Origin: Methylobacterium terrae
GTDB lineage: Bacteria > Pseudomonadota > Alphaproteobacteria > Rhizobiales > Beijerinckiaceae
Length of the DNA: 64,000 nucleotides
Assembly: GCF_003173755.1 (NCBI RefSeq)
Contig: NZ_CP029553.1
Location: 4,116,001-4,180,000, forward strand
Direction: 5' to 3'
Part shown: in pieces, positions 1 to 64,000 of the stretch
Layout of the letters: each line of letters begins with the position of its first letter
How positions within the stretch are numbered: the first letter of the stretch is position 1
Position numbers and translations under genes: made by a program
The notes under the pieces: model-generated
Database searches by the model: none
What the model was told of the DNA's origin: nothing
What the model saw: the letters and a program-made list of their open reading frames with translations, nothing else

Positions 1-296
1 ACCGGCTTCGGAGCGCCCTCGACCAGGTCCTTGGCCTCCTTGAGGCCGAGACCGGTGATCGCGCGGACCTCCTTGATGACCTCGATCTTCTTGTCGCCGG
101 CGGCAGCCAGGACAACGGTGAACTCGGTCTGCTCCTCGACGGGGGCGGCAGCGGCGCCACCGGCCGGGCCGGCGGCGACGGCGACGGCGGCAGCCGCCGA
201 GACGCCCCACTTCTCCTCGAGCATCTTCGCGAGCTCGGCAGCCTCGAGCACGGTCAGCGAGGACAGGTCGTCGACGAGCTTGGCAAGATCAGCCAT
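1..296 (-). CDS. rplL: 50S ribosomal protein L7/L12, C-terminus cut by window edge
   Basis: This encodes the N-terminal 98 or so residues of the L7/L12 stalk protein, which recruits translation GTPases to the ribosome. The frame starts [20 protein letters not shown], the dimerisation domain. An Ala/Gly/Pro-rich hinge follows (about residues 35-52), then the start of the globular domain with [20 protein letters not shown] and [17 protein letters not shown]. The usual length is about 125 residues, so roughly the last 27 lie outside the window. The gene follows rplJ after a 51-bp gap, the classic rplJL order, and rpoB would be expected next. Identification is secure. Confidence 0.97.
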
Positions 297-347
297 TTTT
301 CACTTCCTGATGTTGTCGGTTTGAACGGTTCGGTCTCGAACAGCCCG

Positions 348-881
348 TTAGGCCGCTTCGTCGGTCTGGGCGTCGCCGGTCTTGGCATAGGCCCCGAACA
401 CGCGCGCGAGCTTGGCGGCCGGCGCGTTGACGACCTGGGCGATCTTGGTCGCGGGAGCCTGGACCAGGCCCACGATCTTGGCGCGCAGTTCGTCGAGGGA
501 CGGCAGCGAGGCCAGGGCCTTCACGCCGTCCGGGTTCAGGGCGGTCGTCCCCATGGCTCCGCCGAGGATGACCAGCTTCTCGTTGGCCTTGGCGAAGTCC
601 ACCGCCACCTTGGCGGCCGCGACCGGATCGCTCGAATAGGCGAGCAGGGTCGGGCCCTTCAGGAGGGGCTGAATGGAGGCGACGTCCGTGCCTTCGAGAG
701 CGATGTTGGCGAGGCGGTTCTTCGCGACCTTCACGGTGGCGCCGGCCTGCTTCATCTGCGCGCGCAGCTTCTGCATGTCGGCGACCGTGAGGCCCTTGTA
801 GTGGGCCACGACGACGACGGAGGTGCTTGAGAACACCCCGTTGAGCGTCGAGACGAGATCAGCTTTTGCTGCTCTGTCCAC
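348..881 (-). CDS. rplJ: 50S ribosomal protein L10
   Basis: L10 forms the base of the ribosomal stalk and anchors the L7/L12 dimers. The 177-residue product has the typical N-terminus [10 protein letters not shown], the [19 protein letters not shown] segment and [15 protein letters not shown], which binds 23S rRNA. The C-terminal helix ([16 protein letters not shown]) is where L7/L12 binds. The start codon is GTG, preceded by a GGAGAGAG stretch. In many bacteria L10 with L7/L12 represses its own mRNA. The long leader upstream is consistent with that, but the repression is inferred here. Confidence 0.96.
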
Positions 882-1302
882 CTTGGCTCTCTCCGGTTGG
901 CGGAACCCGGATGGGCCCCGCCGGTTGCATCTGCCGCCCAGGATGAGCCGGGGCCTTCACGGGAAGACCGCGACGTCCTGAACGACGCTTCACGGCCCTG
1001 CCCCCGATGCCAAGGACGGTGACGTCCCTCGCCTCGGGCGAGATGGTTCAAACCGACGCCCCGCTTGGCCCGGTCAAGGCCATGGGGGCGGTGAAACTCG
1101 GTCTTCCCCGTCTGTGCAGGCTGGGGATTTAAGCCGGCGGCTGCCGGCGCCTGCAGTCTCGGACAGGACATGGCCGGACCGGGCGCGAGGGGTTTCCCCC
1201 TGAGCCCTTCCGGCCACTTTGGTCGCCCGGTCGCCCGGGGACCTCTCTCCAGGACTCAGCCGTCGGCCGAATCCTTTCGATCTCGGAAACGTGGAGCCGG
1301 GT
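882..1302 (-). promoter_or_regulatory. long rplJ leader (candidate L10 leader RNA) in a 506-bp gene-free stretch
   Basis: No gene lies between the hpnP-like stop at 1388 and the rplJ start at 881. The predicted transcript from the promoter at 1303-1331 would carry an untranslated leader of about 415 nt. It is rich in potential hairpins, for example GCCGGCGGCTGCCGGC near 1130-1146. Its place just before rplJL matches the L10 autoregulatory leader known in bacteria. I could not fold it, so the structure is inferred from position and length. Confidence 0.5.
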
Positions 1303-1331
1303 CTATAGCGGCGTGCAAACCGCCTGCCAAG
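1303..1331 (-). promoter_or_regulatory. housekeeping sigma-70-type promoter for rplJL
   Basis: On the minus strand CTTGGC (1326-1331) and CTATAG (1303-1308) are separated by exactly 17 bp. This is close to the alphaproteobacterial consensus CTTGAC-N17-CTATAT. Transcription would start near 1296. The promoter lies just downstream of the hpnP-like gene, so rplJL can be transcribed independently of rplKA. Confidence 0.7.
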
Positions 1332-1387
1332 TGCCCGGAGACAGAAAATTCGGTCGCAGGGGCAGATTTCCCGTCAGCGCCTCGACC

Positions 1388-3001
1388 TCATGCCGCCTGC
1401 CGGGCCCCTCCCCTCGCGGCGGCCTCCGCCTTCGCCTTGTCCTGCGCGGCGTAGAACGAGGCGTTGTGCTCGCCGCGCAGGGCCTCGCGGGTGAAGCGGA
1501 TCAGGTGATGGGCGACGAAGCCCATGTTGAACACCGCCTCGATCTGCCCCCGCTTGAGGGCGTAGGCCGCGGCGCGCCAGAATGGACGGCGGTAATCGGA
1601 CATCAGGCCGACCCGGGTGACGATGTTGAAGCCGAGGATCAGGCCGCGGCGCAGGTTGGTGAGCGTCAGCTTGCCGGCGGTCGGCGTGGTGATCCGGTTC
1701 GGGTAGGTCACGTCGCACTGGCGCTTGAAGCGCTCGAACAGCTGCTCGGGCGAGTAGGCGTGGCCGATGGCCCGGCGCCAGGACTTCACCACGTCGTCGT
1801 GCGGGCGCTTGAACAGGACGTTCGATTCGAGGCTGGCATCGTGGACGAGCCGTCCCTCGCGCTCGAGCCGGTCCCAGAGCGGCGTCTTGGGGAGGGCCTG
1901 GAGCAGGTTGATGGTGAGGACGGGAATCGCCGACTTGTCGATGAAGTCGATCAGGTTCTGCTCGGAGCGGTCGGTGTCGGTGTCCAGCCCCAGGATGATG
2001 CCGGACGTCACCTCGAGCCCGTAGGAGTTCAGGGTTTCGATCGCCTCGTACATCGGCACGGCGGCGTTGTGGGTCTTGTCGATGCCCTTGAGCGCGTCGG
2101 GCTCCGGCGTCTCGATGCCGACGAACACGGTCATGAAGTTGGCCTGGCGCATCAGCTCGAGGATCTCGGGCTGCTTGGCCATGTTCAGCGTCGCCTCGCA
2201 GGCGAACTGGAGGGGGTAGTCGTTCCGCTTCTGCCACTCCACCAGGTGGGGCAGCATCTCGCGGGTCGCCTTGCGGTTGCCGATGAAGTTGTCGTCGACG
2301 AAGTAGACCACCGCCGGGTGGGCGGCCTGGGCCACGATGGCGTCGAGTTCGGCGCAGAGCTGCTCGGGGGTCTTCAGCCGCGGCTGGCGGCCGTAGAGCT
2401 GCGGGATGTCGCAGAACTCGCAGCGGTACGGGCAGCCGGAGGAGAATTGCAGCGAGCCGATCAGGTAGCGCTTGAGCGGGACCCGCTCGTAGGCCGGGGC
2501 CGGGAAGTCGGCGAGGGCGAGGCGGTCGGCGGTCTCGAAGCGCTCAGGCTCGCGGGGCACCGCCACGGTCTCGTCGAGGCGCCGGATCAGCGCGTCGGTG
2601 GCGTCGCCGATCTCGCCGATGTGGAGGTAGTCGAAGTCCGGGTACTTCTCCGGCGCGCCGGAGACCGAGGGGCCGCCCAGCACCGCGACCTTGCCGGCGG
2701 CGTGGGCCCGCCGGCCGATCTCGTGGATCTGGCCCTCCTGGATGTGCATCCCCGACACGAACACCGCGTCGGCCCAGGCGAAATCCTCAGGGCTGGCCCG
2801 AGCGATGTTCTCGTCGACGAATCGCACCTCCCATGCCTCCGGCATGTAGGCGGCGATCACGAGCAGGCCCTGCGGCGGCATGAAGGCCTTCACGCCGCCC
2901 ATCAGCGGATAGGCGTGCGAGAAGGTGCCGAACGAGGGCGTGTAGGCGGGGAAGACGCAGAGGATGCGTCGCGAGGAGGAGACCGGGACGGTGCTGCGCA
3001 T
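1388..3001 (-). CDS. hpnP: B12-binding radical SAM protein, probable hopanoid C-2 methylase
   Basis: HpnP transfers a methyl group to C-2 of the hopanoid A ring, using cobalamin and a radical SAM cluster. The 537-residue protein opens with a cobalamin-binding Rossmann domain (ILCVFPAYTPSFGTFSHAYP, then VFVSGMHIQEGQ and LGGPSVS, about residues 12-140). The radical SAM core starts at about residue 188 with SSGCPYRCEFCDIPQLYGR, a CxxxCxxC cluster motif. A C-terminal region of the DUF4070 type follows. Length and the opening motif fit HpnP, which is known in Methylobacterium and Rhodopseudomonas. DUF4070 paralogs with other substrates exist, so the substrate is inferred. It sits between rplA and rplJ, which are normally adjacent. 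Confidence 0.65.
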   Translation of the reverse strand: MRSTVPVSSSRRILCVFPAYTPSFGTFSHAYPLMGGVKAFMPPQGLLVIAAYMPEAWEVRFVDENIARASPEDFAWADAVFVSGMHIQEGQIHEIGRRAHAAGKVAVLGGPSVSGAPEKYPDFDYLHIGEIGDATDALIRRLDETVAVPREPERFETADRLALADFPAPAYERVPLKRYLIGSLQFSSGCPYRCEFCDIPQLYGRQPRLKTPEQLCAELDAIVAQAAHPAVVYFVDDNFIGNRKATREMLPHLVEWQKRNDYPLQFACEATLNMAKQPEILELMRQANFMTVFVGIETPEPDALKGIDKTHNAAVPMYEAIETLNSYGLEVTSGIILGLDTDTDRSEQNLIDFIDKSAIPVLTINLLQALPKTPLWDRLEREGRLVHDASLESNVLFKRPHDDVVKSWRRAIGHAYSPEQLFERFKRQCDVTYPNRITTPTAGKLTLTNLRRGLILGFNIVTRVGLMSDYRRPFWRAAAYALKRGQIEAVFNMGFVAHHLIRFTREALRGEHNASFYAAQDKAKAEAAARGGARQAA

Positions 3002-3138
3002 GGCAGCCTATCTAGCACAGCGGCGCCGGATGGCTGCCCCGTCGCATCGGGTTTTCGCCGCGCTGCGGGACCTCGCGGAATGCCGCGTTGCCGCTGCATC
3101 AGATCATCGTTCCGGCCGGCCCGTCCCCGAAACGCGAA

Positions 3139-3166
3139 GCGCCCGGTCCGTTGCGGGACCGGGCGC
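3139..3166 (-). terminator. GC-rich hairpin downstream of rplA
   Basis: The 11-bp perfect arms GCGCCCGGTCC and GGACCGGGCGC (3139-3149 and 3156-3166) enclose a 6-nt loop, 33 bp after the rplA stop. On the minus strand only a weak T-containing tail follows (CTTCGCGTTTCGG). It may end or attenuate the rplKA transcript before the hpnP-like gene. Confidence 0.5.
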
Positions 3167-3198
3167 CTCAGATCGGTGTCGCGACAGTCTCGTCGGCG

Positions 3199-3906
3199 TC
3201 AGGCGCCGGCGGCGACCAGCACGCTCGAGGGATCGACCTTCACGCCCGGGCCCATCGTCGAGGAGACGGCGATGCGCTGGATGTAGGTGCCCTTGGCGCC
3301 GGCGGGCTTGGCCTTCGCCACCGCGTCCGCGAAGGCGCGGATGTTCTCGACGATCTTCTGCTCGTCGAACGAGACCTTGCCGATGCCGGCGTGGACGATG
3401 CCCGCCTTCTCGACGCGGAACTCGACCGAGCCGCCCTTGGCGCCGGCGACGGCGCCCTTCACGTCCATGGTGACGGTGCCGACCTTCGGGTTCGGCATCA
3501 GGCCGCGCGGGCCCAGCACCTTACCGAGGCGGCCGACCAGCGGCATCATGTCCGGGGTGGCGATGCAGCGATCGAAGTCGATCGTGCCGCCCTGGATCGT
3601 CTCGAGCAGGTCCTCGGCGCCGACGATGTCGGCACCGGCGGCCCGCGCCTCGTCGGCCTTTGGGCCGCGGGCGAACACCGCCACCCGCACGGTCCGGCCG
3701 GAGCCGTTCGGCAGGTTGCAGACGCCGCGGACCATCTGGTCGGCGTGCCGGGGATCGACGCCGAGGTTCATCGAGACCTCGAAGGTCTCGTCGAACTTGG
3801 CGGTGGACCGCTCCTTGATCAGCTTCACCGCGTCGGCGAGCGGATAGAGCTTGGTGACCTCGATGCCCTCGCGGGCGGAGCGGATGCGCTTGCCTGTCTT
3901 TGCCAT
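3199..3906 (-). CDS. rplA: 50S ribosomal protein L1
   Basis: L1 binds 23S rRNA at the L1 stalk, helps release deacylated tRNA, and in many bacteria represses its own operon. The 235-residue frame is full length. It contains [48 protein letters not shown] and [18 protein letters not shown], all landmark L1 segments. It follows rplK by 12 bp, the conserved rplKA pair. Confidence 0.97.
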
Positions 3907-3918
3907 GTCGCCCTCCCC

Positions 3919-4368
3919 TTACGCGGTGATCTCGAGACCCATGGCGCGGGCGGACCCGCGGATCATGGCGACGGCGGAATCGACCGAATCGCAGTTCAGG
4001 TCGGGCATCTTCTTCTCGGCGATCTCGCGGATCTGCGCCTCGGAGACCTTGCCGGCGGGCGCGCCCTTGCCGGGGGTCTTCGAGCCGGAGGCCGGCTTCT
4101 TGCCGATCTTCATGCCGGCGGCCTTCTTGAGGAAGAAGGAGACCGGGGGCTGCTTCATCTCGAAGGTGAAGGAGCGGTCCTGATACGCGGTGATGATCAC
4201 CGGGATCGGGGTGCCCTTCTCGATCTGCGCGGTCTTCGCGTTGAAGGCCTTGCAGAATTCCATGATGTTGAGGCCGCGCTGACCGAGCGCGGGGCCGATC
4301 GGCGGCGACGGGTTGGCGGCGCCGGCCGGGACTTGAAGCTTCACGTAGCCCGTGATCTTCTTCGCCAT
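3919..4368 (-). CDS. rplK: 50S ribosomal protein L11
   Basis: L11 forms part of the GTPase-associated centre and is needed for stringent-response signalling by RelA. The 149-residue protein starts [20 protein letters not shown] and contains the conserved [20 protein letters not shown]. Its C-terminal rRNA-binding domain ends with [19 protein letters not shown] ribosome site lies about 7 bp ahead of the ATG. A 180-bp gap separates it from nusG, so a separate promoter is possible, but I could not define one. Confidence 0.97.
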
Positions 4369-4548
4369 GGGACTGCTCCCAGAGTAGCCCTATCGAATGA
4401 GGGCGGTTGCAGGTCGCGGTGCGGCCCGGGCTCCCGGAGGCGTTGCCGGGCGGGCCTTCCGCGGGTGAGAGGCGGTTCTCCGGGGGACGCGATAGCGAGG
4501 CGTGCTGCCACACCCCGGGCGACTCCCGAGAGACTCCGCCGGTGACGA

Positions 4549-5091
4549 TCAGAGCTTCTCGACCTGACCGTATTCGAGCTCGACCGGGGTCGCCCGGCCG
4601 AAGATGGAGACCGCCACCTTCAGGCGGGACCGGCTCTCGTCGACTTCCTCGACGATGCCGTTGAACGAGGCGAAGGGGCCGTCCGCGACGCGGACCTGCT
4701 CGCCGACCTCGTAGGAGATCGAGGCCTTCGGGCGGTCGGTGCCTTCCTGGACCTGGCCCTTGATGCGCTCCGCCTCGGCGTCCGGGATCGGCACCGGCTT
4801 CGACTTGTCGGCACCGAGGAAGCCCGTGACCTTCGGGGTGTTCTTGATGAGGTGGTAGACCTCGTCGGTGAGGTCGCACTTCACCAGCACGTAGCCGGGG
4901 AAGAACTTGCGCTCCGCGTCGACCTTGCGGCCGCGGCGCACCTCCACGACCTTCTCGGTCGGGACCATGACCTCGTCGAACTTCTCGGTCAGGCCGCGCT
5001 GCGCCGCCTGGTCCTTGATCGACTGCGCGACCTTGTTCTCGAAGTTCGAGTAGGCGTGGACGATGTACCAGCGCTTCGACACGGCGTTCAC
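4549..5091 (-). CDS. nusG: transcription termination/antitermination protein NusG
   Basis: NusG binds RNA polymerase and couples it to Rho or to the ribosome. The 180-residue product has the NGN domain ([20 protein letters not shown], with [10 protein letters not shown] and VTGFLG). A C-terminal KOW domain follows ([20 protein letters not shown] and [11 protein letters not shown]). The start codon appears to be GTG. It lies 56 bp after secE in the conserved secE-nusG-rplK order. Confidence 0.96.
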
Positions 5092-5147
5092 TCCAGTCCG
5101 GCGGCGGCCCCGTCGCGGGCCGGCATCTGCCGGGTCTTCAAGCTCGA

Positions 5148-5456
5148 TCAGGCCCCGATGCCCAGCACCAGCGTCACGGCGTAGCGCAGGACCTGGTCGA
5201 CGACGGTGAAGAACACGCTCGCCACCACCACCATGACGAACACCATCAGGGTGGTGACCAGGGTCTCCTTGCGAGTCGGCCAGGTAACCTTCCGGCCCTC
5301 GTCGCGCACCTGCTGCAGGAACTCGAACGGGCCGACGCGCTTCTGCGCCGGACGCGGGGGCGGCGTCGGCGTCGAGCCGCCGCCGCGGGTCGGCGGGGTG
5401 CTGCGGGAGGCGTTGCGCCCGAGGTCCATCTTCTTCGTCGCTTCGTTCGATGCCAT
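5148..5456 (-). CDS. secE: preprotein translocase subunit SecE
   Basis: SecE clamps SecY in the inner-membrane translocon. I chose the internal ATG at 5456, which gives 102 residues. An upstream GTG/ATG region would add 23 unconserved residues. The protein has a low-complexity Pro/Thr-rich N-terminus and the SecE signature [20 protein letters not shown]. One transmembrane helix follows ([20 protein letters not shown]), as in the short one-helix SecE of most bacteria. It is downstream of tRNA-Trp. Confidence 0.93.
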
Positions 5457-5653
5457 GGCTCGGACAACCGATGCGCTCGAAACCAACGGCGGCAGGCAGG
5501 CGGAAGGATCACCCCCGGCCCGCATCGCCGCCCGTTCGATCTGGGATGGGCGCAGCGTCTAGCGCAGTTGCCTGCGCTTGTCGACTGGCCCGGACGGATT
5601 GTTGTTCGGAGATCTGCCGATGAGGGCGGAGGCTCCGGTCGGCTCGCGGTCCC

Positions 5654-5730
5654 TGGCAGGAGTGGAGGGACTCGAACCCCCAACCCCCGGTTTTGGAGAC
5701 CGGTGCTCTGACCAGTTGAGCTACACTCCT
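5654..5730 (-). tRNA. trnW: tRNA-Trp (anticodon CCA)
   Basis: The minus strand folds into a standard cloverleaf. Acceptor arms AGGAGTG and CACTCCT (5724-5730 and 5658-5664) pair perfectly. The D-arm TAGCTCAACTGG, the anticodon loop CTCCAAA with anticodon CCA, and the T-loop GGTTCGAGTCC are present. The 3' CCA is encoded (5656-5654). It lies upstream of secE and may be cotranscribed with it, a common arrangement. Confidence 0.96.
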
Positions 5731-5752
5731 GCAGCGCCGCGGCGCGACCGCT

Positions 5753-5782
5753 CTCTAGCCGGATCCCCGGCCCGGATGCAAG
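5753..5782 (-). promoter_or_regulatory. promoter for tRNA-Trp/secE/nusG
   Basis: On the minus strand CTTGCA (5777-5782) and CTAGAG (5753-5758) are separated by 18 bp. The predicted start near 5746 is about 16 bp ahead of the tRNA 5' end. The match to the consensus is moderate. Confidence 0.5.
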
Positions 5783-5958
5783 CGGAATGTCGCGAGGGAG
5801 GCGGAGATGGGGACCGATCGGTCAGAGCACGACCGCCGGGATGCGGAACATGCGGACGCGATGGGCTGAGGTGCCGCTGCCAACGCGGCGCACGTGGCGA
5901 TCAGGCGGGGAAGGTCGCGGGCCATACCCCGCGCGCCAGGACCCTTTCATCCCCTCCG

Positions 5959-6076
5959 CGACCTCATCCCGAGGTGCGACTGACGGGAGCCTCGAAGGAG
6001 GGCTCCAGAAGTCTCGGGGCTGGCTGGAGCCCTCCTTCGAGGCTGCTGCACGCAGCAGCACCGCAGGATGAGGTCG
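5959..6076. repeat. palindromic intergenic repeat, family A, copy 1
   Basis: The 18-bp perfect inverted arms CTCGAAGGAGGGCTCCAG (5991-6008) and its complement (6024-6041) are flanked by outer arms GACCTCATCC and GGATGAGGTC. The same arms and outer ends recur at 23205-23332, so this is a dispersed repeat. It fills most of the 475-bp gap between tRNA-Trp and tuf and has no coding potential I trust. Confidence 0.85.
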
Positions 6077-6120
6077 TGGGCGGGACGACGTTCGCCCGCC
6101 GAACGGGCTCCCGACCAACG

Positions 6121-6156
6121 AAAAAAGGGGCGGGTGCCCATTCCGGCACCCGCCCC
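6121..6156 (-). terminator. Rho-independent terminator of tuf
   Basis: On the minus strand GGGGCGGGTGCC and GGCACCCGCCCC-type arms (6127-6156) form a stable hairpin followed by TTTTTT (6126-6121). It starts about 50 bp after the tuf stop. Confidence 0.85.
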
Positions 6157-6205
6157 ATATCTTCGGAATCCGGGGCCGCCGCGGCCCCGAACCGATCCGT
6201 CCGAC

Positions 6206-7396
<1,191 letters not shown>

Positions 7397-7453
7397 ATCC
7401 ATCACCTGCGGCAAGCCCGCCCACGACGTCCAGCCGGGCGGAAGGCGCGGCCC

Positions 7454-7482
7454 GCTTAGAGGGTTAGCGCCGGTTGATCAAG
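7454..7482 (-). promoter_or_regulatory. tuf promoter
   Basis: On the minus strand CTTGAT (7477-7482) and CTAAGC (7454-7459) are spaced by 17 bp, close to the alphaproteobacterial housekeeping consensus. The expected start is near 7447, about 50 bp ahead of the tuf ATG. Confidence 0.6.
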
Positions 7483-7506
7483 TCCGGCGTCGCGCGGGGC
7501 ACCCCC

Positions 7507-7887
7507 TCAGGGAGCGCCCGCGACGCGCCGGCGGTCGAGGCTGCGGGCATAGGCCTCCGCCGTCTCGCGCTCGTGGTCGGAGAGCAGTTGCTCGACGGCG
7601 CCGACGAGGTCGGGCGCCTCGGTGAAGCCGGCGGCGACGAGGGCCACTGCTTTCGCCCGCGCGGCCTCGCGCTTGGCCGGCAGGCAGATGTGCTGGGCCC
7701 GGACGGCGAAGTGCTCCGGGGTCTCGTGACGCACCCGCGCCGCGGCGGATTCCCGCGCCAGGCATCCCTTCAGCCGCGCGATCGCCGCCGCCTCGCGCGC
7801 CGGCCGCGCCACCTCGATGGCGTGGGTCTCGGTGATCTGGACCGAGCTCGCGAGGACGAGGAGCAGGAGCGGCATCACGGCGCGCAT
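7507..7887 (-). CDS. small secreted protein of unknown function
   Basis: The 126-residue product has a signal peptide (MRAVMPLLLLVLASSVQITE, cleavage probably near THA-IE). An Ala/Arg/Glu-rich, mostly helical body carries two cysteines (KGCLARE and QHICLPAK). I do not recognise the family. The start at 7887 is chosen because it gives a proper signal sequence; the frame stays open further upstream without conserved features. It lies downstream of lysK on the same strand after a 134-bp gap. Confidence 0.6.
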   Translation of the reverse strand: MRAVMPLLLLVLASSVQITETHAIEVARPAREAAAIARLKGCLARESAAARVRHETPEHFAVRAQHICLPAKREAARAKAVALVAAGFTEAPDLVGAVEQLLSDHERETAEAYARSLDRRRVAGAP

Positions 7888-8021
7888 GGCGAGGTCCCGG
7901 GGCGTTTGTTCCTGCTCTGTTCCATACCACCTCTGATTCCCTGCTGCCAAGGTAAACGGGTGGAGGGGTGGGGACAACGTGGGGACGGCCCCCGCCGGGC
8001 GGCGGGGGCCGAGAGCCGTGG

Positions 8022-9722
8022 TCAGGCCGCTTCCGGAGCCCTGCGGCTCTCCAGGAACGCCGCGTGCTCCTCGGCGAGCGCCCCCGACAGGGCGCGGGCG
8101 ATCAGCGCCCGGGTCTCCCCGACGCCGTAGAGGGCGACGAAGGAGCCGAAGCGCGGGCCCCGCGCCTCGCCGAGCAGGATGCCGTAGAGCGTGGTGAACC
8201 AGGTCTGGGACACGCCGGGCCGCCCGTCCGGGCTCTTCGACTTGCCCGACAGGTCGGGGAAGTGGCGCCGCCCGACCTCGTAGACCGCCGCCTGCAGCGC
8301 CTCCGGATCGGTCGAGCCGGCTTGCCCGGCGAGCGTCTCCGACAGGTCGGTGAGGGCGACCGCCTCCTCCGCGCTCGGGGCCCGGTAGGTCTTGGCCGGG
8401 CGCACGAAATCGCGGAAGTAGCGCACGGCGTGGTGGACCAGACGGTCGAGGCGCGGATGCGTCTCGGGCGAGGCCTCGGGCGCGTAGCGGCGGATGAAGC
8501 CCCACAGCACCGCCGGATCCTCGGCATTGGCCACCGCCACGAGGTTGAGCAGCATCGCGAACGGGATCGCCCCGCTATTCCCCACCCGCTCCGGCTCCGG
8601 CGGGGTGCCGGCGTGCAGGTGCCAGGTCGGGTTGCCGAGCTTCAGCTTCGGTTCCTGGCCCGGAAACTTCTCCAGGAAGGACAGGTAGTCGTCGACGTGC
8701 CGCGGGATGACGTCGAAGTGCAGACGCTTGGCCTCCCGCGGCTTGTTGTACATGAACAGAGCCAGGCTCTCGGGCGTGCCGTAGGCCAGCCACTCGTCGA
8801 TGGTGAGCCCGTTGCCCTTCGACTTCGAGATCTTCTGGCCCTTCTCGTCGAGGAACAGCTCGTAGTTGAAGCCTTCCGGCGGCTCGGCGCCGAGCGCCCG
8901 GGCGATCTGCCCGGAGAGCTTGACCGAATCGATCAGGTCCTTGCCGGCCATCTCGTAATCGACGCCGAGCGCGACCCAGCGCATCGCCCAGTCGGGCTTC
9001 CACTGCAGCTTGGCGTGGCCGCCGGTGACCGGGGTCTCGTAGGCCTCGCCCGTCTGGGGATCGCGCCACACGATGGTGCCCGAGGACACCTTCACCTCGT
9101 CGATCGGCACCTGCATCACGTGCCCGGTGACCGGGTGGAGCGGCAGGAACGGCGAGTAGGAGGCCGAGCGCTCGGCGCGCAAGGACGGCAGCATCACCGC
9201 CATCACGGCGTCGTAGCGCTCCAGCACCCGCAGGAGCGTCGCGTCGAAGCGGCCCGAGCGGTAGCACTCGGTCGCCGACAGGAACTCGTACTCGAAGCCG
9301 AACGAATCGAGGAAGCGGCGCAGCTCGGCGTTGTTGTGGGCGCCGAAGCTGTCATGGGTGCCGAACGGGTCCGGCACCGCGGTCAGTGGCTTGTTGAGGT
9401 TCTCCGCCAGCAGCGCCTTGTTCGGCACGTTCTCCGGCACCTTGCGCAGGCCGTCCATGTCGTCCGAGAAGGCGACGAGGCGGGTCGGGATGCTGTCGTT
9501 GGTCAGCGTGCGGAAGGCGTGGCGCACCATGGAGGTGCGGGCGACCTCGCCGAAGGTGCCGATATGCGGCAGGCCCGAGGGACCGTAGCCGGTCTCGAAC
9601 AGCACCTCGCCTTTGCCCGTCCGTTCCAGCCGGGCGACGAGCTTGCGCGCCTCCTCGAAGGGCCAGGCGGACGCGGAGGCGGCGGCCTCCGCCAGGGCGG
9701 GATCGATGCTGAATGCGGGCAT
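8022..9722 (-). CDS. lysK: lysyl-tRNA synthetase, class I
   Basis: This enzyme charges tRNA-Lys with lysine and ATP. The 566-residue protein belongs to the archaeal-type class I LysRS rather than the common class II enzyme. It carries the HIGH-like motif [15 protein letters not shown] at about residue 49 and the KMSKS-like motif KISKSKGNG near residue 290. Alphaproteobacteria are among the bacteria known to use this class. No class II lysS is visible in the window. Confidence 0.92.
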
Positions 9723-9778
9723 GAGGTTCGAGGCCGCGACGAGGCGGCCTTCCGGTGAGCGTGAAGGGAGCCCGGCAC

Positions 9779-9806
9779 CCTATGGGCCGCGCTCCCGAGG
9801 GTCAAC
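9779..9806 (-). promoter_or_regulatory. candidate lysK promoter
   Basis: On the minus strand GTTGAC (9801-9806) and CATAGG (9779-9784) are separated by 16 bp. The start would lie about 50 bp before the lysK ATG. The -35 is good, the -10 only fair. Confidence 0.42.
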
Positions 9807-9819
9807 GCGAGGCGATTCG

Positions 9820-10845
9820 TTATGCGTGCGCGGGTTCGCGTGCCGGCGCCCCGGCCGCCCGCGGACCGGCCATGATGTCCGCCAGGATCTCGTAGGAGCG
9901 TAAGCGCGCCCGGTGGTCGTAGATCGCGGCGGCCACCATCAGCTCGTCGGCCCCCGTGCGGGCCGCGATCGCGTCGAGGCCGCGGCGCACCGTCTCGGCC
10001 GAGCCGACCACCGAGCAGGCGAGCATGCCGGAGGCCTGCACCTTCTCGTGGCCCGACCAGTAGGCCTCGATGTCGTCGATCGGCGGCGGCAGCTGGCCGC
10101 GGGTGCCCCGGAAGATGTTGGTGAAGGCCTGCTGCGCCGAGGTGAAGAGGCGGCGCGCCTCGCCGTCGGTCTCCGCCGCGATCACGTTGACGCCGACCAT
10201 GGCGTGGGGCTTCGCCAGCTGGCCCGAGGGCTCGAAGCGGGCGCGGTAGACCTCGAGCGCCTGCATCAGCGCGTCGGGCGCGAAATGCGAGGCGAAGGCG
10301 TAAGGCAGGCCGAGCATCGCCGCGAGCTGCGCCCCGAACAGGCTCGAGCCGAGGATCCACAACGGCACGTTGGTGCCCGTCCCCGGCACCGCCTGGATCA
10401 CCCGCCCGGCATCGAGCGGCCCGAGCAGGGTCTGGAGCTCCAGCACGTCCTGCGGGAAGTGGTCGGAGGCCGCCGGATCGCGGCGCAGCGCCCGCAGCGT
10501 GCGCTGGTCGGTCCCGGGCGCGCGGCCGAGGCCGAGATCGATGCGGCCCGGATAGAGCTCGGCGAGGGTGCCGAACTGCTCGGCGATCACCATCGGCGAG
10601 TGGTTCGGCAGCATGATGCCGCCCGCCCCGACCCGGATGCGGTGCGTGCCCCCGGCGATGTAGCCCACCACCACCGAGGTCGCCGCGCTGGCGATGCCCG
10701 TCATGTTGTGGTGCTCGGCCACCCAGTAGCGGGTGAAGCCCCAGCGATCGGCGTGCTGCGCCAGATCGAGGGTGTTGCGCAACGCGTCGCCGGGCGTGGA
10801 CCCCTGCGGGATCGGCGCGAGGTCGAGGATCGAGAGTGGCGGCAT
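9820..10845 (-). CDS. LLM-class (luciferase-like) flavin-dependent oxidoreductase
   Basis: The 341-residue protein belongs to the bacterial-luciferase-like monooxygenase fold, which uses reduced FMN or F420 on varied substrates. It shows [20 protein letters not shown], the family segment [37 protein letters not shown] and [19 protein letters not shown]. These define the single-domain group often named after YhbW. The ATG at 10845 begins the conserved N-terminus. The same frame is open further upstream into a frameshifted PIN-domain gene, so a read-through fusion is formally possible. The substrate is unknown. Confidence 0.85.
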
Positions 10846-11006
10846 CGGCGGATCCCGGAGGTTGTGAGTGCGTGTCCCCTGCTGGCGTTCAAGATTTGGC
10901 CGGGCAAGGCCGAGCGCAAGGCGGGGTTGTGCGGGTGACCCATGCGTGTGCCACGAGCGAAGCGTTGGCGGTTGACGGACGGAATGGTCACGCCGGCAGA
11001 AGATCG

Positions 11007-11577
11007 TCAGACATCGAACGAGATGAACCGGCCTTCCGGCGCAAGTTGCTGGATCAGGTCGTAGTCGCCGCGGTCCGCGGTCCGCGGTCAGTACGGGAAT
11101 GCCGGCGCGCGCGGCCGTCAAGAAGATCAACGCGTCGTTCAGGCATTCCTTCCGTTGCGCGCGTTGGAAATCCTGCACGCGAGCAAGCGTGCCAGAGATG
11201 AGGCCGGCATCGATCCAGACCTCCGCATCGGGCACCAGCAGGCGGCTTGCCGGAATGGCCGCGAACACGGCTGCATAATGGTCGCGGATAGCGCCCCAGC
11301 CGCGCGCCGAAGCGGCGTTGGCGATCCCGGTTGCGATTTCGGAGAGGCAAATCGCGCAGTGGAACAGCCGTGACCGCTCGATGAATGTCGCAACCGACCC
11401 GGGAAGCCTGCCGCTGGCATCCAGGATATAGACGTTGGTATCGAGGAGGAGAGGCAACTGGGACCGGGGACCGAGATCTGCGATCGATTCCAGCATCTCG
11501 CGAGGACGTTGAGCAAGCCGAGTTTGTCGCTTCTCCGGCTTCCGGCGCCGGAGAAGCGCGCGGAGATCAGAAGTCAA
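11007..11577 (-). pseudogene. VapC-like PIN-domain toxin gene, frameshifted by a 7-bp repeat
   Basis: PIN toxins are RNases. All four acidic active-site positions are visible: [27 protein letters not shown] and VLTADR. Right after VLTADRG the frame is disturbed by three tandem copies of CGCGGTC (11069-11089, plus strand). Removing one 7-bp unit restores a natural end reading [19 protein letters not shown] and ISFDV, with a stop at 11007. In the frame as it stands there is no stop, and it runs into the oxidoreductase gene. The start is TTG at 11577 overlapping the antitoxin, or ATG at 11496. A sequencing error is possible. Confidence 0.75.
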
Positions 11578-11827
11578 GCGAGTGGTATTCGCCGAGGTTT
11601 CCCCGCAGCCTCTTGAGGATGTCGGCCACGGGGTCCGGGCATGCCAAAGCCGACAAGGCTACGAGGCCGAGTTCCTGGACGGAGGAGATCCCCGTCGCGC
11701 GCATGGCAGCCTCTACGAGGGCTGCAGGCGCCTCGAAGCTCAATTGCTCGGTGGGATCCCCGAGCAGGCCGGCGCCGCGCGCATCGTCGAGGAGCGCCGT
11801 GTGGCCCGTTTTCACGGTCGATCGCAT
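11567..11827 (-). CDS. probable antitoxin of a VapBC-like pair
   Basis: The 86-residue product starts [20 protein letters not shown] and ends [13 protein letters not shown] with [10 protein letters not shown]. It is small and helical, and overlaps the start of the PIN-domain gene by 11 bp, as expected for antitoxin-toxin coupling. I see no certain DNA-binding fold, so the assignment rests mainly on size and partner. The ATG at 11827 is preferred over an upstream start that adds an unconserved Ser/Arg-rich stretch. Confidence 0.55.
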
Positions 11828-12006
11828 CGCCTTGCACCTTCGGCTCCAGCTTGATGATAGGGAGAGCCAGGAGACCGGGCAAGGGCGACGCGGCACGAGC
11901 CGGCTTGCCCCGCCGGCTTCTTTCGGGAAGGCTCAGCGTCAGCGCCGCCCCATCCGCGACCATCGCGTCCGCGGATCCCAAGGAAGGTCGGCGCATGGGA
12001 GGACCC

Positions 12007-12804
12007 ATGACCGACAGACCTTCGGCGGGCTTGTTCGATCTCACCGGCCGGGTGGCGGTGGTCACCGGCGGCAATGGCGGCATCGGGCTCGGGATGGCCG
12101 AGGCTCTCGCCGCGGCCGGCTGCGCGGTCTCGATCTGGGGCCGCGACGGGGAGAAGAACCGCCGCGCGCTGGAGCGCCTCGCCACCGCGGGCAGCCCGGT
12201 CGCGGCGGAGACCTGCGACGTCGCCGACGCGGATGCGGTGCAGCGCGCCTTCGACGCGACGCTCGCGCGTTTCGGCCGGGTGGACGGGATGTTCGCCAAT
12301 GCCGGCGTAGCGGGAGGCGGGCGGCGCTCGTTCCTGGAGCGGGGCGCGGACGAGTGGCGGCGCACCTTCGCGGTCAACCTCGACGGGGTGGTGGCGAGCT
12401 TCCAGGTCGCCGCCCGGCACATGGCCGAGCGAGCCGGCAGCGGCGACGGCTTCGGGCGGCTCGTCGCCACGTCGAGCGTCGCCTCGCTCCTCGGGGCGGC
12501 CCGCAACGAGCATTACGGGGCCACCAAGGGGGCGCTCAACGCGATGGTCCGCGCGCTCGCGGTCGAGCTCGCCCGTTACGACGTGACCGCCAACGCGATC
12601 CTGCCGGGCTGGATCGAGAGCGACATGACGGCGGGCCTGATGGCGAACGAGAAGTTCGTGACCTTCAACCTGCCGCGCATCCCCGCCCGCCGCTTCGGCC
12701 GGCCGGAGGATTTCGGCGGCATCGCCGTCTACCTGATGAGCGGGGCGTCGGCCTACCATACCGGCCAGGTGCTGGTGATCGATGGCGGCTACACGGTCGC
12801 GTGA
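12007..12804 (+). CDS. short-chain dehydrogenase/reductase (SDR)
   Basis: The 265-residue protein is a classical SDR, an NAD(P)-dependent alcohol or ketone oxidoreductase. It has the cofactor motif VVTGGNGGIGLG, NAG at MFANAGVAG, the catalytic Ser in TSSVAS, and YGATKGA as YxxxK. The C-terminus ends YHTGQVLVIDGGYTVA. The start at 12007 has a GGGAGG ribosome site 6 bp upstream. A second SDR gene follows 7 bp later, so the pair is an operon. The substrate is unknown. Confidence 0.88.
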   Translation: MTDRPSAGLFDLTGRVAVVTGGNGGIGLGMAEALAAAGCAVSIWGRDGEKNRRALERLATAGSPVAAETCDVADADAVQRAFDATLARFGRVDGMFANAGVAGGGRRSFLERGADEWRRTFAVNLDGVVASFQVAARHMAERAGSGDGFGRLVATSSVASLLGAARNEHYGATKGALNAMVRALAVELARYDVTANAILPGWIESDMTAGLMANEKFVTFNLPRIPARRFGRPEDFGGIAVYLMSGASAYHTGQVLVIDGGYTVA

Positions 12805-12811
12805 GGGCACG

Positions 12812-13606
12812 ATGGCACGGTTCACCGACAAGGCGGTCCTCGTCACCGGCGCCGGCAGCGGCATCGGCCGCGCCTCCGCCCTGCTGTTTGCCCGCGAGGG
12901 CGCGGCGGTCGCATTGGTCGACCGCGACGCGGCCGGGGTCGAGGAGAGTGCGGCGCTGATCGCGGCGCAGGGCGGCCGGGCGCTCGCGCTCGCAGGCGAT
13001 GCCGGCCGCGAGGCCGACGTGACCGGCTTCCTCGGCGCCGCCGAGCGGGCCTTCGGCCGGCTCGACGCCATCCACGCCAATGCGGGGATCGGCGGCGGCA
13101 CCGTGCCGTTCACCGAGCAGAGCGTCGCGCTCTGGGAGGAGGTCCTGCGGGTCAACCTGATCGGCGCCTTCCTGGCGATCAAGCACGGGGGTCCCCTGCT
13201 CCTGCGCCACGGCGGCGGGGCGATCGTCTGCACCGCCTCCGTCGCGGGCCTGCGCGCCAACGCGGCGGGCGCCGCCTACAGCGCCAGCAAGGCCGGGGTG
13301 ATCAGCCTGGTCCAGACCGCGGCCGACGCCTTCGCGGGCTCGGGCTTGCGGATCAACGCCGTCTGCCCGGGCCTGATCGAGACCGGCATGACGGCTGGCC
13401 TGTTCGCCGCCGCGCGGGCGAAGGGCAAACAGGATCGCATCGGCCAGCTCAACCCCTCGCGCCGGGCGGGCCTGCCGGAGGAGGTCGCTGCCGCGGCGGT
13501 GTTCCTGGCGAGCGACGAGGCCTCGTACGTCAACGGCCAGGCGCTCAGCGTCGATGGCGGGCTGTCGAGCACGCATCCGTTCGTGCCGCGGATGCCGAGG
13601 GTCTGA
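12812..13606 (+). CDS. short-chain dehydrogenase/reductase (SDR)
   Basis: This is the second classical SDR of the pair, 264 residues. It has VLVTGAGSGIGRA for NAD(P) binding, NAGIGGG, a Ser in TASVAG, and the YSASKAG active site. The end reads SYVNGQALSVDGG. The start at 12812 has a GAGG site about 6 bp ahead. Tandem SDR genes usually act on related substrates, but nothing here fixes which. Confidence 0.88.
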   Translation: MARFTDKAVLVTGAGSGIGRASALLFAREGAAVALVDRDAAGVEESAALIAAQGGRALALAGDAGREADVTGFLGAAERAFGRLDAIHANAGIGGGTVPFTEQSVALWEEVLRVNLIGAFLAIKHGGPLLLRHGGGAIVCTASVAGLRANAAGAAYSASKAGVISLVQTAADAFAGSGLRINAVCPGLIETGMTAGLFAAARAKGKQDRIGQLNPSRRAGLPEEVAAAAVFLASDEASYVNGQALSVDGGLSSTHPFVPRMPRV

Positions 13607-13739
13607 TCGCAGTTCCGGACGATTCCTTCCGGGAATGGTATCGCAAGCCCGCGCGGTGGAGCCGAAGGCTCCACACGCATGAGCGCGGCCGAAATCCGCA
13701 TTGCGAAGCCATCCGTCGGATTTCGGATGACGCGTCGGC

Positions 13740-14594
13740 TCAGAACGGGCTCACCGGGAAGAACCGCAGGTACAGTTCGGCGTACTTGCCCTCGTCCCAC
13801 AGGCGCTGGAGCGCGTCGTCGAGGGCGCGGGCCAGGACCTCGTCCTCCTTGCGGGTGACGAAGCCGATGCCCTCGCCGAAGTAGCGGTTCTCCAGGTAGT
13901 CGCCGCCGACGAACGCGCAGCACCCGGCCGCGTCGGTGCCGCCGATCCAGAGCGCCAGCGCCAGCCCGTCGCCGAACAGGTACTCGATCTCGCCCCGGCG
14001 CAGGGCCGCCTCGGCGGTGGCGAGGTCCGGGTAGGTCTTCGGCTCGACGTGGAAGAAGCGGCGCAGATAGGCCTCGTGCGCGGTGCCCGAGACCACCCCG
14101 GTCGGGTGCTCGGCGACCGCCTTCACGTCGGGGGCGGGCAGCCCCTTGTCGCCGCGCACCGCGAAGCGGGCGGGCCAGCGGAAATACGGCCGGGTCGCGC
14201 GGTGCCCGACGCGCAGGGAGGGGTTGAGCGGAACGGCGGCCGCCACCACGTCGCCCTGGTTGGCCTGGAGCGCGTCGAGGAGGGTGTCGAACCGGCGCAC
14301 CTGCACGGTGCAGGTCAGGCCGAGCTTCTCGCACGCCGCCCGGGCGAGCTCGACGGAAAAACCCGTCGGGTTGCCGTCCGGCCCGGCGAAGTGCAGCGGC
14401 GGGTACTCGTCGTCGGTGAGGAAGCGGACCGGCCGGGTGGTCTGCGGCGGCTCCGGCCGCTCCAGCCGGGCGCGGGGGTTCCAGAAGTTCGGGATCGTCA
14501 CCGCCTCGGCGGCGGCCGGCGACGTCGCCGGGACCGCACCGGCGGCCAGGATCAGCAGGGCTGCCATCGTGCCGCGCAGCTGACGCTGCAGCAT
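13740..14594 (-). CDS. periplasmic substrate-binding protein (PBPb family), orphan
   Basis: This looks like a family-3 amino-acid-type solute-binding protein. A signal peptide (GTMAALLILAAGAVPATSPA) is followed by the domain start RFLTDDEYPPLHFAGPDG and NPTGFSVELARAACEKLGL. The final part contains LDDALQRLWDEGKYAELYL. The product is 284 residues from ATG 14594. An ATG at 14663 with an AGAG-like ribosome site would add 23 residues in front of the signal. No permease or ATPase lies nearby, and it is divergent from the glycosyltransferase gene. Confidence 0.75.
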   Translation of the reverse strand: MLQRQLRGTMAALLILAAGAVPATSPAAAEAVTIPNFWNPRARLERPEPPQTTRPVRFLTDDEYPPLHFAGPDGNPTGFSVELARAACEKLGLTCTVQVRRFDTLLDALQANQGDVVAAAVPLNPSLRVGHRATRPYFRWPARFAVRGDKGLPAPDVKAVAEHPTGVVSGTAHEAYLRRFFHVEPKTYPDLATAEAALRRGEIEYLFGDGLALALWIGGTDAAGCCAFVGGDYLENRYFGEGIGFVTRKEDEVLARALDDALQRLWDEGKYAELYLRFFPVSPF

Positions 14595-14720
14595 CCGCGC
14601 CACGGTTGCACGGAATCCGCCAGCAAGGAGGCGCGACGCTGTCGCGGGGACGGGGAGAGCCATAGGCTCTCGTATCACGAACCCCCGCCGGGGGGAGCCG
14701 GCAACTTCGGAAGGCCCGCG

Positions 14721-16553
14721 ATGTTCGTCGAGGTCCGGTCCCCGCACGGCGCCGCCGTCACGCTGCCGGGCGAGCTCGCCTTCCTGCTCGGCCAGGGCGT
14801 CGATCTCGGGCTCGTGCGCCACGCCGCCGCCCTGGCCCGGCGGGAGGGCACGGAACCGGTGGCGGCCCTGCTGCGGGCCGGACTGATGAGCGAGGCCGAC
14901 TATTACGCCGCCCTCGCCCGGGCGCTCGGCCGGCCGTTCCGCGGCGACGGCCTCGCCCTGCATCCCGGGGCCCGCTTTCCCGACGACATCCGTCTCGGCG
15001 CCGCGATCGGCGCGCGCGGCGAGGTCTTCCTCGCTCCGCCGCCCGCGGCTGTCGGCGCGCTCCTCGTCGCGGGTGCGCCGCCGGGAGCAGTGCTCACCAC
15101 GCCGGCGGCGCTCGCGGCGGCGGTGCTCGGCACCGCCGGTCCCCGCGCCGCGGCCCGGGCCGCCGAGGCGCTGGAGGTGCGCGCACCCGACTGGGCCTAT
15201 CGTCCGGGCCTGCATCCGGGGCAGATCCTCGCCCTGATGCTCGGGCTTTCCGCCGCCCTGCTTCTCCTCGACGCCGCGTCCTGGCTGCAGCTCATCGCCC
15301 TCGCGCTCCTCAACGCGGCCGTCCTGGCGGTGATCGTCTTCCGCCTCGCCGCGCCGCTGCTGCGGCCCGATCCCCTGCCGGCGCTCGCCCCCGTGCCGGA
15401 CGCCGAGCTGCCGGTCTACACCGTGCTGGTGGCGCTCTACCGCGAGACCGGGGTGGTGCCGCGGCTGGTGAGCGCGCTCGCCCGCCTCGACTACCCGGCC
15501 TCGAAGCTCGACCTGAAATTCGTGATCGAGGCCGACGACGCGGCGACGGCCGCGGCGCTTCGCGCCCTGCCGCTGCCGGCCCGGTTCGAGATCGTGACGG
15601 CGCCGGCCGGGCTGCCGCGCACCAAGCCGCGGGCCCTGAACGTCGCCCTGCCGCTCGCCCGCGGCGCGCATCTCGTGGTCTACGACGCCGAGGACGTGCC
15701 GGATCCGGGCCAGCTCAGGGCCGCCGCCGCCCTGTTCCGCGCCGGCCCGGGGAGGCTCGCCTGCCTGCAGGGCCGGCTGGTGATCGACAACACCGAGGAT
15801 TCCTGGATCACCCGTTGCTTCACCCTCGAATACGCGGCCCTGTTCGACGTGGTCCTGCCGCTGCTGACGGCGGCGCACCTGCCGGTGCCGCTCGGCGGCA
15901 CCACCACCCATTTCCGCACGCAGATCTTGCGCGAGCTGTACGGCTGGGACGCCTGGAACGTCACCGAGGACGCCGATCTCGGCCTGCGCCTCGCGCTCGC
16001 CGGGTACCGGGTCGGCGATTTGCCGCTCGCGACCCTGGAGGAGGCCCCCGCCGCCTTCCGCCCGTGGCTGCGCCAGCGCGTCCGCTGGATGAAGGGCTTC
16101 GTCCAGACCACGATCACCCACAGCCGACACCCGGTCCGGGCGCTCCGGCGCCTCGGCCCCCTCGGCCTGCTCTGCGCCGTCGCGATGGTGCCCGGCACGG
16201 TGGTCTGCGCCCTCGCCTACCCGTTCGGGATCGCGCTCGCGGCCTGGCACGTCGCCGCCGGGCCGCTGCCGGCGGTGCCGGACGTCCTCGCCAACCTGGT
16301 GACGGGGACCGGCGCCGCCGTCTTCCTGGCGGGGCTCGTGGCGATGGGGTGGCCGCCCCTCGTCGGCTGCCGGCGGCGGGGCTGGCCCGGGCTCGCCCCC
16401 TGGGTGCTGATGCTGCCGGTCTATTACGGCCTCGTCAGCCTGGCGGCCTGGCTCGGCCTCGTCGAGCTGCTGCTCGCGCCCTACCGCTGGAACAAGACCG
16501 AGCACGGCCTCGCTGCCACCTCCCGCACCGGGGCGATGAAGCGGCGGGCGTGA
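14721..16553 (+). CDS. membrane glycosyltransferase, family 2, with GspE-type N-terminal domain
   Basis: The 610-residue protein is a processive-type GT2 enzyme that probably makes or exports a polysaccharide. Residues about 20-90 resemble the N-terminal domain of type II secretion ATPases (LMSEADYYAALARALGRPFR). Two membrane helices follow (about 170-215). The catalytic domain contains PVYTVLVALYRE, VIEADD, YDAEDVPDPGQL, TEDADLGLRLA and the QRVRW signature. Three or four more membrane helices precede the C-terminus. The gene stands alone and is divergent from a binding-protein gene. Confidence 0.85.
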   Translation: MFVEVRSPHGAAVTLPGELAFLLGQGVDLGLVRHAAALARREGTEPVAALLRAGLMSEADYYAALARALGRPFRGDGLALHPGARFPDDIRLGAAIGARGEVFLAPPPAAVGALLVAGAPPGAVLTTPAALAAAVLGTAGPRAAARAAEALEVRAPDWAYRPGLHPGQILALMLGLSAALLLLDAASWLQLIALALLNAAVLAVIVFRLAAPLLRPDPLPALAPVPDAELPVYTVLVALYRETGVVPRLVSALARLDYPASKLDLKFVIEADDAATAAALRALPLPARFEIVTAPAGLPRTKPRALNVALPLARGAHLVVYDAEDVPDPGQLRAAAALFRAGPGRLACLQGRLVIDNTEDSWITRCFTLEYAALFDVVLPLLTAAHLPVPLGGTTTHFRTQILRELYGWDAWNVTEDADLGLRLALAGYRVGDLPLATLEEAPAAFRPWLRQRVRWMKGFVQTTITHSRHPVRALRRLGPLGLLCAVAMVPGTVVCALAYPFGIALAAWHVAAGPLPAVPDVLANLVTGTGAAVFLAGLVAMGWPPLVGCRRRGWPGLAPWVLMLPVYYGLVSLAAWLGLVELLLAPYRWNKTEHGLAATSRTGAMKRRA

Positions 16554-16571
16554 GGCTCGGGGTTCCCGGGC

Positions 16572-17168
16572 TCAGAGCTGGCGCGCCACCTCGTCGGCGG
16601 CGTCCTGCGCCGGGCGCATCAGATTGAGCGAGCCGACGAAGTGGCCGCGCCCGTCCATGATGTAGACGAGCGCCGTGTGCTCCATCGTGTAGTCGCCCTC
16701 CTTCAGCGGCACCTTGCGGCTGTAGGCCCGGTAGGCCTTCACGGTGGCGGCCACCGCCTCGGGCGAGCCGGTCAGCCCGACGATGCGCGGATCGAAGCTC
16801 GACAGGTACTCCTTCAGCGCCTTCGGGTCGTCGCGCTCGGGATCGACGGTGACGAACAGGGCCTTCACGTCGCGGCCCTTCGGCCCCAGCGCCGCCAGCA
16901 CGTCCGAGATCTGCTGCAGGGTCGTCGGGCAGATGTCCGGGCAGTGGGTGAAGCCGAAGAACACCAGGTGCGGCTTGCCGGCGAAGTCCCGGTCGCTGAC
17001 GGTGCGGCCGTCCTGGTTCACCAGGGTGAACGGTCCGCCGACGGCGCTGGTGCCGGTGGTGACGGGCCGGCCGAGCATCAGGCTGGCGGCGAGGCCCAAT
17101 ACCGCGAGGCCGAGGACGAAGACGAGGAGCGGGATCGCGGCGCGGCGCATCCGGGGCGTGAGGGGCAT
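16572..17168 (-). CDS. SCO1/SenC family copper chaperone
   Basis: SCO proteins deliver copper to, or reduce, the CuA site of cytochrome c oxidase. The 198-residue product has an N-terminal membrane anchor (AIPLLVFVLGLAVLGLAASL), a thioredoxin-like fold with FGFTHCPDICPTTL (CxxxC), and VTVDPERDD. The conserved His is in GDYTMEHTALVYIMD. The start at 17168 gives the usual SCO length. It converges with the glycosyltransferase gene with an 18-bp gap. No oxidase genes are adjacent. Confidence 0.92.
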   Translation of the reverse strand: MPLTPRMRRAAIPLLVFVLGLAVLGLAASLMLGRPVTTGTSAVGGPFTLVNQDGRTVSDRDFAGKPHLVFFGFTHCPDICPTTLQQISDVLAALGPKGRDVKALFVTVDPERDDPKALKEYLSSFDPRIVGLTGSPEAVAATVKAYRAYSRKVPLKEGDYTMEHTALVYIMDGRGHFVGSLNLMRPAQDAADEVARQL

Positions 17169-17233
17169 CGGCGGTGTCTTCCTGGCTTCCCGTGAGAGGG
17201 CGGGGCCGTCCGGGACAAAACCCTTTGAAGATC

Positions 17234-17281
17234 GAGCGCGGGTCTCCCCTCTCCCACTCGGGAGAGGGGAGACCCGCGCTC
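17234..17281. repeat. 22-bp perfect inverted repeat with T-rich tail
   Basis: Arms of 22 bp (17234-17255 and 17260-17281, starting GAGCGCGGGTCTCCCCTC) enclose a 4-nt ACTC loop. On the plus strand TTTCTTT follows, so it looks like a terminator, yet no plus-strand gene ends just upstream. A related GCGCGGGTTTCCCCTC arm occurs at 31701-31912. It lies in the 368-bp gap between the SCO gene and serA. Confidence 0.75.
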
Positions 17282-17448
17282 TTTCTTTCCCCCGGACGGT
17301 CCTGAATGAAGGGCAGAGGTCGGTGGACCACCGCCCGCCTCGTCCTGCAAGGGGGCACGGGGTCGCCCTGCCGGTCGAATGGGAATGCCCGCGCGGCAGG
17401 CGCAGCACTGCCCTGCGCGTGAGCAGGCGCACGGACTCGACCCCCATG

Positions 17449-17476
17449 TTGCGTTGCGTCGCGCGCTCTCCTATCG
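17449..17476 (+). promoter_or_regulatory. candidate serA promoter
   Basis: TTGCGT (17449-17454) and CTATCG (17471-17476) are spaced by 16 bp, and the predicted start is about 55 bp before the serA ATG. It is a moderate match to the housekeeping consensus. Confidence 0.4.
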
Positions 17477-17536
17477 GTCGCGGCGACCGGTCCGCACCTC
17501 CCGCGGTATCCGGCCCCCGTTTCCAAGAAGACCGCC

Positions 17537-18784
17537 ATGGCCGACAAGCTCTCACTGCCCAAGGACAAGATTCGCGTCCTGCTGCTCGAAGGCATCAACG
17601 ACAGCGCGGTGTCGCTGCTCGAGGCGTCCGGCTACGTCACCGTCACGCGGCTGGCCAAGGCCCTCGACCCGGCCGACCTGCACCAGGCCCTCAAGGGCGT
17701 CCACATCCTCGGCATCCGCTCGCGCACCCAGCTCGACGAGGCCGCCTTCGAGGCCGCCGACCGCCTGATGGCGGTGGGCTGCTTCTCGGTCGGCACCAAC
17801 CAGGTCGACCTCGACGCGGCGCGCCGGCGCGGCATCCCGGTCTTCAACGCGCCGTTCTCCAACACCCGCTCGGTGGCCGAGCTCGTCATCGGCGAGATCG
17901 TGATGCTGCTCCGCCGCATCGTGCCGCGCTCGGTCTCGGCCCATGTCGGCGGCTGGGACAAGTCGGCGAACGGCTCGTTCGAGGTGCGCGGCAAGACGCT
18001 CGGCATCGTCGGCTACGGCAATATCGGCTCGCAGCTCTCGAACCTCGCCGAGGGTATGGGCATGCGGGTGATCTTCCACGATCTCACCGACCGCCTGCGC
18101 CACGGCAACACCGAGCCGGTCGAGAGCCTGAACGCGCTGCTCGCCCAGAGCGACGTGGTCTCGCTGCACGTGCCCGAGACCGCCTCGACGAACAACATGA
18201 TCGGCGAGGCCGAGATCCGGGCGATGAAGCCGGGCTCGTACCTCATCAACAATTCCCGCGGCACGGTGGTCGACCTCGACGCCCTGGCCTCGGCCTTGAA
18301 GGACGGGCACCTGCGGGGAGCGGCCGTCGACGTGTTCCCGGTCGAGCCGAAATCGAACAGCGAGCGCTTCAACTCGCCGCTCCAGGGGCTGGAGAACGTC
18401 ATCCTCACCCCGCATGTCGGCGGCTCGACCGAGGAGGCGCAGGAGCGCATCGGCGCCGAGGTGGCCCGCAAGCTCGTCGACTACTCGGATATCGGCTCGA
18501 CGGTCGGCGCGGTGAACTTCCCGCAGGTGCAGCTGCCGGCCCGGCCGACCGGCCTGCGCTTCATCCACGTGCAGCGCAACCTGCCGGGCATGCTCGGGCG
18601 CCTCAACGAGACCTTCGCCCGCAAGCAGATCAACATCGCGGCGCAGTTCTACCAGACCGACGGCGAGGTCGGCTACGTCGTGGTCGAGACCGACGCGACC
18701 GACGTCGATCCGGAGGCCCTGCTCGAGGAGCTGCGCGCCATCGACGGGACGATCCGGGCGCGGCTGCTCTACGAGCGGCGGTAA
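17537..18784 (+). CDS. serA: D-3-phosphoglycerate dehydrogenase
   Basis: SerA catalyses the first step of serine synthesis, oxidising 3-phosphoglycerate with NAD. The 415-residue product has the E. coli-type length with one C-terminal ACT domain. Motifs are VGYGNIGSQLSNLAEGMGM for NAD binding, YLINNSRGTVVDLDALA, and the catalytic His in LTPHVGGSTEEAQ. The ACT region contains QRNLPGMLGRLNETFA, the site where serine inhibits related enzymes. The gene stands alone and faces cysG, with a GC-rich hairpin between them. Confidence 0.95.
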   Translation: MADKLSLPKDKIRVLLLEGINDSAVSLLEASGYVTVTRLAKALDPADLHQALKGVHILGIRSRTQLDEAAFEAADRLMAVGCFSVGTNQVDLDAARRRGIPVFNAPFSNTRSVAELVIGEIVMLLRRIVPRSVSAHVGGWDKSANGSFEVRGKTLGIVGYGNIGSQLSNLAEGMGMRVIFHDLTDRLRHGNTEPVESLNALLAQSDVVSLHVPETASTNNMIGEAEIRAMKPGSYLINNSRGTVVDLDALASALKDGHLRGAAVDVFPVEPKSNSERFNSPLQGLENVILTPHVGGSTEEAQERIGAEVARKLVDYSDIGSTVGAVNFPQVQLPARPTGLRFIHVQRNLPGMLGRLNETFARKQINIAAQFYQTDGEVGYVVVETDATDVDPEALLEELRAIDGTIRARLLYERR

Positions 18785-18791
18785 AATCCGA

Positions 18792-18816
18792 GGCGCCCCG
18801 GGGTCGCCGGGGCGCC
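18792..18816. terminator. GC-rich hairpin between convergent serA and cysG
   Basis: The 10-bp arms GGCGCCCCGG and CCGGGGCGCC (18792-18801, 18807-18816) enclose a 5-nt loop in the 39-bp gap between two convergent genes. There is no T-run on either side. It probably serves both transcripts. Confidence 0.55.
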
Positions 18817-18823
18817 CGATCCT

Positions 18824-20326
18824 CTACTGCGCCGCCGAGGCCAGCGCCTCGGCGACCACCGCCTCGCGCTCGGCCCGCCCGAGCGCATTGCCCACCATCA
18901 CGATCGCGGGTCCCTCCAGCCCCGCCGCCGCGACCCGGTCGGCGAGGTCGCGGGCCTGACCCTGCACCACCGCCTGGTCGGGGCGGGTGGCGTTGAACAC
19001 CACGAGGGCGGGCGTCGCCGGCGGCAGGCCCTCGGCCACGGCCTGTCCCAGCAGGGCGCGCATGGTGCGCTTGGGCATGTAGATCACCGTCGTGACGGTG
19101 GGGTCGGCGAGCGCGGCCCAGTTGAGGTCGTCCGGCAGGGTGCCGCGGCGGTCGTGGCCGGTGACGTATTGCAGGCGCCGCGCCGCGTCGCGGTGGGTGA
19201 GCGAGACGCCGAGCGAGGCCGCCGCCCCTTGCGCCGCCGTGACGCCGGGCACCACGGTGACCGGGATGCCCGCCTCCCGGCAGGCGTCGATCTCCTCGCC
19301 GGCCCGGCCGAAGACCAGGGGGTCGCCGGACTTGAGCCGCACCACCCTTTTTCCGCTCCTCGCCAGCGACACCATCAGGGCGTTGATGTCGTCCTGGCGG
19401 CAGGACGGGCCGTGGCCGGTCTTGCCGACCAGCATCGTGCGGGCCTCGCGCCGGGCGTAATCCAGGATCTCGGGTGCGACGAGGTCGTCGTAGAGGATCA
19501 CGTCGGCGCTGCGCAGGGCGCGGAGGGCCTTGAGGGTCAGGAGCTCGGCATCGCCCGGACCGGCTCCGACCAGGACGACGCTGCCGCCGGTCGGCGCGAC
19601 GTCGCTCTCGGCGATCAGCGCGTCGAGGTCGGACCGGACCGGCGCCCGCTCCGGGTTGGCGAAGGCGCGGTCGGTGAAGCGCTCCCAGAAGGCCCGGCGC
19701 TCGCCGAAGACGGGGTAGCGGGCGCCGACCTCGGCGCGCCAGTCGCGGGCGGCCGCCACCCAGGCCTTGAAGCCCGAAGGCAGCATCGCCTCGATGCGGG
19801 CCCGCACGGTCTGGCCGAAGACCGGGACCGCGCCCTCCGTCGAGATGCCGACGACGAGGGGCGAGCGGTTGACGATGGCGCCGAACGAGACGTCGCAGAG
19901 ATGCGGCCGGTCGATGGCGTTGACGATGGCGCCGGCGGCGCGAGCGGCGCCGACGAAGCACGCGCACTCGCCCTCGTCCTCGAAGGCCGCGATGGCGAAG
20001 GCGGCCCCCTCCAGGTCGGCCGGCGACCAGTCGCGCTCGTGCAGCACCACCTTGCCGGCGACGGCCTCGGCGGGAGCGCCGCGCATCTCCTCGGTCGGTT
20101 CGGGGGCGAACACGTCGACATGGGCGCCGGCGGCGGCGAGCAGCTTCACCTTCCAGGCCGCCCCCCCGTTGGCCCCGGCGAGCACCGCGCGCTTGCCCGT
20201 GAGCGTCACGAAGACCGGGAGCACGGCCAGGGGCTCGAGCCCCGGGGAACGGGTCTCGCGGGGAGCACGGGGGGTACGCATGGGACGGTGGGTTTCTGAC
20301 ACGAGTCTCGGGAAGTCCTGCGTCAT
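18824..20326 (-). CDS. cysG: siroheme synthase (trifunctional)
   Basis: CysG methylates uroporphyrinogen III, then oxidises and ferrochelates the product to siroheme, the cofactor of nitrite and sulfite reductases. The N-terminal precorrin-2 dehydrogenase/ferrochelatase domain contains LAGANGGAAWKVKLLAAAG. The C-terminal methyltransferase domain contains VLVGAGPGDAELLTLKAL, YDDLV, and LKSGDPLVFGRAGEE. The length is 500 residues. It is the last gene of the nitrate cluster, 9 bp after nasA, which fits its role in supplying siroheme to NirA. Confidence 0.95.
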   Translation of the reverse strand: MTQDFPRLVSETHRPMRTPRAPRETRSPGLEPLAVLPVFVTLTGKRAVLAGANGGAAWKVKLLAAAGAHVDVFAPEPTEEMRGAPAEAVAGKVVLHERDWSPADLEGAAFAIAAFEDEGECACFVGAARAAGAIVNAIDRPHLCDVSFGAIVNRSPLVVGISTEGAVPVFGQTVRARIEAMLPSGFKAWVAAARDWRAEVGARYPVFGERRAFWERFTDRAFANPERAPVRSDLDALIAESDVAPTGGSVVLVGAGPGDAELLTLKALRALRSADVILYDDLVAPEILDYARREARTMLVGKTGHGPSCRQDDINALMVSLARSGKRVVRLKSGDPLVFGRAGEEIDACREAGIPVTVVPGVTAAQGAAASLGVSLTHRDAARRLQYVTGHDRRGTLPDDLNWAALADPTVTTVIYMPKRTMRALLGQAVAEGLPPATPALVVFNATRPDQAVVQGQARDLADRVAAAGLEGPAIVMVGNALGRAEREAVVAEALASAAQ

Positions 20327-20335
20327 CAGATGCCC

Positions 20336-23017
20336 CTATGCGGAAGCGGGCGCAAGTTCGGCGGCCAGCAGCTTGCGGATCTCAGGGATGCACGAGCCGC
20401 AATTGGTGCCGGCCTTGCACGCCGACCCCACCGCCTCGACCCCGTGCGCCCCGCCCCGGATCACCCCCCGGATCGTGTCGATCCCGACCGTATGGCAGGC
20501 GCAGACGAGCGGACCGGTGCCGGCGCTCGCGGCCCGTCCCGAGATCAGGGCGCGGCGGGCCGCGGGCTCCAGCAGTTCCTGGGTGCGGAAGAACGCCTTG
20601 GCGGCGTCCCAGGTCGGGCGCTCGGCCGCCGGCGCCAGGGCCAGCACGCCGAGCAGCCGCCCGTCCCGGAAGGCGGCGGCGCGGTAGCGGCCGCGGGCCG
20701 GGTCGGCGTACTCGCTGAAGGTCGCGCCCGGGAAGGTCTCGCGCATCAGGGCGGCGGCCTCGGGCACGCCGTCCTGGGCGGCGAAGATCAGGCCGGTCGC
20801 GCCCTCCAGGCTCGCCCGCGCCCACCACCAGCCGTACGGCGCCGCCACGGTCTCGCGGGTGATGAGGTAGCCGCGGGAGCGGTAGGGCTCGGCGGCGATC
20901 GAGGCCGGGGTCGCCTTGAGCTCGGGCTGGCCCGAGACCGGGTCGACGGCTCCTTGCGCCAGCGCGCCGACGCGGCCGTCCGAGGTGTTGGCCTCGCTCC
21001 AGTGCATCGGCGCGAACAGCACGCCGGGTTGCGCGCCGGGCGTCACCATCACTTCGAGCACCGCCGCGCCGTGGGCGGTGCGCACCCGGGCGAGGTCGCC
21101 GTCGGTCAGGCCCGCGGTCGCGGCGTCGTCGGGGTGGACCTCGACGAAGGGCACGGCGCGATGGGCCGAGAGGCGCGGGCTCTTCCCCGTGCGGGTGAGC
21201 GTGTGCCAGTGGTCGCGCACCCGGCCGGTATTGAGGCGCAACGGCAGCGCGTCGCTGACGGCTTGCGCGAGGGCCGGCTTCTGCACCGCGACGAAGCGGG
21301 CCTTGCGGTCGCGGGTGTAGAAGCCGCCATTGGCGAAGAAGCGCGTCTGCGGCGCCCTGGCCTTGCGGGTCAGCGGCCACTGCACCGGGGCGGCGGCGTC
21401 GTAGGCGGCATCCGTGATGTCGGCGAGCCCGCCGAGGTCGAAGTCGCGGCTGCCGCGGTTCTCGAACTCCGACAGGGCGGCGTGCTCGCGGAACACCGCC
21501 GCCGCGCTCGGCCAGGCGAAGGCCTTGGCGTGGCCGAGGCGCTTGGCCACCTGGGCCATGATCCACCAATCGGCCCGCGCCTCGCCCGGGCCTTTCAGGA
21601 AGGCGCGCTGGCGCGAGATGCGGCGCTCGGAATTGGTCACCGTGCCGTCCTTCTCGCCCCAGGCGAGGGCCGGCAGCAGGATCGCGTTGCGCGCCCGCGC
21701 CGTGTCGGTGTTCGCCACTACCTCGGAGACCACGTAGGTGTCGAGCTTCTGGAGCGCCGCCCGCACCCGGTCGGCCCGGGGCATCGAGACGGCGGGGTTG
21801 GTGCCCATCACCCAGAGCGCCTTGATCTTGCCGCGCTCGATCGCCTCGAAGAGCTGCACCGCCTTCAGGCCCTCGCCGGTGATGATGTTCGGCGCGGCCC
21901 AGAACCGGCGCACCAGGTCCACCTCTTCCGGCGTGAAGTGCATGTGGGCGGCCAGCATGTTGGCGAGCCCGCCGACCTCGCGCCCGCCCATGGCGTTGGG
22001 CTGGCCGGTGAGCGAGAACGGCCCCATGCCGGGCCGGCCGATGCGGCCGGTGGCGAGGTGGCAGTTGATGATCGCGTTGGCCTTGTCGGTGCCTTGCGCC
22101 GACTGGTTCACCCCCTGCGAGGTCGCGGTGACGACCCGCGGCGTGGTGCGGAACAGCGTGAAGAAGGTCTCGACCTCGGCCTCGCTCAGGCCGGTGGCGG
22201 CAGCCGTCGCGGGAACCGTCGGGGCGATCTGGCGGGCGCGCTCCAGGGCCGGCTCGAAGCCGGCGGTGTGCTCGGCGATGTAGCGCGGATCGAGGGCGCC
22301 ATTGTCCGCGAGGTGGACCAGGAGGCCGGAGAACAGCGCGGTGTCGGTGCCGGGCCGGATGCCGAGGAAGAGATCGGCCTCCTCGCCGGTCTGGGTCATG
22401 CGGGGATCGATGGCGACGATTCTGGTGCCGCGCTTCTCCCGCGCGTCGAGCATGCGCCGGAACAGGATCGGGTGGCACCAGGCGGTGTTGGAGCCGACCA
22501 GCACCAGGAGGTCGGCCTCGTCGAGGTCCTCGTAGCAGCCCGGCACCGTGTCGGAGCCGAAGGCGCGGCGGTGGGCCGCCACCGAGGACGACATGCACAG
22601 GCGCGAGTTGGTGTCGACGTGGGGCGTGCCGATGAAGCCCTTCGCGAGCTTGTTGGCGACGTAGTAATCCTCGGTGAGCAACTGGCCCGAGAGATAGAAC
22701 GCCACCGATTCCGGCCCGTGCGCCGCGATCGTGCGCCGGAAGCCCTCGGCCACGGCGTCGAGCGCCTCGTCCCAGCTCGCCCGCCGCCCGGCGATCTCCG
22801 GGTGCAGCAGCCGGTCGTCGAGGGAGAGGGTTTCGCCGAGCGCCGAGCCCTTCGAGCACAGCCGGCCGAAATTCGCCGGATGCTGCGGATCGGCCGCGAC
22901 GCTCGCGCCTCCCTGGCCGTCCGGCCGGGCGAGCACGCCGCAGCCGACGCCGCAATACGGGCAGGTGGTCCGGACGGGGGGGGCCTCGGGAGTGAGGGCC
23001 GGCACGTGCAGGTTCAT
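20336..23017 (-). CDS. nasA: assimilatory nitrate reductase, molybdopterin catalytic subunit
   Basis: NasA reduces nitrate to nitrite in the cytoplasm with bis-MGD molybdenum. The 893-residue protein opens with the 4Fe-4S motif TTCPYCGVGCGVL and later GRLCSKGSALGETLS. Molybdopterin-binding segments include GVNQSAQGTDKANAIINCHL and GRPGMGPFSLTGQPNAMGGR. A C-terminal BFD-like [2Fe-2S] domain has CACHTVGIDTIRG and CKAGTNCGSC. The start at 23017 has an AAAGG site upstream; an ATG 19 codons earlier is less likely. The BFD domain probably accepts electrons from the flavoproteins encoded upstream. Confidence 0.94.
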   Translation of the reverse strand: MNLHVPALTPEAPPVRTTCPYCGVGCGVLARPDGQGGASVAADPQHPANFGRLCSKGSALGETLSLDDRLLHPEIAGRRASWDEALDAVAEGFRRTIAAHGPESVAFYLSGQLLTEDYYVANKLAKGFIGTPHVDTNSRLCMSSSVAAHRRAFGSDTVPGCYEDLDEADLLVLVGSNTAWCHPILFRRMLDAREKRGTRIVAIDPRMTQTGEEADLFLGIRPGTDTALFSGLLVHLADNGALDPRYIAEHTAGFEPALERARQIAPTVPATAAATGLSEAEVETFFTLFRTTPRVVTATSQGVNQSAQGTDKANAIINCHLATGRIGRPGMGPFSLTGQPNAMGGREVGGLANMLAAHMHFTPEEVDLVRRFWAAPNIITGEGLKAVQLFEAIERGKIKALWVMGTNPAVSMPRADRVRAALQKLDTYVVSEVVANTDTARARNAILLPALAWGEKDGTVTNSERRISRQRAFLKGPGEARADWWIMAQVAKRLGHAKAFAWPSAAAVFREHAALSEFENRGSRDFDLGGLADITDAAYDAAAPVQWPLTRKARAPQTRFFANGGFYTRDRKARFVAVQKPALAQAVSDALPLRLNTGRVRDHWHTLTRTGKSPRLSAHRAVPFVEVHPDDAATAGLTDGDLARVRTAHGAAVLEVMVTPGAQPGVLFAPMHWSEANTSDGRVGALAQGAVDPVSGQPELKATPASIAAEPYRSRGYLITRETVAAPYGWWWARASLEGATGLIFAAQDGVPEAAALMRETFPGATFSEYADPARGRYRAAAFRDGRLLGVLALAPAAERPTWDAAKAFFRTQELLEPAARRALISGRAASAGTGPLVCACHTVGIDTIRGVIRGGAHGVEAVGSACKAGTNCGSCIPEIRKLLAAELAPASA

Positions 23018-23110
23018 CGCGGGAGCCTTTCGCCGGGCGTGGGGTGGGTGGGGCCGGTGAGGGTCGGTATGCAATGTTCGAGCCGCGACGTGCCTCCGGC
23101 GGCTCGCAAT

Positions 23111-23205
23111 TCACCCGAGCAGATCGTCCAGGGTGACGTCGAGAACGGCAGCGATCTCCCGATCGGTGTCGATGGTGCCGTCCCGCTTCAGTGCTTCCCA
23201 CCCAC
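23111..23205 (-). pseudogene. remnant C-terminus of an unidentified small protein
   Basis: On the minus strand an in-frame segment reads WEALKRDGTIDTDREIAAVL then DVTLDDLLG and stop. It looks like the tail of a helix-turn-helix or regulatory protein. Directly upstream the frame is closed by a TGA inside the palindromic repeat. The segment seems to be all that is left of a gene cut off by the repeat. It cannot be identified from so little. Confidence 0.35.
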
Positions 23206-23332
23206 GACCTCATCCTGAAGTGTTGGTCGATCCTTGATCGACCGACCTCGAAGGAGGGCTCCAGGAGTCTCGGAGAGTTCTGGAGCCCTCCTTCGAGGCC
23301 TCCACTGCGCTCCGGCATTCAGGATGAGGTTG
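23205..23332. repeat. palindromic intergenic repeat, family A, copy 2
   Basis: It shares with the copy at 5959-6076 the 18-bp arms CTCGAAGGAGGGCTCCAG (23247-23264) and complement (23280-23297), and the outer GACCTCATCCT/AGGATGAGGT ends. An extra small palindrome GGTCGAT-CCTTG-ATCGACC lies at 23225-23243. It separates nasA from the CysJ-like gene within the nitrate operon, in a 350-bp gap with no intact gene. Confidence 0.85.
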
Positions 23333-23367
23333 CGAGTAGGAAGGAGGGCAGCCTTGGCTGACCGCCC

Positions 23368-24981
23368 TCAGTACACGTCCGCCTGGTACCGGTTCGCCTT
23401 CTTCAGCGCCGCGAGGTACGCCACCGCCTCGTCCGGGCTCTTGCCGCCGTGGCTCGCCGCCACGTCGATGATCGCCCGCTCGACGTCCTTGGCCATGCGC
23501 TTGGCATCGCCGCAGACGTAGAAATGGGCGCCCTCCTCCAGCCAGCGCCACAGCTCGCGGCCGTTCTCGCGCATCCGGTCCTGGACGTAGGTCTTCTCGC
23601 CCCCGTCGCGCGACCAGGCCAGCGACAGGCGGGTCAGCACGCCCTGGTCCTTCAGGCCGTTGAGCTCGTCGCGGTAGAAGAAGTCCGAGGCCTGGCGCTG
23701 GTGGCCGAAGAACAGCCAGTTCCGGCCCGGCGCCGCGGTGGCGGCGCGCTCGCGCAGGAAGGCGCGGAACGGCGCGACACCGGTGCCGGGGCCGACCATG
23801 ATCACCGGGGTCTCGGGCGTGGAAGGCAGGCCAAAGCCGTGGGCCTTCTGCAGGTAGACCTTCACCGTGGCGGTCTCGGCCAGGCGCTCGCCGAGATGAG
23901 TCGAGGCGACGCCGAGGCGCAAGCGCGAACGGTGGCTGTAGCGCACCGCGTCGACGGTGAGCGAGACCCGGCCCGGATCGGCCTTGGGCGAGGACGAGAT
24001 CGAGTAGAGCCGCGGCTGCAATTCGTCGAGGGCTTCGAGGAAGACCTCGGCGTCGGGCCGGGCGCCAGGGAACTTGTGAAGGGCGCCGAGCACGTCGAGA
24101 TAGGCCGCATCGCCGTCCGGGTCCTCGCCGGCGCTCAGCGCCTGGGCCTTCTTGCGCTGCGCGCCGGAGGTGAGGAGCGAGAGGAGCTGGAACAGCCCGT
24201 CGGGGGCGCCGCCGAGCGAGTAGTTGGTGAGCAGGTGATCGCGCAGGGTCTTCTCGCCGAGCTTCGTCGCGATGACCCGCTCCGGCCGGGCGCCGAGCTC
24301 GGCGATGACAGCATCTGCCAGCGCCGGGGCGTTGGCGGGAAACAGGCCCAGCGAATCGCCGACCACGTAGTCGATGCCGGTGCCGGTCAGATCGATCTCG
24401 ACGTGCCAGGTCTCCTTCTCGCCGCCGGGCGCGTTGAGGCGGCGGCGGGAGAGGAACACCGCCTCGGCCGGGTTCTCGCGGCAGAGGCCGTAGGGGCCGA
24501 CCGGGGCCTCGGCTTTCGGGGCGTCATCGGACGCGGAAGCGGCTGCGCCGGCGGGAGCGGCGGTGCCGAACTCCGCCTCCAGCTTCTTCAGCATCCGGAG
24601 CGTCTCCTTGCCGCCCGGCTGGCAGAGGTTCAGGCGCTCCTCCTTCTTGAGGAAGAGGGCGTTGGCATACTCGGCGCAGTTGTAGCCGCACTGGCCGCAA
24701 TCCTGCTGGGCCATGGCGGCCATCAGCTTCTGCGGCTCGGAGCGGTCCTTGGCGAGCGTCATGCGGTCGTCGAGGCCCATCGACGGGTCGTGCCAGGGCG
24801 CGTCGCCGTTGTCGGCGAGTGCGGGACCGCCGGGCACCTCGCCGGCCGGAAGCGCCGTCGCGCCCTCGACCGCCGGCCCGAGCAGGGCCGCGAAGTAGCC
24901 CGACAGCCAGGCGCGCTGGTCGGTGTTGAAGGGAGCGGATTCGGGGATCAGGACGAGCGGGGGAGCGACGTGCTGGGTCAT
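23368..24981 (-). CDS. CysJ-like NADPH flavoprotein with N-terminal Fe-S motif
   Basis: The 537-residue protein is probably the electron donor for nitrate or nitrite reduction. Residues about 95-120 carry QQDCGQCGYNCAEYANALF and NLCQPGG, a four-Cys iron-sulfur motif that replaces the flavodoxin domain of classical CysJ. The FAD domain has RLYSISSSPKADPGRVSLTV. The NADPH domain has VMVGPGTGVAPFRAFLRERA and YVCGDAKRMAKDVE. The end RYQADVY matches the CysJ C-terminus. It lies between nirA and nasA in the nitrate cluster, so a role in sulfite reduction alone is less likely. Confidence 0.85.
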   Translation of the reverse strand: MTQHVAPPLVLIPESAPFNTDQRAWLSGYFAALLGPAVEGATALPAGEVPGGPALADNGDAPWHDPSMGLDDRMTLAKDRSEPQKLMAAMAQQDCGQCGYNCAEYANALFLKKEERLNLCQPGGKETLRMLKKLEAEFGTAAPAGAAASASDDAPKAEAPVGPYGLCRENPAEAVFLSRRRLNAPGGEKETWHVEIDLTGTGIDYVVGDSLGLFPANAPALADAVIAELGARPERVIATKLGEKTLRDHLLTNYSLGGAPDGLFQLLSLLTSGAQRKKAQALSAGEDPDGDAAYLDVLGALHKFPGARPDAEVFLEALDELQPRLYSISSSPKADPGRVSLTVDAVRYSHRSRLRLGVASTHLGERLAETATVKVYLQKAHGFGLPSTPETPVIMVGPGTGVAPFRAFLRERAATAAPGRNWLFFGHQRQASDFFYRDELNGLKDQGVLTRLSLAWSRDGGEKTYVQDRMRENGRELWRWLEEGAHFYVCGDAKRMAKDVERAIIDVAASHGGKSPDEAVAYLAALKKANRYQADVY

Positions 24982-25033
24982 CGGGGGTTACCGGAGAAGA
25001 GTGGCGTTCCGCCGGTGATGCACCGGCCTTCTC

Positions 25034-25274
25034 CTCTCCCCACAGATCCCGGTCTCGCCCGGGATCTGCAGGTGAGGAGCGAAGTCGGGCGAGCTCGACT
25101 TCGTTGCGGGGAGAGGGCCGTGTCTCCGTGCAGGAAACGCGGCGAGGCGTCAGCCGAGGGCGAGGGGGTGTTTCCGGAGGAGCCTCATCCGGAGGCACCC
25201 CCTCACCCTCGCCCTGCGGGCTCGCTGCATCGCCTGGACGGCGACGCAGCCCTCTCCCCGCCCGCGGGGAGAGG
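25034..25274. repeat. mosaic of palindromic repeats between the CysJ-like gene and nirA
   Basis: The 304-bp gap holds several nested inverted repeats. CAGATCCCGG/CCGGGATCTG lies at 25043-25068 inside CTCTCCCC/GGGGAGAG (25034-25115), with GAAGTCG/CGACTTC at 25081-25102. GAGGGCGAGGGGGTG pairs with a CACCCCCTCACCCTCGCCC-type arm (25155-25213). CTCTCCCC/GGGGAGAG occurs again at 25252-25273. No gene is supported here. The hairpins sit inside an operon and may set mRNA stability. Confidence 0.75.
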
Positions 25275-25285
25275 AGAATGGCGGG

Positions 25286-27073
25286 CTACTCGGCCGCCTC
25301 CAGCAGTCGTTCGCTCGCCAGCCCCTTCAGGGCCTCCGGCCCGCGGCGGGCGGTGTAGGCCTGGAAGGTCTCGTCGGGGCCGGTGCGGTGGTGGAGATAA
25401 TCGGTGAGCAGGGTCTCGACCCGGCCGGGACAGTCCTCGGCCTTCACGGCCTTCCAGATCTCGGTGCCGATCTTGGCCGCCTCGCCGAAGCCGCCGCCGA
25501 CCACGATGTCGTAGCCCTCGACGGTGTCGCCCTCCTCGCTCACCGTCACCTTGGCGCCGATGAGCCCGATATCGCCGATGTAGTGCTGGGCGCAGGAATG
25601 GTGGCAGCCGGTGAGGTGGACGTTGACCGGCACGTCGAGCCCCGGCACGGCCGCCTCGACGTGATCGGCGATGAGGAGCGCGTGGCCCTTGGTGTCGGCG
25701 GCGGCGAACTTGCAGCCGCGGTTGCCCGTGCAGGCGACGAGGCCGGCGCGGATGCTCGACGCCTTGGTGGAGAGGCCTAAGCCCGCGACGCGGGATTCGA
25801 CCTCCGCCACACGATCGTCGGGCACGCCCGAGAACAGGAAGTTCTGCCACACGGTCAGGCGGATCTGGCCGTCGCCGCAATCCTGCGCGATCTTGGCGAG
25901 CGCCCGCATCTGGTCGGTGGTCATCTTGCCGACCGGGAGCACCACGCCGATCCAGTTGAGGCCCGGCTGAACCTGCTTGTGCACACCGACATGGGCGTAG
26001 CGGTCGAAGCCGCCGCGCGGCGTCACGTGAGAAGGATCGACCCGCTCCAGCTTGCGGCCGAGCTTGTCTTCCACGGCGGCGAGGTACTTGTCGTAGCCCC
26101 AGGCATCGAGGACGTACTTCATCCGCGACTTGTTGCGGTTGGTGCGATCGCCGTTCTCGATGAAGACCCGCAGGATCGCGTCGGCGACGGCGTTGCACTC
26201 CCGCGGCCGCAGCACCACGCCGGTGTCGCGGGCGATGTCGCGATGGCCGGTGATGCCGCCGAGCACCAAGCGCATCCAGATCCCGGGCTCGATGGCGGCG
26301 CCTTCCGTCACCTCGACCGCCTGGAACCCGATGTCGTTGGTCTCCTCCAGCACCGGCAGCACGCCGCCGCCGTCGAAGGCGACGTTGAACTTGCGCGGCA
26401 GGCCGAAGAGCGAGCGGTCGTTGAGGATGTGGTTGTGCCAGGACTTGGCGAGCGGGCGCGTGTCGAGGAGTTCCTGGGCGTCGATGCCGGCGGTCGGCGA
26501 GCCGGTGACGTTGCGGATGTTGTCGGCGCCGGCGCCGCGGGCGGTGAGCCCGAGATCGACGAGGCCGTCGAGGAAGGGCTGGCCGTGCTCAGGGCTGATC
26601 TCGCGGACCTGGAGGTTCGCCCGCGTCGTGACGTGGCTGTAGCCGCCGCCATGGGCGTCGGCGAGATCGGCGATGCCGGCGAACTGCCAGTGGTGCAGGA
26701 TGCCGTTCGGGATCCGCAGGCGGCACATGTAGGAGTTCTGGGCCGGCGCGACCCAGAACAGGCCGTGGTAGCGCCAGCGGAAATTGTCCTCGGGCTTGGG
26801 CGCCTTGCCGGTCTCGGCCTCGGCGATCAGGCGGTTGTGGCCGTCGAAGGGGTTCTCGGCCCGCTTCCACTTCTCCTGGTCGGCGAGCTTGCCGCCGGCC
26901 TTCACGGTGCGGTCCTGCGCCTTGATGTGGATCGCGTCCGGCCCGGTCGGCTCGGTGGCGGGAGCCGCAGCAGGGCCGCCCCCGGCGAGGCCGCCGGTCA
27001 TGCGGATTGCGGCGATGCCGTGGGAGAAGCCTTCGAGGTAGCGCTTCTGCTCGGCGTCGAAGTCGTCGGCCAT
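25286..27073 (-). CDS. nirA: NirA-type nitrite/sulfite reductase, siroheme and 4Fe-4S
   Basis: This enzyme reduces nitrite to ammonium with six electrons. The 595-residue product has duplicated ferrite-reductase half-domains. The siroheme/4Fe-4S ligands are in LVACTGNRGCKFAAADTKGH and TGCHHSCAQHYIGDIGLIG. The N-terminal part has HGLFWVAPAQNSYMCRLRIP. The start is ATG 27073, 11 bp after the upstream flavoprotein stop. It is the single-subunit type that takes electrons from ferredoxin or a partner flavoprotein, and it lacks the NADH domain of NirB. Confidence 0.92.
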   Translation of the reverse strand: MADDFDAEQKRYLEGFSHGIAAIRMTGGLAGGGPAAAPATEPTGPDAIHIKAQDRTVKAGGKLADQEKWKRAENPFDGHNRLIAEAETGKAPKPEDNFRWRYHGLFWVAPAQNSYMCRLRIPNGILHHWQFAGIADLADAHGGGYSHVTTRANLQVREISPEHGQPFLDGLVDLGLTARGAGADNIRNVTGSPTAGIDAQELLDTRPLAKSWHNHILNDRSLFGLPRKFNVAFDGGGVLPVLEETNDIGFQAVEVTEGAAIEPGIWMRLVLGGITGHRDIARDTGVVLRPRECNAVADAILRVFIENGDRTNRNKSRMKYVLDAWGYDKYLAAVEDKLGRKLERVDPSHVTPRGGFDRYAHVGVHKQVQPGLNWIGVVLPVGKMTTDQMRALAKIAQDCGDGQIRLTVWQNFLFSGVPDDRVAEVESRVAGLGLSTKASSIRAGLVACTGNRGCKFAAADTKGHALLIADHVEAAVPGLDVPVNVHLTGCHHSCAQHYIGDIGLIGAKVTVSEEGDTVEGYDIVVGGGFGEAAKIGTEIWKAVKAEDCPGRVETLLTDYLHHRTGPDETFQAYTARRGPEALKGLASERLLEAAE

Positions 27074-27084
27074 CGCGGGCTCCT

Positions 27085-28302
27085 TCACGCTGCGAGGGAT
27101 TGGGGAGAGGGGCGACCGAACATCAGGTCGTCCCGGTCGTCGGAGGTGATCGGGTCGCCGGTGCGGATCAGGGACTTGCACCAGCCCTGCTCGGCGACGT
27201 CGCCGACGAAGACCGCGCCGATCAGGCGGTCGCCGTCGATCACGAGCTTGCGGTAGAGGCCGGCGGCCGGATCGCTCCAGGTCACGGCTTGCGCGCCCTC
27301 GGGCACGTCGACGGCCCCGGCGGAGAAGACCGGCAGGCCGGAGACCTTGAGGCTCGTCGCGAGCGAGGTGCCGGCGTAAGCGGCCTCGATCCCGCAGAGG
27401 TGGCGGGCCAGCACCTCGGCCTGCTCGTAGGCCGGTTCGACGAGGCCGTAGGTCTGGCCCCGGTGCTCGGCGCATTCGCCGAGCGCGTAGATCCCCGGCA
27501 CCGAGGTCGCCATCGCGTCGTCGACCCGGATGCCGCGGCCGACCGCGAGGCCGGCACTCGCCGCGAGCGCCGTCGAGGGGCGCACGCCGACCGACATCAC
27601 CACGAGGTCGGCCGGCAGCACCGTGCCGTCGGACAGGACCAGGCGTTCCACCTTGCCGTCGCCCTCGACCGCGGCGGTGTCGGCGTTCAGGATCACCCGC
27701 ACGCCGCGGGCCTCCATCGCCTCGCGCACGAGGCCGGCGGCGGCGTGGTCGAGCTGGCGCTCCATCAGCCGGTCCATGACGTGCAGGAGCGTGGTGTCGA
27801 CCCCGAGCCGGGCGAGGCCCACCGCCGCCTCGAGCCCGAGGAGGCCGCCGCCGATCACGATCGCCCGCGCGCCCGCCACCGCCGCCCGGCGGATCGCCGC
27901 GACGTCGGCGAGATCCCGGAAGGTGATGATCCCGGGCAGATCCATGCCGGGCTTCGGCAGCCGGATCGGCACCGAGCCGACCGCCAGCACCAGCTGGTCG
28001 TAAGGGAGCACCAGCCCCTCGCCGACCTGCACGACCCGCTCCGCGGTGTCGATGGCGGTGGCGGGCGCGCCGGTGACCAGCGTGATGCCGTGCCCGGCGT
28101 ACCAGTCGAGCCCGCGGAAGGTGCAGGCCGCCTCGTCGACCTCGCCGCCGAGCAGCGACGACAGCAGCACCCGGTTGTAGGCCGCCACCGGCTCGGCGCC
28201 GATGCAGGTGACGGCGTAGCGGCCGGGGGCGGCCTCGGTCAGCCGCTCCAGGAAGCGGAGCGAGGCCATGCCGTTGCCGATGACGACGAGGCGGTCCGTC
28301 AT
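27085..28302 (-). CDS. NirB-like NAD(P)/FAD oxidoreductase, stand-alone
   Basis: The 405-residue protein matches the FAD/NADH module found at the N-terminus of NirB-type nitrite reductases. FAD motifs are LVVIGNGMASLRFLERL and PGIYALGECAEHRGQTYGLV. The NADH motif is AIVIGGGLLGLEAAVGLARL. It lacks the siroheme reductase part, which is supplied by the separate nirA gene 11 bp downstream. It probably passes NADH electrons to nitrite or nitrate reductase. It starts 5 bp after the transporter ATPase gene. Confidence 0.88.
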   Translation of the reverse strand: MTDRLVVIGNGMASLRFLERLTEAAPGRYAVTCIGAEPVAAYNRVLLSSLLGGEVDEAACTFRGLDWYAGHGITLVTGAPATAIDTAERVVQVGEGLVLPYDQLVLAVGSVPIRLPKPGMDLPGIITFRDLADVAAIRRAAVAGARAIVIGGGLLGLEAAVGLARLGVDTTLLHVMDRLMERQLDHAAAGLVREAMEARGVRVILNADTAAVEGDGKVERLVLSDGTVLPADLVVMSVGVRPSTALAASAGLAVGRGIRVDDAMATSVPGIYALGECAEHRGQTYGLVEPAYEQAEVLARHLCGIEAAYAGTSLATSLKVSGLPVFSAGAVDVPEGAQAVTWSDPAAGLYRKLVIDGDRLIGAVFVGDVAEQGWCKSLIRTGDPITSDDRDDLMFGRPSPQSLAA

Positions 28303-28307
28303 GGGCG

Positions 28308-29102
28308 TCAGGCCGCGATCGCGGGTTTGGCGTGGCGGGCGTAGAGGAATTCCAGCACCTCGGCCCGGGCATGGGTGTAGGTCGGGTCCTCGACGAGCTC
28401 GAGGCGCTTGCGCGGCCGCTCGAGCGGCACCGTCAGCACCTCGCCGATCGTGGCCGAGGGCCCGTTCGTCATCATGACGATCCGGTCGGAGAGCAGCACC
28501 GCCTCGTCGACGTCGTGGGTGATCATGATGACGGTGTTCTTCAGCCGCAGGTGGATCTCCATCAGCTGGTCCTGCAGATGGGCGCGAGTCAGGGCGTCGA
28601 GGGCACCGAAGGGCTCGTCCATCAGCAGGACCTTCGGCTCCATGGCGAGCGCCCGGGCGATGCCGACGCGCTGCTTCATGCCGCCGGAGATCTCGTGCGG
28701 GCGCTTCTCGGCGGCGTGGGTCATGTTGACGAGCGCGAGGTTGTGCTCGATCCAGTCGCGCCGCTCCGCCCGGCTCTTCTTCGCCCTCAAGACCTTGTCG
28801 ACCGCGAGCGCCACGTTCTCGCGCACGGTGAGCCAGGGCAGGAGCGAATGGTTCTGGAACACCACCGCCCGCTCGGGGCCGGGGCTGTTCACCTCCTTGC
28901 CGTCGAGGAGGACGCCGCCGGTCGAGGCCTTGAGCAGGCCCGCCACGATATTGAGCACCGTCGACTTGCCGCAGCCGGAATGGCCGATCAGCGAGACGAA
29001 CTCGCCCTTGGCGATCTTCAGGTCGACGTCGCGCAAGACCTCCGTGGTGCGCCCGGCCCGCGTGAAGCTGATGCCGATCTGCTCGAGGCTGAGATGGGTC
29101 AT
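28308..29102 (-). CDS. nrtD: nitrate ABC transporter ATP-binding protein
   Basis: The 264-residue ATPase powers nitrate import. It has Walker A IGHSGCGKSTVLN, Q-loop FQNHSLLPWLTV, the signature EISGGMKQRVGIARALA, Walker B VLLMDEPFGALD and the switch TVIMITHDVDEA. It belongs to the NrtC/D-TauB-SsuB class, without the extra solute-binding domain of NrtC. ATG 29102 is used because MTHLSLEQIG starts the conserved region. The gene follows the permease by 11 bp. Confidence 0.92.
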   Translation of the reverse strand: MTHLSLEQIGISFTRAGRTTEVLRDVDLKIAKGEFVSLIGHSGCGKSTVLNIVAGLLKASTGGVLLDGKEVNSPGPERAVVFQNHSLLPWLTVRENVALAVDKVLRAKKSRAERRDWIEHNLALVNMTHAAEKRPHEISGGMKQRVGIARALAMEPKVLLMDEPFGALDALTRAHLQDQLMEIHLRLKNTVIMITHDVDEAVLLSDRIVMMTNGPSATIGEVLTVPLERPRKRLELVEDPTYTHARAEVLEFLYARHAKPAIAA

Positions 29103-29113
29103 GGGTGGCTCCC

Positions 29114-29974
29114 TCAGGCCGTGGCGGTGCCGCGGGTGACGAGGTGGCCGAGGCCGGCGACGAGGCGGTCGAGCACGAAGCCGATCACCCCGACATAGAC
29201 CAGGGCCACGATGATCTCGCTGATGTGCGAGGAGTTCCAGGCATCCCAGATGAAGAAGCCGATGCCGACGCCGCCGATCAGCATCTCGGCGGCCACGATG
29301 GCGAGCCAGGACAGGCCGACGCCGATGCGAAGTCCCGTGAAGATGTAGGGAGCGGCCGACGGCAGCATCACCTTGGCGAAGAACTCGAAGGCGTTGAGGC
29401 GTAAGACCGCCGCGACGTTGCGGTAATCCTGCGGGATGTTGCGGATGCCGACCGCGGTGTTGATGATGATCGGCCAGATCGAGGTGATGAAGATCACGAA
29501 GATCGCCGAGGGCTGGCCGTCCCGGAAGGCAGCGAGCGACAAGGGCAGCCAGGCGAGCGGCGGGATGGTCCGCAGCACCTGGAAGATCGGGTCGAGCCCG
29601 CGCATCGCCCATTCGGACTGGCCGACGAGGGTCCCGAGCATCACGCCGGCGATGACCGCCAGGGTGAAGCCCAAAGCCACGCGCTGGAGGCTGGCGGTGA
29701 TATGCCAGAACAGACCCTTGTCGGTGCCGCCGTTGTCGTAGAACGGGTGGGCGATGATCTCCCACGCCTCCGTGACCACGCGGGAGGGCGGCGGCAGGCC
29801 GGCGCCGGGGCGCCCGCAGAGCACTTCCCAGAGTAGCAGGAACACCGCCAGCACGACGAGCGGCGGCACGATCCGCAAGCCCAGTCCTTTCAGGGCGGCG
29901 CGGGTGACGAGGGGGCGGCGCGCGCCCTCCACCTTGGCGGCGCCGACGCGCCCGAGGCTTAGTCCGAGAGCCAT
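29114..29974 (-). CDS. nrtB: nitrate ABC transporter permease
   Basis: The 286-residue inner-membrane permease has about six helices, such as IVPPLVVLAVFLLLWEVL and LVYVGVIGFVLDRLVAGL. The BPD_transp motif region contains MLPSAAPYIFTGLRIGVGLS and WLAIVAAEMLIGG, which contacts the ATPase. The NrtB-like QVLRTIPPLAWLPLSLAAF is present. Start and stop are almost contiguous with nrtA, so they are translated from one message. Confidence 0.93.
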   Translation of the reverse strand: MALGLSLGRVGAAKVEGARRPLVTRAALKGLGLRIVPPLVVLAVFLLLWEVLCGRPGAGLPPPSRVVTEAWEIIAHPFYDNGGTDKGLFWHITASLQRVALGFTLAVIAGVMLGTLVGQSEWAMRGLDPIFQVLRTIPPLAWLPLSLAAFRDGQPSAIFVIFITSIWPIIINTAVGIRNIPQDYRNVAAVLRLNAFEFFAKVMLPSAAPYIFTGLRIGVGLSWLAIVAAEMLIGGVGIGFFIWDAWNSSHISEIIVALVYVGVIGFVLDRLVAGLGHLVTRGTATA

Positions 29975-29975
29975 C

Positions 29976-31262
29976 TCACGCCACCTTCTTGATGCCGAGG
30001 CTGCCGAGGTAGGCGGCGGGATCCGCCGGATCGAAGACCTTGCCGTCGAAGAAGGTCTCCTTGCCGCGGGAGGTCGAGGCCGGGGCCGTGACGCCCATGC
30101 CCTTCGCCACCTCGCGCCAGATGTCCTCGCGGTTGACCCGTCCGATGAGGGCCTTGGTGTCGGTCTGGGGGTCGAACTTGCCCCAGCGGATGTCCTCGGT
30201 GAGGAACCAGAGGTCGTGCGACTGGTACGGGTACGAGGCGTTGTCGGCCCAGTACTTCATGATGTGCGGGCTGTTTGCGACCTTGCGGCCGTCGCCGTAG
30301 TCGAACTCACCCTTCATCCGCTTGACGACGTCGCTCGCCGGGACGTTGATCCACTGGCGCTTGGCGACGATGCCGGCGAGCTCGTCGCGGTTCTCCGGCT
30401 TGTCGCACCAGGCTTGCGCCTCCATCACGGCGGCGAGCAGGGCCTTGGCGGCGTTCGGATACTTGTCGACCCAGGACGCGCGCATGCCGAGCGCCTTCTC
30501 GGGATGGTCCTTCCACAACTCGCCGGTGGTCAGCGCCGTGTAGCCGATCCCTTGCGTGATCAGCTGCTCGTTCCACGGCTCGCAGACGCAGAAGCAGTCC
30601 ATCGTGCCGACCTTCATGTTCGCCACCATCTGGGGCGGCGGCACGACGATGGTCTCGATGTCCTTGTCGGGGTCGATGCCGCCGGCGGCGAGCCAGTAGC
30701 GGATCCAGAGGTCGTGGGTGCCGCCCGGGAAGGTCATGGCGGCCTTCACCGACTTCCCCGACGCCTTCTTGCGCTCGAGCGCCGCCTTGAAGGGCTTGGC
30801 GTCGAGGGCGACCTTGTCGCCCATGTGCTCCTTGGCGACCGAGATGCACTGGCCGGCGAGATTGAGCCGGGCCAGGATGTACATCGGCACCGGCACGTTG
30901 TTCTGCGTCACCCGGCCGGCGCTGATGAGGTAGGGCATCGGGGTCAGGATGTGGGCCCCGTCGATGCCGTTGCCCTCGGAGCCGAGCACCAGGTTGTCGC
31001 GGGTGGTGCCCCAGGAGGCCTGCTTCAGGACCTCGACGTCGGGCATGCCGTGCTTCGCGAAGATGCCCTTCTCCTTGGCGACGAAGAGGGGGGCGGCGTC
31101 GGTGAGCGCGATGAAGCCGAGCTTGGCGCCCTTCACCTCCGGTCCGGTCCCTTGCGCAAAGGCGCCGCCGGGCAGGGCCGCACGGGCGGCCGCCGCCAGC
31201 GACAGGGCGCCAGCCGCCCCCTTGAGGATGCCGCGACGCGTGGTGTGCTCAACGCTGCTCAT
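29976..31262 (-). CDS. nrtA: nitrate ABC transporter substrate-binding protein, Tat exported
   Basis: NrtA captures nitrate in the periplasm. The 428-residue product starts MSSVEHTTRRGILKGAAGA, a twin-arginine signal. Mature-part motifs are LGFIALTDAAPLFVAKEKG, ILTPMPYLISAG and YSHD-type SYPYQSHDLWFLTEDIRWGK, typical of NrtA/CmpA. The start at 31262 is chosen over an ATG 11 codons upstream, which would lengthen the n-region. It is the first gene of the operon behind a sigma-54 promoter and a structured leader. Confidence 0.94.
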   Translation of the reverse strand: MSSVEHTTRRGILKGAAGALSLAAAARAALPGGAFAQGTGPEVKGAKLGFIALTDAAPLFVAKEKGIFAKHGMPDVEVLKQASWGTTRDNLVLGSEGNGIDGAHILTPMPYLISAGRVTQNNVPVPMYILARLNLAGQCISVAKEHMGDKVALDAKPFKAALERKKASGKSVKAAMTFPGGTHDLWIRYWLAAGGIDPDKDIETIVVPPPQMVANMKVGTMDCFCVCEPWNEQLITQGIGYTALTTGELWKDHPEKALGMRASWVDKYPNAAKALLAAVMEAQAWCDKPENRDELAGIVAKRQWINVPASDVVKRMKGEFDYGDGRKVANSPHIMKYWADNASYPYQSHDLWFLTEDIRWGKFDPQTDTKALIGRVNREDIWREVAKGMGVTAPASTSRGKETFFDGKVFDPADPAAYLGSLGIKKVA

Positions 31263-31320
31263 CGATGACTCGCCCTCAAAGCCTCGCGCCGCCATGGCGC
31301 CTGATCCGATGCCGAACGCG

Positions 31321-31393
31321 AAAAGCCGCCGCCCAAGGTCTTCCGCCGGCCGCGCTGAAGCGGGCCCACAGGGGATCTCGGGTCAGCGGCTCT
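31321..31393 (-). terminator. candidate leader terminator, alternative to the second ANTAR hairpin
   Basis: In the minus-strand RNA AGAGCCGC (31393-31386), which is the loop and 3' arm of hairpin P2, can pair with GCGGCTTT (31329-31322), followed by a short T-run ending at 31321. Formation of P2 would therefore block this structure. The T-run is only four bases and the loop is long, so the assignment is tentative. Confidence 0.42.
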
Positions 31394-31426
31394 GCTGACG
31401 GTCAGTGCCCGTCGACGCTGACGGGC
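31382..31426 (-). promoter_or_regulatory. two-hairpin ANTAR-binding RNA motif in the nrtA leader
   Basis: On the minus strand P1 is GCCCGTC-AGCGTC-GACGGGC (31426-31407) and P2 is GTCAGC-AGAGCC-GCTGAC (31399-31382), joined by 7 nt. Both stems are perfect and both have six-base loops with A at position 1 and G at position 4, the published hallmark of ANTAR protein targets. The matching regulator NasT is encoded 1.6 kb upstream. Binding would promote antitermination of the nitrate operon. Confidence 0.85.
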
Positions 31427-31437
31427 CTGAAGGGAAG

Positions 31438-31453
31438 AGCAGGTTTCGTGCCA
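31438..31453 (-). promoter_or_regulatory. sigma-54 promoter of the nitrate operon
   Basis: On the minus strand TGGCACGAAACCTGCT matches TGGCACGN4TTGCT except for one base, with GG and GC spaced by 10. Transcription would start near 31427, one base ahead of hairpin P1. Possible NtrC half-sites GCACCA and GGTGC lie 70-100 bp upstream, but not in the canonical spacing. Confidence 0.75.
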
Positions 31454-31700
31454 ACTGCCCTGGGGACCGATCAAGTGCCTGGAATTGAAACGATTCGCAC
31501 CTCGGCCGGAAAGCGTGCGGCACCGGATCGGCCGCGTGGTGCGATGCACAAATGATAGGCTGGACGGGTGGGGAAATGGGCAGGAGGCGTGGTGCTCAAG
31601 GGCTGGGCCAGAGGACCGCAAGGGTGGGCAGAGGCGTTAGCCGCCCGCTGAGGATCAGAGAAAGTCCATCTCCCCGCATGGCAGGACTGTCCGGGAAAAA

Positions 31701-31912
31701 GATGGCGCGGGTTTCCCCTCCCCCCTTTGCGGGGGACGGTGGCGAGCGGAGCGAGCCGGGAGAGGGGACGCCGCGTCCGGAGAAGTCGCGCGCGTCATGA
31801 CGGCTCCCTTGGAGCAGCGTCGTGCCACCCCTCTCGGCGGGACTGCGTCCCGCTGCCCCGGCTCCGCCGGGCACCCTCCCCCGCAGAGGGGGAGGGAGAA
31901 ACCCGCGCCATT
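31701..31912. repeat. large imperfect palindromic repeat
   Basis: The left arm starts GATGGCGCGGGTTTCCCCTC (31701) and the right arm ends AGAAACCCGCGCCATTT (31896-31912). Inner Gly/Cys-rich and GAGCGGAGCGAGCCGG segments lie between. It is related to the 17234-17281 repeat. With the leader above it fills the 728-bp gap between nasS and nrtA. There is no supported gene. Confidence 0.7.
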
Positions 31913-31990
31913 TCCTCCCTCGAACGGCCATGCCATAAGAGAAAGGAAAGCACTTTTTCCATGACGGCTTAGACTTGAGGCCAACTGCCG

Positions 31991-32986
31991 TTACGCCGCC
32001 GCCAGCAGGTCCGGCCGATACAGTCCATTCGCGTCGGCGAACACCGTCTCGACCTGCCCCGCCGCCGCCATCTCCTCGACCATCCAACCGAGGGCGTCCG
32101 GGTCGGGGGTGAGTTCGGGCTCGCCGAGGACGAGGTAATCCGCGGCCTCGATCACCTCCCCGCCCGGCGCGAGCCGCAACGTCCCCGAGAGCCCCCGCAG
32201 GACCAACGCCGGATCGAGGCCGAGATGGCGCGGGCTGGCGAGCAGGGCGGCCAGCGCCTCGCGATTATCCGGCTCCCCGCACCAGCGAGCACTCCGCTTC
32301 AGGGCGCGCAGGAGCGGCGCCGCGCGGTCCTCCATCTCGGCGGGCAGCGCCAGCACCTTCTCCGGGCAGCCCGGCGCGATCGCGGCACCGAGGGCGGCGA
32401 TGCGGCCGACGCCTGCCTCGACCGCGACGCTGCTCCAGGGCGCGCCGACGCAGAACCCGTCGATCCGGCCGCTCTCCAGGGCCGCGACGGTGGCGGGCGG
32501 CGGCACCACCACGAGGCGGACCGACGCGAGCGAGCTGCCGCCGAGCGCCAGCAGGCGCCGCCATTGGTAGGTGTGGGAGGAATAGGGGTGGACGGTGGCG
32601 AGCGTCAGCGGTCGCCCCTCCCCGGCGCGGGCCTCGGCGACGCGGGCGAGCGCGCGGGCGACGTCGGACAAGGCGTCGGATGCGGCATCGAGTGCCTGCC
32701 AGAGCGGCAGCGACAGGGTCACGGCGTTGCCGTTGCGCGCGAGCGCCGCCGGGGCGATCAGGCGCGCCTGAGGTCCGCTGAGGCCCAGGTGACAGGCCAG
32801 CGCCAGCGGCGCCAGCATGTGGGCGCCGTCGAGGACACCGAGCGCGAGGCGGTCGCGCAGGGTCGCCCAGGAGGGCTCGGGCACCAGGTCGACCTCGAGC
32901 CCTTCCCCCGCCGTGAAGCCGCGCTCGACCGCGGCGATCAGCACCGCGGCGTCGGTGAGCGGGACGTAGCCGAGCTGGAGCCTCAT
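31991..32986 (-). CDS. nasS: NasS-like nitrate sensor (cytoplasmic NrtA homolog)
   Basis: The 331-residue protein resembles NrtA/CmpA (LQLGYVPLTDAAVLIAAVER, HPYSSHTYQWRRLL, GRIDGFCVGAPWSSVAVEAG) but has no signal peptide, so it stays in the cytoplasm. NasS holds NasT inactive without nitrate or nitrite and releases it when they bind. It overlaps nasT by 4 bp (ATGA), here with nasT first. The predicted role is sensing for the nitrate operon. Confidence 0.85.
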   Translation of the reverse strand: MRLQLGYVPLTDAAVLIAAVERGFTAGEGLEVDLVPEPSWATLRDRLALGVLDGAHMLAPLALACHLGLSGPQARLIAPAALARNGNAVTLSLPLWQALDAASDALSDVARALARVAEARAGEGRPLTLATVHPYSSHTYQWRRLLALGGSSLASVRLVVVPPPATVAALESGRIDGFCVGAPWSSVAVEAGVGRIAALGAAIAPGCPEKVLALPAEMEDRAAPLLRALKRSARWCGEPDNREALAALLASPRHLGLDPALVLRGLSGTLRLAPGGEVIEAADYLVLGEPELTPDPDALGWMVEEMAAAGQVETVFADANGLYRPDLLAAA

Positions 32987-33627
32987 CCGAGCAGGTCCGC
33001 GGCGGTGACGATGGCGCGGGCGATGTCGACGATCTTGCGCTTCTCGTTCATCGCCTTGCGCCGGAGCTGCTTGTAGGCCTCGTCCTCGGTCAGCCCCTTG
33101 GCGCTCATCAGGATACCCTTGGCGCGCTCGATCAGCTTGCGGTCGGCGAGCTCGCTCTTCGCCTCGGTGAGCTCGCGCTGCAGCCGCGCGAAGGCGTTGA
33201 AGCGCAGGATCGCGATCTCGATGATCGGCTTGATCCGCTCGGCGCGAAGCCCATCGACGATGTAGGCCGAGATGCCGGCATCGACGGCGGCCTGCATCAT
33301 CGGCGCGTCGGAGCGGTCGACGAACATCGCCACCGGCCGCTCGACCAGGCGCGAGACCCCGAACATCTGCTCCAGGAGGTCGCGGCTCGGGCTCTCGAGG
33401 TGGATCACCACCACGTCGGGCGACAGGGCGGAGAGACGGTCGAGGAGGTCGGCGGTGTCGGGGATCACCACCACCCGGGCGCCCTCGACGGCGCGCAGGC
33501 CCTCTTCCAGGATCGCGGCCCGGGCACGGCTCGGATCGACGACGGCGATGGTGAGGCTCTCGCCCGGGGACGGGGCGGGAGTCACCGGGGCGGGAGAGGC
33601 CGGGGGGGGCGCTGCGCGGTCGGGCAT
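32983..33627 (-). CDS. nasT: NasT-like ANTAR-domain antiterminator
   Basis: The 214-residue protein has a receiver-like domain (about 25-140) and a C-terminal ANTAR domain (about 150-205) with DRKLIERAKGILMSAKGL and EDEAYKQLRRKAM. In the receiver the usual phospho-Asp position appears as VVVIHLESPSRD, with His instead of Asp. Control by NasS binding rather than phosphorylation therefore fits. The RNA target is seen in the nrtA leader. Confidence 0.88.
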   Translation of the reverse strand: MPDRAAPPPASPAPVTPAPSPGESLTIAVVDPSRARAAILEEGLRAVEGARVVVIPDTADLLDRLSALSPDVVVIHLESPSRDLLEQMFGVSRLVERPVAMFVDRSDAPMMQAAVDAGISAYIVDGLRAERIKPIIEIAILRFNAFARLQRELTEAKSELADRKLIERAKGILMSAKGLTEDEAYKQLRRKAMNEKRKIVDIARAIVTAADLLG

Positions 33628-33836
33628 GGCGGCGTCGGATCACGCAAATGTTGGGCCTGAGGACGGCAAGGCCGCCCCATACCGCAAGGGGAGCCCGGGC
33701 GGGAGGGCCCCGATGGGGGGAACGCGGGCGCCATCCCTCCGCGATCCGCGCTCGGACACGAAAGCGCAAAGAAACGGCCCCGCTTCGGCCCGAAAGCGAG
33801 GCTTCACTGCCACCATCGAGCGGCAGGGAGGTTCGG

Positions 33837-34496
33837 ATGCGGCAGAACGGGCGGATGCGCGGGCCGGCGGAGGCGAGCGCCATCGGAAGCCTGCCCGGCT
33901 CGTCGCGGGGCTACCTGCCGCTGCTGCCCACCGCCTGCGTGGCGGTCTGCCTGGCGGCGGGTTCGCTCTACTGGCGCGAGGCGCCGCCGCGGGCGCCGGA
34001 GGGCCACGTCGCCGCGATGCAGCCGCTGCCCGCGGGCGCGGACCTGTTCCGGATCGTCCCGGACGGCGAGGGGCGGATGCGCGCGCCCTACCCTCTCGAG
34101 TTCGAGCAGCAATTCCCGCTGATCGCCAGCCTGCCGGGCGAGGCCGCAGCGCCGGTCCTGCCGGTCGTCGAGGGCAAGGAGGCCGAGGTCAGGGAGAGCG
34201 AGAAGGCTCCCCGTCGCACCGCGCCGCACCGCGCCCGGACGGTCCCGTCGCTGGCGGGCGTGCGGCCGCCGGCCCGGCCCGACGAGCTGAAGGTCGCCAA
34301 GGTGACTCCGGAGAAGGGCCCGGTCGGCGAAGCGGCGTCCCGCACCGCGAGCGCCGGCGGCACCGCCGAGCGCCCGGCCCCCTGGCTGCCCTTCGCGCCG
34401 ACCGGCCGGCTGGTGACCCAGAGCATGGTGGCTTTGGGCGAGGGCGTGACCAATGCGGGCGCCGCGATGATCGACCTGATCGACCGGCGGCGCTGA
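33837..34496 (+). CDS. membrane-anchored protein of unknown function
   Basis: The 219-residue product has one N-terminal hydrophobic segment (LPLLPTACVAVCLAAGSLYW) and then a Pro/Ala/Arg-rich, probably disordered body. I do not recognise a domain. A GGGAGG site 7 bp ahead of ATG 33837 decides the start. The gene is divergent from nasT and followed after 98 bp by a GH15 gene. Confidence 0.6.
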   Translation: MRQNGRMRGPAEASAIGSLPGSSRGYLPLLPTACVAVCLAAGSLYWREAPPRAPEGHVAAMQPLPAGADLFRIVPDGEGRMRAPYPLEFEQQFPLIASLPGEAAAPVLPVVEGKEAEVRESEKAPRRTAPHRARTVPSLAGVRPPARPDELKVAKVTPEKGPVGEAASRTASAGGTAERPAPWLPFAPTGRLVTQSMVALGEGVTNAGAAMIDLIDRRR

Positions 34497-34594
34497 AGCC
34501 CGGGTCGGCGAGGGTCGGCTCGGCGAGGTCCGGGTTGGACCGAGGGGAAGGCCGCTCTAGCTAACGGCGTCACGGCTTTCGTTCGGGACGCACC

Positions 34595-36481
34595 ATGGCG
34601 TTGCTCATCGAGGATTACGCGCTCGTCGGGGACGGGCGCAGCGCGGCACTGATCGGGCGCGACGGCAGCGTCGACTGGCTGTGCTGGCCGCGCTTCGACG
34701 CCTCGGCGTGCTTCGCGGCCCTGCTCGGCACCCGCGAGGACCACGGCCACTGGCGCATCGCACCCGCGGGCGAGGCGACGAGCACCCGCTGCTACCGGCA
34801 GGACACGCTGGTGCTCGAGACCACCCACGAGACCGCCGACGGCGCGGTCCGGGTGATCGACTACATGCCGGTCGAGGACGGCACCCATCTGGTGCGCCTC
34901 GTCGAGGGCGTGCGCGGCCGGGTGGCGATGCGCATGGACCTGGTGGTGCGCTTCGATTACGGCTCCGCCGTCCCCTGGGTCTCGCGCAGCGAGAACGACG
35001 ACCTCAGGGCGATCGCCGGGCCGAACAAGCTGGTGCTGCGCACCCGCGCGGCCCTGAAGGGCATCGGCCAGACGACGGTCTCGGAATTCACCGTCGAGGC
35101 GGGCAAGAGCGTCGCCTTCGTGCTGAGCTACGGCCTCTCGCACGAGGACGATCCGCCGCCGATCGAGCCGCGCAAGGTGCTCGCCGCCACCACCCAGTAC
35201 TGGCGCTCCTGGACCCGGCGCTGCCAGGGCGGCACGCCCTGGGACGCGGTGCTGACCCGCTCGCTCCTGACGCTCAAGGCGCTGATCTACCGGCCGACCG
35301 GCGGCATCGTGGCGGCGCCCACCACCTCGCTGCCCGAGCAGATCGGCGGCGTGCGCAACTGGGACTACCGGTTCTGCTGGCTGCGCGATTCCACCTTCAC
35401 GCTCTTGGCGCTGATGGATGCCGGCTACATCGAGGAGGCCCGGGCCTGGCGCGACTGGCTCACCCGGGCGGTGGCCGGCAGCCCCGAGCAGGCCCACATC
35501 CTCTACGGCATCGCCGGCGAGCGCCTGCTGCCGGAGATCGAGCTCGACTGGCTGCCCGGCTACGAGGGGTCGCGCCCGGTGCGGGTCGGCAACGCCGCCG
35601 CCCAGCAATTCCAGCTCGACGTCTACGGCGAATTGTTCGACGCCCTGTTCCAGGCCCACCAGCGCGGGATGCGGGCCGACGAATCCGGCGTGCGGGTCGG
35701 CCGCGCCCTCCTCGACCACCTCGACCGGGTCTGGCGCGAGCCGGACGAGGGCATCTGGGAGGTGCGCGGCGGGCGCAAGCACTTCGTCCACTCGAAGGTG
35801 ATGGCCTGGGTCGCCTTCGACCGGGCGATCCGGTTCTACGAGGCCCACGTCGCGGACGACGAGCCGACCGCCGGCGACGACGAGGCGGTGATCCGCTGGC
35901 GCGCCACCCGCGACGAGATCCATCGCGAGGTCTGCGAGAAGGGCTTCGACGAGGAGCTCAACAGCTTCGTGCAGTATTACGGCTCGAAGGATCTCGATGC
36001 GAGCCTGCTGCTCATCGCCCATATGGGCTTCCTGCCCCAGGACGATCCGCGGGTCGTCGGCACCGTCGAGGCGATCGGCCGCGACCTGATGCACGAGGGC
36101 TTCGTGCTGCGCTACGACACGAGCGGCCAGACGACCGACGGCCTGCCCGCCGGCGAGGGCGCCTTCCTGCCCTGCAGCTTCTGGTACGCCGACAACCTGA
36201 TCGGGCTCGGCCGGCGCGAGGAGGCCAGGGCGCTCATCGAGCGGCTGCTCGCCCTGTGCAACGACGTCGGTCTGCTGGCCGAGGAGTACGACCCGGTGCG
36301 CAAGCGCCAGGTCGGCAATTTTCCGCAGGCGTTCAGCCATGTCGCGCTCGTCAACACGCTTCTGAACTTCAGTCGGACGATCGGACCCGCTAAGGAGCGC
36401 GGCGGAGACCCGGACGCCGCGGGCCATCCGGGCGAACGGCCCGTGATGCCCCCGCAGGCGGCCGAAAGCCCCGCGACCTGA
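34595..36481 (+). CDS. glycoside hydrolase family 15 protein
   Basis: GH15 enzymes include glucoamylases and bacterial trehalases. The 628-residue protein has an N-terminal beta-sandwich (YALVGDGRSAALIGRDGSVD, WLCWPRFDASACFAALLG). The (alpha/alpha)6 catalytic domain starts at PEQIGGVRNWDYRFCWLRDS. The catalytic Glu region near the end reads LLAEEYDPVRKRQVGNFPQA. A trehalase role is plausible because a trehalose-phosphatase gene is about 5 kb away, but glucan or glucoamylase activity is equally possible. It precedes tkt by 46 bp. Confidence 0.88.
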   Translation: MALLIEDYALVGDGRSAALIGRDGSVDWLCWPRFDASACFAALLGTREDHGHWRIAPAGEATSTRCYRQDTLVLETTHETADGAVRVIDYMPVEDGTHLVRLVEGVRGRVAMRMDLVVRFDYGSAVPWVSRSENDDLRAIAGPNKLVLRTRAALKGIGQTTVSEFTVEAGKSVAFVLSYGLSHEDDPPPIEPRKVLAATTQYWRSWTRRCQGGTPWDAVLTRSLLTLKALIYRPTGGIVAAPTTSLPEQIGGVRNWDYRFCWLRDSTFTLLALMDAGYIEEARAWRDWLTRAVAGSPEQAHILYGIAGERLLPEIELDWLPGYEGSRPVRVGNAAAQQFQLDVYGELFDALFQAHQRGMRADESGVRVGRALLDHLDRVWREPDEGIWEVRGGRKHFVHSKVMAWVAFDRAIRFYEAHVADDEPTAGDDEAVIRWRATRDEIHREVCEKGFDEELNSFVQYYGSKDLDASLLLIAHMGFLPQDDPRVVGTVEAIGRDLMHEGFVLRYDTSGQTTDGLPAGEGAFLPCSFWYADNLIGLGRREEARALIERLLALCNDVGLLAEEYDPVRKRQVGNFPQAFSHVALVNTLLNFSRTIGPAKERGGDPDAAGHPGERPVMPPQAAESPAT

Positions 36482-36527
36482 CAGGTCGCGGCGCGCCGAT
36501 CCTTTTTCGATGTGACGAGGCCACCCA

Positions 36528-38606
36528 ATGAGCGCAGCCGACACCAAGCCGAAGGCCGGCACCAGCGAGATCGACCAGCGCAGCATCGACACGATCCGCA
36601 CGCTGACGATCGATGCGGTGCAGAAGGCGAATTCGGGCCATGCCGGCGCCCCTCTCGGGCTCGCCCCGGTCGCCTTCACCCTGTGGAACCGCTACCTCCG
36701 CTACGACCCGGCGAACCCACACTGGCCGAACCGCGACCGCTTCGTGCTGTCGGTCGGCCACGCCTCGATGCTGCTCTACAGCCTCATCCACCTCGCCGAG
36801 GTGGCGGAGAAGGACGGGGCGAACGCCCCGGCGGTGAGCCTGGAGGACCTCAAGAAGTTCCGCCAGCTCGACAGCCGCACGCCGGGCCACCCGGAATACC
36901 ACTTCACCACCGGCGTCGAGGTGACAACCGGCCCCCTCGGCCAGGGCGTGGCCAATTCCGTCGGCATGGCGATGGGCGGCCGCTTCCTCGGCGAGCGCCT
37001 GGCCCACGGCGACCGGCCGCTCTTCGACTACAACGTCTACGCCCTATGCAGCGACGGCGACCTGATGGAGGGCGTCTCGGCGGAAGCCGCCTCGATCGCC
37101 GGGCACCTGCGCCTGTCGAACCTGTGCTGGATCTACGACAACAACACCATCACCATCGAGGGCCACACCGACCTCGCCTTCAGCGAGGAGGTCGCCGCCC
37201 GGTTCCTGGCCTATGGCTGGCAGGTCCTGCGCGTCGCCGACGCCAACGACACCGTGGCGGTGTCGCACGCCCTCGAGACCTTCCTGCAATCGGGCGACCG
37301 CCCGACCCTGATCATCGTCAACTCGGTGATCGGCTACGGCGCGCCGACGAAGCAGGGCACCCCGAAGGCCCACTCGGACGCGCTGGGCCCCGACGAGGTC
37401 AAGGGCGCCAAGCGCGCCTATGGCTGGCCGGAGGACGCCCAGTTCCTGGTGCCGGACGGCGTCTACGACAATTTCCGTCGAGGCATCGGCGCCCGCGGCA
37501 AGGCCCTGCGCGAGGAGTGGCTGGCCCTCGTCGAGGAGGTGAAGGCCGACGATCCCGACCTCGCCAAGGACCTCGACGCCTATCTCGCGGGCGAGCTGCC
37601 GGAGGGCTGGGACGCCGACATCCCGGTCTTCCCCGCCGACGCCAAGGGTCTCGCTACCCGCGAATCCTCCGGCAAGGTGCTCAACGCGCTGGCCAACCGG
37701 GTGCCGTGGCTGCTCGGCGGCTCGGCCGACCTCGCGCCCTCGAACAAGACCAAGCTCGAGGGCGAGGATGCCGGGACGCTGGGGCCCTTCACCCCGGGCG
37801 GGCGCAACATCCATTTCGGCGTGCGCGAGCACGCGATGGGCTCGATCGTCAACGGCCTCGGGCTCGTCGGCCTGCGCGCCTACGGGGCGACCTTCCTGGT
37901 CTTCTCCGACTACATGCGCCCGCCGATCCGGCTCGCCGCCCTGATGGAGCTGCCGGTCTTCCACGTCTTCACCCACGATTCGATCGGGGTCGGCGAGGAC
38001 GGGCCGACCCACCAGCCGGTGGAGCACCTGCTGGCGCTCCGCGCCATCCCCGGCCTCGTCACCTTCCGGCCGGCCGACGCCAACGAGGTGGCGGAGGCCT
38101 ACCGGGTCATCATGCAGCTCAAGCACCAGCCGGCGGTGCTGGCGCTGAGCCGCCAGCCGCTGCCGACCGTCGATCGCGAGAAATATGCCCCGGCGTCGGG
38201 CACCGCGAAGGGCGCCTACGTGCTGGCCGGGGCCGACGAGGCGAAGCCCGACGTGATCCTGATCGGCACCGGCTCCGAGGTGCAGCTCTGCCTCGGCGCC
38301 TACGAGACGCTGAAGGCCGAGGGCGTGAAGGCCCGGGTGGTGTCGATGCCGTCCTGGGACCTGTTCGAGCAGCAGGACGAGGCCTACCGCAACAGCGTGC
38401 TGCCGCCCGAGGTGACGGCCCGCGTCGCGGTCGAGCAGGGCTCGGTGATCGGCTGGGACCGCTACGCCGGCAGCGCCGGCACGATCCTGGGCATGCACAC
38501 CTTCGGCTCCTCGGCCCCGATCAAGGACCTGCAGACCAAGTTCGGCTTCACGCCCGAGAAGGTGCTGGAGGCCGCCCGCGCGCAAGCGGCGAAGAAGAAG
38601 GGCTGA
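36528..38606 (+). CDS. tkt: transketolase
   Basis: Transketolase moves two-carbon ketol units in the pentose-phosphate and related cycles with thiamine diphosphate. The 692-residue enzyme has ANSGHAGAPLGLAPVAFTLW, the ThDP-binding CSDGDLMEGVSAEAASIAGH, and IYDNNTITIEGHTDLAFSE. The pyrimidine domain has GVREHAMGSIVNGLGL and THDSIGVGEDGPTHQPVEHL. It lies right after the GH15 gene and may share its message. A strong hairpin follows the stop. Confidence 0.96.
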   Translation: MSAADTKPKAGTSEIDQRSIDTIRTLTIDAVQKANSGHAGAPLGLAPVAFTLWNRYLRYDPANPHWPNRDRFVLSVGHASMLLYSLIHLAEVAEKDGANAPAVSLEDLKKFRQLDSRTPGHPEYHFTTGVEVTTGPLGQGVANSVGMAMGGRFLGERLAHGDRPLFDYNVYALCSDGDLMEGVSAEAASIAGHLRLSNLCWIYDNNTITIEGHTDLAFSEEVAARFLAYGWQVLRVADANDTVAVSHALETFLQSGDRPTLIIVNSVIGYGAPTKQGTPKAHSDALGPDEVKGAKRAYGWPEDAQFLVPDGVYDNFRRGIGARGKALREEWLALVEEVKADDPDLAKDLDAYLAGELPEGWDADIPVFPADAKGLATRESSGKVLNALANRVPWLLGGSADLAPSNKTKLEGEDAGTLGPFTPGGRNIHFGVREHAMGSIVNGLGLVGLRAYGATFLVFSDYMRPPIRLAALMELPVFHVFTHDSIGVGEDGPTHQPVEHLLALRAIPGLVTFRPADANEVAEAYRVIMQLKHQPAVLALSRQPLPTVDREKYAPASGTAKGAYVLAGADEAKPDVILIGTGSEVQLCLGAYETLKAEGVKARVVSMPSWDLFEQQDEAYRNSVLPPEVTARVAVEQGSVIGWDRYAGSAGTILGMHTFGSSAPIKDLQTKFGFTPEKVLEAARAQAAKKKG

Positions 38607-38620
38607 GCCGGCAGGCACGC

Positions 38621-38650
38621 GAAGCCCGCCGGAACCCTCCGGCGGGCTTC
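38621..38650. terminator. strong hairpin after tkt
   Basis: The 13-bp arms GAAGCCCGCCGGA and TCCGGCGGGCTTC enclose a 4-nt loop, 14 bp after the tkt stop. No T-run follows, so it may be a Rho-dependent end or an RNA stabiliser. Confidence 0.6.
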
Positions 38651-38660
38651 ACGACCTCGT

Positions 38661-38810
38661 GGTCATTCCGGGGCCGCGAAAGCGGAGCCCGGAATCCAGA
38701 GACGCGAGTGTTTCAGGACGGGGCGGACCGCGTCCCGCTAGGCTCGGCGCGACCCGCGCGTCCGGATCCCGGGCTCTCGCCTGCGGCGAGCCCCGGGGTC
38801 GATCCGGAGG
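38661..38810. repeat. intergenic repeat, family B, copy 1
   Basis: A block with ATTCCGGGGCCGCGAAAGCG then GAGCCCGGAATCC opens the repeat. About 100 bp later GATCCCGGGCTCTCGCCTGC and GGCGAGCCCCGGGGTCGATC appear. A closely related block is at 43248-43384, so this is a dispersed palindromic unit. It lies between tkt and the metallophosphatase gene. Confidence 0.7.
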
Positions 38811-38846
38811 GGACGAGACGGGCCGGCGTGAAGCCGACGAGGACCT

Positions 38847-39500
38847 TCATCGCACCGTCAAGATGTCCACCGGCGGTCCCTGCCGGTCGTCGAACACCCC
38901 GGCGGTGAGCGGGCCGCCGAACACCGCGCCGGTGTCGAGGTTGGTGCGATGGGCCTTCAGCTCGGGCAGGCCGTCCCGCGTCGGGGTGTGGCCGTGGACG
39001 ACGTGGCGGCCGAAATCGTGCCCGGCGGACAGGAACGGCTCGCGCATCCACAGCCGGGTCGCGCGGTCGCTGTCGTGCGCCCGCATGGCCGGGTCGAGGC
39101 CGCCATGGACGTACCAGCGGCGTGCGTCGCCGTGCAGGGTCGGCAGGGCGGCGATCCAGGCGACGACCTCCCGCGGCAGCTCGTCCGGATGCGCGACGCC
39201 GAAGGAGGCGAGCGTCGTGCCCCCGCCGTTGAGCGCCCAGAGATCGAGGTTCGATCCGGCCACGGCGTCGAGCAGCATCGCCTCGTGGTTGCCGAGCAGG
39301 CAGGTGACGGAGCTGGGCTCCCGGGCCTGGATCTCCCGCAGGATCGCGACGGCGCGCGCGCTGTCGGGCCCCCGGTCGATGGCGTCGCCGAGGAAGACCA
39401 GGCGGCGCGCCCGCCCGGCGCGATGCGCCTCGATCCGCGCGAGGAGCCGTTCGAGGAGGTCGGCGCGGCCGTGGACGTCGCCGATCGCGTAGGTGAGCAT
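38847..39500 (-). CDS. metallophosphoesterase of the serine/threonine phosphatase type
   Basis: The 217-residue protein has the metal-binding triad of calcineurin-like phosphatases: YAIGDVHGRADLLERLL, VFLGDAIDRGPDSARAV and LLGNHEAML, then VVHGHTP. It resembles the lambda-phage-type PP family. The substrate (phosphoprotein or dinucleotide) cannot be told. It lies 31 bp from the GGDEF-EAL gene on the same strand. Confidence 0.88.
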   Translation of the reverse strand: MLTYAIGDVHGRADLLERLLARIEAHRAGRARRLVFLGDAIDRGPDSARAVAILREIQAREPSSVTCLLGNHEAMLLDAVAGSNLDLWALNGGGTTLASFGVAHPDELPREVVAWIAALPTLHGDARRWYVHGGLDPAMRAHDSDRATRLWMREPFLSAGHDFGRHVVHGHTPTRDGLPELKAHRTNLDTGAVFGGPLTAGVFDDRQGPPVDILTVR

Positions 39501-39531
39501 GGCCGCCTCCCTCAGTGGGCGGCCGCCCCGG

Positions 39532-41481
39532 TCAGGCGATGGCTCGCACCGGCGGGATGGCGCGCACCGCCTCGCGATCGAGGTAGTGCAGGGTGTCGGA
39601 GAAGCCCATCGGCCGGTGGAAATGGTAGCCCTGCATCAGCACGCAGCCGAGGCTCTCGAGCAGGCGGGCCTGCTCGTCGGTCTCGATCCCCTCGACCACG
39701 CAGTCGAGCTTCAGGTTGCGGGCGAGCGCGACGATCGACGTGACGATGTCGCGGCTCGCCGGGTCGGCGGTGATCTCGCTGATGAAGCTGCGGTCGATCT
39801 TGAGCTTGTCGAGGGGCAGGCGGTGGACGTAGCCGAGCGACGAGTAGCCGGTGCCGAAATCGTCGAGCGCGATGGCGATGCCGTTCGACTTCAGGGTCTC
39901 GAGCACCGCCTGCGCCTTGGCGATGTCCTGGATCAGGGCGGTCTCGGTCGCCTCCAGGATCACCCGGCCGGGCTTGAGGCCGCTCGCCCGGATCGCCGCG
40001 ACGATGCCCTCGGCCGCCTGCGGCGAGGCGATGTCGGCCATCGACAGGTTGAAGGACAGGGCGACCTCGTCCGGCCAGGCCCGCGCCGCGGCGAGCGCCT
40101 GGCCGAGCAGCACGGCGGTGATGCGGGTGATGAGGCCCGAGCGCTCGGCGATCGGCACGAACACCGCCGGGGAGACCGGGCCGAGATCCGGGCTGGTCCA
40201 GCGCGCCAGCGCCTCGAACGCCACCGTGCGGCCACGCCGCACGTCGACGATCGGCTGGTAGACGAGGCACATCTCGCGGGCGAGGTCGGCGTGGCGCAGG
40301 GCCTGCTCGATCACGCTCTGGGTGCGCAGCAGCCGCTCGTGCTCCTCGGTGAACAGCACGGCGTCGCCGCGGCTGTTCGCCTTGGCGTAGTACAGGGCGT
40401 AATCCGCCCGCTCGACCAGGACCGCCGCCTTGGCGCCCGCCTCCGGATGCGCGGCAAAGCCGATCGAGGCACCGATCTGGGCGGTGCTGCCGTTCGGCAG
40501 CCGGAACGGCGCGCTGAGCGCGGTGCGGATCGCCTCGCCCATCGCGGCGGTCGCGGGCCGGCCGCGCAGGACGAGGCCGAACTCGTCGCCGCCCAGGCGC
40601 GCCACCACGCCGGCCTCGCCGACCACTCCCCGCAGGCGCCGGGCGGTCTCCTGCAGCACGGCGTCGCCGGCGCCGTGGCCGTGGGCGTCGTTCACCGGCT
40701 TGAACCCGTCGAGGTCGACGAGGCCGACGACGAACGCCTCGCCGGTCCCCTCCGCCGCCTCCAGGGCCTGCTCCAGGGAGGCAAAGAAGCTGCGGCGGTT
40801 GGGCAGCTCGGTCAGCGTGTCGAGGTTGGCGAGCCGCTGGTTCTCGCGACTCAGGCGCTCGAGCTCGACCTGCTGCCCGATCAGGCGGGTGAAGTCGCGA
40901 TAGTAGGTGACGACCACGAACAGGAGGGCGGCGCTCACGCTCACCAGGTTGAGGGCGATCGCCCGCATGACGTGATTGTCGAGGCGGCTGACATGCAGGC
41001 AGAAGAGCAGGGTGACGGTCACCATCACCAGCAGGGCCGCCGCGCGCAGGTGCACGAGGCAGAACGCGCAGGCGATCATCGTGGTGCCGACGTAGAACAG
41101 CGTGTGGGCCTTGGCGTAGCCGTCGCCGTACTCGAACAGCGCGATGCCCCAGGTCATGAAGCCGATCGCCAGCAGGCCGCCGAGCGCGACCGTGAGCCGC
41201 AGCCTGGCGGCGATCCGCGTCTCGTCGACCGGCTGCCGGCGCCGGCGCAACCACAGGCCGAGCCGCAGGGCGCACAGGGTCAGCAGGGCGCCGAGCGGGT
41301 AGAGGGTCACCGCATCGGGCGCCACCCCGTGATAGGTCACGGCGACCGCCGTCGAGTTGATCGCCAGGATCACGTAGAGCATCGGCACCTGATTGCGCAG
41401 GGCCAGCATCTGCGCCCGCATCAGGTCCGGGTTCGCGGTATCGACCCGGAAGAGATCGATGATCGTCAGCAACCTGCGCAC
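39532..41481 (-). CDS. membrane GGDEF-EAL cyclic-di-GMP protein
   Basis: The 649-residue protein has about six N-terminal membrane helices (for example VPMLYVILAINSTAVAVTY and ALLVMVTVTLLFCLHVSRL). A diguanylate cyclase domain follows (VARLGGDEFGLVL) with DLDGFKPVNDAHGHGAGDAV. The phosphodiesterase domain has VAFEALARW for EAL and DDFGTGYSSLGYVHRLPLDK. No RxxD inhibitory site is seen ahead of GGDEF. GTG 41481 is chosen for the GGGGTGG site ahead of it; ATGs at 41541 or 41556 are alternatives. Which activity dominates cannot be told. Confidence 0.9.
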   Translation of the reverse strand: MRRLLTIIDLFRVDTANPDLMRAQMLALRNQVPMLYVILAINSTAVAVTYHGVAPDAVTLYPLGALLTLCALRLGLWLRRRRQPVDETRIAARLRLTVALGGLLAIGFMTWGIALFEYGDGYAKAHTLFYVGTTMIACAFCLVHLRAAALLVMVTVTLLFCLHVSRLDNHVMRAIALNLVSVSAALLFVVVTYYRDFTRLIGQQVELERLSRENQRLANLDTLTELPNRRSFFASLEQALEAAEGTGEAFVVGLVDLDGFKPVNDAHGHGAGDAVLQETARRLRGVVGEAGVVARLGGDEFGLVLRGRPATAAMGEAIRTALSAPFRLPNGSTAQIGASIGFAAHPEAGAKAAVLVERADYALYYAKANSRGDAVLFTEEHERLLRTQSVIEQALRHADLAREMCLVYQPIVDVRRGRTVAFEALARWTSPDLGPVSPAVFVPIAERSGLITRITAVLLGQALAAARAWPDEVALSFNLSMADIASPQAAEGIVAAIRASGLKPGRVILEATETALIQDIAKAQAVLETLKSNGIAIALDDFGTGYSSLGYVHRLPLDKLKIDRSFISEITADPASRDIVTSIVALARNLKLDCVVEGIETDEQARLLESLGCVLMQGYHFHRPMGFSDTLHYLDREAVRAIPPVRAIA

Positions 41482-41948
41482 GGCGCGTCCACCCCGTTCG
41501 GATCCGCCGCTTCCGGCATCGCCCCAGCAACCAGAAAGCATGCCGGCTTGAATCAAGGGTTACCTCGCGATCCTCGGCCAGCAAATGACCGTTACGATTC
41601 CGCTGCGCCGCCTGTGCGACGGGCGGCTCCAGAGCAGATTCGGACTTGCCGGAGATAGCCCGAACTGTCGAAGCGGCCTTTCCCGACAGGGCGTTTGAAC
41701 GCAATTTATCCTATCGCGCTCGCGCGGCGCCGGGACTTGCGCGATTGCTGGGGCAGGCACCCGGAACACCGATCGGCCGGACGACGGTCCTGCACCGGAC
41801 CTCCCCGAGGCAGCGTCGCGATGGCCTCTCGGTCGCTCCCCGCCTCGCGGTCCGGCGCAGGCCGCGTCTCGTCACGAGAGGCGCGCAGGAGGCGCCGGCC
41901 GCCCTATATCTCCGCGGCAGCCCTGGCCGCGACGGGAGATTCGATCCC
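41482..41948. other. 467-bp gap between the GGDEF-EAL gene and otsB
   Basis: This is the divergent control region of two genes. A less GC-rich patch with ATTTATCCTATCG near 41704-41718 could hold a plus-strand -10, but there is no convincing -35. A frame in phase with otsB is open through part of it, without recognisable protein sequence. I see no repeat. Confidence 0.4.
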
Positions 41949-42701
41949 TTGACCGAGACCGCCTACGCCCTCTTCCTCGACTTCGACGGCACCCTCGTGG
42001 AGATCGCCCCCCGTCCCGACGGCGTGGTGGTCCCGCCCGCGCTGCCGCCCGCGCTGGCGCGGCTGCGCACCCGCCTCGGCGGGGCGCTGGCCCTGGTGAC
42101 GGGCCGTCCGATCGCCACCATCGACGGTTTCCTGAACCCTGAGCGCTTCGACGTCGCCGGCCTGCACGGGGTCGAGATGCGCCGCGGCGGGCAGGCGATC
42201 GGCGGCGATCCGGCGGCGCATCCGGCCCTGCGCGCCGGCGTCGAGACCCTGCAGCGGGCGGTGGCCGACCTCGACGGCGTGCTGATCGAGGACAAGGGCT
42301 GCTCGGTCGCGGTGCATTGGCGGCTCGCCAACGAGGCCGACGCCGCGCGGGCGCAGTCGGCGGCGGCGTCCGTCGCCGGCATCCTGGGGGAGGCCTACCG
42401 GCTGCAGCAGGGCAAGGCGGTGGCCGAGATCCTGCCGGCGAGCGCCACCAAGGGCCACGCCATCCGGGCCCTCCTGCGCGAGGCGCCCTATGCCGGCCGC
42501 CGCGCGATCTTCATCGGCGACGACCTCACCGACGAGAAGGCCTTCGTGCCGGTGAACGAGGATGGCGGGATCACGGTCCGGGTCGGGCCCGGCGAGACGG
42601 TCGCCCGCCACCGCCTGGCCGATCCGGCGGCGGTGCGGGCGCTGCTTCTCGGCTGGGCCGAGGGCGGGACGATCGATCCCGAATCGCTCGGCCCGGCCTG
42701 A
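41949..42701 (+). CDS. otsB: trehalose-6-phosphate phosphatase
   Basis: OtsB dephosphorylates trehalose-6-phosphate to trehalose, an osmo- and desiccation protectant. The 250-residue HAD protein has [35 protein letters not shown] and [17 protein letters not shown], with KG as part of SATKGHAI. The start is probably TTG 41949, which gives the usual OtsB length; in-frame upstream sequence is not conserved. No otsA is seen in the window. Confidence 0.9.
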
Positions 42702-42769
42702 CGCCCTGTCCGCCGGCCCGCCGATGCCCTAACTCGGTCCCGACGTCACGCACAGGAACGATCCCGTCG

Positions 42770-43192
42770 ATGCGCCGTTCGCCCTTCTTCCTCGCCGGAG
42801 CCCTCACGATCGCCATGACCGCCTCAGCCTCCGCCGCTTCGTTCGCCACCACCCCGTCCGGCCTCCAGGTCAAGGACGACGTGGTCGGCACCGGTCCGCA
42901 GCCGAATCCCGGCCAGAGCGTCAGCGTCCACTATACCGGCTGGCTCTACCAGGACGGCAAGAAGGGCGCGAAGTTCGACAGCTCGCTCGACCGCAAGCAG
43001 CCGCTGAACTTCGCGGTCGGCACCGGCCAGGTCATCAAGGGCTGGGACGAGGGCCTGTCGACCATGAAGGTCGGCGGCAAGCGCACCCTGATCATCCCGC
43101 CCGAGCTCGGCTACGGCGCCCGCGGCGCCGGCGGCGTGATTCCGCCGAACGCGACGCTGATATTCGACGTCGAGCTGCTCGGCGTGCGCTGA
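42770..43192 (+). CDS. periplasmic FKBP-type peptidyl-prolyl isomerase
   Basis: The 140-residue protein has a signal peptide ([18 protein letters not shown]). One FKBP domain follows: [40 protein letters not shown] and [20 protein letters not shown]. It helps proteins fold in the periplasm. ATG 42770 directly precedes the signal. It lies 68 bp after otsB. Confidence 0.93.
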
Positions 43193-43247
43193 ACCCGGTT
43201 TCAAGCCGACGCGACGCGAGAGCTCGGCGACGTTTCCACCGCACAAG

Positions 43248-43384
43248 GTCGTCCCGGGGCCGCGAAGCGGAGCCCGGGATCCCGAACCGCCGATGGTTCG
43301 GGTTCGGGCGCAATCCCGCCCGCCACCTTCCGGGAGACCTGAGCATCCGGGTCCCGAGCCTCGCTTTCGCGGCCCCGGGACGAC
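43248..43384. repeat. intergenic repeat, family B, copy 2
   Basis: The left part GTCCCGGGGCCGCGAAGCGG with AGCCCGGGATCC is mirrored by GGGTCCCGAGCCTCGCTTTC and GCGGCCCCGGGACGA about 80 bp later, so the whole forms a large palindrome. An inner CGAACC-x-GGTTCG stem lies near 43283-43302. Compare the copy at 38661-38810. It separates the convergent FKBP and livF genes. Confidence 0.75.
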
Positions 43385-43427
43385 GCGGAGGATGGGTCGA
43401 CCGGGGCGCGGATCCGGTCGACGGTCC

Positions 43428-44180
43428 CTACACCTCCAGCCACTCCCGCCGCACCGCCTCGTTGGCGGCGAGCGCGTCGGGCGTGCCCTCGAACACGACG
43501 TGGCCGTGGCCCATCACGTAGAGCCGCTGCGACAGCTTGAGGGCGATGGTGAGCTTCTGCTCGACGAGGAGCACCGAGACGCCGCGGGCGGCGATCTCGC
43601 CGATCATCTCGGCGACGCGGGCGACCATCTGGGGCGACAGGCCCTCGGTCGGCTCGTCGATCATGATCAGGTCGGGATCGCCCATCAGGGTGCGGCAGAT
43701 CGTGAGCATCTGCTGCTCGCCGCCCGAGAGCACGCCGCCGGGCGTGTCGATCCGCTCCTCCAGCCGCGGGAACAGCCGGAAGATGTCGGCGTAGGACCAG
43801 CGGCCGCCGCGCTTGCCCCCCTTCTCGCCGAGCGCCAGGTTCTGCCGCACCGTGAGCTTGGGGAAGATCGCCCGCTCCTCCGGCACGTAGCCGAGGCCGC
43901 GGCGCGCGACCGTGTAGGGCTTGAGCCCGGCGATGGGTTGTCCCTTGAAGCGGATCTGCCCCCGGGGCGGCACGTCGCCCATGATCGCCTTCAGGGTGGT
44001 GGAGCGCCCGACCCCATTGCGGCCGAGGATCGACACGATCTCGCCGGCCCCGACCCGGAAGCTCACCCCCTGGAGGATGTGGCTCTTGCCGTAATAGGCG
44101 TGCAGGTCCTCGACCTCGAGGAGGGCCGGCGCGACGGACGGGGCCGGTCCTTGCGCCGGCATCGCCAGGGTGGCGCTCAC
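43428..44180 (-). CDS. livF: branched-chain amino acid type ABC transporter ATPase LivF
   Basis: The 250-residue ATPase is one of the two in a HAAT-family importer. It has the LivF start LEVEDLHAYYGKSHILQGVS, the signature VLSGGEQQMLTICRTLM and Walker B LIMIDEPTEGLSP. Walker A reads ILGRNGVGRSTTLKAIMG, with Arg where Lys is usual. A subset of LivF-type proteins may share this. GTG 44180 is chosen because it overlaps the livG stop (GTGA). ATG 44162 is an alternative. Confidence 0.92.
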   Translation of the reverse strand: MSATLAMPAQGPAPSVAPALLEVEDLHAYYGKSHILQGVSFRVGAGEIVSILGRNGVGRSTTLKAIMGDVPPRGQIRFKGQPIAGLKPYTVARRGLGYVPEERAIFPKLTVRQNLALGEKGGKRGGRWSYADIFRLFPRLEERIDTPGGVLSGGEQQMLTICRTLMGDPDLIMIDEPTEGLSPQMVARVAEMIGEIAARGVSVLLVEQKLTIALKLSQRLYVMGHGHVVFEGTPDALAANEAVRREWLEV

Positions 44181-44983
44181 GCGGCCTCCTCCCCGGTGGC
44201 GACGCCCAGATAGGCTTCCTGCACGGCGCGGTTCTCCCGGATGCGGGCTGGCGTGTCGGTGGCGATGATGCGGCCGTAGACCAGCACCGAGATGCGGTCG
44301 GCGAGCCCGAACACCACCGCCATGTCGTGCTCGACCATCAGGAGCGTGCGGCCCGTGGTGACCTCGCGGATGAGCTGGGTCGCGTGCTCGCTCTCGCTGT
44401 GGCTCATCCCGGCCATCGGCTCGTCGAGGAGGATCACCCGGGCGTCGCTGGCGATGGCGATGCCGATCTCCAGCGCCCGCTGCTCGGCATAGGCCAGGAG
44501 CCCCGCCGCCACGGCGGCGCGGTGGCCGAGGCGGATGCGGGTGAGGATCTCCTCCGTGCGCTCGGCGACGCCGGGCAGCGCATCGACCCCGCGCCAGAAG
44601 GACGGGCCGTGGCCCATCGCCCGGAGCACGGCGCAGCGCACGTTCTCCCACACGGTGAGCTTGGGGAAGATGTTGGTGACCTGGAAGCTGCGGGCGAGGC
44701 CGGCCCGGTTGATCGCCGCCGGGCGCCAGCCGGTGATGTCCCGGCCCTCGAGGCGGATCGTGCCGCTCGTCGGCGCGAAGCGGCCGCTGATCAGGTGGAA
44801 CAGCGTCGACTTGCCGGCCCCGTTCGGCCCGATGATGGCGTGGCGCTCGCCCACCGGGACGGCGAGGTCGACGCCGTTGATGATCTTGGCCGGGCCGAAG
44901 CTCTTGTGGACGCCCGACAGCTCGATCGCCGGGCCGGTGCTCGCGGAACTCATGCCAGCGGCATTCATGCCAGCGGTATTCAT
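44177..44983 (-). CDS. livG: branched-chain amino acid type ABC transporter ATPase LivG
   Basis: The 268-residue ATPase has Walker A HAIIGPNGAGKSTLFHLISG, the LivG segment LARSFQVTNIFPKLTVWENV, the region AYAEQRALEIGIAIASDARV and Walker B ILLDEPMAGMS. Its start overlaps the livM stop by 4 bp (ATGA). The N-terminus carries three near-identical 15-bp units each starting with ATG (MNTAG, MNAAG, MSSAS; starts 44983, 44968, 44953), so translation could begin at any of them. Confidence 0.92.
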   Translation of the reverse strand: MNTAGMNAAGMSSASTGPAIELSGVHKSFGPAKIINGVDLAVPVGERHAIIGPNGAGKSTLFHLISGRFAPTSGTIRLEGRDITGWRPAAINRAGLARSFQVTNIFPKLTVWENVRCAVLRAMGHGPSFWRGVDALPGVAERTEEILTRIRLGHRAAVAAGLLAYAEQRALEIGIAIASDARVILLDEPMAGMSHSESEHATQLIREVTTGRTLLMVEHDMAVVFGLADRISVLVYGRIIATDTPARIRENRAVQEAYLGVATGEEAA

Positions 44984-46308
44984 GCCAGCTTCTCCTTGGC
45001 GGCGGCGGAGGCCTCGTGCCAGGCGGCGGCGACCCGGGGCAGCATGGCGCGCAGGGCGAGCCCGCCCCCGATCGCCATCGCGCCGGCGACGACCCACGGC
45101 AGGATCCGGGCGGCGTCGAGGGGGATGCCGACGAGGCTCATCTCGGTGCCGTCGGACGCCTTCACCAGCACCCGGAACGCCATCTCGATCAGCGCGATGG
45201 TGCCGGCCAGCATGAGGAGGACGGGGCCGAGCGCCAGGAGGTAGGCCGGGACCAGCCGGTGGGCGGTGCCGGCGCGCAGCAGCGGGCCGTGCATGAGCGC
45301 CAGGCCGGCGATGCCGCCGGGGGCGAACATCACGATGGCGATGAACAGGAGCCCGAAATAGAGCTGCCAGACCTCGGTGAGGTCGCTGAGCGAGACCTGG
45401 AGCAGCGTCACCACGACGGCGCCGACGACCGGGCCGATGAAGGTGCCGATGCCGCCGATGAAGGTCGCGAGCAGCACGACGCCCGACTGGTGCACGCCGA
45501 GATAGGCCGAGTTGGCGATCTCGAAGTTGATGGCGGCGAGCGCGCCCGCGACGCCGGCGAACATCGCCGAGAGGCAGAAGGCGGTGACCCGGATCGTCTG
45601 CGGCTCGTAGCCGAGGAACTCGACCCGCTCCGGGTTCTCGCGCACGGCGTTGCACAGGCGGCCGAGCGGCGTGCGGGTGATCGCGTACATCGCCAGCGCG
45701 CAGATCAGGCACCAGGCGGCGATCAGGTAGTAGACCTGGATCTGCGGCCCGAAATTCACGTCGAACAGCCGCAGCATCTTGGTGCGGTTGGCGGTGATGC
45801 CCTCCTCGCCGCCGAAGAAGCTGTGCAGGATGTGGGAGCCGGACGAGACCAGCTCGGCGATGCCGAGCGAGATCATGGCGAAGACGGTGCCGGCCCGCCG
45901 CGTCGAGATCATCCCGAACAGGATGCCGAAGGCGAGGCCGGCGAGCCCGCCGACGATCGGCATCACCGGCAGCGGCACCGGCAGGCGGTTCACCGCCACG
46001 ACGTTCATCGCGTGGACGGTGAAGAAGGCCCCGAGCCCGTAATAGACCGCGTGCCCGAACGACAGGAGGCCGGTCTGCCCGAGCAGCATGTTGTAGGACA
46101 GGGAGAACACCACCATGATGCCCATCAGGCTCATCATGGTCAGCGCCGTGCCGCTGGTGAAGACGAGCGGCGCGGCGACCAGGATCCCGGCGGCGACCAG
46201 CCAGGGCGCGACCTGGGCGACGAGCCCGGCTCCCCGCGGGCGGATCGACGGGCGGGCGCCTGCCTGCGCCAGGGTCCCGGACGGCGCGATGTCGGCGAGG
46301 TCGCTCAT
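44980..46308 (-). CDS. livM: branched-chain amino acid type ABC transporter permease LivM
   Basis: The 442-residue inner-membrane permease contains the LivM core: SYNMLLGQTGLLSFGHAVYY, MISTRRAGTVFAMISLGIAE and TFIGGIGTFIGPVVGAVVV. Two or so extra hydrophobic segments extend the C-terminus (LLALGPVLLMLAGTIALIEM), making it longer than the common 300-400 residues. ATG 46308 overlaps the livH stop (ATGA). Confidence 0.92.
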   Translation of the reverse strand: MSDLADIAPSGTLAQAGARPSIRPRGAGLVAQVAPWLVAAGILVAAPLVFTSGTALTMMSLMGIMVVFSLSYNMLLGQTGLLSFGHAVYYGLGAFFTVHAMNVVAVNRLPVPLPVMPIVGGLAGLAFGILFGMISTRRAGTVFAMISLGIAELVSSGSHILHSFFGGEEGITANRTKMLRLFDVNFGPQIQVYYLIAAWCLICALAMYAITRTPLGRLCNAVRENPERVEFLGYEPQTIRVTAFCLSAMFAGVAGALAAINFEIANSAYLGVHQSGVVLLATFIGGIGTFIGPVVGAVVVTLLQVSLSDLTEVWQLYFGLLFIAIVMFAPGGIAGLALMHGPLLRAGTAHRLVPAYLLALGPVLLMLAGTIALIEMAFRVLVKASDGTEMSLVGIPLDAARILPWVVAGAMAIGGGLALRAMLPRVAAAWHEASAAAKEKLA

Positions 46309-47258
46309 GCTTCGCGGTTCCCGAGCAGGCCGGTCGGCCGCGCGATCAGCACGAGGACCAGCAGGAGGTAGGGGATGATCGGCCCAATCTGGGCGATCGT
46401 CACGTTCCACAGGTCGCCGAGCACGCCGCCCGAGGGCGCGGCGTCGATGCCGACGGACTGGAGCACGCTGGCGACCGAGACGTCGAGCGAAATGGCGAAG
46501 GTCTGCACGAGGCCGATCAGCAGCGAGGCCGCGAAGGCGCCGGTGAGGGAGCCCAGTCCCCCCACCACCACGACCACGAACAGGATCGGCCCGAGCAGGC
46601 CCGCCATGTTGGCCTGGGTCACCAAGGCCGGCCCGGCGATGACGCCCGCCACCGCGGCGAGACCCGTGCCGACGCCGAAGACCAGCATGAACACCTTCGG
46701 CACGTCGTGGCCCAGCATCGCCACCATGTTGGGATGGGTCAGCGCCGCCTGGATGATCAGCCCGACCCGGGTGCGGGTCAGCACGGCCAGGAGCGCGATG
46801 AAGATCGCCACCGAGATGACCAGCATGAACAGCTTGTAGGCCGGGTAGTTGGTGCCGAACACCGTGAAGGCCGGGAAGTCGAGCACGGCCGGGACCCGGT
46901 AGTCGACCGGCAGCTTGCCCCACACCATCTGCACCACCTCCTCGATCACGTAGGCGAGGCCGAAGGTGAAGAGCAGTTCCGGCACGTGGCCGTGGCGGTG
47001 GACGTTGCGCAGGCCGTAGCGCTCGACGAGCGCGCCGATCCCGCCGACCACGATCGGAGCGGCGACGAGGCCGACCCAGAAGCCGGTGAATTTGCTGATC
47101 TGGTAGCCGAAGAACGCGCCCAGCATGTAGAAGCTGGCATGGGCGAAGTTGAGCACGCCCATCATGCTGAAGATCAGGGTCAGGCCGCTCGCCATCAGGA
47201 AGAGCAGCATCCCGTAGAGCACACCGTTCAGCGTCGAGATGATGACGAGTTCGAGCAC
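46305..47258 (-). CDS. livH: branched-chain amino acid type ABC transporter permease LivH
   Basis: The 317-residue inner-membrane permease has about eight helices. Typical LivH features are NGVLYGMLLFLMASGLTLIF, SMMGVLNFAHASFYMLGAFF and VVGGLGSLTGAFAASLLIGL. The start codon appears to be GTG. It follows the binding-protein gene after about 200 bp that hold a strong hairpin. Confidence 0.93.
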   Translation of the reverse strand: MLELVIISTLNGVLYGMLLFLMASGLTLIFSMMGVLNFAHASFYMLGAFFGYQISKFTGFWVGLVAAPIVVGGIGALVERYGLRNVHRHGHVPELLFTFGLAYVIEEVVQMVWGKLPVDYRVPAVLDFPAFTVFGTNYPAYKLFMLVISVAIFIALLAVLTRTRVGLIIQAALTHPNMVAMLGHDVPKVFMLVFGVGTGLAAVAGVIAGPALVTQANMAGLLGPILFVVVVVGGLGSLTGAFAASLLIGLVQTFAISLDVSVASVLQSVGIDAAPSGGVLGDLWNVTIAQIGPIIPYLLLVLVLIARPTGLLGNREA

Positions 47259-47334
47259 GCGGGGGTCTCCTGCCGGTGCGGGTGGCCTGGGTAACCGAGC
47301 CTGGCGACAGCGCCCGCCGGCTTCACGTCACGAC

Positions 47335-47390
47335 CCGGTCCTTTCCCGGACGACTGGAGCGAGGCGGGAGGAGATCCGGGGAAGGACCGG
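47335..47390 (-). repeat. 15-bp stem hairpin between the binding-protein gene and livH
   Basis: The arms CCGGTCCTTTCCCGG (47335-47349) and CCGGGGAAGGACCGG (47376-47390) pair with one mismatch around a 26-nt loop. Hairpins at this place in ABC operons often protect the upstream binding-protein mRNA and lower permease expression. No T-run is present. Confidence 0.7.
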
Positions 47391-47458
47391 GGCGCTTCGA
47401 GGTGACGGCGATACGACGCGGCGCCCCGTCAGCCGGAGCGCCGCCCCGTCTCCTGCCT

Positions 47459-48697
47459 TCAGCTCGGCCGGTCCATCTTGCAGGTGGTCGGCAGCAGGGT
47501 GTCCTTCGCGTCGACCACGCCGTCGCCGGTCCAGCCCCAGCCGGTATTCTCGCTGTCGAGGACCTTCGACGTGTCGACCGGGCCGAAGCGCGAGATGTAG
47601 ATCGGCTGGAAGATCTGGTGGTCGTCCGGCCGGATGAAGCTGTCCTTGCCGTACAGCGTGTCGTTGTGGATCGAGTCCATCGCCTTGGCGATCGCCTTCG
47701 GGTCGGTCGACTTGGCGGCCAGCGTCGCCTTCGACAGGATGTTCATCAGGTTGACGACCCGGGGATAGGTCAGCTCCTGGCCGGTCTTGGCGCGGAAGGC
47801 GAGCTCGAACTCGTGGGCGGGCTTCGAGTCGACGTTGGGGTAACCCTCGGAGATCTGATAGACGTGATCGGGGAGGTTCGCCTGCTTGATCGCCGTCGGA
47901 CCGCCGGCGCCGCCGCCGTAATAGGTGTAGAACTTGGCCTGGAGCCCGGCATCGCCGGCAGCCTTCAGCAGCAGCGCCATGTCCTGCGCCCAGTTGCCGG
48001 TGATCACCGTGTCGGCGCCTGACGCCTTGATTTTGGCGATGTAGGGCGAGAAGTCGTTGACCTTCTGCAGCGGCGCGACCTCGTCGCCGACGATCTGGAT
48101 GTCGGGCCGCTTCTCCTTCAGCATCGCCCGGGCCGCGGCGCGCACCGCCTGGCCGTGCGAGTAGTCCTGATTGATCAGGTAGACTTTCTTGATTTCCGGC
48201 CTGCCCTTGATGTAATTGGTCAGGGCCGCCATCTTGATGTCGGAATTGGCATCGAACCGGAAATGCCAGTAATTGCACTTGGCATTGGTCAGCGCCGGAT
48301 CGACTGCGGCGTAGTTGAGATACAGGACCTCCTTGCCGGGATTGCGGTCGTTGTACTTGCCGACGAAGTCGATCAGCGCGGCGCCGACCGAGGAGCCGTT
48401 GCCCTGCACCACGATGCGGGCGCCGGAATCGATCGCCTTCTGGAGCTGGACCAGGCTCTCCTGCGGGTTGAGCTTGTTGTCGTAGCCCGTCACTTCGAGC
48501 TTCAGGTCGGCGTTCTTGGCGTTGAGCTGGTCGGCCATGAACTGGAAGGTCTTCAGCCCGGCCTCGCCGGTGCTGGCCCCGCCGCCGGAGAGCGGATCGA
48601 CGAAGGCGATCTTCAGGCTCATCGGCGCGGCGAGCGCGGTCGTGGCCGCCAGGGCGACGAGGCCGGCGGCCGTGATGCGCGCGAGGGTCTTGACCAA
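47459..48697 (-). CDS. ABC transporter substrate-binding protein (Leu/Ile/Val-binding type)
   Basis: The 412-residue periplasmic protein has a signal peptide (LARITAAGLVALAATTALAA). The PBP type 1 fold reads KIAFVDPLSGGGASTGEAGL, VVQGNGSSVGAALIDFVGKY and KVYLINQDYSHGQAVRAAAR. The start codon is TTG with an AGGAGG site 5 bp ahead. It is first in the operon with livHMGF. The IclR regulator divergent to it hints at an aromatic or organic acid rather than an amino acid as ligand, but this is inference. Confidence 0.9.
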   Translation of the reverse strand: MVKTLARITAAGLVALAATTALAAPMSLKIAFVDPLSGGGASTGEAGLKTFQFMADQLNAKNADLKLEVTGYDNKLNPQESLVQLQKAIDSGARIVVQGNGSSVGAALIDFVGKYNDRNPGKEVLYLNYAAVDPALTNAKCNYWHFRFDANSDIKMAALTNYIKGRPEIKKVYLINQDYSHGQAVRAAARAMLKEKRPDIQIVGDEVAPLQKVNDFSPYIAKIKASGADTVITGNWAQDMALLLKAAGDAGLQAKFYTYYGGGAGGPTAIKQANLPDHVYQISEGYPNVDSKPAHEFELAFRAKTGQELTYPRVVNLMNILSKATLAAKSTDPKAIAKAMDSIHNDTLYGKDSFIRPDDHQIFQPIYISRFGPVDTSKVLDSENTGWGWTGDGVVDAKDTLLPTTCKMDRPS

Positions 48698-48810
48698 GGC
48701 GTCCTCCTGGAATGGCGTTCCCGGTTGTTATGGGCGCGCCGCATTCGGCGTCGCCGGCGGAGTCCTGCCCGCCTTCAGCGAACACTGCCTCCCGCTACGG
48801 AGCCGGTCAA

Positions 48811-48833
48811 GATGCGAAATCGCAATTCGCATC
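48811..48833. promoter_or_regulatory. candidate IclR operator between regulator and transporter operon
   Basis: The perfect inverted repeat GATGCGAA-N7-TTCGCATC contains the nested palindrome TGCGA-AA-TCGCA. It lies in the 248-bp divergent region, 114 bp from the transporter start and 113 bp from the IclR start. A perfect minus-strand -35, CTTGAC (48806-48811), abuts it, while the -10 is poor. That is what one expects of an activated promoter. Confidence 0.6.
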
Positions 48834-48945
48834 GCGAAACAGGTTGCCGAAGCGCCGCCGCGCCGTCACCTTAAGGACGGCCCGGGGCGAGCCTTCGAAG
48901 ACCGCGGGACGAAAGAGCACGGCCGGATCGGGGGGAGACGGCAGC

Positions 48946-49785
48946 ATGGCACAGGCGATGGCGGCGCGCATCGACGCGACCACCCAGGTTCCGGTCGCTC
49001 AGGGCCCGGCGGAGGCCGAGGACGGCGACCGGCAGTTCGTCACCGCGCTCGCCCGCGGCCTCCAGGTGCTGCGCGCCTTCCGGGATGCCGCCGAGATGCT
49101 GGGCAACCGCGAGATCGCCGCCCGCACCGGCCTGCCGAAGCCCACGGTCTCGCGCCTGACCCACACGCTCCTGTCGCTGGGCTACCTCGTGCACGACCCG
49201 GAGGGCGAGCGCTACGGCCTCGGCCCCGCGGTGCTGGCGCTGAGCTCCGCCTTCCTGCGCCAGAACTCGTTCCCGCAGATGGTCAAGCCGTTCCTGCAGG
49301 ACCTCGCCACCGCGGTGCAGGCCCACGTGGCGCTCGGCCTCCTCGACGGATTGTCGAGCGTCTACGTCCAGCTCTGGCGCGGCCAGGGCCAGCGCATCGT
49401 CCTGTCGAGCGAGGTCGGCTTCCACCTGCCGCTCGCCCGCAGCGCCATCGGCATGGCGACGCTGGCGAGCCTCGACGAGGCGGAGCGCGTCGCCCTCCTC
49501 GCGCGCCTGCGCCGCGACGGGGCCGATGCCGCGCGGCTCGACCACAACTACCGCCGCTGCGCCGACGAGATCACCCGGCACGGCTTCTGCGTCGGCATCG
49601 GGATCTGGCACCAGGACATCAACGCCGTCGCGGCGCCCCTCCACGCCCCGGGCGGGCGCGGCTCCTTCGCGGTCAACATCAGCGGTCCCGCCTTCCTGCT
49701 CACCGAGGAGGTGTTGCGCCGCGACACCGGCCCGAAGCTGATGGAGACGATCGAGCGGATGCGCTCGCTCGGGATCGTCGATTGA
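48946..49785 (+). CDS. IclR-family transcriptional regulator
   Basis: The 279-residue protein has a winged-helix N-terminus (RGLQVLRAFRDAAEMLGNRE, RTGLPKPTVSRLTHTLLSLG). The C-terminal effector domain has LPLARSAIGMATLASLDEAE and AVAAPLHAPGGRGSFAVNIS. A GGGGGAG site stands ahead of ATG 48946. It is divergent from the liv-type operon, with a palindrome between, so it probably controls that operon. The effector is unknown. Confidence 0.92.
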   Translation: MAQAMAARIDATTQVPVAQGPAEAEDGDRQFVTALARGLQVLRAFRDAAEMLGNREIAARTGLPKPTVSRLTHTLLSLGYLVHDPEGERYGLGPAVLALSSAFLRQNSFPQMVKPFLQDLATAVQAHVALGLLDGLSSVYVQLWRGQGQRIVLSSEVGFHLPLARSAIGMATLASLDEAERVALLARLRRDGADAARLDHNYRRCADEITRHGFCVGIGIWHQDINAVAAPLHAPGGRGSFAVNISGPAFLLTEEVLRRDTGPKLMETIERMRSLGIVD

Positions 49786-49793
49786 GAGCGCGC

Positions 49794-50135
49794 TCAGGGT
49801 CGCTCCTCGCCTGACGCCTCGAGCCCGGCGAACCACGCGGCGTAGGGCGTGTTGCGGGCGAGGTGCCGGTTGTAGTCCGGCGCGCCGTCCGTCCACCACG
49901 GCGGACCGCGCTCGCCGAGGCCGTGCTTGGCGGCATCGACCGCGGTGCGGGCCGCGGCCAGGGCCGCGCCGCCGTCCCCCTTGGCGTCGCGCACCGCGCG
50001 GCGGGCCCGCATCAGGTCGTGCACCAGCGCCTCGCGGCGCTCGGGCGCGAGGCCCGGGTCGCTGCGCCGCCACAGCCGCCCGCGCACCACGATGTAGCGC
50101 CCGTCCGGCGTGACCGGAGCCGCCGCCCGACCCAT
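49794..50135 (-). CDS. conserved small protein of unknown function
   Basis: The 113-residue product contains TPDGRYIVVRGRLWRRSDPG, LVHDLMRARRAVRDAKGD and APDYNRHLARNTPYAAWF. It is charged and soluble. I recall similar proteins in alphaproteobacteria but know no function. ATG 50135 has a GGAG site upstream; GTG 50162 would add nine residues. It converges with the IclR gene. Confidence 0.7.
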   Translation of the reverse strand: MGRAAAPVTPDGRYIVVRGRLWRRSDPGLAPERREALVHDLMRARRAVRDAKGDGGAALAAARTAVDAAKHGLGERGPPWWTDGAPDYNRHLARNTPYAAWFAGLEASGEERP

Positions 50136-50240
50136 CACCGTAAGCTCCGCGATTGCGCGCACCGCCTTGAGGCGGCGTTAAAGCTTCGCGCGCAACCTCG
50201 TCGCCGGAAGCGGGGGCACGTCCTCCTGCCTGGGGGCGTC

Positions 50241-51143
50241 ATGCACATCGTCGTCGTCGATCCGAGCCGGGTGGTGCTCAAGGTCATCAGCGGGCTCCTG
50301 ACGCCGCGCGGCCACACCGTGGACACCTTCACGGATTCGCGCGAGGCGCTCGATTTCGTCACCGACAACGCGTCGGTCACGGCACTGATCACCAGCCTCG
50401 AGGTCCGCCCCCTCGGCGGCCTCGAACTGTGCTGGTCGGCCCGCCTGCTCGCGGACGCGCACCGTCCGCTCTACATCATCACCATGTCGTCGGCCCGCAA
50501 CGCCCGCAACCTCGCGGAGGCGCTCGACAGCGGCTCGGACGACTTCATCGACAAGCCGCCGAGCCCGGAGGAGCTCTACGCCCGCCTGCGCGCCGCCGAG
50601 CGGATGACCGGGATGCAGCGCGAGCTGATCCGGCTCGCCGAGACCGACGCGCTCACCGGGCTCCTCAACCGCCGCGCCTTCCTGCAACGGGCCGGCGAGG
50701 CGGCGGACCGGGCCGGCGCCCACGGCCGCCTGTCGATGATCCTCGTCGACATCGACCACTTCAAGGCCATCAACGACCAGCACGGCCACGACGTCGGCGA
50801 CATGGCGATCCGGGGCGTCGCGCAGGAACTCGTGGGGGAGGCGGGCGGCATCGCCGGGCGCCTCGGCGGCGAGGAATTCGCCCTGGCGCTGCCCGGGCGC
50901 AGCCTGGAGGAGGCCGAGGCGGCCGCCGGGCGCCTGCGGCTGCGCTGCACGCAGCTGCGCTTCAAGGGCCAGCGCGGCCCGGTGCAGCTCACCGCGAGCT
51001 TCGGCGTCAGCACTTGGTCGGAGGGCGAGACCATGGGCGGCCTGCTCAAGCGCGCCGACATCGCCCTCTACGAGGCCAAGACCACGGGGCGCAACCGGGT
51101 CGTCTCGGCGGCCACCGACCTGATCCTGGCGCGGACGGCCTGA
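50241..51143 (+). CDS. receiver-GGDEF diguanylate cyclase with degenerate receiver
   Basis: The 300-residue protein has an N-terminal receiver-like domain (MHIVVVDPSRVVLKVISGLL). At the usual phospho-Asp place it reads ALITSLEVRP, so Asp seems missing. Lys remains in FIDKPPSPEELYARL. The cyclase domain has ETDALTGLLNRRAF, DIDHFKAINDQHGHDVGDMA and the active site RLGGEEFALAL. It probably makes c-di-GMP without canonical phosphorylation control. Confidence 0.88.
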   Translation: MHIVVVDPSRVVLKVISGLLTPRGHTVDTFTDSREALDFVTDNASVTALITSLEVRPLGGLELCWSARLLADAHRPLYIITMSSARNARNLAEALDSGSDDFIDKPPSPEELYARLRAAERMTGMQRELIRLAETDALTGLLNRRAFLQRAGEAADRAGAHGRLSMILVDIDHFKAINDQHGHDVGDMAIRGVAQELVGEAGGIAGRLGGEEFALALPGRSLEEAEAAAGRLRLRCTQLRFKGQRGPVQLTASFGVSTWSEGETMGGLLKRADIALYEAKTTGRNRVVSAATDLILARTA

Positions 51144-51150
51144 CGGCGGC

Positions 51151-51933
51151 TCAGCCCGGTTCGCCCGGCACGTAGACCGCGAGCTTGAGCGCGGGATCGC
51201 CGGTCGCCTGGAAGGTCGCGTAGTCGAAGACGAGGCGGCCGTGCCGGGGGTGATGCAGCACCTTGCGGCCGGTCCCGCCGCCGCGCACCTCGTGCGCCTC
51301 CCACCATCCCGCGAAGAGCGGGCAGCCCGCCGTCAGACGCTCGAGGAGATCGAGGAAGGCCGGGTCCGCCGCCGAGAGGTCGTGGACCGCGCGGAACTGC
51401 GCCACCATGCGCTGCGCCTCCTCCGCCCAGGCCTCTCCGAACAGGTCCCGGGCCCGCGCGTCGGTGAGCACGAAGAGCAGGATGTTGCGCGCCGCCCCGG
51501 GCAGGTCGTCGAAGCCGAAGAGGTCGGCGGCGGCCGCGTTCCAGGTCAGGAGGTCCCAGCGCCGGCCGGTGACGTAGGCCGGCTGGGCCATCGCGTCGAC
51601 GAGGCGGCGGATCGTCGAGGGCACCGCCTCGTGCCCGAAGGCCGCGGGCCGGCCGCTCCGGGACAGGGCACGCAGGTGCGCGTGCTCGGCCTCGCTCAGG
51701 CAGAGCGCGCGCGCCAGGGCGTCGATCGTGGCGGCCGAGGGGCTGACGTCGCGCCCCTGCTCCAGGCGCACGTACCAGTCGATGCCGATGCCGGCGCGCT
51801 CGGCGACCTCCTCGCGGCGCAGGCCCGGCGTGCGGCGCCGCCGCCCCGACGGGACCGCGAGGGCGGCCGGATCGAGCTGCGCGCGGCGGGAGCGCAGGAA
51901 GTCGCCGAAGGCCTTCTGCCGGGGATCGCTCAA
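51151..51933 (-). CDS. XRE-type regulator with MmyB-like ligand domain
   Basis: The 260-residue protein has an N-terminal helix-turn-helix (RTPGLRREEVAERAGIGIDW, YVRLEQGRDVSPSAATIDAL). A C-terminal MmyB-like domain follows (RRWDLLTWNAAAADLFGFDD, NILLFVLTD). Such regulators often control a neighbouring oxidoreductase, here the divergent MDR-family gene 104 bp away. The start codon appears to be TTG. Confidence 0.88.
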   Translation of the reverse strand: MSDPRQKAFGDFLRSRRAQLDPAALAVPSGRRRRTPGLRREEVAERAGIGIDWYVRLEQGRDVSPSAATIDALARALCLSEAEHAHLRALSRSGRPAAFGHEAVPSTIRRLVDAMAQPAYVTGRRWDLLTWNAAAADLFGFDDLPGAARNILLFVLTDARARDLFGEAWAEEAQRMVAQFRAVHDLSAADPAFLDLLERLTAGCPLFAGWWEAHEVRGGGTGRKVLHHPRHGRLVFDYATFQATGDPALKLAVYVPGEPG

Positions 51934-52037
51934 CGTCCGCCTCGCGATGGGTGGGTCGCGTGATCCCAGGATGATACCAGTCCTTCCCGCGCTTTAGAAA
52001 AGCCTCATCCTCCGCCCGTTTCCACGGGAGAAGAGAG

Positions 52038-53144
52038 ATGAGAGCTGCCGTGCTCAAGGCGTTCGGGTCGCCGCTCGCCGTCGAGGAGGTGCAAGATCCG
52101 GTGATCGGGACCGGCGAGGTGATCGTCGACGTCGCGGCCGCCCCGGTCCTGCCCTACGCCGACGAGGTCTTCTCGGGCGCGCGCCGGTACCTGCTGCCGG
52201 TGCCCGTCATCCCCGGCTGCGGGGCGATCGGCCGGGTGCGCGCAGTCGGACCCGACGCGACGGTGCTGCGCGTCGGCGACTGGGTGTTCTGCGATCCGAC
52301 CGTGCGCTCGCGCGACGACGCGGCCATGCCCGACATCGTGCTCCAGGGCTGGAGCGCGCGGGGCGAGGGCGGGCAGCGGCTCCAGGCCTACCACCGGGAC
52401 GGCGCCTTCGCCGAGCAGGTGCGCGTGCCGACCGAGAACGCGGTCCGCATCGGCCCGATCGCGGCGGCGGAGGCCGGGCGCTGGTGCGCGATCACCACCC
52501 TGCTCGTCCCCTATGGCGGCCTCCTGGCCGCGGATCTCCGGGCCGGCGAGACGGTGCTGGTCAGCGGCGCGACCGGCCATTTCGGCAGCGCCGCCGTCGC
52601 GGTCGCCCTCGCCATGGGGGCGGGCTGCGTCGTCGCCCCGGGCCGCAACGCGGTGGTCCTCGCCGATCTCGTCCGGCGCTTCGGCGACCGGGTCCGCCCC
52701 GTGGCGCTGACCGGCGACGAGGCGGCCGACCGCGCCCGGATGATGGCGGCCGCACCCGGGCCGATCGACTGCGTGCTCGACATCCTGCCGCCCTCGGTCG
52801 ACGCGCGGGTCGTGCGCGCGGCGGTGATGAGCGTGCGGCCCCACGGGCGGGTGGTGCTGATGGGCGGCGTCGGCATGCTCGGCGGGGGCGACCTGGCGCT
52901 GCCCTATCCGTGGATCATGCGCAACGACGTCACGGTGCGGGGCAAGTGGATGTACCCGCCGGACGCGGTGGGACGCATGGTCGGGCTCGTCCGCGGCGGC
53001 CTCCTGCGGCTGGAGGAATACGCCGCGACGGCGTTCCCCCTCGACGCGGCGGACGAGGCGGTCGCGCACGCCGCCGCGCATGGCGGTCCGTTCCGCCTGA
53101 CCGTGCTGCGCCCGGACGCCGCACGCGCGACGCCGGCCGGGTGA
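52038..53144 (+). CDS. zinc-independent MDR-family alcohol dehydrogenase/quinone reductase
   Basis: The 368-residue protein belongs to the medium-chain dehydrogenases. NAD(P) binding is at GETVLVSGATGHFGSAAVAV. The catalytic zinc ligands are absent: the GHE position reads VIPGCGAIGRV, as in quinone-oxidoreductase-like members. The substrate is unknown. It is divergent from the XRE regulator that probably controls it. Confidence 0.85.
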   Translation: MRAAVLKAFGSPLAVEEVQDPVIGTGEVIVDVAAAPVLPYADEVFSGARRYLLPVPVIPGCGAIGRVRAVGPDATVLRVGDWVFCDPTVRSRDDAAMPDIVLQGWSARGEGGQRLQAYHRDGAFAEQVRVPTENAVRIGPIAAAEAGRWCAITTLLVPYGGLLAADLRAGETVLVSGATGHFGSAAVAVALAMGAGCVVAPGRNAVVLADLVRRFGDRVRPVALTGDEAADRARMMAAAPGPIDCVLDILPPSVDARVVRAAVMSVRPHGRVVLMGGVGMLGGGDLALPYPWIMRNDVTVRGKWMYPPDAVGRMVGLVRGGLLRLEEYAATAFPLDAADEAVAHAAAHGGPFRLTVLRPDAARATPAG

Positions 53145-53479
53145 GGCGGCACGGCGACCGGCCAAGCCGTCCGGGGAACGGGCGGTTCCGGCGCGCGTCG
53201 TCCCGGCCTGCTCCAATGCGGGAAAGTACCGAGGCCCGCGTTCCAAAACGGGGCCGGTCCGGCGGGCGCCGTCCGGGATCCTCGCGCTCGCACAGGCTCC
53301 GCTTTCGCGACATCCTGCCGCGGAGTCGGTCTACCTAGGCACTTCTCCCCTCGGCGGCGTCGCCGCGGCTCCACCAATCCACCCCGAGTCGCCGCGCGCC
53401 GGGGCCAAGTGGAACGGGGCTTGATCGGACTCCTCCGTGGACACCGCGCCTGTATCGCGCTGGGACGGAGGCAAGCGGC
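53145..53479. other. 335-bp intergenic region before the LuxR-type gene
   Basis: I see no gene, large palindrome or convincing promoter pair here. A CTTGAT at about 53421-53426 could be a plus-strand -35, but there is no good -10 at 17 bp. A GGAGGC site precedes the next ATG. Confidence 0.4.
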
Positions 53480-54142
53480 ATGAGTGACGCCGTCAGGGTT
53501 CTGATCATCAACGAGCCGTCGGATCTCGGCGCCGCCTTCCGGGCGACGCTCGAACACGCCCCGGCATTGCGGACCGTGGGCGAGGAGGAGCTGGAAGAAC
53601 CCGGCTCGACTTGCGTCATCCTGGCCTTCTCGCCCGAGATCGGCCCGGCGGCCCTGGCGGCCCTGCGCGAGCGGGCGCCGCAGGCCCGGATCCTGGTGGC
53701 ATTCCAGGCCGCCGACGCGGCCGAGATCGGCCGGCTCGCGGCGGCCGGCGCCGACGCCTTCGTGGCTCGCTGCGCGCCCCCGCGCGACATCTGCGCGGCG
53801 ATCCTGGCGCTCGCCCGCGGCCTGCCGCTGCACGAGGGCGACGCGGAGGTCCCGGCCCCCGAGGCGGTGGTGGCCGAGAGCCTCGGCCTGACCCCGCGCG
53901 AGGCCGAGGTGCTGCGCTTCCTCAGCGCCGGCTTCAGCAACAAGGAGGTGGCGCGCCGCCTCACCGTCAGCGTGCGCACCGTCGAGACGCACCGGCTCAA
54001 CCTGCGCCGCAAGACCAAGACCGGCCGGCTCAAGGACCTGGTGCAGCTCGCCCGGCAGATCGGCCTCGCGCCGGTACTGGAGGGCGAGGCCCGGCCGCTG
54101 CGGCGCCTCGCCCACGAGGCCCACGGCGCCGTCCCTCACTGA
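53480..54142 (+). CDS. LuxR-type regulator with degenerate receiver
   Basis: The 220-residue protein has an N-terminal receiver-like region (VRVLIINEPSDLGAAFRATL). The phospho-Asp is not evident (CVILAFSPEIG). The C-terminal helix-turn-helix is typical: LTPREAEVLRFLSAGFSNKE and LTVSVRTVETHRLNLRRKTK. No histidine kinase is adjacent, so it is an orphan whose input is unclear. Confidence 0.85.
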   Translation: MSDAVRVLIINEPSDLGAAFRATLEHAPALRTVGEEELEEPGSTCVILAFSPEIGPAALAALRERAPQARILVAFQAADAAEIGRLAAAGADAFVARCAPPRDICAAILALARGLPLHEGDAEVPAPEAVVAESLGLTPREAEVLRFLSAGFSNKEVARRLTVSVRTVETHRLNLRRKTKTGRLKDLVQLARQIGLAPVLEGEARPLRRLAHEAHGAVPH

Positions 54143-54194
54143 GGGGCGGCGCTGGGGCGGGCCTCGTCGAGGACCGCCGCCATCCGGGCCGGGA

Positions 54195-55445
54195 TCAGGC
54201 GGCCTTGCGGGCCGCCGGCTTGCCCGATCCCTTGCCCGATCCCTTGCCGGTCCGGGATCCACCCTTGACCGAGCGCCCCTTGGTCTCCTTGCCCGCGTCC
54301 TTGCCGCTCGCGTCCTTGGCCCGCGTGGTCCGGGGCGCCGCCTTCGCCTCCTGCTCCGCCCGGGCGAGGCGGCCCTGGAGCAGGCCGAGCACCGCCGTCT
54401 CCTCCGGGCGCAGGCTGGCGATCTCGTCGCGCAGGGCCGCCTCGACCTCGTCCTTGACGTGGAGCAGCAGCTCGCCCTCGAGGTAGCAGCCCAGGATCTC
54501 CGGGTGGATGTAGCACTTGCGGCAGATCGTCGGCGTGTTGCCGAGCCGCTCGGCCACCCGCTCGATCGCCGCGCGCACGTTGCGCTTGGCCACCGCCTGG
54601 CTGTCGAAGGTCTCGAACTCGCGCAGCGCCATGGCGGCGAGCACGGTGCCCGACCAGGTGCGGAAGTCCTTGGCGGTGATGTCGCGCCCGGTGATCTCGC
54701 GGAGATACGCGTTCACGTCGGCCGAGGTCACGTCCCGCTGCACGCCGTCCTCGTCGAGGTACTGGAACAGCTCCTGGCCCGGCAGGTCCTGGCAGGCCTT
54801 GACGATCCGCGCCACCCGCCGGTCGTGGACCGCCAGCTCCCAGACCTTGTTGCTCTTGCCCTTGAAGCGGAACTTCAGCTCCTTCCCCTCGATCCTGACG
54901 TGCGGGTCGCGCAGGGTGGTGAGGCCGTAGCTCTTGTTCTGCTTGGCGTAATCGTCGTTGCCGACCCGGATCAGGGTGGTCTCGAGCAGGTGGACCACGG
55001 TCGCCAGCACCTTCTCGCGCGGCAGCCCGCGCCGGCCCATATGCTCTTCCACCGTCGCGCGCAGGCCCGGCAGCACCTCCGCGAAGGTCATCATGTGGGC
55101 GAACTTGGTGCTCTCCCGGGCCTGGCGGAACTCGGGATGGTAGCGGTACTGCTTGCGACCGCGGGCATCGCGCCCGGTCGCCTGGATGTGGCCGTTGGCG
55201 TGGCGGCAGATCCACACGTCGGTATAGGCCGGCGGGATCGCCAGGGCCTTGATCCGCGCCAGCGCCTTCTCGTCCCGCACCCGGGTGCCGCTCGAATCGA
55301 CGTAGGCGAAGCCGCGGCCGTTGCGCTTGCGGCGGAAGCCCGGCTCCTCGTCGCTGACGTAACGCAGGCCCGCCTCGCGGGCGGCGTCACGGGTGTCGAC
55401 GCGATCCTCGGCGGCAGGCTCCGCCATCTCGGGATCCGACAGCAT
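54195..55445 (-). CDS. DNA topoisomerase IB
   Basis: Bacterial type IB enzymes relax supercoils through a 3'-phosphotyrosine. The 416-residue protein has FAYVDSSGTRVRDEKALARI, the active-site Arg in TAKDFRTWSGTVLAAMAL and the catalytic Tyr in CRKCYIHPEILGCYLEGELL. A C-terminal tail of Lys/Gly/Ser repeats (GSRTGKGSGKGSGKPAARK) probably binds DNA. ATG 55445 is preferred over GTG 55463. Confidence 0.92.
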   Translation of the reverse strand: MLSDPEMAEPAAEDRVDTRDAAREAGLRYVSDEEPGFRRKRNGRGFAYVDSSGTRVRDEKALARIKALAIPPAYTDVWICRHANGHIQATGRDARGRKQYRYHPEFRQARESTKFAHMMTFAEVLPGLRATVEEHMGRRGLPREKVLATVVHLLETTLIRVGNDDYAKQNKSYGLTTLRDPHVRIEGKELKFRFKGKSNKVWELAVHDRRVARIVKACQDLPGQELFQYLDEDGVQRDVTSADVNAYLREITGRDITAKDFRTWSGTVLAAMALREFETFDSQAVAKRNVRAAIERVAERLGNTPTICRKCYIHPEILGCYLEGELLLHVKDEVEAALRDEIASLRPEETAVLGLLQGRLARAEQEAKAAPRTTRAKDASGKDAGKETKGRSVKGGSRTGKGSGKGSGKPAARKAA

Positions 55446-55614
55446 GGGCGTTTCCAACCTCACGGAGTTCCAGTGGGGTTCAACCGGCGCCCGGCCGCGC
55501 CGGTTCCTACCGACGCGGAGTATCCGGCGGGATCCGCGGGCAGGTTTCCCCGCGCAGGTATCCCCCGGCCGCGCCGCGGGTTAGGGAGGGCGGGACGAAG
55601 CGGGAGAGCATCGG

Positions 55615-56766
55615 GTGCAGCCACAGGACGCGGCGGGAGACGGGGGCAAGGCACACGTCGCCTTCGTGGTCACCGAGGATTGGTTCTTCGCCTCGCACTT
55701 CCTGCCGATGGCCCGCGCCGCCGTGGCGGCCGGCCACCCGGTCTCGGTCGTCACCCGGGTGCGGGCGCATCGCGACGTGATCGCCGCGACCGGCGCCCGG
55801 GTGGTGGAGCTGGAGGCCGAGCGGTCGAGCCTCAACCCAATGGCGGCGGGCTACGCCGCCGGCCAGCTCGCGGCGATCCTGAAGGCCCTCAAGGCCGACA
55901 TCGTCCACTGCATCGCGCTGCGCGGCATCCTGGTCGGGGGTGCTGCGGCAACGCTCGCCGGCATTCCGTCGCGGGTCTACGCGCTGACCGGCCTCGGGCT
56001 GATCGGCGCCCGGAAGGACCGGGCCGGGCGGCTCGCCCGCAGCGCCCTGCGCCTCTTGATCCGCGGGCCGCTCGAGACGGCACGCACCCGCTACCTGTTT
56101 GAGAACCCGGACGACGCGCGGCTGCTCGGCCTCGATCCGGAGAGCCCGCGCGTCACGGTCGTCGGCGGCGCCGGCATCGACCCGGACGCGTGGGTGCCCG
56201 CACCCCTCCCCCCCGCCCCGCACCTCACGATCGCGCTCACCGCCCGGATGCTGTGGTCGAAGGGGGTCGACACCGCGGTCGAGGCCGCGCGCCGCGCGAG
56301 GGCCGAGGGCGCGAACCTGGAACTCGCCCTCTACGGCGCGCCCGATCCCTCGAACCGCCGCGCCATCCCCGAGGCCACCCTGCGGGACTGGTCTCGCGAC
56401 GGGGTCACCTGGCACGGCGCCACCGACGACGTCGCCGGCGCGCTGGCCCGCGCCCACGTCGCCTGCCTGCCCTCGCGCGGCGGCGAAGGCCTGCCGCGGG
56501 CCCTGCTGGAGGCCGCGGCGAGCGGACGGGCGATCCTCACCACCGACGTGCCGGGCTGCCGGACCCTGGTGCGCGACGGGGTCGAAGGGTTGGTCGTGCC
56601 GCCGGACGACCCCGCGCCGCTCGCCGCCGCGATGGCGCGGCTGTCCGCCGACCCCGCCCTCGTCGCCCGGATGGGCGCGGCCGCCCGGGCCCGGATCGTC
56701 GAGGGCGGCTTCACCGAGGCGGCGGTGACGGACGCCGTGCTGCGGCTCTACGCCGAGCTCGCCTGA
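55615..56766 (+). CDS. family 4 glycosyltransferase
   Basis: The 383-residue protein has the GT-B fold. The N-terminal domain is HVAFVVTEDWFFASHFLPMA. The C-terminal nucleotide-sugar domain includes LTARMLWSKGVDTAVEAARR, the E-x7-E motif region SRGGEGLPRALLEAAASGRA and TDVPGCRTLVRDGVEGLVVP. It resembles WbpH/PglA-like transferases for surface glycans. The start codon is GTG with a GGGAGAG site. It overlaps the methyltransferase start (TGATG). Confidence 0.88.
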   Translation: MQPQDAAGDGGKAHVAFVVTEDWFFASHFLPMARAAVAAGHPVSVVTRVRAHRDVIAATGARVVELEAERSSLNPMAAGYAAGQLAAILKALKADIVHCIALRGILVGGAAATLAGIPSRVYALTGLGLIGARKDRAGRLARSALRLLIRGPLETARTRYLFENPDDARLLGLDPESPRVTVVGGAGIDPDAWVPAPLPPAPHLTIALTARMLWSKGVDTAVEAARRARAEGANLELALYGAPDPSNRRAIPEATLRDWSRDGVTWHGATDDVAGALARAHVACLPSRGGEGLPRALLEAAASGRAILTTDVPGCRTLVRDGVEGLVVPPDDPAPLAAAMARLSADPALVARMGAAARARIVEGGFTEAAVTDAVLRLYAELA

Positions 56767-57413
56767 TGGACCCGCTCGCCTTCATCCGCGCCCACACGGC
56801 ACTCCGCCCGGTGCCGCATGCCCCGGCGATCCGCCTCCACGTCGCCGACGAGGCGACGGAGTTGTGGGGCCGCACCGAGGAGGAGCTCGGCGAGATCGGC
56901 CTGCCGCCGCCATTCTGGGCCTTCGCCTGGGCCGGCGGCCAGGCGCTCGCGGCCTACGTGCTGGAGAACCCCGAGACCGTGGCGGGCGCTCGCGTCCTCG
57001 ACTTCGCCTCGGGGTCGGGCCTCGTCGCCATCGCGGCGGCGATAGCGGGCGCGGCATCGATCGAGGCGAGCGACCTCGATCCCTTCGCGCTCGCGGCGAT
57101 CGGCCTCAACGCGGCCGTGAACGGCGTGTCGGACCGCATCGCCGCGAAAGGCGCCGACCTGATCGGCCGCGACGAGGGCTGGGATTGCGTGCTCGCCGCC
57201 GACATCTTCTACGAGCGCGACCTCGCCGCGCGGGTCGGCGACTGGCTGGCCGCTCTCCACGCCCGCGGCGCCCGGGTGCTCCTCGGCGATCCGGGCCGGG
57301 CCTACCTGCCGAAGGAGAGGCTGGAGAATCTCGCGACCTACGAGGTGCCGGTGACCCGGGCGCTGGAGGATGCCGAGATCAAGCGCACGGGGGTGTGGCG
57401 GTTCCGGGGGTGA
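56766..57413 (+). CDS. class I SAM methyltransferase, ETF-beta lysine methyltransferase-like
   Basis: The 215-residue protein has the signature FWAFAWAGGQALAAYVLENP and then the SAM motif ARVLDFASGSGLVAIAAAIA. These are the marks of METTL20-type enzymes, which methylate lysines of the electron-transfer flavoprotein beta subunit; a bacterial member is known in Agrobacterium. Catalysis on ETF is inferred. Its ATG overlaps the glycosyltransferase stop, so the two are translationally coupled. Confidence 0.8.
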   Translation: MDPLAFIRAHTALRPVPHAPAIRLHVADEATELWGRTEEELGEIGLPPPFWAFAWAGGQALAAYVLENPETVAGARVLDFASGSGLVAIAAAIAGAASIEASDLDPFALAAIGLNAAVNGVSDRIAAKGADLIGRDEGWDCVLAADIFYERDLAARVGDWLAALHARGARVLLGDPGRAYLPKERLENLATYEVPVTRALEDAEIKRTGVWRFRG

Positions 57414-57627
57414 GGACGCGGGTCTTTCGGGTCGGCGCGTGATCTCGGCGTGGCGTCGCGACCCCGGCCCCTCGACCGGGCGCGCCACGGGACGGACGGT
57501 TACGAGCTGCGGTGCTCGCGCTTGCTCGCGACCCGATCCGGACCCTCGTACTGTCAAGCGGATCGGGTGGGGCCCCGAAGCCTCAACCCCTCCGCGAGCC
57601 GAAATCGGGGCTCGGACCGAAAGCCCC

Positions 57628-58470
57628 TCAATGCGCCGCCGGCTGCTTGGCCCGCGCGACGATCTGCGTCGGGTTGACGAAGCGCAGGGCGACCACCAGC
57701 CAGACCAGCGTCAGCGCCATGTAGACCACCGCCATCGCGTCGATCGACTGCCCGGCCCGGACGCCCGCGGCGAAGACCGCGTAGTAGAGCGCCACCACCA
57801 GGGTCTGGCTCGTCGGCCCGGCGACCAGGAAGGTCAGCTCGAACATCGCGATGGTGCGCACCAGCACCAGGAGCAGGGCCGCCAGGATGCCGGGGATCAG
57901 CAGCGGCAGCAGCACCCGCAGGAAGAGCTGGCGCGTGCCGGCGCCGAAGACCCGGGCCGCCGCCTCGATGCGCGGGTCGATCTGCTCGATGAACGGGATC
58001 ATCACCAGCACCACGAAGGGCACGCTCGGCACGAGGTTGGCCAGCACCACGCCCCACAGCGTGCCGGCGAGGCCCGTCTGGTACAGCACCGTGGCGAGCG
58101 GGATGCCGTAGGTGATCGGCGGCACGAGCAGCGGCAGCAGGAACACCAGCATCACCAGCCGCTTGCCCGGAAAGTCGCGCCGCGCCAGCGCGTAGGCCGC
58201 CGTGACGCCGAGGAGCCCGGAGAGGAGCACCACCAGGAACACCACCTGGAGCGTCACCACCAGCACCTCGCCGAGCTGGAACTCGTCCCAGGCCGAGGCG
58301 TACCAGCGGGTGGTGAAGCCGAGCGGCAGCCAGGTGCCGAGCCAGCGCGTGGCGAAGGAGTTGAGCACCACCGCGGCGATCATCGCCAGGAGGTTGAGGC
58401 AGAACAGCAGCGTGACGGCCCAGACCGCCATCCGCCACAGGCGCGAGCCGAGGCCGGTGTCGCGGATCAT
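57628..58470 (-). CDS. ABC transporter permease (PotC-like)
   Basis: The 280-residue inner-membrane permease has six helices, such as VWAVTLLFCLNLLAMIAAVV. The coupling motif area is EAAARVFGAGTRQLFLRVLL with PLLIPGILAAL. It belongs to the spermidine/putrescine, iron or 2-aminoethylphosphonate group. Its ATG overlaps the stop of the preceding permease by 4 bp. It is the last gene of a four-gene operon. Confidence 0.9.
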   Translation of the reverse strand: MIRDTGLGSRLWRMAVWAVTLLFCLNLLAMIAAVVLNSFATRWLGTWLPLGFTTRWYASAWDEFQLGEVLVVTLQVVFLVVLLSGLLGVTAAYALARRDFPGKRLVMLVFLLPLLVPPITYGIPLATVLYQTGLAGTLWGVVLANLVPSVPFVVLVMIPFIEQIDPRIEAAARVFGAGTRQLFLRVLLPLLIPGILAALLLVLVRTIAMFELTFLVAGPTSQTLVVALYYAVFAAGVRAGQSIDAMAVVYMALTLVWLVVALRFVNPTQIVARAKQPAAH

Positions 58471-59366
58471 CCCTTGGTGCCTCCGACCGGGCCCGTGTAG
58501 AACAGCGTGCGCGCCCAGAGCAGGGCCGCCACGATGGCGAGCTGCACCGCGCCCATGATCATCGCGATCGCCGAGGCGAGCGAATAGTCGTACTCCTCGA
58601 AGGCGGCCTGGTAGGCGGCGATCGAGATCACCCGCGTGGCGCCGGCCGGCGCGCCGAGCAGCACCGCCGAGGGAAATACCGAGAAGGCCTGGACGAAGGA
58701 CAGGCAGAAGGTCACGGCGAGGCCCGGCAGGATCAGCGGCAGGATGACCTTCGTGAAGCGCTGCCAGGCATTGGCCCCGTGCGTCGCCGCCGCCTGCTCG
58801 AGCGCCGGGTCGATGCCGGTGACCGAGGAGAGCGTGAGCAGGAACGCGAACGGGAAGCCGGTGATGAGGAGCGAGGCGAAGACGCCCCAGTAGTTGTTGG
58901 TGAGCTTCAACGGGCCCGCGATCAGCCCGAGCCAGACCAGCGAGCGGTTGAACCAACCCTGAGGCCCGAGGAAGTTGAGCAGGCCCTCCGCCACCAGCAC
59001 CGTGCCGAGCGTGATCGGCAGGACCAGGATCGTGGTGAGAAGGCGCTGACGGCGCATCAGCCGCACGCGCAAGGCGATCGGGACCGCCAGCGCGAGGTTG
59101 AGCAACGTCACCGGCAGCGCGAGGCGCAAGGTGGCGCCGATCGTGTCGGACAGGAACGGGTCGGAGAAGAAGCGGGCGTAGTTCGCCCAGAAGGCGCCGG
59201 CCTTCGGCTGCAGCGACAAGACGAGCCCGTAGGCGAACGGATAGACGAACAGCCCGAGGATCGCGAGGAGGGCCGGCAGCACCAGGAGCGTGGTGCCGTC
59301 GAGGCCGCGGGCGGCGAGGCGCACCACGAGCGGCGGCCTCTCGGCGGGGGGTGAAGCCGAGGTCAC
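58467..59366 (-). CDS. ABC transporter permease (PotB-like)
   Basis: The 299-residue inner-membrane permease contains TTLLVLPALLAILGLFVYPF and the coupling loop LEQAAATHGANAWQRFTKVI with LPLILPGLAVTF. The start is GTG 59366, which overlaps the ATPase stop (GTGA). It works with the neighbouring permease as a heterodimer. Confidence 0.9.
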   Translation of the reverse strand: MTSASPPAERPPLVVRLAARGLDGTTLLVLPALLAILGLFVYPFAYGLVLSLQPKAGAFWANYARFFSDPFLSDTIGATLRLALPVTLLNLALAVPIALRVRLMRRQRLLTTILVLPITLGTVLVAEGLLNFLGPQGWFNRSLVWLGLIAGPLKLTNNYWGVFASLLITGFPFAFLLTLSSVTGIDPALEQAAATHGANAWQRFTKVILPLILPGLAVTFCLSFVQAFSVFPSAVLLGAPAGATRVISIAAYQAAFEEYDYSLASAIAMIMGAVQLAIVAALLWARTLFYTGPVGGTKG

Positions 59367-60430
59367 GCGGCCTCGCCCGGGAAGACCAGGATCCGCGGCG
59401 AGGCGGCGGCGAGGCGCAGGGCCTCGTCCTGCGCCACCGCCCGGTCTGAGCGGAAGTACAGCTCGGTCCCGTCCTGCGCCACGGCGGTGCCGAAGAAGGC
59501 CCGGCCGCGATACTCGATGCTGGCGACCTGGGCCGGCAGGCCCTCGGCCGCGGGCGTCAGGTCCTCCGGGCGGATCGCCGCGACCGCGGGGGCGCCGGGG
59601 CTCAAGCGCTCCCGCAGGATGCCGGCGAGCCGGGTGCCGCAGACCTCGACCTCGGCCCGGTCGCCGTCGACCGCGATCGTGCGGCCGCGCAGGCGGTTGC
59701 GAAAACCCATGAAGTCGGCGACGTCCGGGTGGCTGGGTCGCTCGTAGAGGTCCTCCGGCGTGCCGACCTGGCGGATGCGCCCGTCGCGCATCACCACGAT
59801 CCGGTCGGCCATCGACAGGGCCTCGTCCTGGTCGTGGGTGACGTAGATCGTGGTCGAGCCGATGGCGTCGTGGATGCGGCGGATCTCGGCCCGCATCTCG
59901 AGGCGCAGCTTGGCGTCGAGGTTCGACAGGGGCTCGTCCATCAGCACCACCGGCGGCTCGATCACGATCGCCCGGGCGATGGCGACCCGCTGCTGCTGGC
60001 CGCCGGACATCTGGCCCGGGAGCTTTCCCGCCTGCGATTGCAGCCGCACGAGAGCCAGCGCGTCGTCGACGCGGCGCGCGGCCTCCTGGCCCTTGATGCC
60101 CCGCATGGCGAGGCCGAAGCCGACATTCTTCGCCACGTTCATGTGCGGGAACAGGGCGTAGCTCTGGAACACCATGCCGAAGCCGCGCTCCTCCGGCTTC
60201 AGCCGGTCGATGCGGCGCTCGCCGAGGTGGATCGACCCGCCGGTGAGCGGCAGCAGCCCGGCGATGCAGTTGAGCGCCGTCGACTTGCCGCAGCCCGACG
60301 GCCCGAGGAGGGCGATGAACTCGCCCCCCCTGATCGTCAGGTCGAGCCCGTCGAGGGCGGTCATCGCGCCGAACCGGCGGCTCAGGCCGCTCAAGCACAG
60401 ATCCTGCGGCGCCCCGTATTGGCCTGCCAT
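59363..60430 (-). CDS. ABC transporter ATP-binding protein (PotA-like)
   Basis: The 355-residue ATPase has Walker A LLGPSGCGKSTALNCIAGLL, signature QMSGGQQQRVAIARAI, Walker B VVLMDEPLSNLD and YVTHDQDEALSMADRIVVM. A C-terminal TOBE domain follows (about 270-355, VAAIRPEDLTPAAEGLPAQV). It fits polyamine, iron or phosphonate importers. It comes 52 bp after the binding-protein gene. Confidence 0.92.
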   Translation of the reverse strand: MAGQYGAPQDLCLSGLSRRFGAMTALDGLDLTIRGGEFIALLGPSGCGKSTALNCIAGLLPLTGGSIHLGERRIDRLKPEERGFGMVFQSYALFPHMNVAKNVGFGLAMRGIKGQEAARRVDDALALVRLQSQAGKLPGQMSGGQQQRVAIARAIVIEPPVVLMDEPLSNLDAKLRLEMRAEIRRIHDAIGSTTIYVTHDQDEALSMADRIVVMRDGRIRQVGTPEDLYERPSHPDVADFMGFRNRLRGRTIAVDGDRAEVEVCGTRLAGILRERLSPGAPAVAAIRPEDLTPAAEGLPAQVASIEYRGRAFFGTAVAQDGTELYFRSDRAVAQDEALRLAAASPRILVFPGEAA

Positions 60431-60482
60431 CCCCCGTCCCTCCCCTGCCGCGTCGCGCCTCTGCCGGGCGCGGATCGCGGGC

Positions 60483-61658
60483 TCACCGCTTCTTGCCGGA
60501 GCCGACCTGCTCGTCCCAGCGGCGGAAGGCCACCACCAGCTTGTCGGGGTCGAGCGGCATCTCGATCGGGGTCTCGGCGATCATCCGGTCGTATTCCGGC
60601 CGGCCGAATTCCTTCAGGGCCGCGCGGCTCTCCGGCGGGGCCATGTCGAGGGTGACGCCCTTCACGGCGGGGCCGGGATAGAAGTAGCCCTCGTCGTAGG
60701 TGTAGGCCTGCTGCGCCGGCTGGAGCAGGAACGCCATCAGGTCGAGGACGACCGCCAGCTTCTCGTCGGCTACGCCCTTCGGCACCGCCATGTAGTGGGC
60801 GTCGGCCACCCAGCGGAAGTTCTTCAGGGTCCCGACCCTGGCCTCCGCCGGCACGACGCCGAGCACCCGGGGGTTGATGTCCCAGCCGGTGGTCGAGACC
60901 ACGATGTCGCGGCTGCCCTCGCCGAGTTCCTTCATCGTCTGCGAGGTGCCGCCCGGGTAGTAGTCGACCGTCTCGCCGATCGCCTTCAGGTACTCCCAGG
61001 TCTTGTCCCAGCCCTTGTCCGGGTCGCTCGGGTTCGTGTCGCCGAGGATGTAGGGCAGGCCCATGATCCAGGTGCGGCCGGGGCCGGAATTCGCCGGGCG
61101 GGCATACATGAACTTGCCCTTGTTCTGGCGCGCCCAGGCCAAAAGCTCCTCGGCGGTGGTCGGCACCGTCTTCACCCGCTCGGGCATGTACTCGATCAGC
61201 GGCCCGGACGGGTACCAGGCGACGCACAGGCCCTGGTCCTGCGCCAGGCCGTTCAGCCGGAGCGCGGCGGGCTGGTAGATGTCGGCGGGCTTCGGCAGCT
61301 GGCCGGCATGGACTTTGAGGTCGACCCAGAGCTTCTGCTCGATGCCGGCGGCGATGCCGTCGGTGCCGGTGAGCACGAGGTCGATGTCGACCCGCCCGGC
61401 GGCCTGCTGCGCCTTGAGCTTCGAGGGCAGTTCCGGCGCCGGCGCCTTGGTGAAGGCGAAGCGCGAGACGATGCCGGGCCGCGCCCGGCGATAGGCCTCG
61501 ATCGCCTTCTGGGTCAGGGCGAGGTTGCCGGCGACGTCGACCACCGTGACGACGACGGGCGACTTCGGCATCGGGAGCTGCGCGAAGGCCCGGCCCGAGA
61601 CGGCGAGCCCCGCTCCGGCCGCGAGACCCGCGACCGCGCTGCGGCGTGTGATCGTCAT
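60483..61658 (-). CDS. extracellular solute-binding protein, Tat exported
   Basis: The 391-residue protein starts MTITRRSAVAGLAAGAGLAV, a twin-arginine signal. The mature part is of the PotD/Fbp type, with AIEAYRRARPGIVSRFAFTK and AYTYDEGYFYPGPAVKGVTL. A GGGGGA site precedes ATG 61658. It is the first gene of the operon. The ligand is unknown; a polyamine or other nitrogen compound would fit the NtrC-like site upstream. Confidence 0.88.
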   Translation of the reverse strand: MTITRRSAVAGLAAGAGLAVSGRAFAQLPMPKSPVVVTVVDVAGNLALTQKAIEAYRRARPGIVSRFAFTKAPAPELPSKLKAQQAAGRVDIDLVLTGTDGIAAGIEQKLWVDLKVHAGQLPKPADIYQPAALRLNGLAQDQGLCVAWYPSGPLIEYMPERVKTVPTTAEELLAWARQNKGKFMYARPANSGPGRTWIMGLPYILGDTNPSDPDKGWDKTWEYLKAIGETVDYYPGGTSQTMKELGEGSRDIVVSTTGWDINPRVLGVVPAEARVGTLKNFRWVADAHYMAVPKGVADEKLAVVLDLMAFLLQPAQQAYTYDEGYFYPGPAVKGVTLDMAPPESRAALKEFGRPEYDRMIAETPIEMPLDPDKLVVAFRRWDEQVGSGKKR

Positions 61659-61776
61659 GTTTCCCCCGGAATTCCCGTGCGGGCTCTGGCGGCCCTCGGA
61701 CGGCGACGGATCGCACCGCCGCGACCTTACGGAAATCGACGGTACGGGCCGCGCCGCAGCGGGTCGCCCCGCCTTG

Positions 61777-61793
61777 TTCACCACATTGGTGCA
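61777..61793. promoter_or_regulatory. NtrC-like binding site in the divergent region
   Basis: TTCACCACATTGGTGCA differs in one base from the enteric NtrC consensus TGCACCANNNTGGTGCA. It lies 118 bp from the transporter start and 196 bp from the paoA-like start, in a 331-bp gap. No sigma-54 promoter is visible on either side, so the role is uncertain. The overlapping palindrome ATTGGTGCACTAAT could instead be a GntR-type operator. Confidence 0.45.
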
Positions 61794-61989
61794 CTAATAT
61801 TTCAGAGCGTCAAGCCCGTTGACGCAAAGGAGGGGAATGCCCGTCCGTCCCGCCTCCCCGCACGCCATGCCGCACCCGGGGCCGGGACCCGGCCGCCCGG
61901 CCGGACGTTTGGTGAGCGATCGCGTCGCGGCCCAGCGGCTGCGCCGGCGCCCCGCTGCGCCGCACCTCGTTTCCGCGCCGGGAGGCACC

Positions 61990-62664
61990 ATGGACAAGCC
62001 CGATTCCGCGCCGCGCCTGACGCGCCGGAGCCTTCTCGAGAGCGGCGTCGCGGCAGCGGCGGTGCTCGGCTTCTCCGGCCGCGGCGAGGCCGCGACCCCG
62101 CCCGGGATGCCGGCGCCCCCGGCGCTCGCCGCCGAGCCGGCGACGCCGCGCCTGCCCGTGACCCTTCAGGTCAACGGGCAGGCCCGCCCCCTCGAGGTCG
62201 ATCCGCGCACCACGCTCCTCGACGCGCTGCGCGAGCGCATCGGGCTCACCGGCTCGAAGAAGGGCTGCGACCACGGCCAGTGCGGCGCCTGCACGGTGCT
62301 GGTCAATGGGCGGCGGATCAATTCCTGCCTGACGCTCGCGGTGATGCACGAGGGCGACGAGATCAGGACGATCGAGGGCCTGGCGGAGGGCGACGCCCTG
62401 CACCCGCTCCAGGCCGCCTTCGTCAAGCATGACGGCTTCCAGTGCGGCTACTGCACGCCGGGCCAGATCTGCTCGGCCGCCGGCATGCTGGCCGAGGCCA
62501 GGGCCGGCTGGCCCAGCACCGTGACGCAGGACCTGACCGCGACGGTCGCCCTGACCGATGCGGAGATCCGCGAGCGGATGAGCGGAAACATCTGCCGCTG
62601 CGCCGCCTACCCGAACATCGTCGCGGCGATCCGCGACGCCGGCGGCACCGCGACCCGGCTCTGA
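61990..62664 (+). CDS. paoA: periplasmic aldehyde oxidoreductase, 2Fe-2S subunit (PaoA-like)
   Basis: The 224-residue subunit carries two [2Fe-2S] clusters. The first is [20 protein letters not shown] with a later Cys in SCLTLAV; the second is [13 protein letters not shown] with [13 protein letters not shown] twin-arginine signal ([20 protein letters not shown]) sends the folded complex to the periplasm. ATG 61990 has a GGGAGG site. It is first in a three-gene operon of the xanthine oxidase family. Confidence 0.92.
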
Positions 62665-62677
62665 GGGAGGGCGTCCC

Positions 62678-63646
62678 ATGAAGGCTTTCACCTACGAGCG
62701 CCCCGCCACCGTGGCGGACGCCGCCAAGGCGGTTCTCGCGCAACCGAACGCCCGCTTCATCGCCGGCGGCACCAACCTCCTCGACCTGATGAAGCTGCAG
62801 ATCGAGACGCCGACCCACCTCGTCGACGTCAACCGCCTGCCGCTCGACCGGATCGAGGCGACGTCCGACGGTGGGATTCGCATCGGCGCGATGGTGCGCA
62901 ACGCCGATCTCGCGGCGGACGAGCGGGTGCGGCGCGACTACGGCGTGCTCTCGCGCGCGCTCCTCGCCGGCGCCTCGGGCCAGCTGCGCAACAAGGCGAC
63001 CACCGCCGGCAACCTCCTGCAGCGCACCCGCTGCCCGTACTTCTACGACACCGCGATGCCGTGCAACAAACGCCAGCCCGGCTCCGGCTGCTCGGCGATT
63101 CAGGGCTTCAACCGCATCCTGGCGGTGGTCGGCACGTCCGAGCACTGCATCGCGACCCACCCCTCCGACATGGCGGTGGCGATGCGGGCGCTCGACGCCA
63201 CGGTCGAGACCGCGACGCCGGAGGGGGCGGAGCGGAAGATCCCGATCGCCGACCTGCACCGGCTGCCCGGCGACACGCCGCAGGTCGAGACCAATCTGAA
63301 GCCCGGCGAGATCATCACCGCCGTCACCCTGCCGGCCCCGGTCAAGGGCCGCCACGTCTACCGCAAGGTGCGCGACCGGGCGTCCTACGCCTTCGCCCTG
63401 GTCTCGGTGGCGGCCGTCATCGAGGCCGACGGCGACAAGGTGCGGTCCGCCCGCCTCGCCTTCGGCGGCCTCGCCCACAAGCCCTGGCGGGTGGCCGAGG
63501 CGGAGGAGGCGCTGGTGCGCGAGGGCGTCGGGGCCGCCGGCGAGGCGGCGCTCAAGGGCGCCCGCGGCTACGGCGCCAACGACTTCAAGATCCCGCTCGC
63601 CAAGCGCACCCTCGCGGCCGCGGTCGCGGAAGCGATGCGCGCCTGA
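62678..63646 (+). CDS. paoB: periplasmic aldehyde oxidoreductase, FAD subunit (PaoB-like)
   Basis: The 322-residue subunit binds FAD ([20 protein letters not shown]). It has an extra 4Fe-4S motif as in E. coli Pao[21 protein letters not shown] followed by GSGCSAI. The C-terminal CO-dehydrogenase flavoprotein domain ends the protein. It has no signal of its own and would travel with PaoA. It starts 13 bp after paoA. Confidence 0.92.
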
Positions 63647-63668
63647 TCGCCGGATCCGGAGAACAGCC

Positions 63669-64000
63669 ATGGACATGAGCCAGCCGATCGGCGTCACGCC
63701 CCTCGACACGCAAGCGAACGGCCCGGTGGGCCAGCCGATCGACCGCGTCGACGGCCCCCTGAAGGTCACGGGCCGCGCCACTTACGCCTACGAGAGCCGG
63801 GAGATGGCGAATCCCGGCTACGGCTTCGTCGTCACGGCGACGATCGCCAAGGGCCGCATCCGCGACATCGACACCGCGGCCGCCGAGCGGATGCCGGGCG
63901 TCGTGCACGTCCTGACCCACCGCAACGTGCCGGCCCAGGGCGAGAAGAAGGAGCAGGTCGGCCCGCTCCTGACCGACACCGAGATCAGGCACTGGGGCCA
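63669..64000 (+). CDS. paoC: periplasmic aldehyde oxidoreductase, molybdenum subunit (PaoC-like), cut by window edge
   Basis: Only the first 110 or so residues are seen, beginning MDMSQPIGVTPLDTQANGPV, then GQPIDRVDGPLKVTGRATYA. This is the start of the xanthine-oxidase-type large subunit that binds molybdopterin cytosine dinucleotide. VVHVLTHRNVP marks the first hammerhead region. ATG 63669 lies 22 bp after paoB. Most of the gene (usually over 700 residues) is beyond the window. Confidence 0.9.
   Translation, partial: MDMSQPIGVTPLDTQANGPVGQPIDRVDGPLKVTGRATYAYESREMANPGYGFVVTATIAKGRIRDIDTAAAERMPGVVHVLTHRNVPAQGEKKEQVGPLLTDTEIRHWG

Follow-up and report, generated by a model that had tools for sequence, protein, structure and literature searches.

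The nrtABC genes on the minus strand of the window, which is the whole 64,000-nucleotide stretch of DNA analyzed here (G000:C1:4116001-4180000, within a 6.16-Mb single-contig genome), are in all probability preceded by a two-input switch, in which nitrogen limitation would start transcription and NasT freed by nitrate would hold two hairpins of the leader RNA (P1 and P2) and prevent termination. This leader is real and well conserved, and very likely functional; its parts, their conservation and the mutual exclusion of two of its structures are results of computation. The observation that led to the analysis, a sigma-54 promoter placed directly before a two-hairpin ANTAR target, is confirmed.

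The genes of the locus run on the minus strand in the order nasT, nasS, a gap of 0.7 kb, nrtA, nrtB, nrtC and a NirB-like reductase, and the nearest named relatives as judged by NasT belong to Methylobacterium. The nrtA-like gene for the binding protein of a nitrate ABC transporter (29976..31262, Pfam NMT1_2) has its start read as the ATG at 31262, after GAGGGCGAG, with an in-frame ATG also present at 31295. It is followed by the permease gene nrtB (29114..29974; NCBIfam TIGR01183, 324 bits, cut-off 209), an nrtC/D ATPase with a putative start codon (28308..29117; NCBIfam TIGR01184, 369 bits, cut-off 292) and a NirB-like FAD/NAD reductase (27085..28302), the latter matching the NirB model over its N-terminal half and scoring below the cut-off (TIGR02374, 397 bits against 578). 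Upstream lie a nasS-like nitrate sensor, also with a putative start codon (31991..32989; NMT1_2, 199 bits, cut-off 24.7), and nasT (32983..33627), which has an ANTAR domain (71.3 bits, cut-off 27.3) and a weak receiver domain. The original prediction described nasT as just upstream of the leader; it does precede the leader, by approximately 1.5 kb, but nasS lies between them. An ANTAR response regulator beside an NrtA-like sensor is the arrangement by which a NasS-NasT system is recognized, and a search of the genome gave no ANTAR protein besides NasT. The genome also has one match to the RpoN DNA-binding domain and one NtrC above the curated cut-off. The receiver domain of NasT (within 32983-33627, minus strand) falls below the Pfam cut-off and has IHLESP in place of the consensus IDLENP of the family, features that would be fitting for control by NasS rather than by phosphorylation. 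When the window was searched with Rfam at the gathering thresholds the leader gave no match; a tRNA gene at 5657-5730 (minus strand) was the sole match of the window.

The consensus of sigma-54 promoters is TGGCACG-N4-TTGC-W. The sigma-54-type promoter of the leader, TGGCACGAAACCTGCT (31438..31453, minus strand), has the GG-N10-GC core and agrees with this consensus at 11 of 12 scored positions. Transcription is predicted to start at 31427, which is 12 nt beyond the C of the -12 GC (31439) with an uncertainty of about 3 nt, and is 165 nt from the nrtA ATG at 31262; as had been proposed, P1 begins one base later, at 31426. The letters of the promoter alone are weak evidence, since two sites scoring at least 11 are seen in the window where 0.43 are expected, and exact matches to TGGCACGNNNNYTGCW number four in the genome against 16 for a reversed control pattern. 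It is position and conservation, and not the letters, that carry the promoter call: GG-N10-GC stands at the same place in all 34 loci of the genus that have this nrtA. No NtrC box was found at the window promoter with two patterns, one of which occurs in six of the 34 genus loci (2.0 in shuffles) and the other in none.

The two hairpins were correctly given in letters and coordinates by the original prediction. P1 (31407..31426, minus strand; GCCCGTC-AGCGTC-GACGGGC) has 7 bp and is also the 5′-terminal stem-loop of the predicted transcript, while P2 (31382..31399, minus strand; GTCAGC-AGAGCC-GCTGAC) has 6 bp and is, from its sequence and alignment, the putative antiterminator. Both hexaloops have A at position 1 and G at position 4 (A1/G4), and the linker of 7 nt (31406-31400) is inside the range of 5-12 nt given for the ANTAR targets of the eut genes (PMC3369931). 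On both strands of the window this is the sole pair of A1/G4 hexaloop hairpins with stems of at least 6 Watson-Crick bp. What the earlier two-hairpin picture omitted is the main working part of the leader, an intrinsic terminator that overlaps P2. In the minimum-energy fold its stem occupies 31393-31322 (minus strand), followed by UUUU at 31324-31321, and its 5′ arm starts exactly where the P2 loop starts and includes five of the six bases of the P2 3′ arm. As the loop and 3′ arm of P2 are thereby taken up, P2 and the terminator are mutually exclusive, and the leader would therefore be a switch. The fold of 31427-31320 has a minimum energy of -65.6 kcal/mol (z -4.9, with none of 200 shuffles as low), and in it P1 is kept and P2 is replaced by the terminator; forcing P2 gives -55.8 kcal/mol, a computed cost of about 10 kcal/mol. 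Dual hairpins, A1/G4 loops and a P2 that overlaps the terminator match ANTAR antitermination as described for other systems (PMC3369931, PMC3369936).

The genus search covered 47 genomes including the window's own, and 34 of these have this nrtA (82-100% identity). Promoter, P1 and P2 were found in 34/34, with 32 of the leaders located by a script that required A1/G4 and two (L033, L034) placed by eye, so that the invariance of A1 and G4 in both loops of the alignment was in 32 cases imposed by the script. With NasT, the sole ANTAR match of the genome, encoded 1.5 kb upstream, and with RpoN and NtrC present, this supports the proposal that a sigma-54 promoter feeds an ANTAR/NasT target. From the C of the GC to A1 of the P1 loop there are 20 nt in 24 loci, 24 nt in six, and 19, 21, 22 and 23 nt in one each. 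In 32/34 minimum-energy folds at least four of the six bases of the P2 3′ arm are paired into downstream structure, and P1 is broken in three (L009, L029, L032). A TTTT run is present in 25/34 leaders, that of the window among them; in 21 of the 25 its end lies 105-110 nt beyond the predicted start, the other four ending at 76, 100, 114 and 125 nt. In nine leaders (L008, L009, L010, L015, L017, L020, L029, L032, L037) a stretch of about 130 nt from the P2 loop has no TTTT, and a different stop signal, or control at translation, may operate there. The stem covariation that had been named as a check is modest inside the genus and weak by shuffle test: double changes occur in 3 of 12 pairs, a level reached in 144 of 500 shuffles, while registers slid by -3 to +2 give no such pair and +3 gives one.

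Outside the 34, two named Methylobacterium records with no such nrtA in the stretch examined (L176:10230-10310 and L177:10239-10320) have a NasT-linked promoter and P1 at the usual 20 nt, and their P2 loop is GAGGCC, with G1 and not A1. Among nrtA loci of other families, L035 has by eye the promoter and first hairpin with no clear P2, and L036 has GA for GC; in the eight loci with distant NrtA copies (L038-L045, 34-39% identity) the motif was not found. The nrtA match at G019:C1:4049706-4050994 (overlapping L037) comes in two overlapping pieces, and this gene may for that reason be frameshifted. An RNA model trained on the genus scores the leader at 66.5 bits in its own genome and the next match at 24.3 bits, the window being part of the training set, and has matches in only 27 of 387 genomes of the class, mostly weak.

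From these parts we infer the start site, the role of NtrC, the binding of NasT and the role of the 5′ position, and the order of events would be as follows. Under nitrogen limitation sigma-54 RNA polymerase, probably activated by NtrC, would start at about 31427, and the nascent RNA would open with P1. If nitrate is absent, NasS would hold NasT, the terminator would absorb P2 and transcription would stop about 107 nt from the start. Nitrate or nitrite would free NasT, whose two ANTAR domains would hold the loops of P1 and P2; P2 would then stay formed, the terminator would lose its 5′ arm and the polymerase would read into nrtA. Because P1 is the 5′-terminal stem-loop it would be complete on leaving the polymerase, and early loading of NasT would thus be favoured. 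P1 at this place may also protect the 5′ end of the RNA from decay.

A second NasT target is predicted in the same genome. Exact matches to the sigma-54 consensus stand at four places, that of the window and three others, two of which precede what we take by resemblance to be a glutamine-synthetase-like frame and a narK-like MFS gene, while the fourth lies 488 nt upstream of the nearest long frame. The narK-like leader and gene (L258 / L381; G000:C1:1730249-1731683, minus strand) have a sigma-54 site followed by a plain 5′ hairpin, P1 (loop AAAGAC) and P2 (loop AGGGAT), and the product of the gene, which occupies G000:C1:1730249-1731502, is MFS_1 by Pfam. Among genomes with the narK-like gene, the sigma-54 site and P1 at 37-42 nt are found in 26/27, and the 5′ hairpin is present in 24 of the 26 leaders compared with 1-8 of 26 in five control windows. 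A P2 with canonical loop at 59 nt occurs in 4/26, namely the window's genome and three near kin, which weakens the claim; of the rest, two have a hairpin at 85 nt and 20 have none. At the place of P2 seven other narK-like leaders have GGAC-GGTGTGA-GTCC (five) or GGAC-GGCGCGT-GTCC (two). For Bradyrhizobium, action of NasT on the nosR leader has been reported, and narK expression is reported to need NasT in one study (PMC4724949) and to rise without NasT under denitrifying conditions in another report (PMC6759348).

As the genus RNA model gave mostly weak hits, the wider survey was done by running a promoter-plus-hairpin script on the neighbourhoods of NasT. NasT was found in 64 of 387 genomes of the class, and the NasT alignment was matched in 154 of 397 genomes of the phylum, the match being limited in some of them to the ANTAR domain of a longer, NasR-like frame. 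The 201 loci surveyed comprise 60 of 66 class places, 60 phylum places chosen for family spread (eight of them NasR-like), 80 named records and the window locus (L002). A locus was included if it had a sigma-54 site scoring at least 10 followed by an ANTAR pair, by which rule 95 qualified and 106 were left out. Removal of 15 near-duplicates (first 60 nt at least 75% identical), the sole correction for relatedness, left 80 non-redundant leaders, three of them from the window's genus. In an earlier scan with different rules, promoter and pair within 90 nt were found in 13 of 60 class loci and in none of 300 shuffled loci. At least two ANTAR hairpins follow a site in 42 of the 80 named records; the targets of the remaining 38, which include all 10 Bradyrhizobium records, may lie elsewhere. 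When hairpins of the NasT loci were scored by distance after sigma-54 sites and A1/G4 was not required, A1 and G4 were both present in 60/82 at 15-35 nt, 76/120 at 36-90 nt and 16/111 at 91-230 nt, compared with 268/2911 along one strand of 120 whole loci. This unbiased loop test is better evidence than the genus alignment, in which the script required A1/G4 in 32/34.

The ANTAR pair begins at most 35 nt from the promoter in 39 of the 80 non-redundant leaders. For the first A1/G4 hairpin the distance is 17-26 nt in 39 leaders, 27-35 nt in eight and greater in 33. The 41 leaders with a late pair, which were not selected for 5′ structure, have more structure in their first 26 nt than shuffles (mean z -1.27, 59% below -1), compared with 12-34% below -1 in control segments placed clear of the 5′ end and of P1. 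A further 37 sigma-54-like sites of these loci have a mean z of -0.46 (Mann-Whitney p 0.001 against the late-pair group). Five sigma-54-type promoters of PII genes also show 5′ structure (mean z approximately -2.1; 25 of 30 PII loci have no site), so specificity for NasT is not established. In three of the PII loci (L342, L344, L350) transcripts from such promoters would open with a strong stem-loop. The possibility that a 5′ hairpin belongs to all sigma-54 transcripts was not clearly shown by 30 exact-consensus sites in class genomes, many of which lie within long open frames; six such sites judged intergenic and having no ANTAR pair had a mean z of 0.30 (1/6 below -1), and a hand count of exact-consensus sites that lack a pair gave 8/29 below -1.

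At least three ANTAR hairpins by 110 nt were counted in 16/80 leaders, some counts including overlapping alternatives (L172, L175, L283). Since 4.8% of shuffled leaders carry at least one ANTAR hairpin, chance alone would be expected to add one to about four of the 80. Leaders from NasT regions with three or more hairpins are L120, L122, L126, L132, L134, L152, L157, L161-L163, L168, L283 and L294, examples being loops at 22, 56 and 79 nt in one case and pairs at 19/46 and at 140/158 nt in another. In the open-licence literature consulted, no description of a 5′-terminal stem-loop, or of ANTAR hairpins beyond two, was found for leaders of this type, which is a weak sign that these features are new.

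Several other readings of the leader were weighed. That the hairpins arise by chance is exceedingly improbable: GC-rich DNA does fold readily, and six single A1/G4 hairpins per 64 kb against about 5.5 expected is what chance would give, but no dual pair appeared in 40 Markov-1 sequences of window length, and conservation in 34/34 loci contradicts chance. The likeliest of the rival readings, although we consider it possible rather than probable, is that the 5′-terminal stem-loop is primarily a protector of the mRNA end against 5′-pyrophosphate removal and 5′-end-dependent decay, that P1 has taken over this place, and that control by NasT needs only the spacing of P1 and P2. The structure of the 41 late-pair leaders and the plain 5′ hairpin of the narK-like leaders speak for it, as does the requirement of Bacillus RppH for at least two unpaired 5′ bases, as reported in PMC3997798. 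The five PII-gene promoters are structured as well, which makes the feature not specific to NasT, and a first paired base within +5 fails to separate leaders from controls (35/41 and 28/39 leaders, 26/37 controls).

Once terminated, the leader, about 107 nt long and bounded by hairpins, might itself be a stable small RNA that titrates NasT. EutV is known to be sequestered by ANTAR-binding small RNAs, and the computed fold keeps P1 intact together with the terminator. However, P2 is buried in this terminated form, and NasR is reported to bind a single hairpin about tenfold more weakly than the pair (approximately 12 against 1 micromolar; PMC7496416), so this use of the leader is unlikely. More improbable still is translational or Rho control in place of an intrinsic terminator. 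The nine genus leaders that lack TTTT and the frequent action of actinobacterial ANTAR RNAs on translation (reported in PMC8164766) would agree with it, but TTTT in 25/34 leaders, at 105-110 nt in 21 of them, argues for the intrinsic terminator. Antitermination by NasT is the preferred reading. As to the 5′ end, the evidence leaves finely balanced the proposal that selection maintains a 5′-terminal stem-loop as a general element of the sigma-54-driven leaders of NasT (and NasR-like) systems in Pseudomonadota, either as the first ANTAR hairpin (nrtA) or as a separate plain hairpin before P1 (narK-like), that this stem-loop times the loading of NasT or protects the leader, and that a minority of leaders have at least three ANTAR hairpins and not the textbook two.

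The meeting of sigma-54 with NasT control, which the original prediction offered as news, is supported by the comparison; it is not itself new, since sigma-54/NtrC control and NasT antitermination on one leader are described for nalA of Pseudomonas (PMC12830290, citing Romeo 2012). According to the same source the leader of the nalA / nirBD system resembles that of the window in being a sigma-54/NtrC-driven RNA with a terminator and NasT antitermination; it differs in belonging to another operon and to another bacterial class. Like the window leader, nasF of Klebsiella oxytoca is reported to have a P1-P2 hexaloop pair with A1/G4, a P2 that overlaps the terminator and nitrate-driven antitermination (PMC3369936, PMC7496416), but its regulator is the one-component NasR instead of NasS-NasT. 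Paracoccus denitrificans nasA shares the order nasT, nasS, leader, structural genes; NasT binds the nasA leader RNA (PMC3795266), in which hairpin HI is required (PMC5424462), whereas the authors of these reports had identified no NtrC site at the leader (PMC3795266, PMC5424462). NasT antitermination is also reported for nasAB of Azotobacter vinelandii in PMC12316311, a paper that further predicts sigma-54 promoters for genes of nitrate transport and for nasT in Pseudomonadota. The eut genes of Enterococcus with EutV share the general ANTAR two-hairpin model (PMC3369931), but respond to another signal through a phosphorylated regulator. The less familiar part of the window leader is its geometry, in that it opens with a stem-loop.

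The leader provides a compact and testable Methylobacterium-like example of how initiation may be set by nitrogen status, and elongation by nitrate, within one short RNA, and it predicts a second NasT target, the narK-like gene, in the same genome. The presence of a stem-loop at the first bases of many such leaders also raises the question of why a switch, or a plain hairpin, should stand at the very 5′ end.
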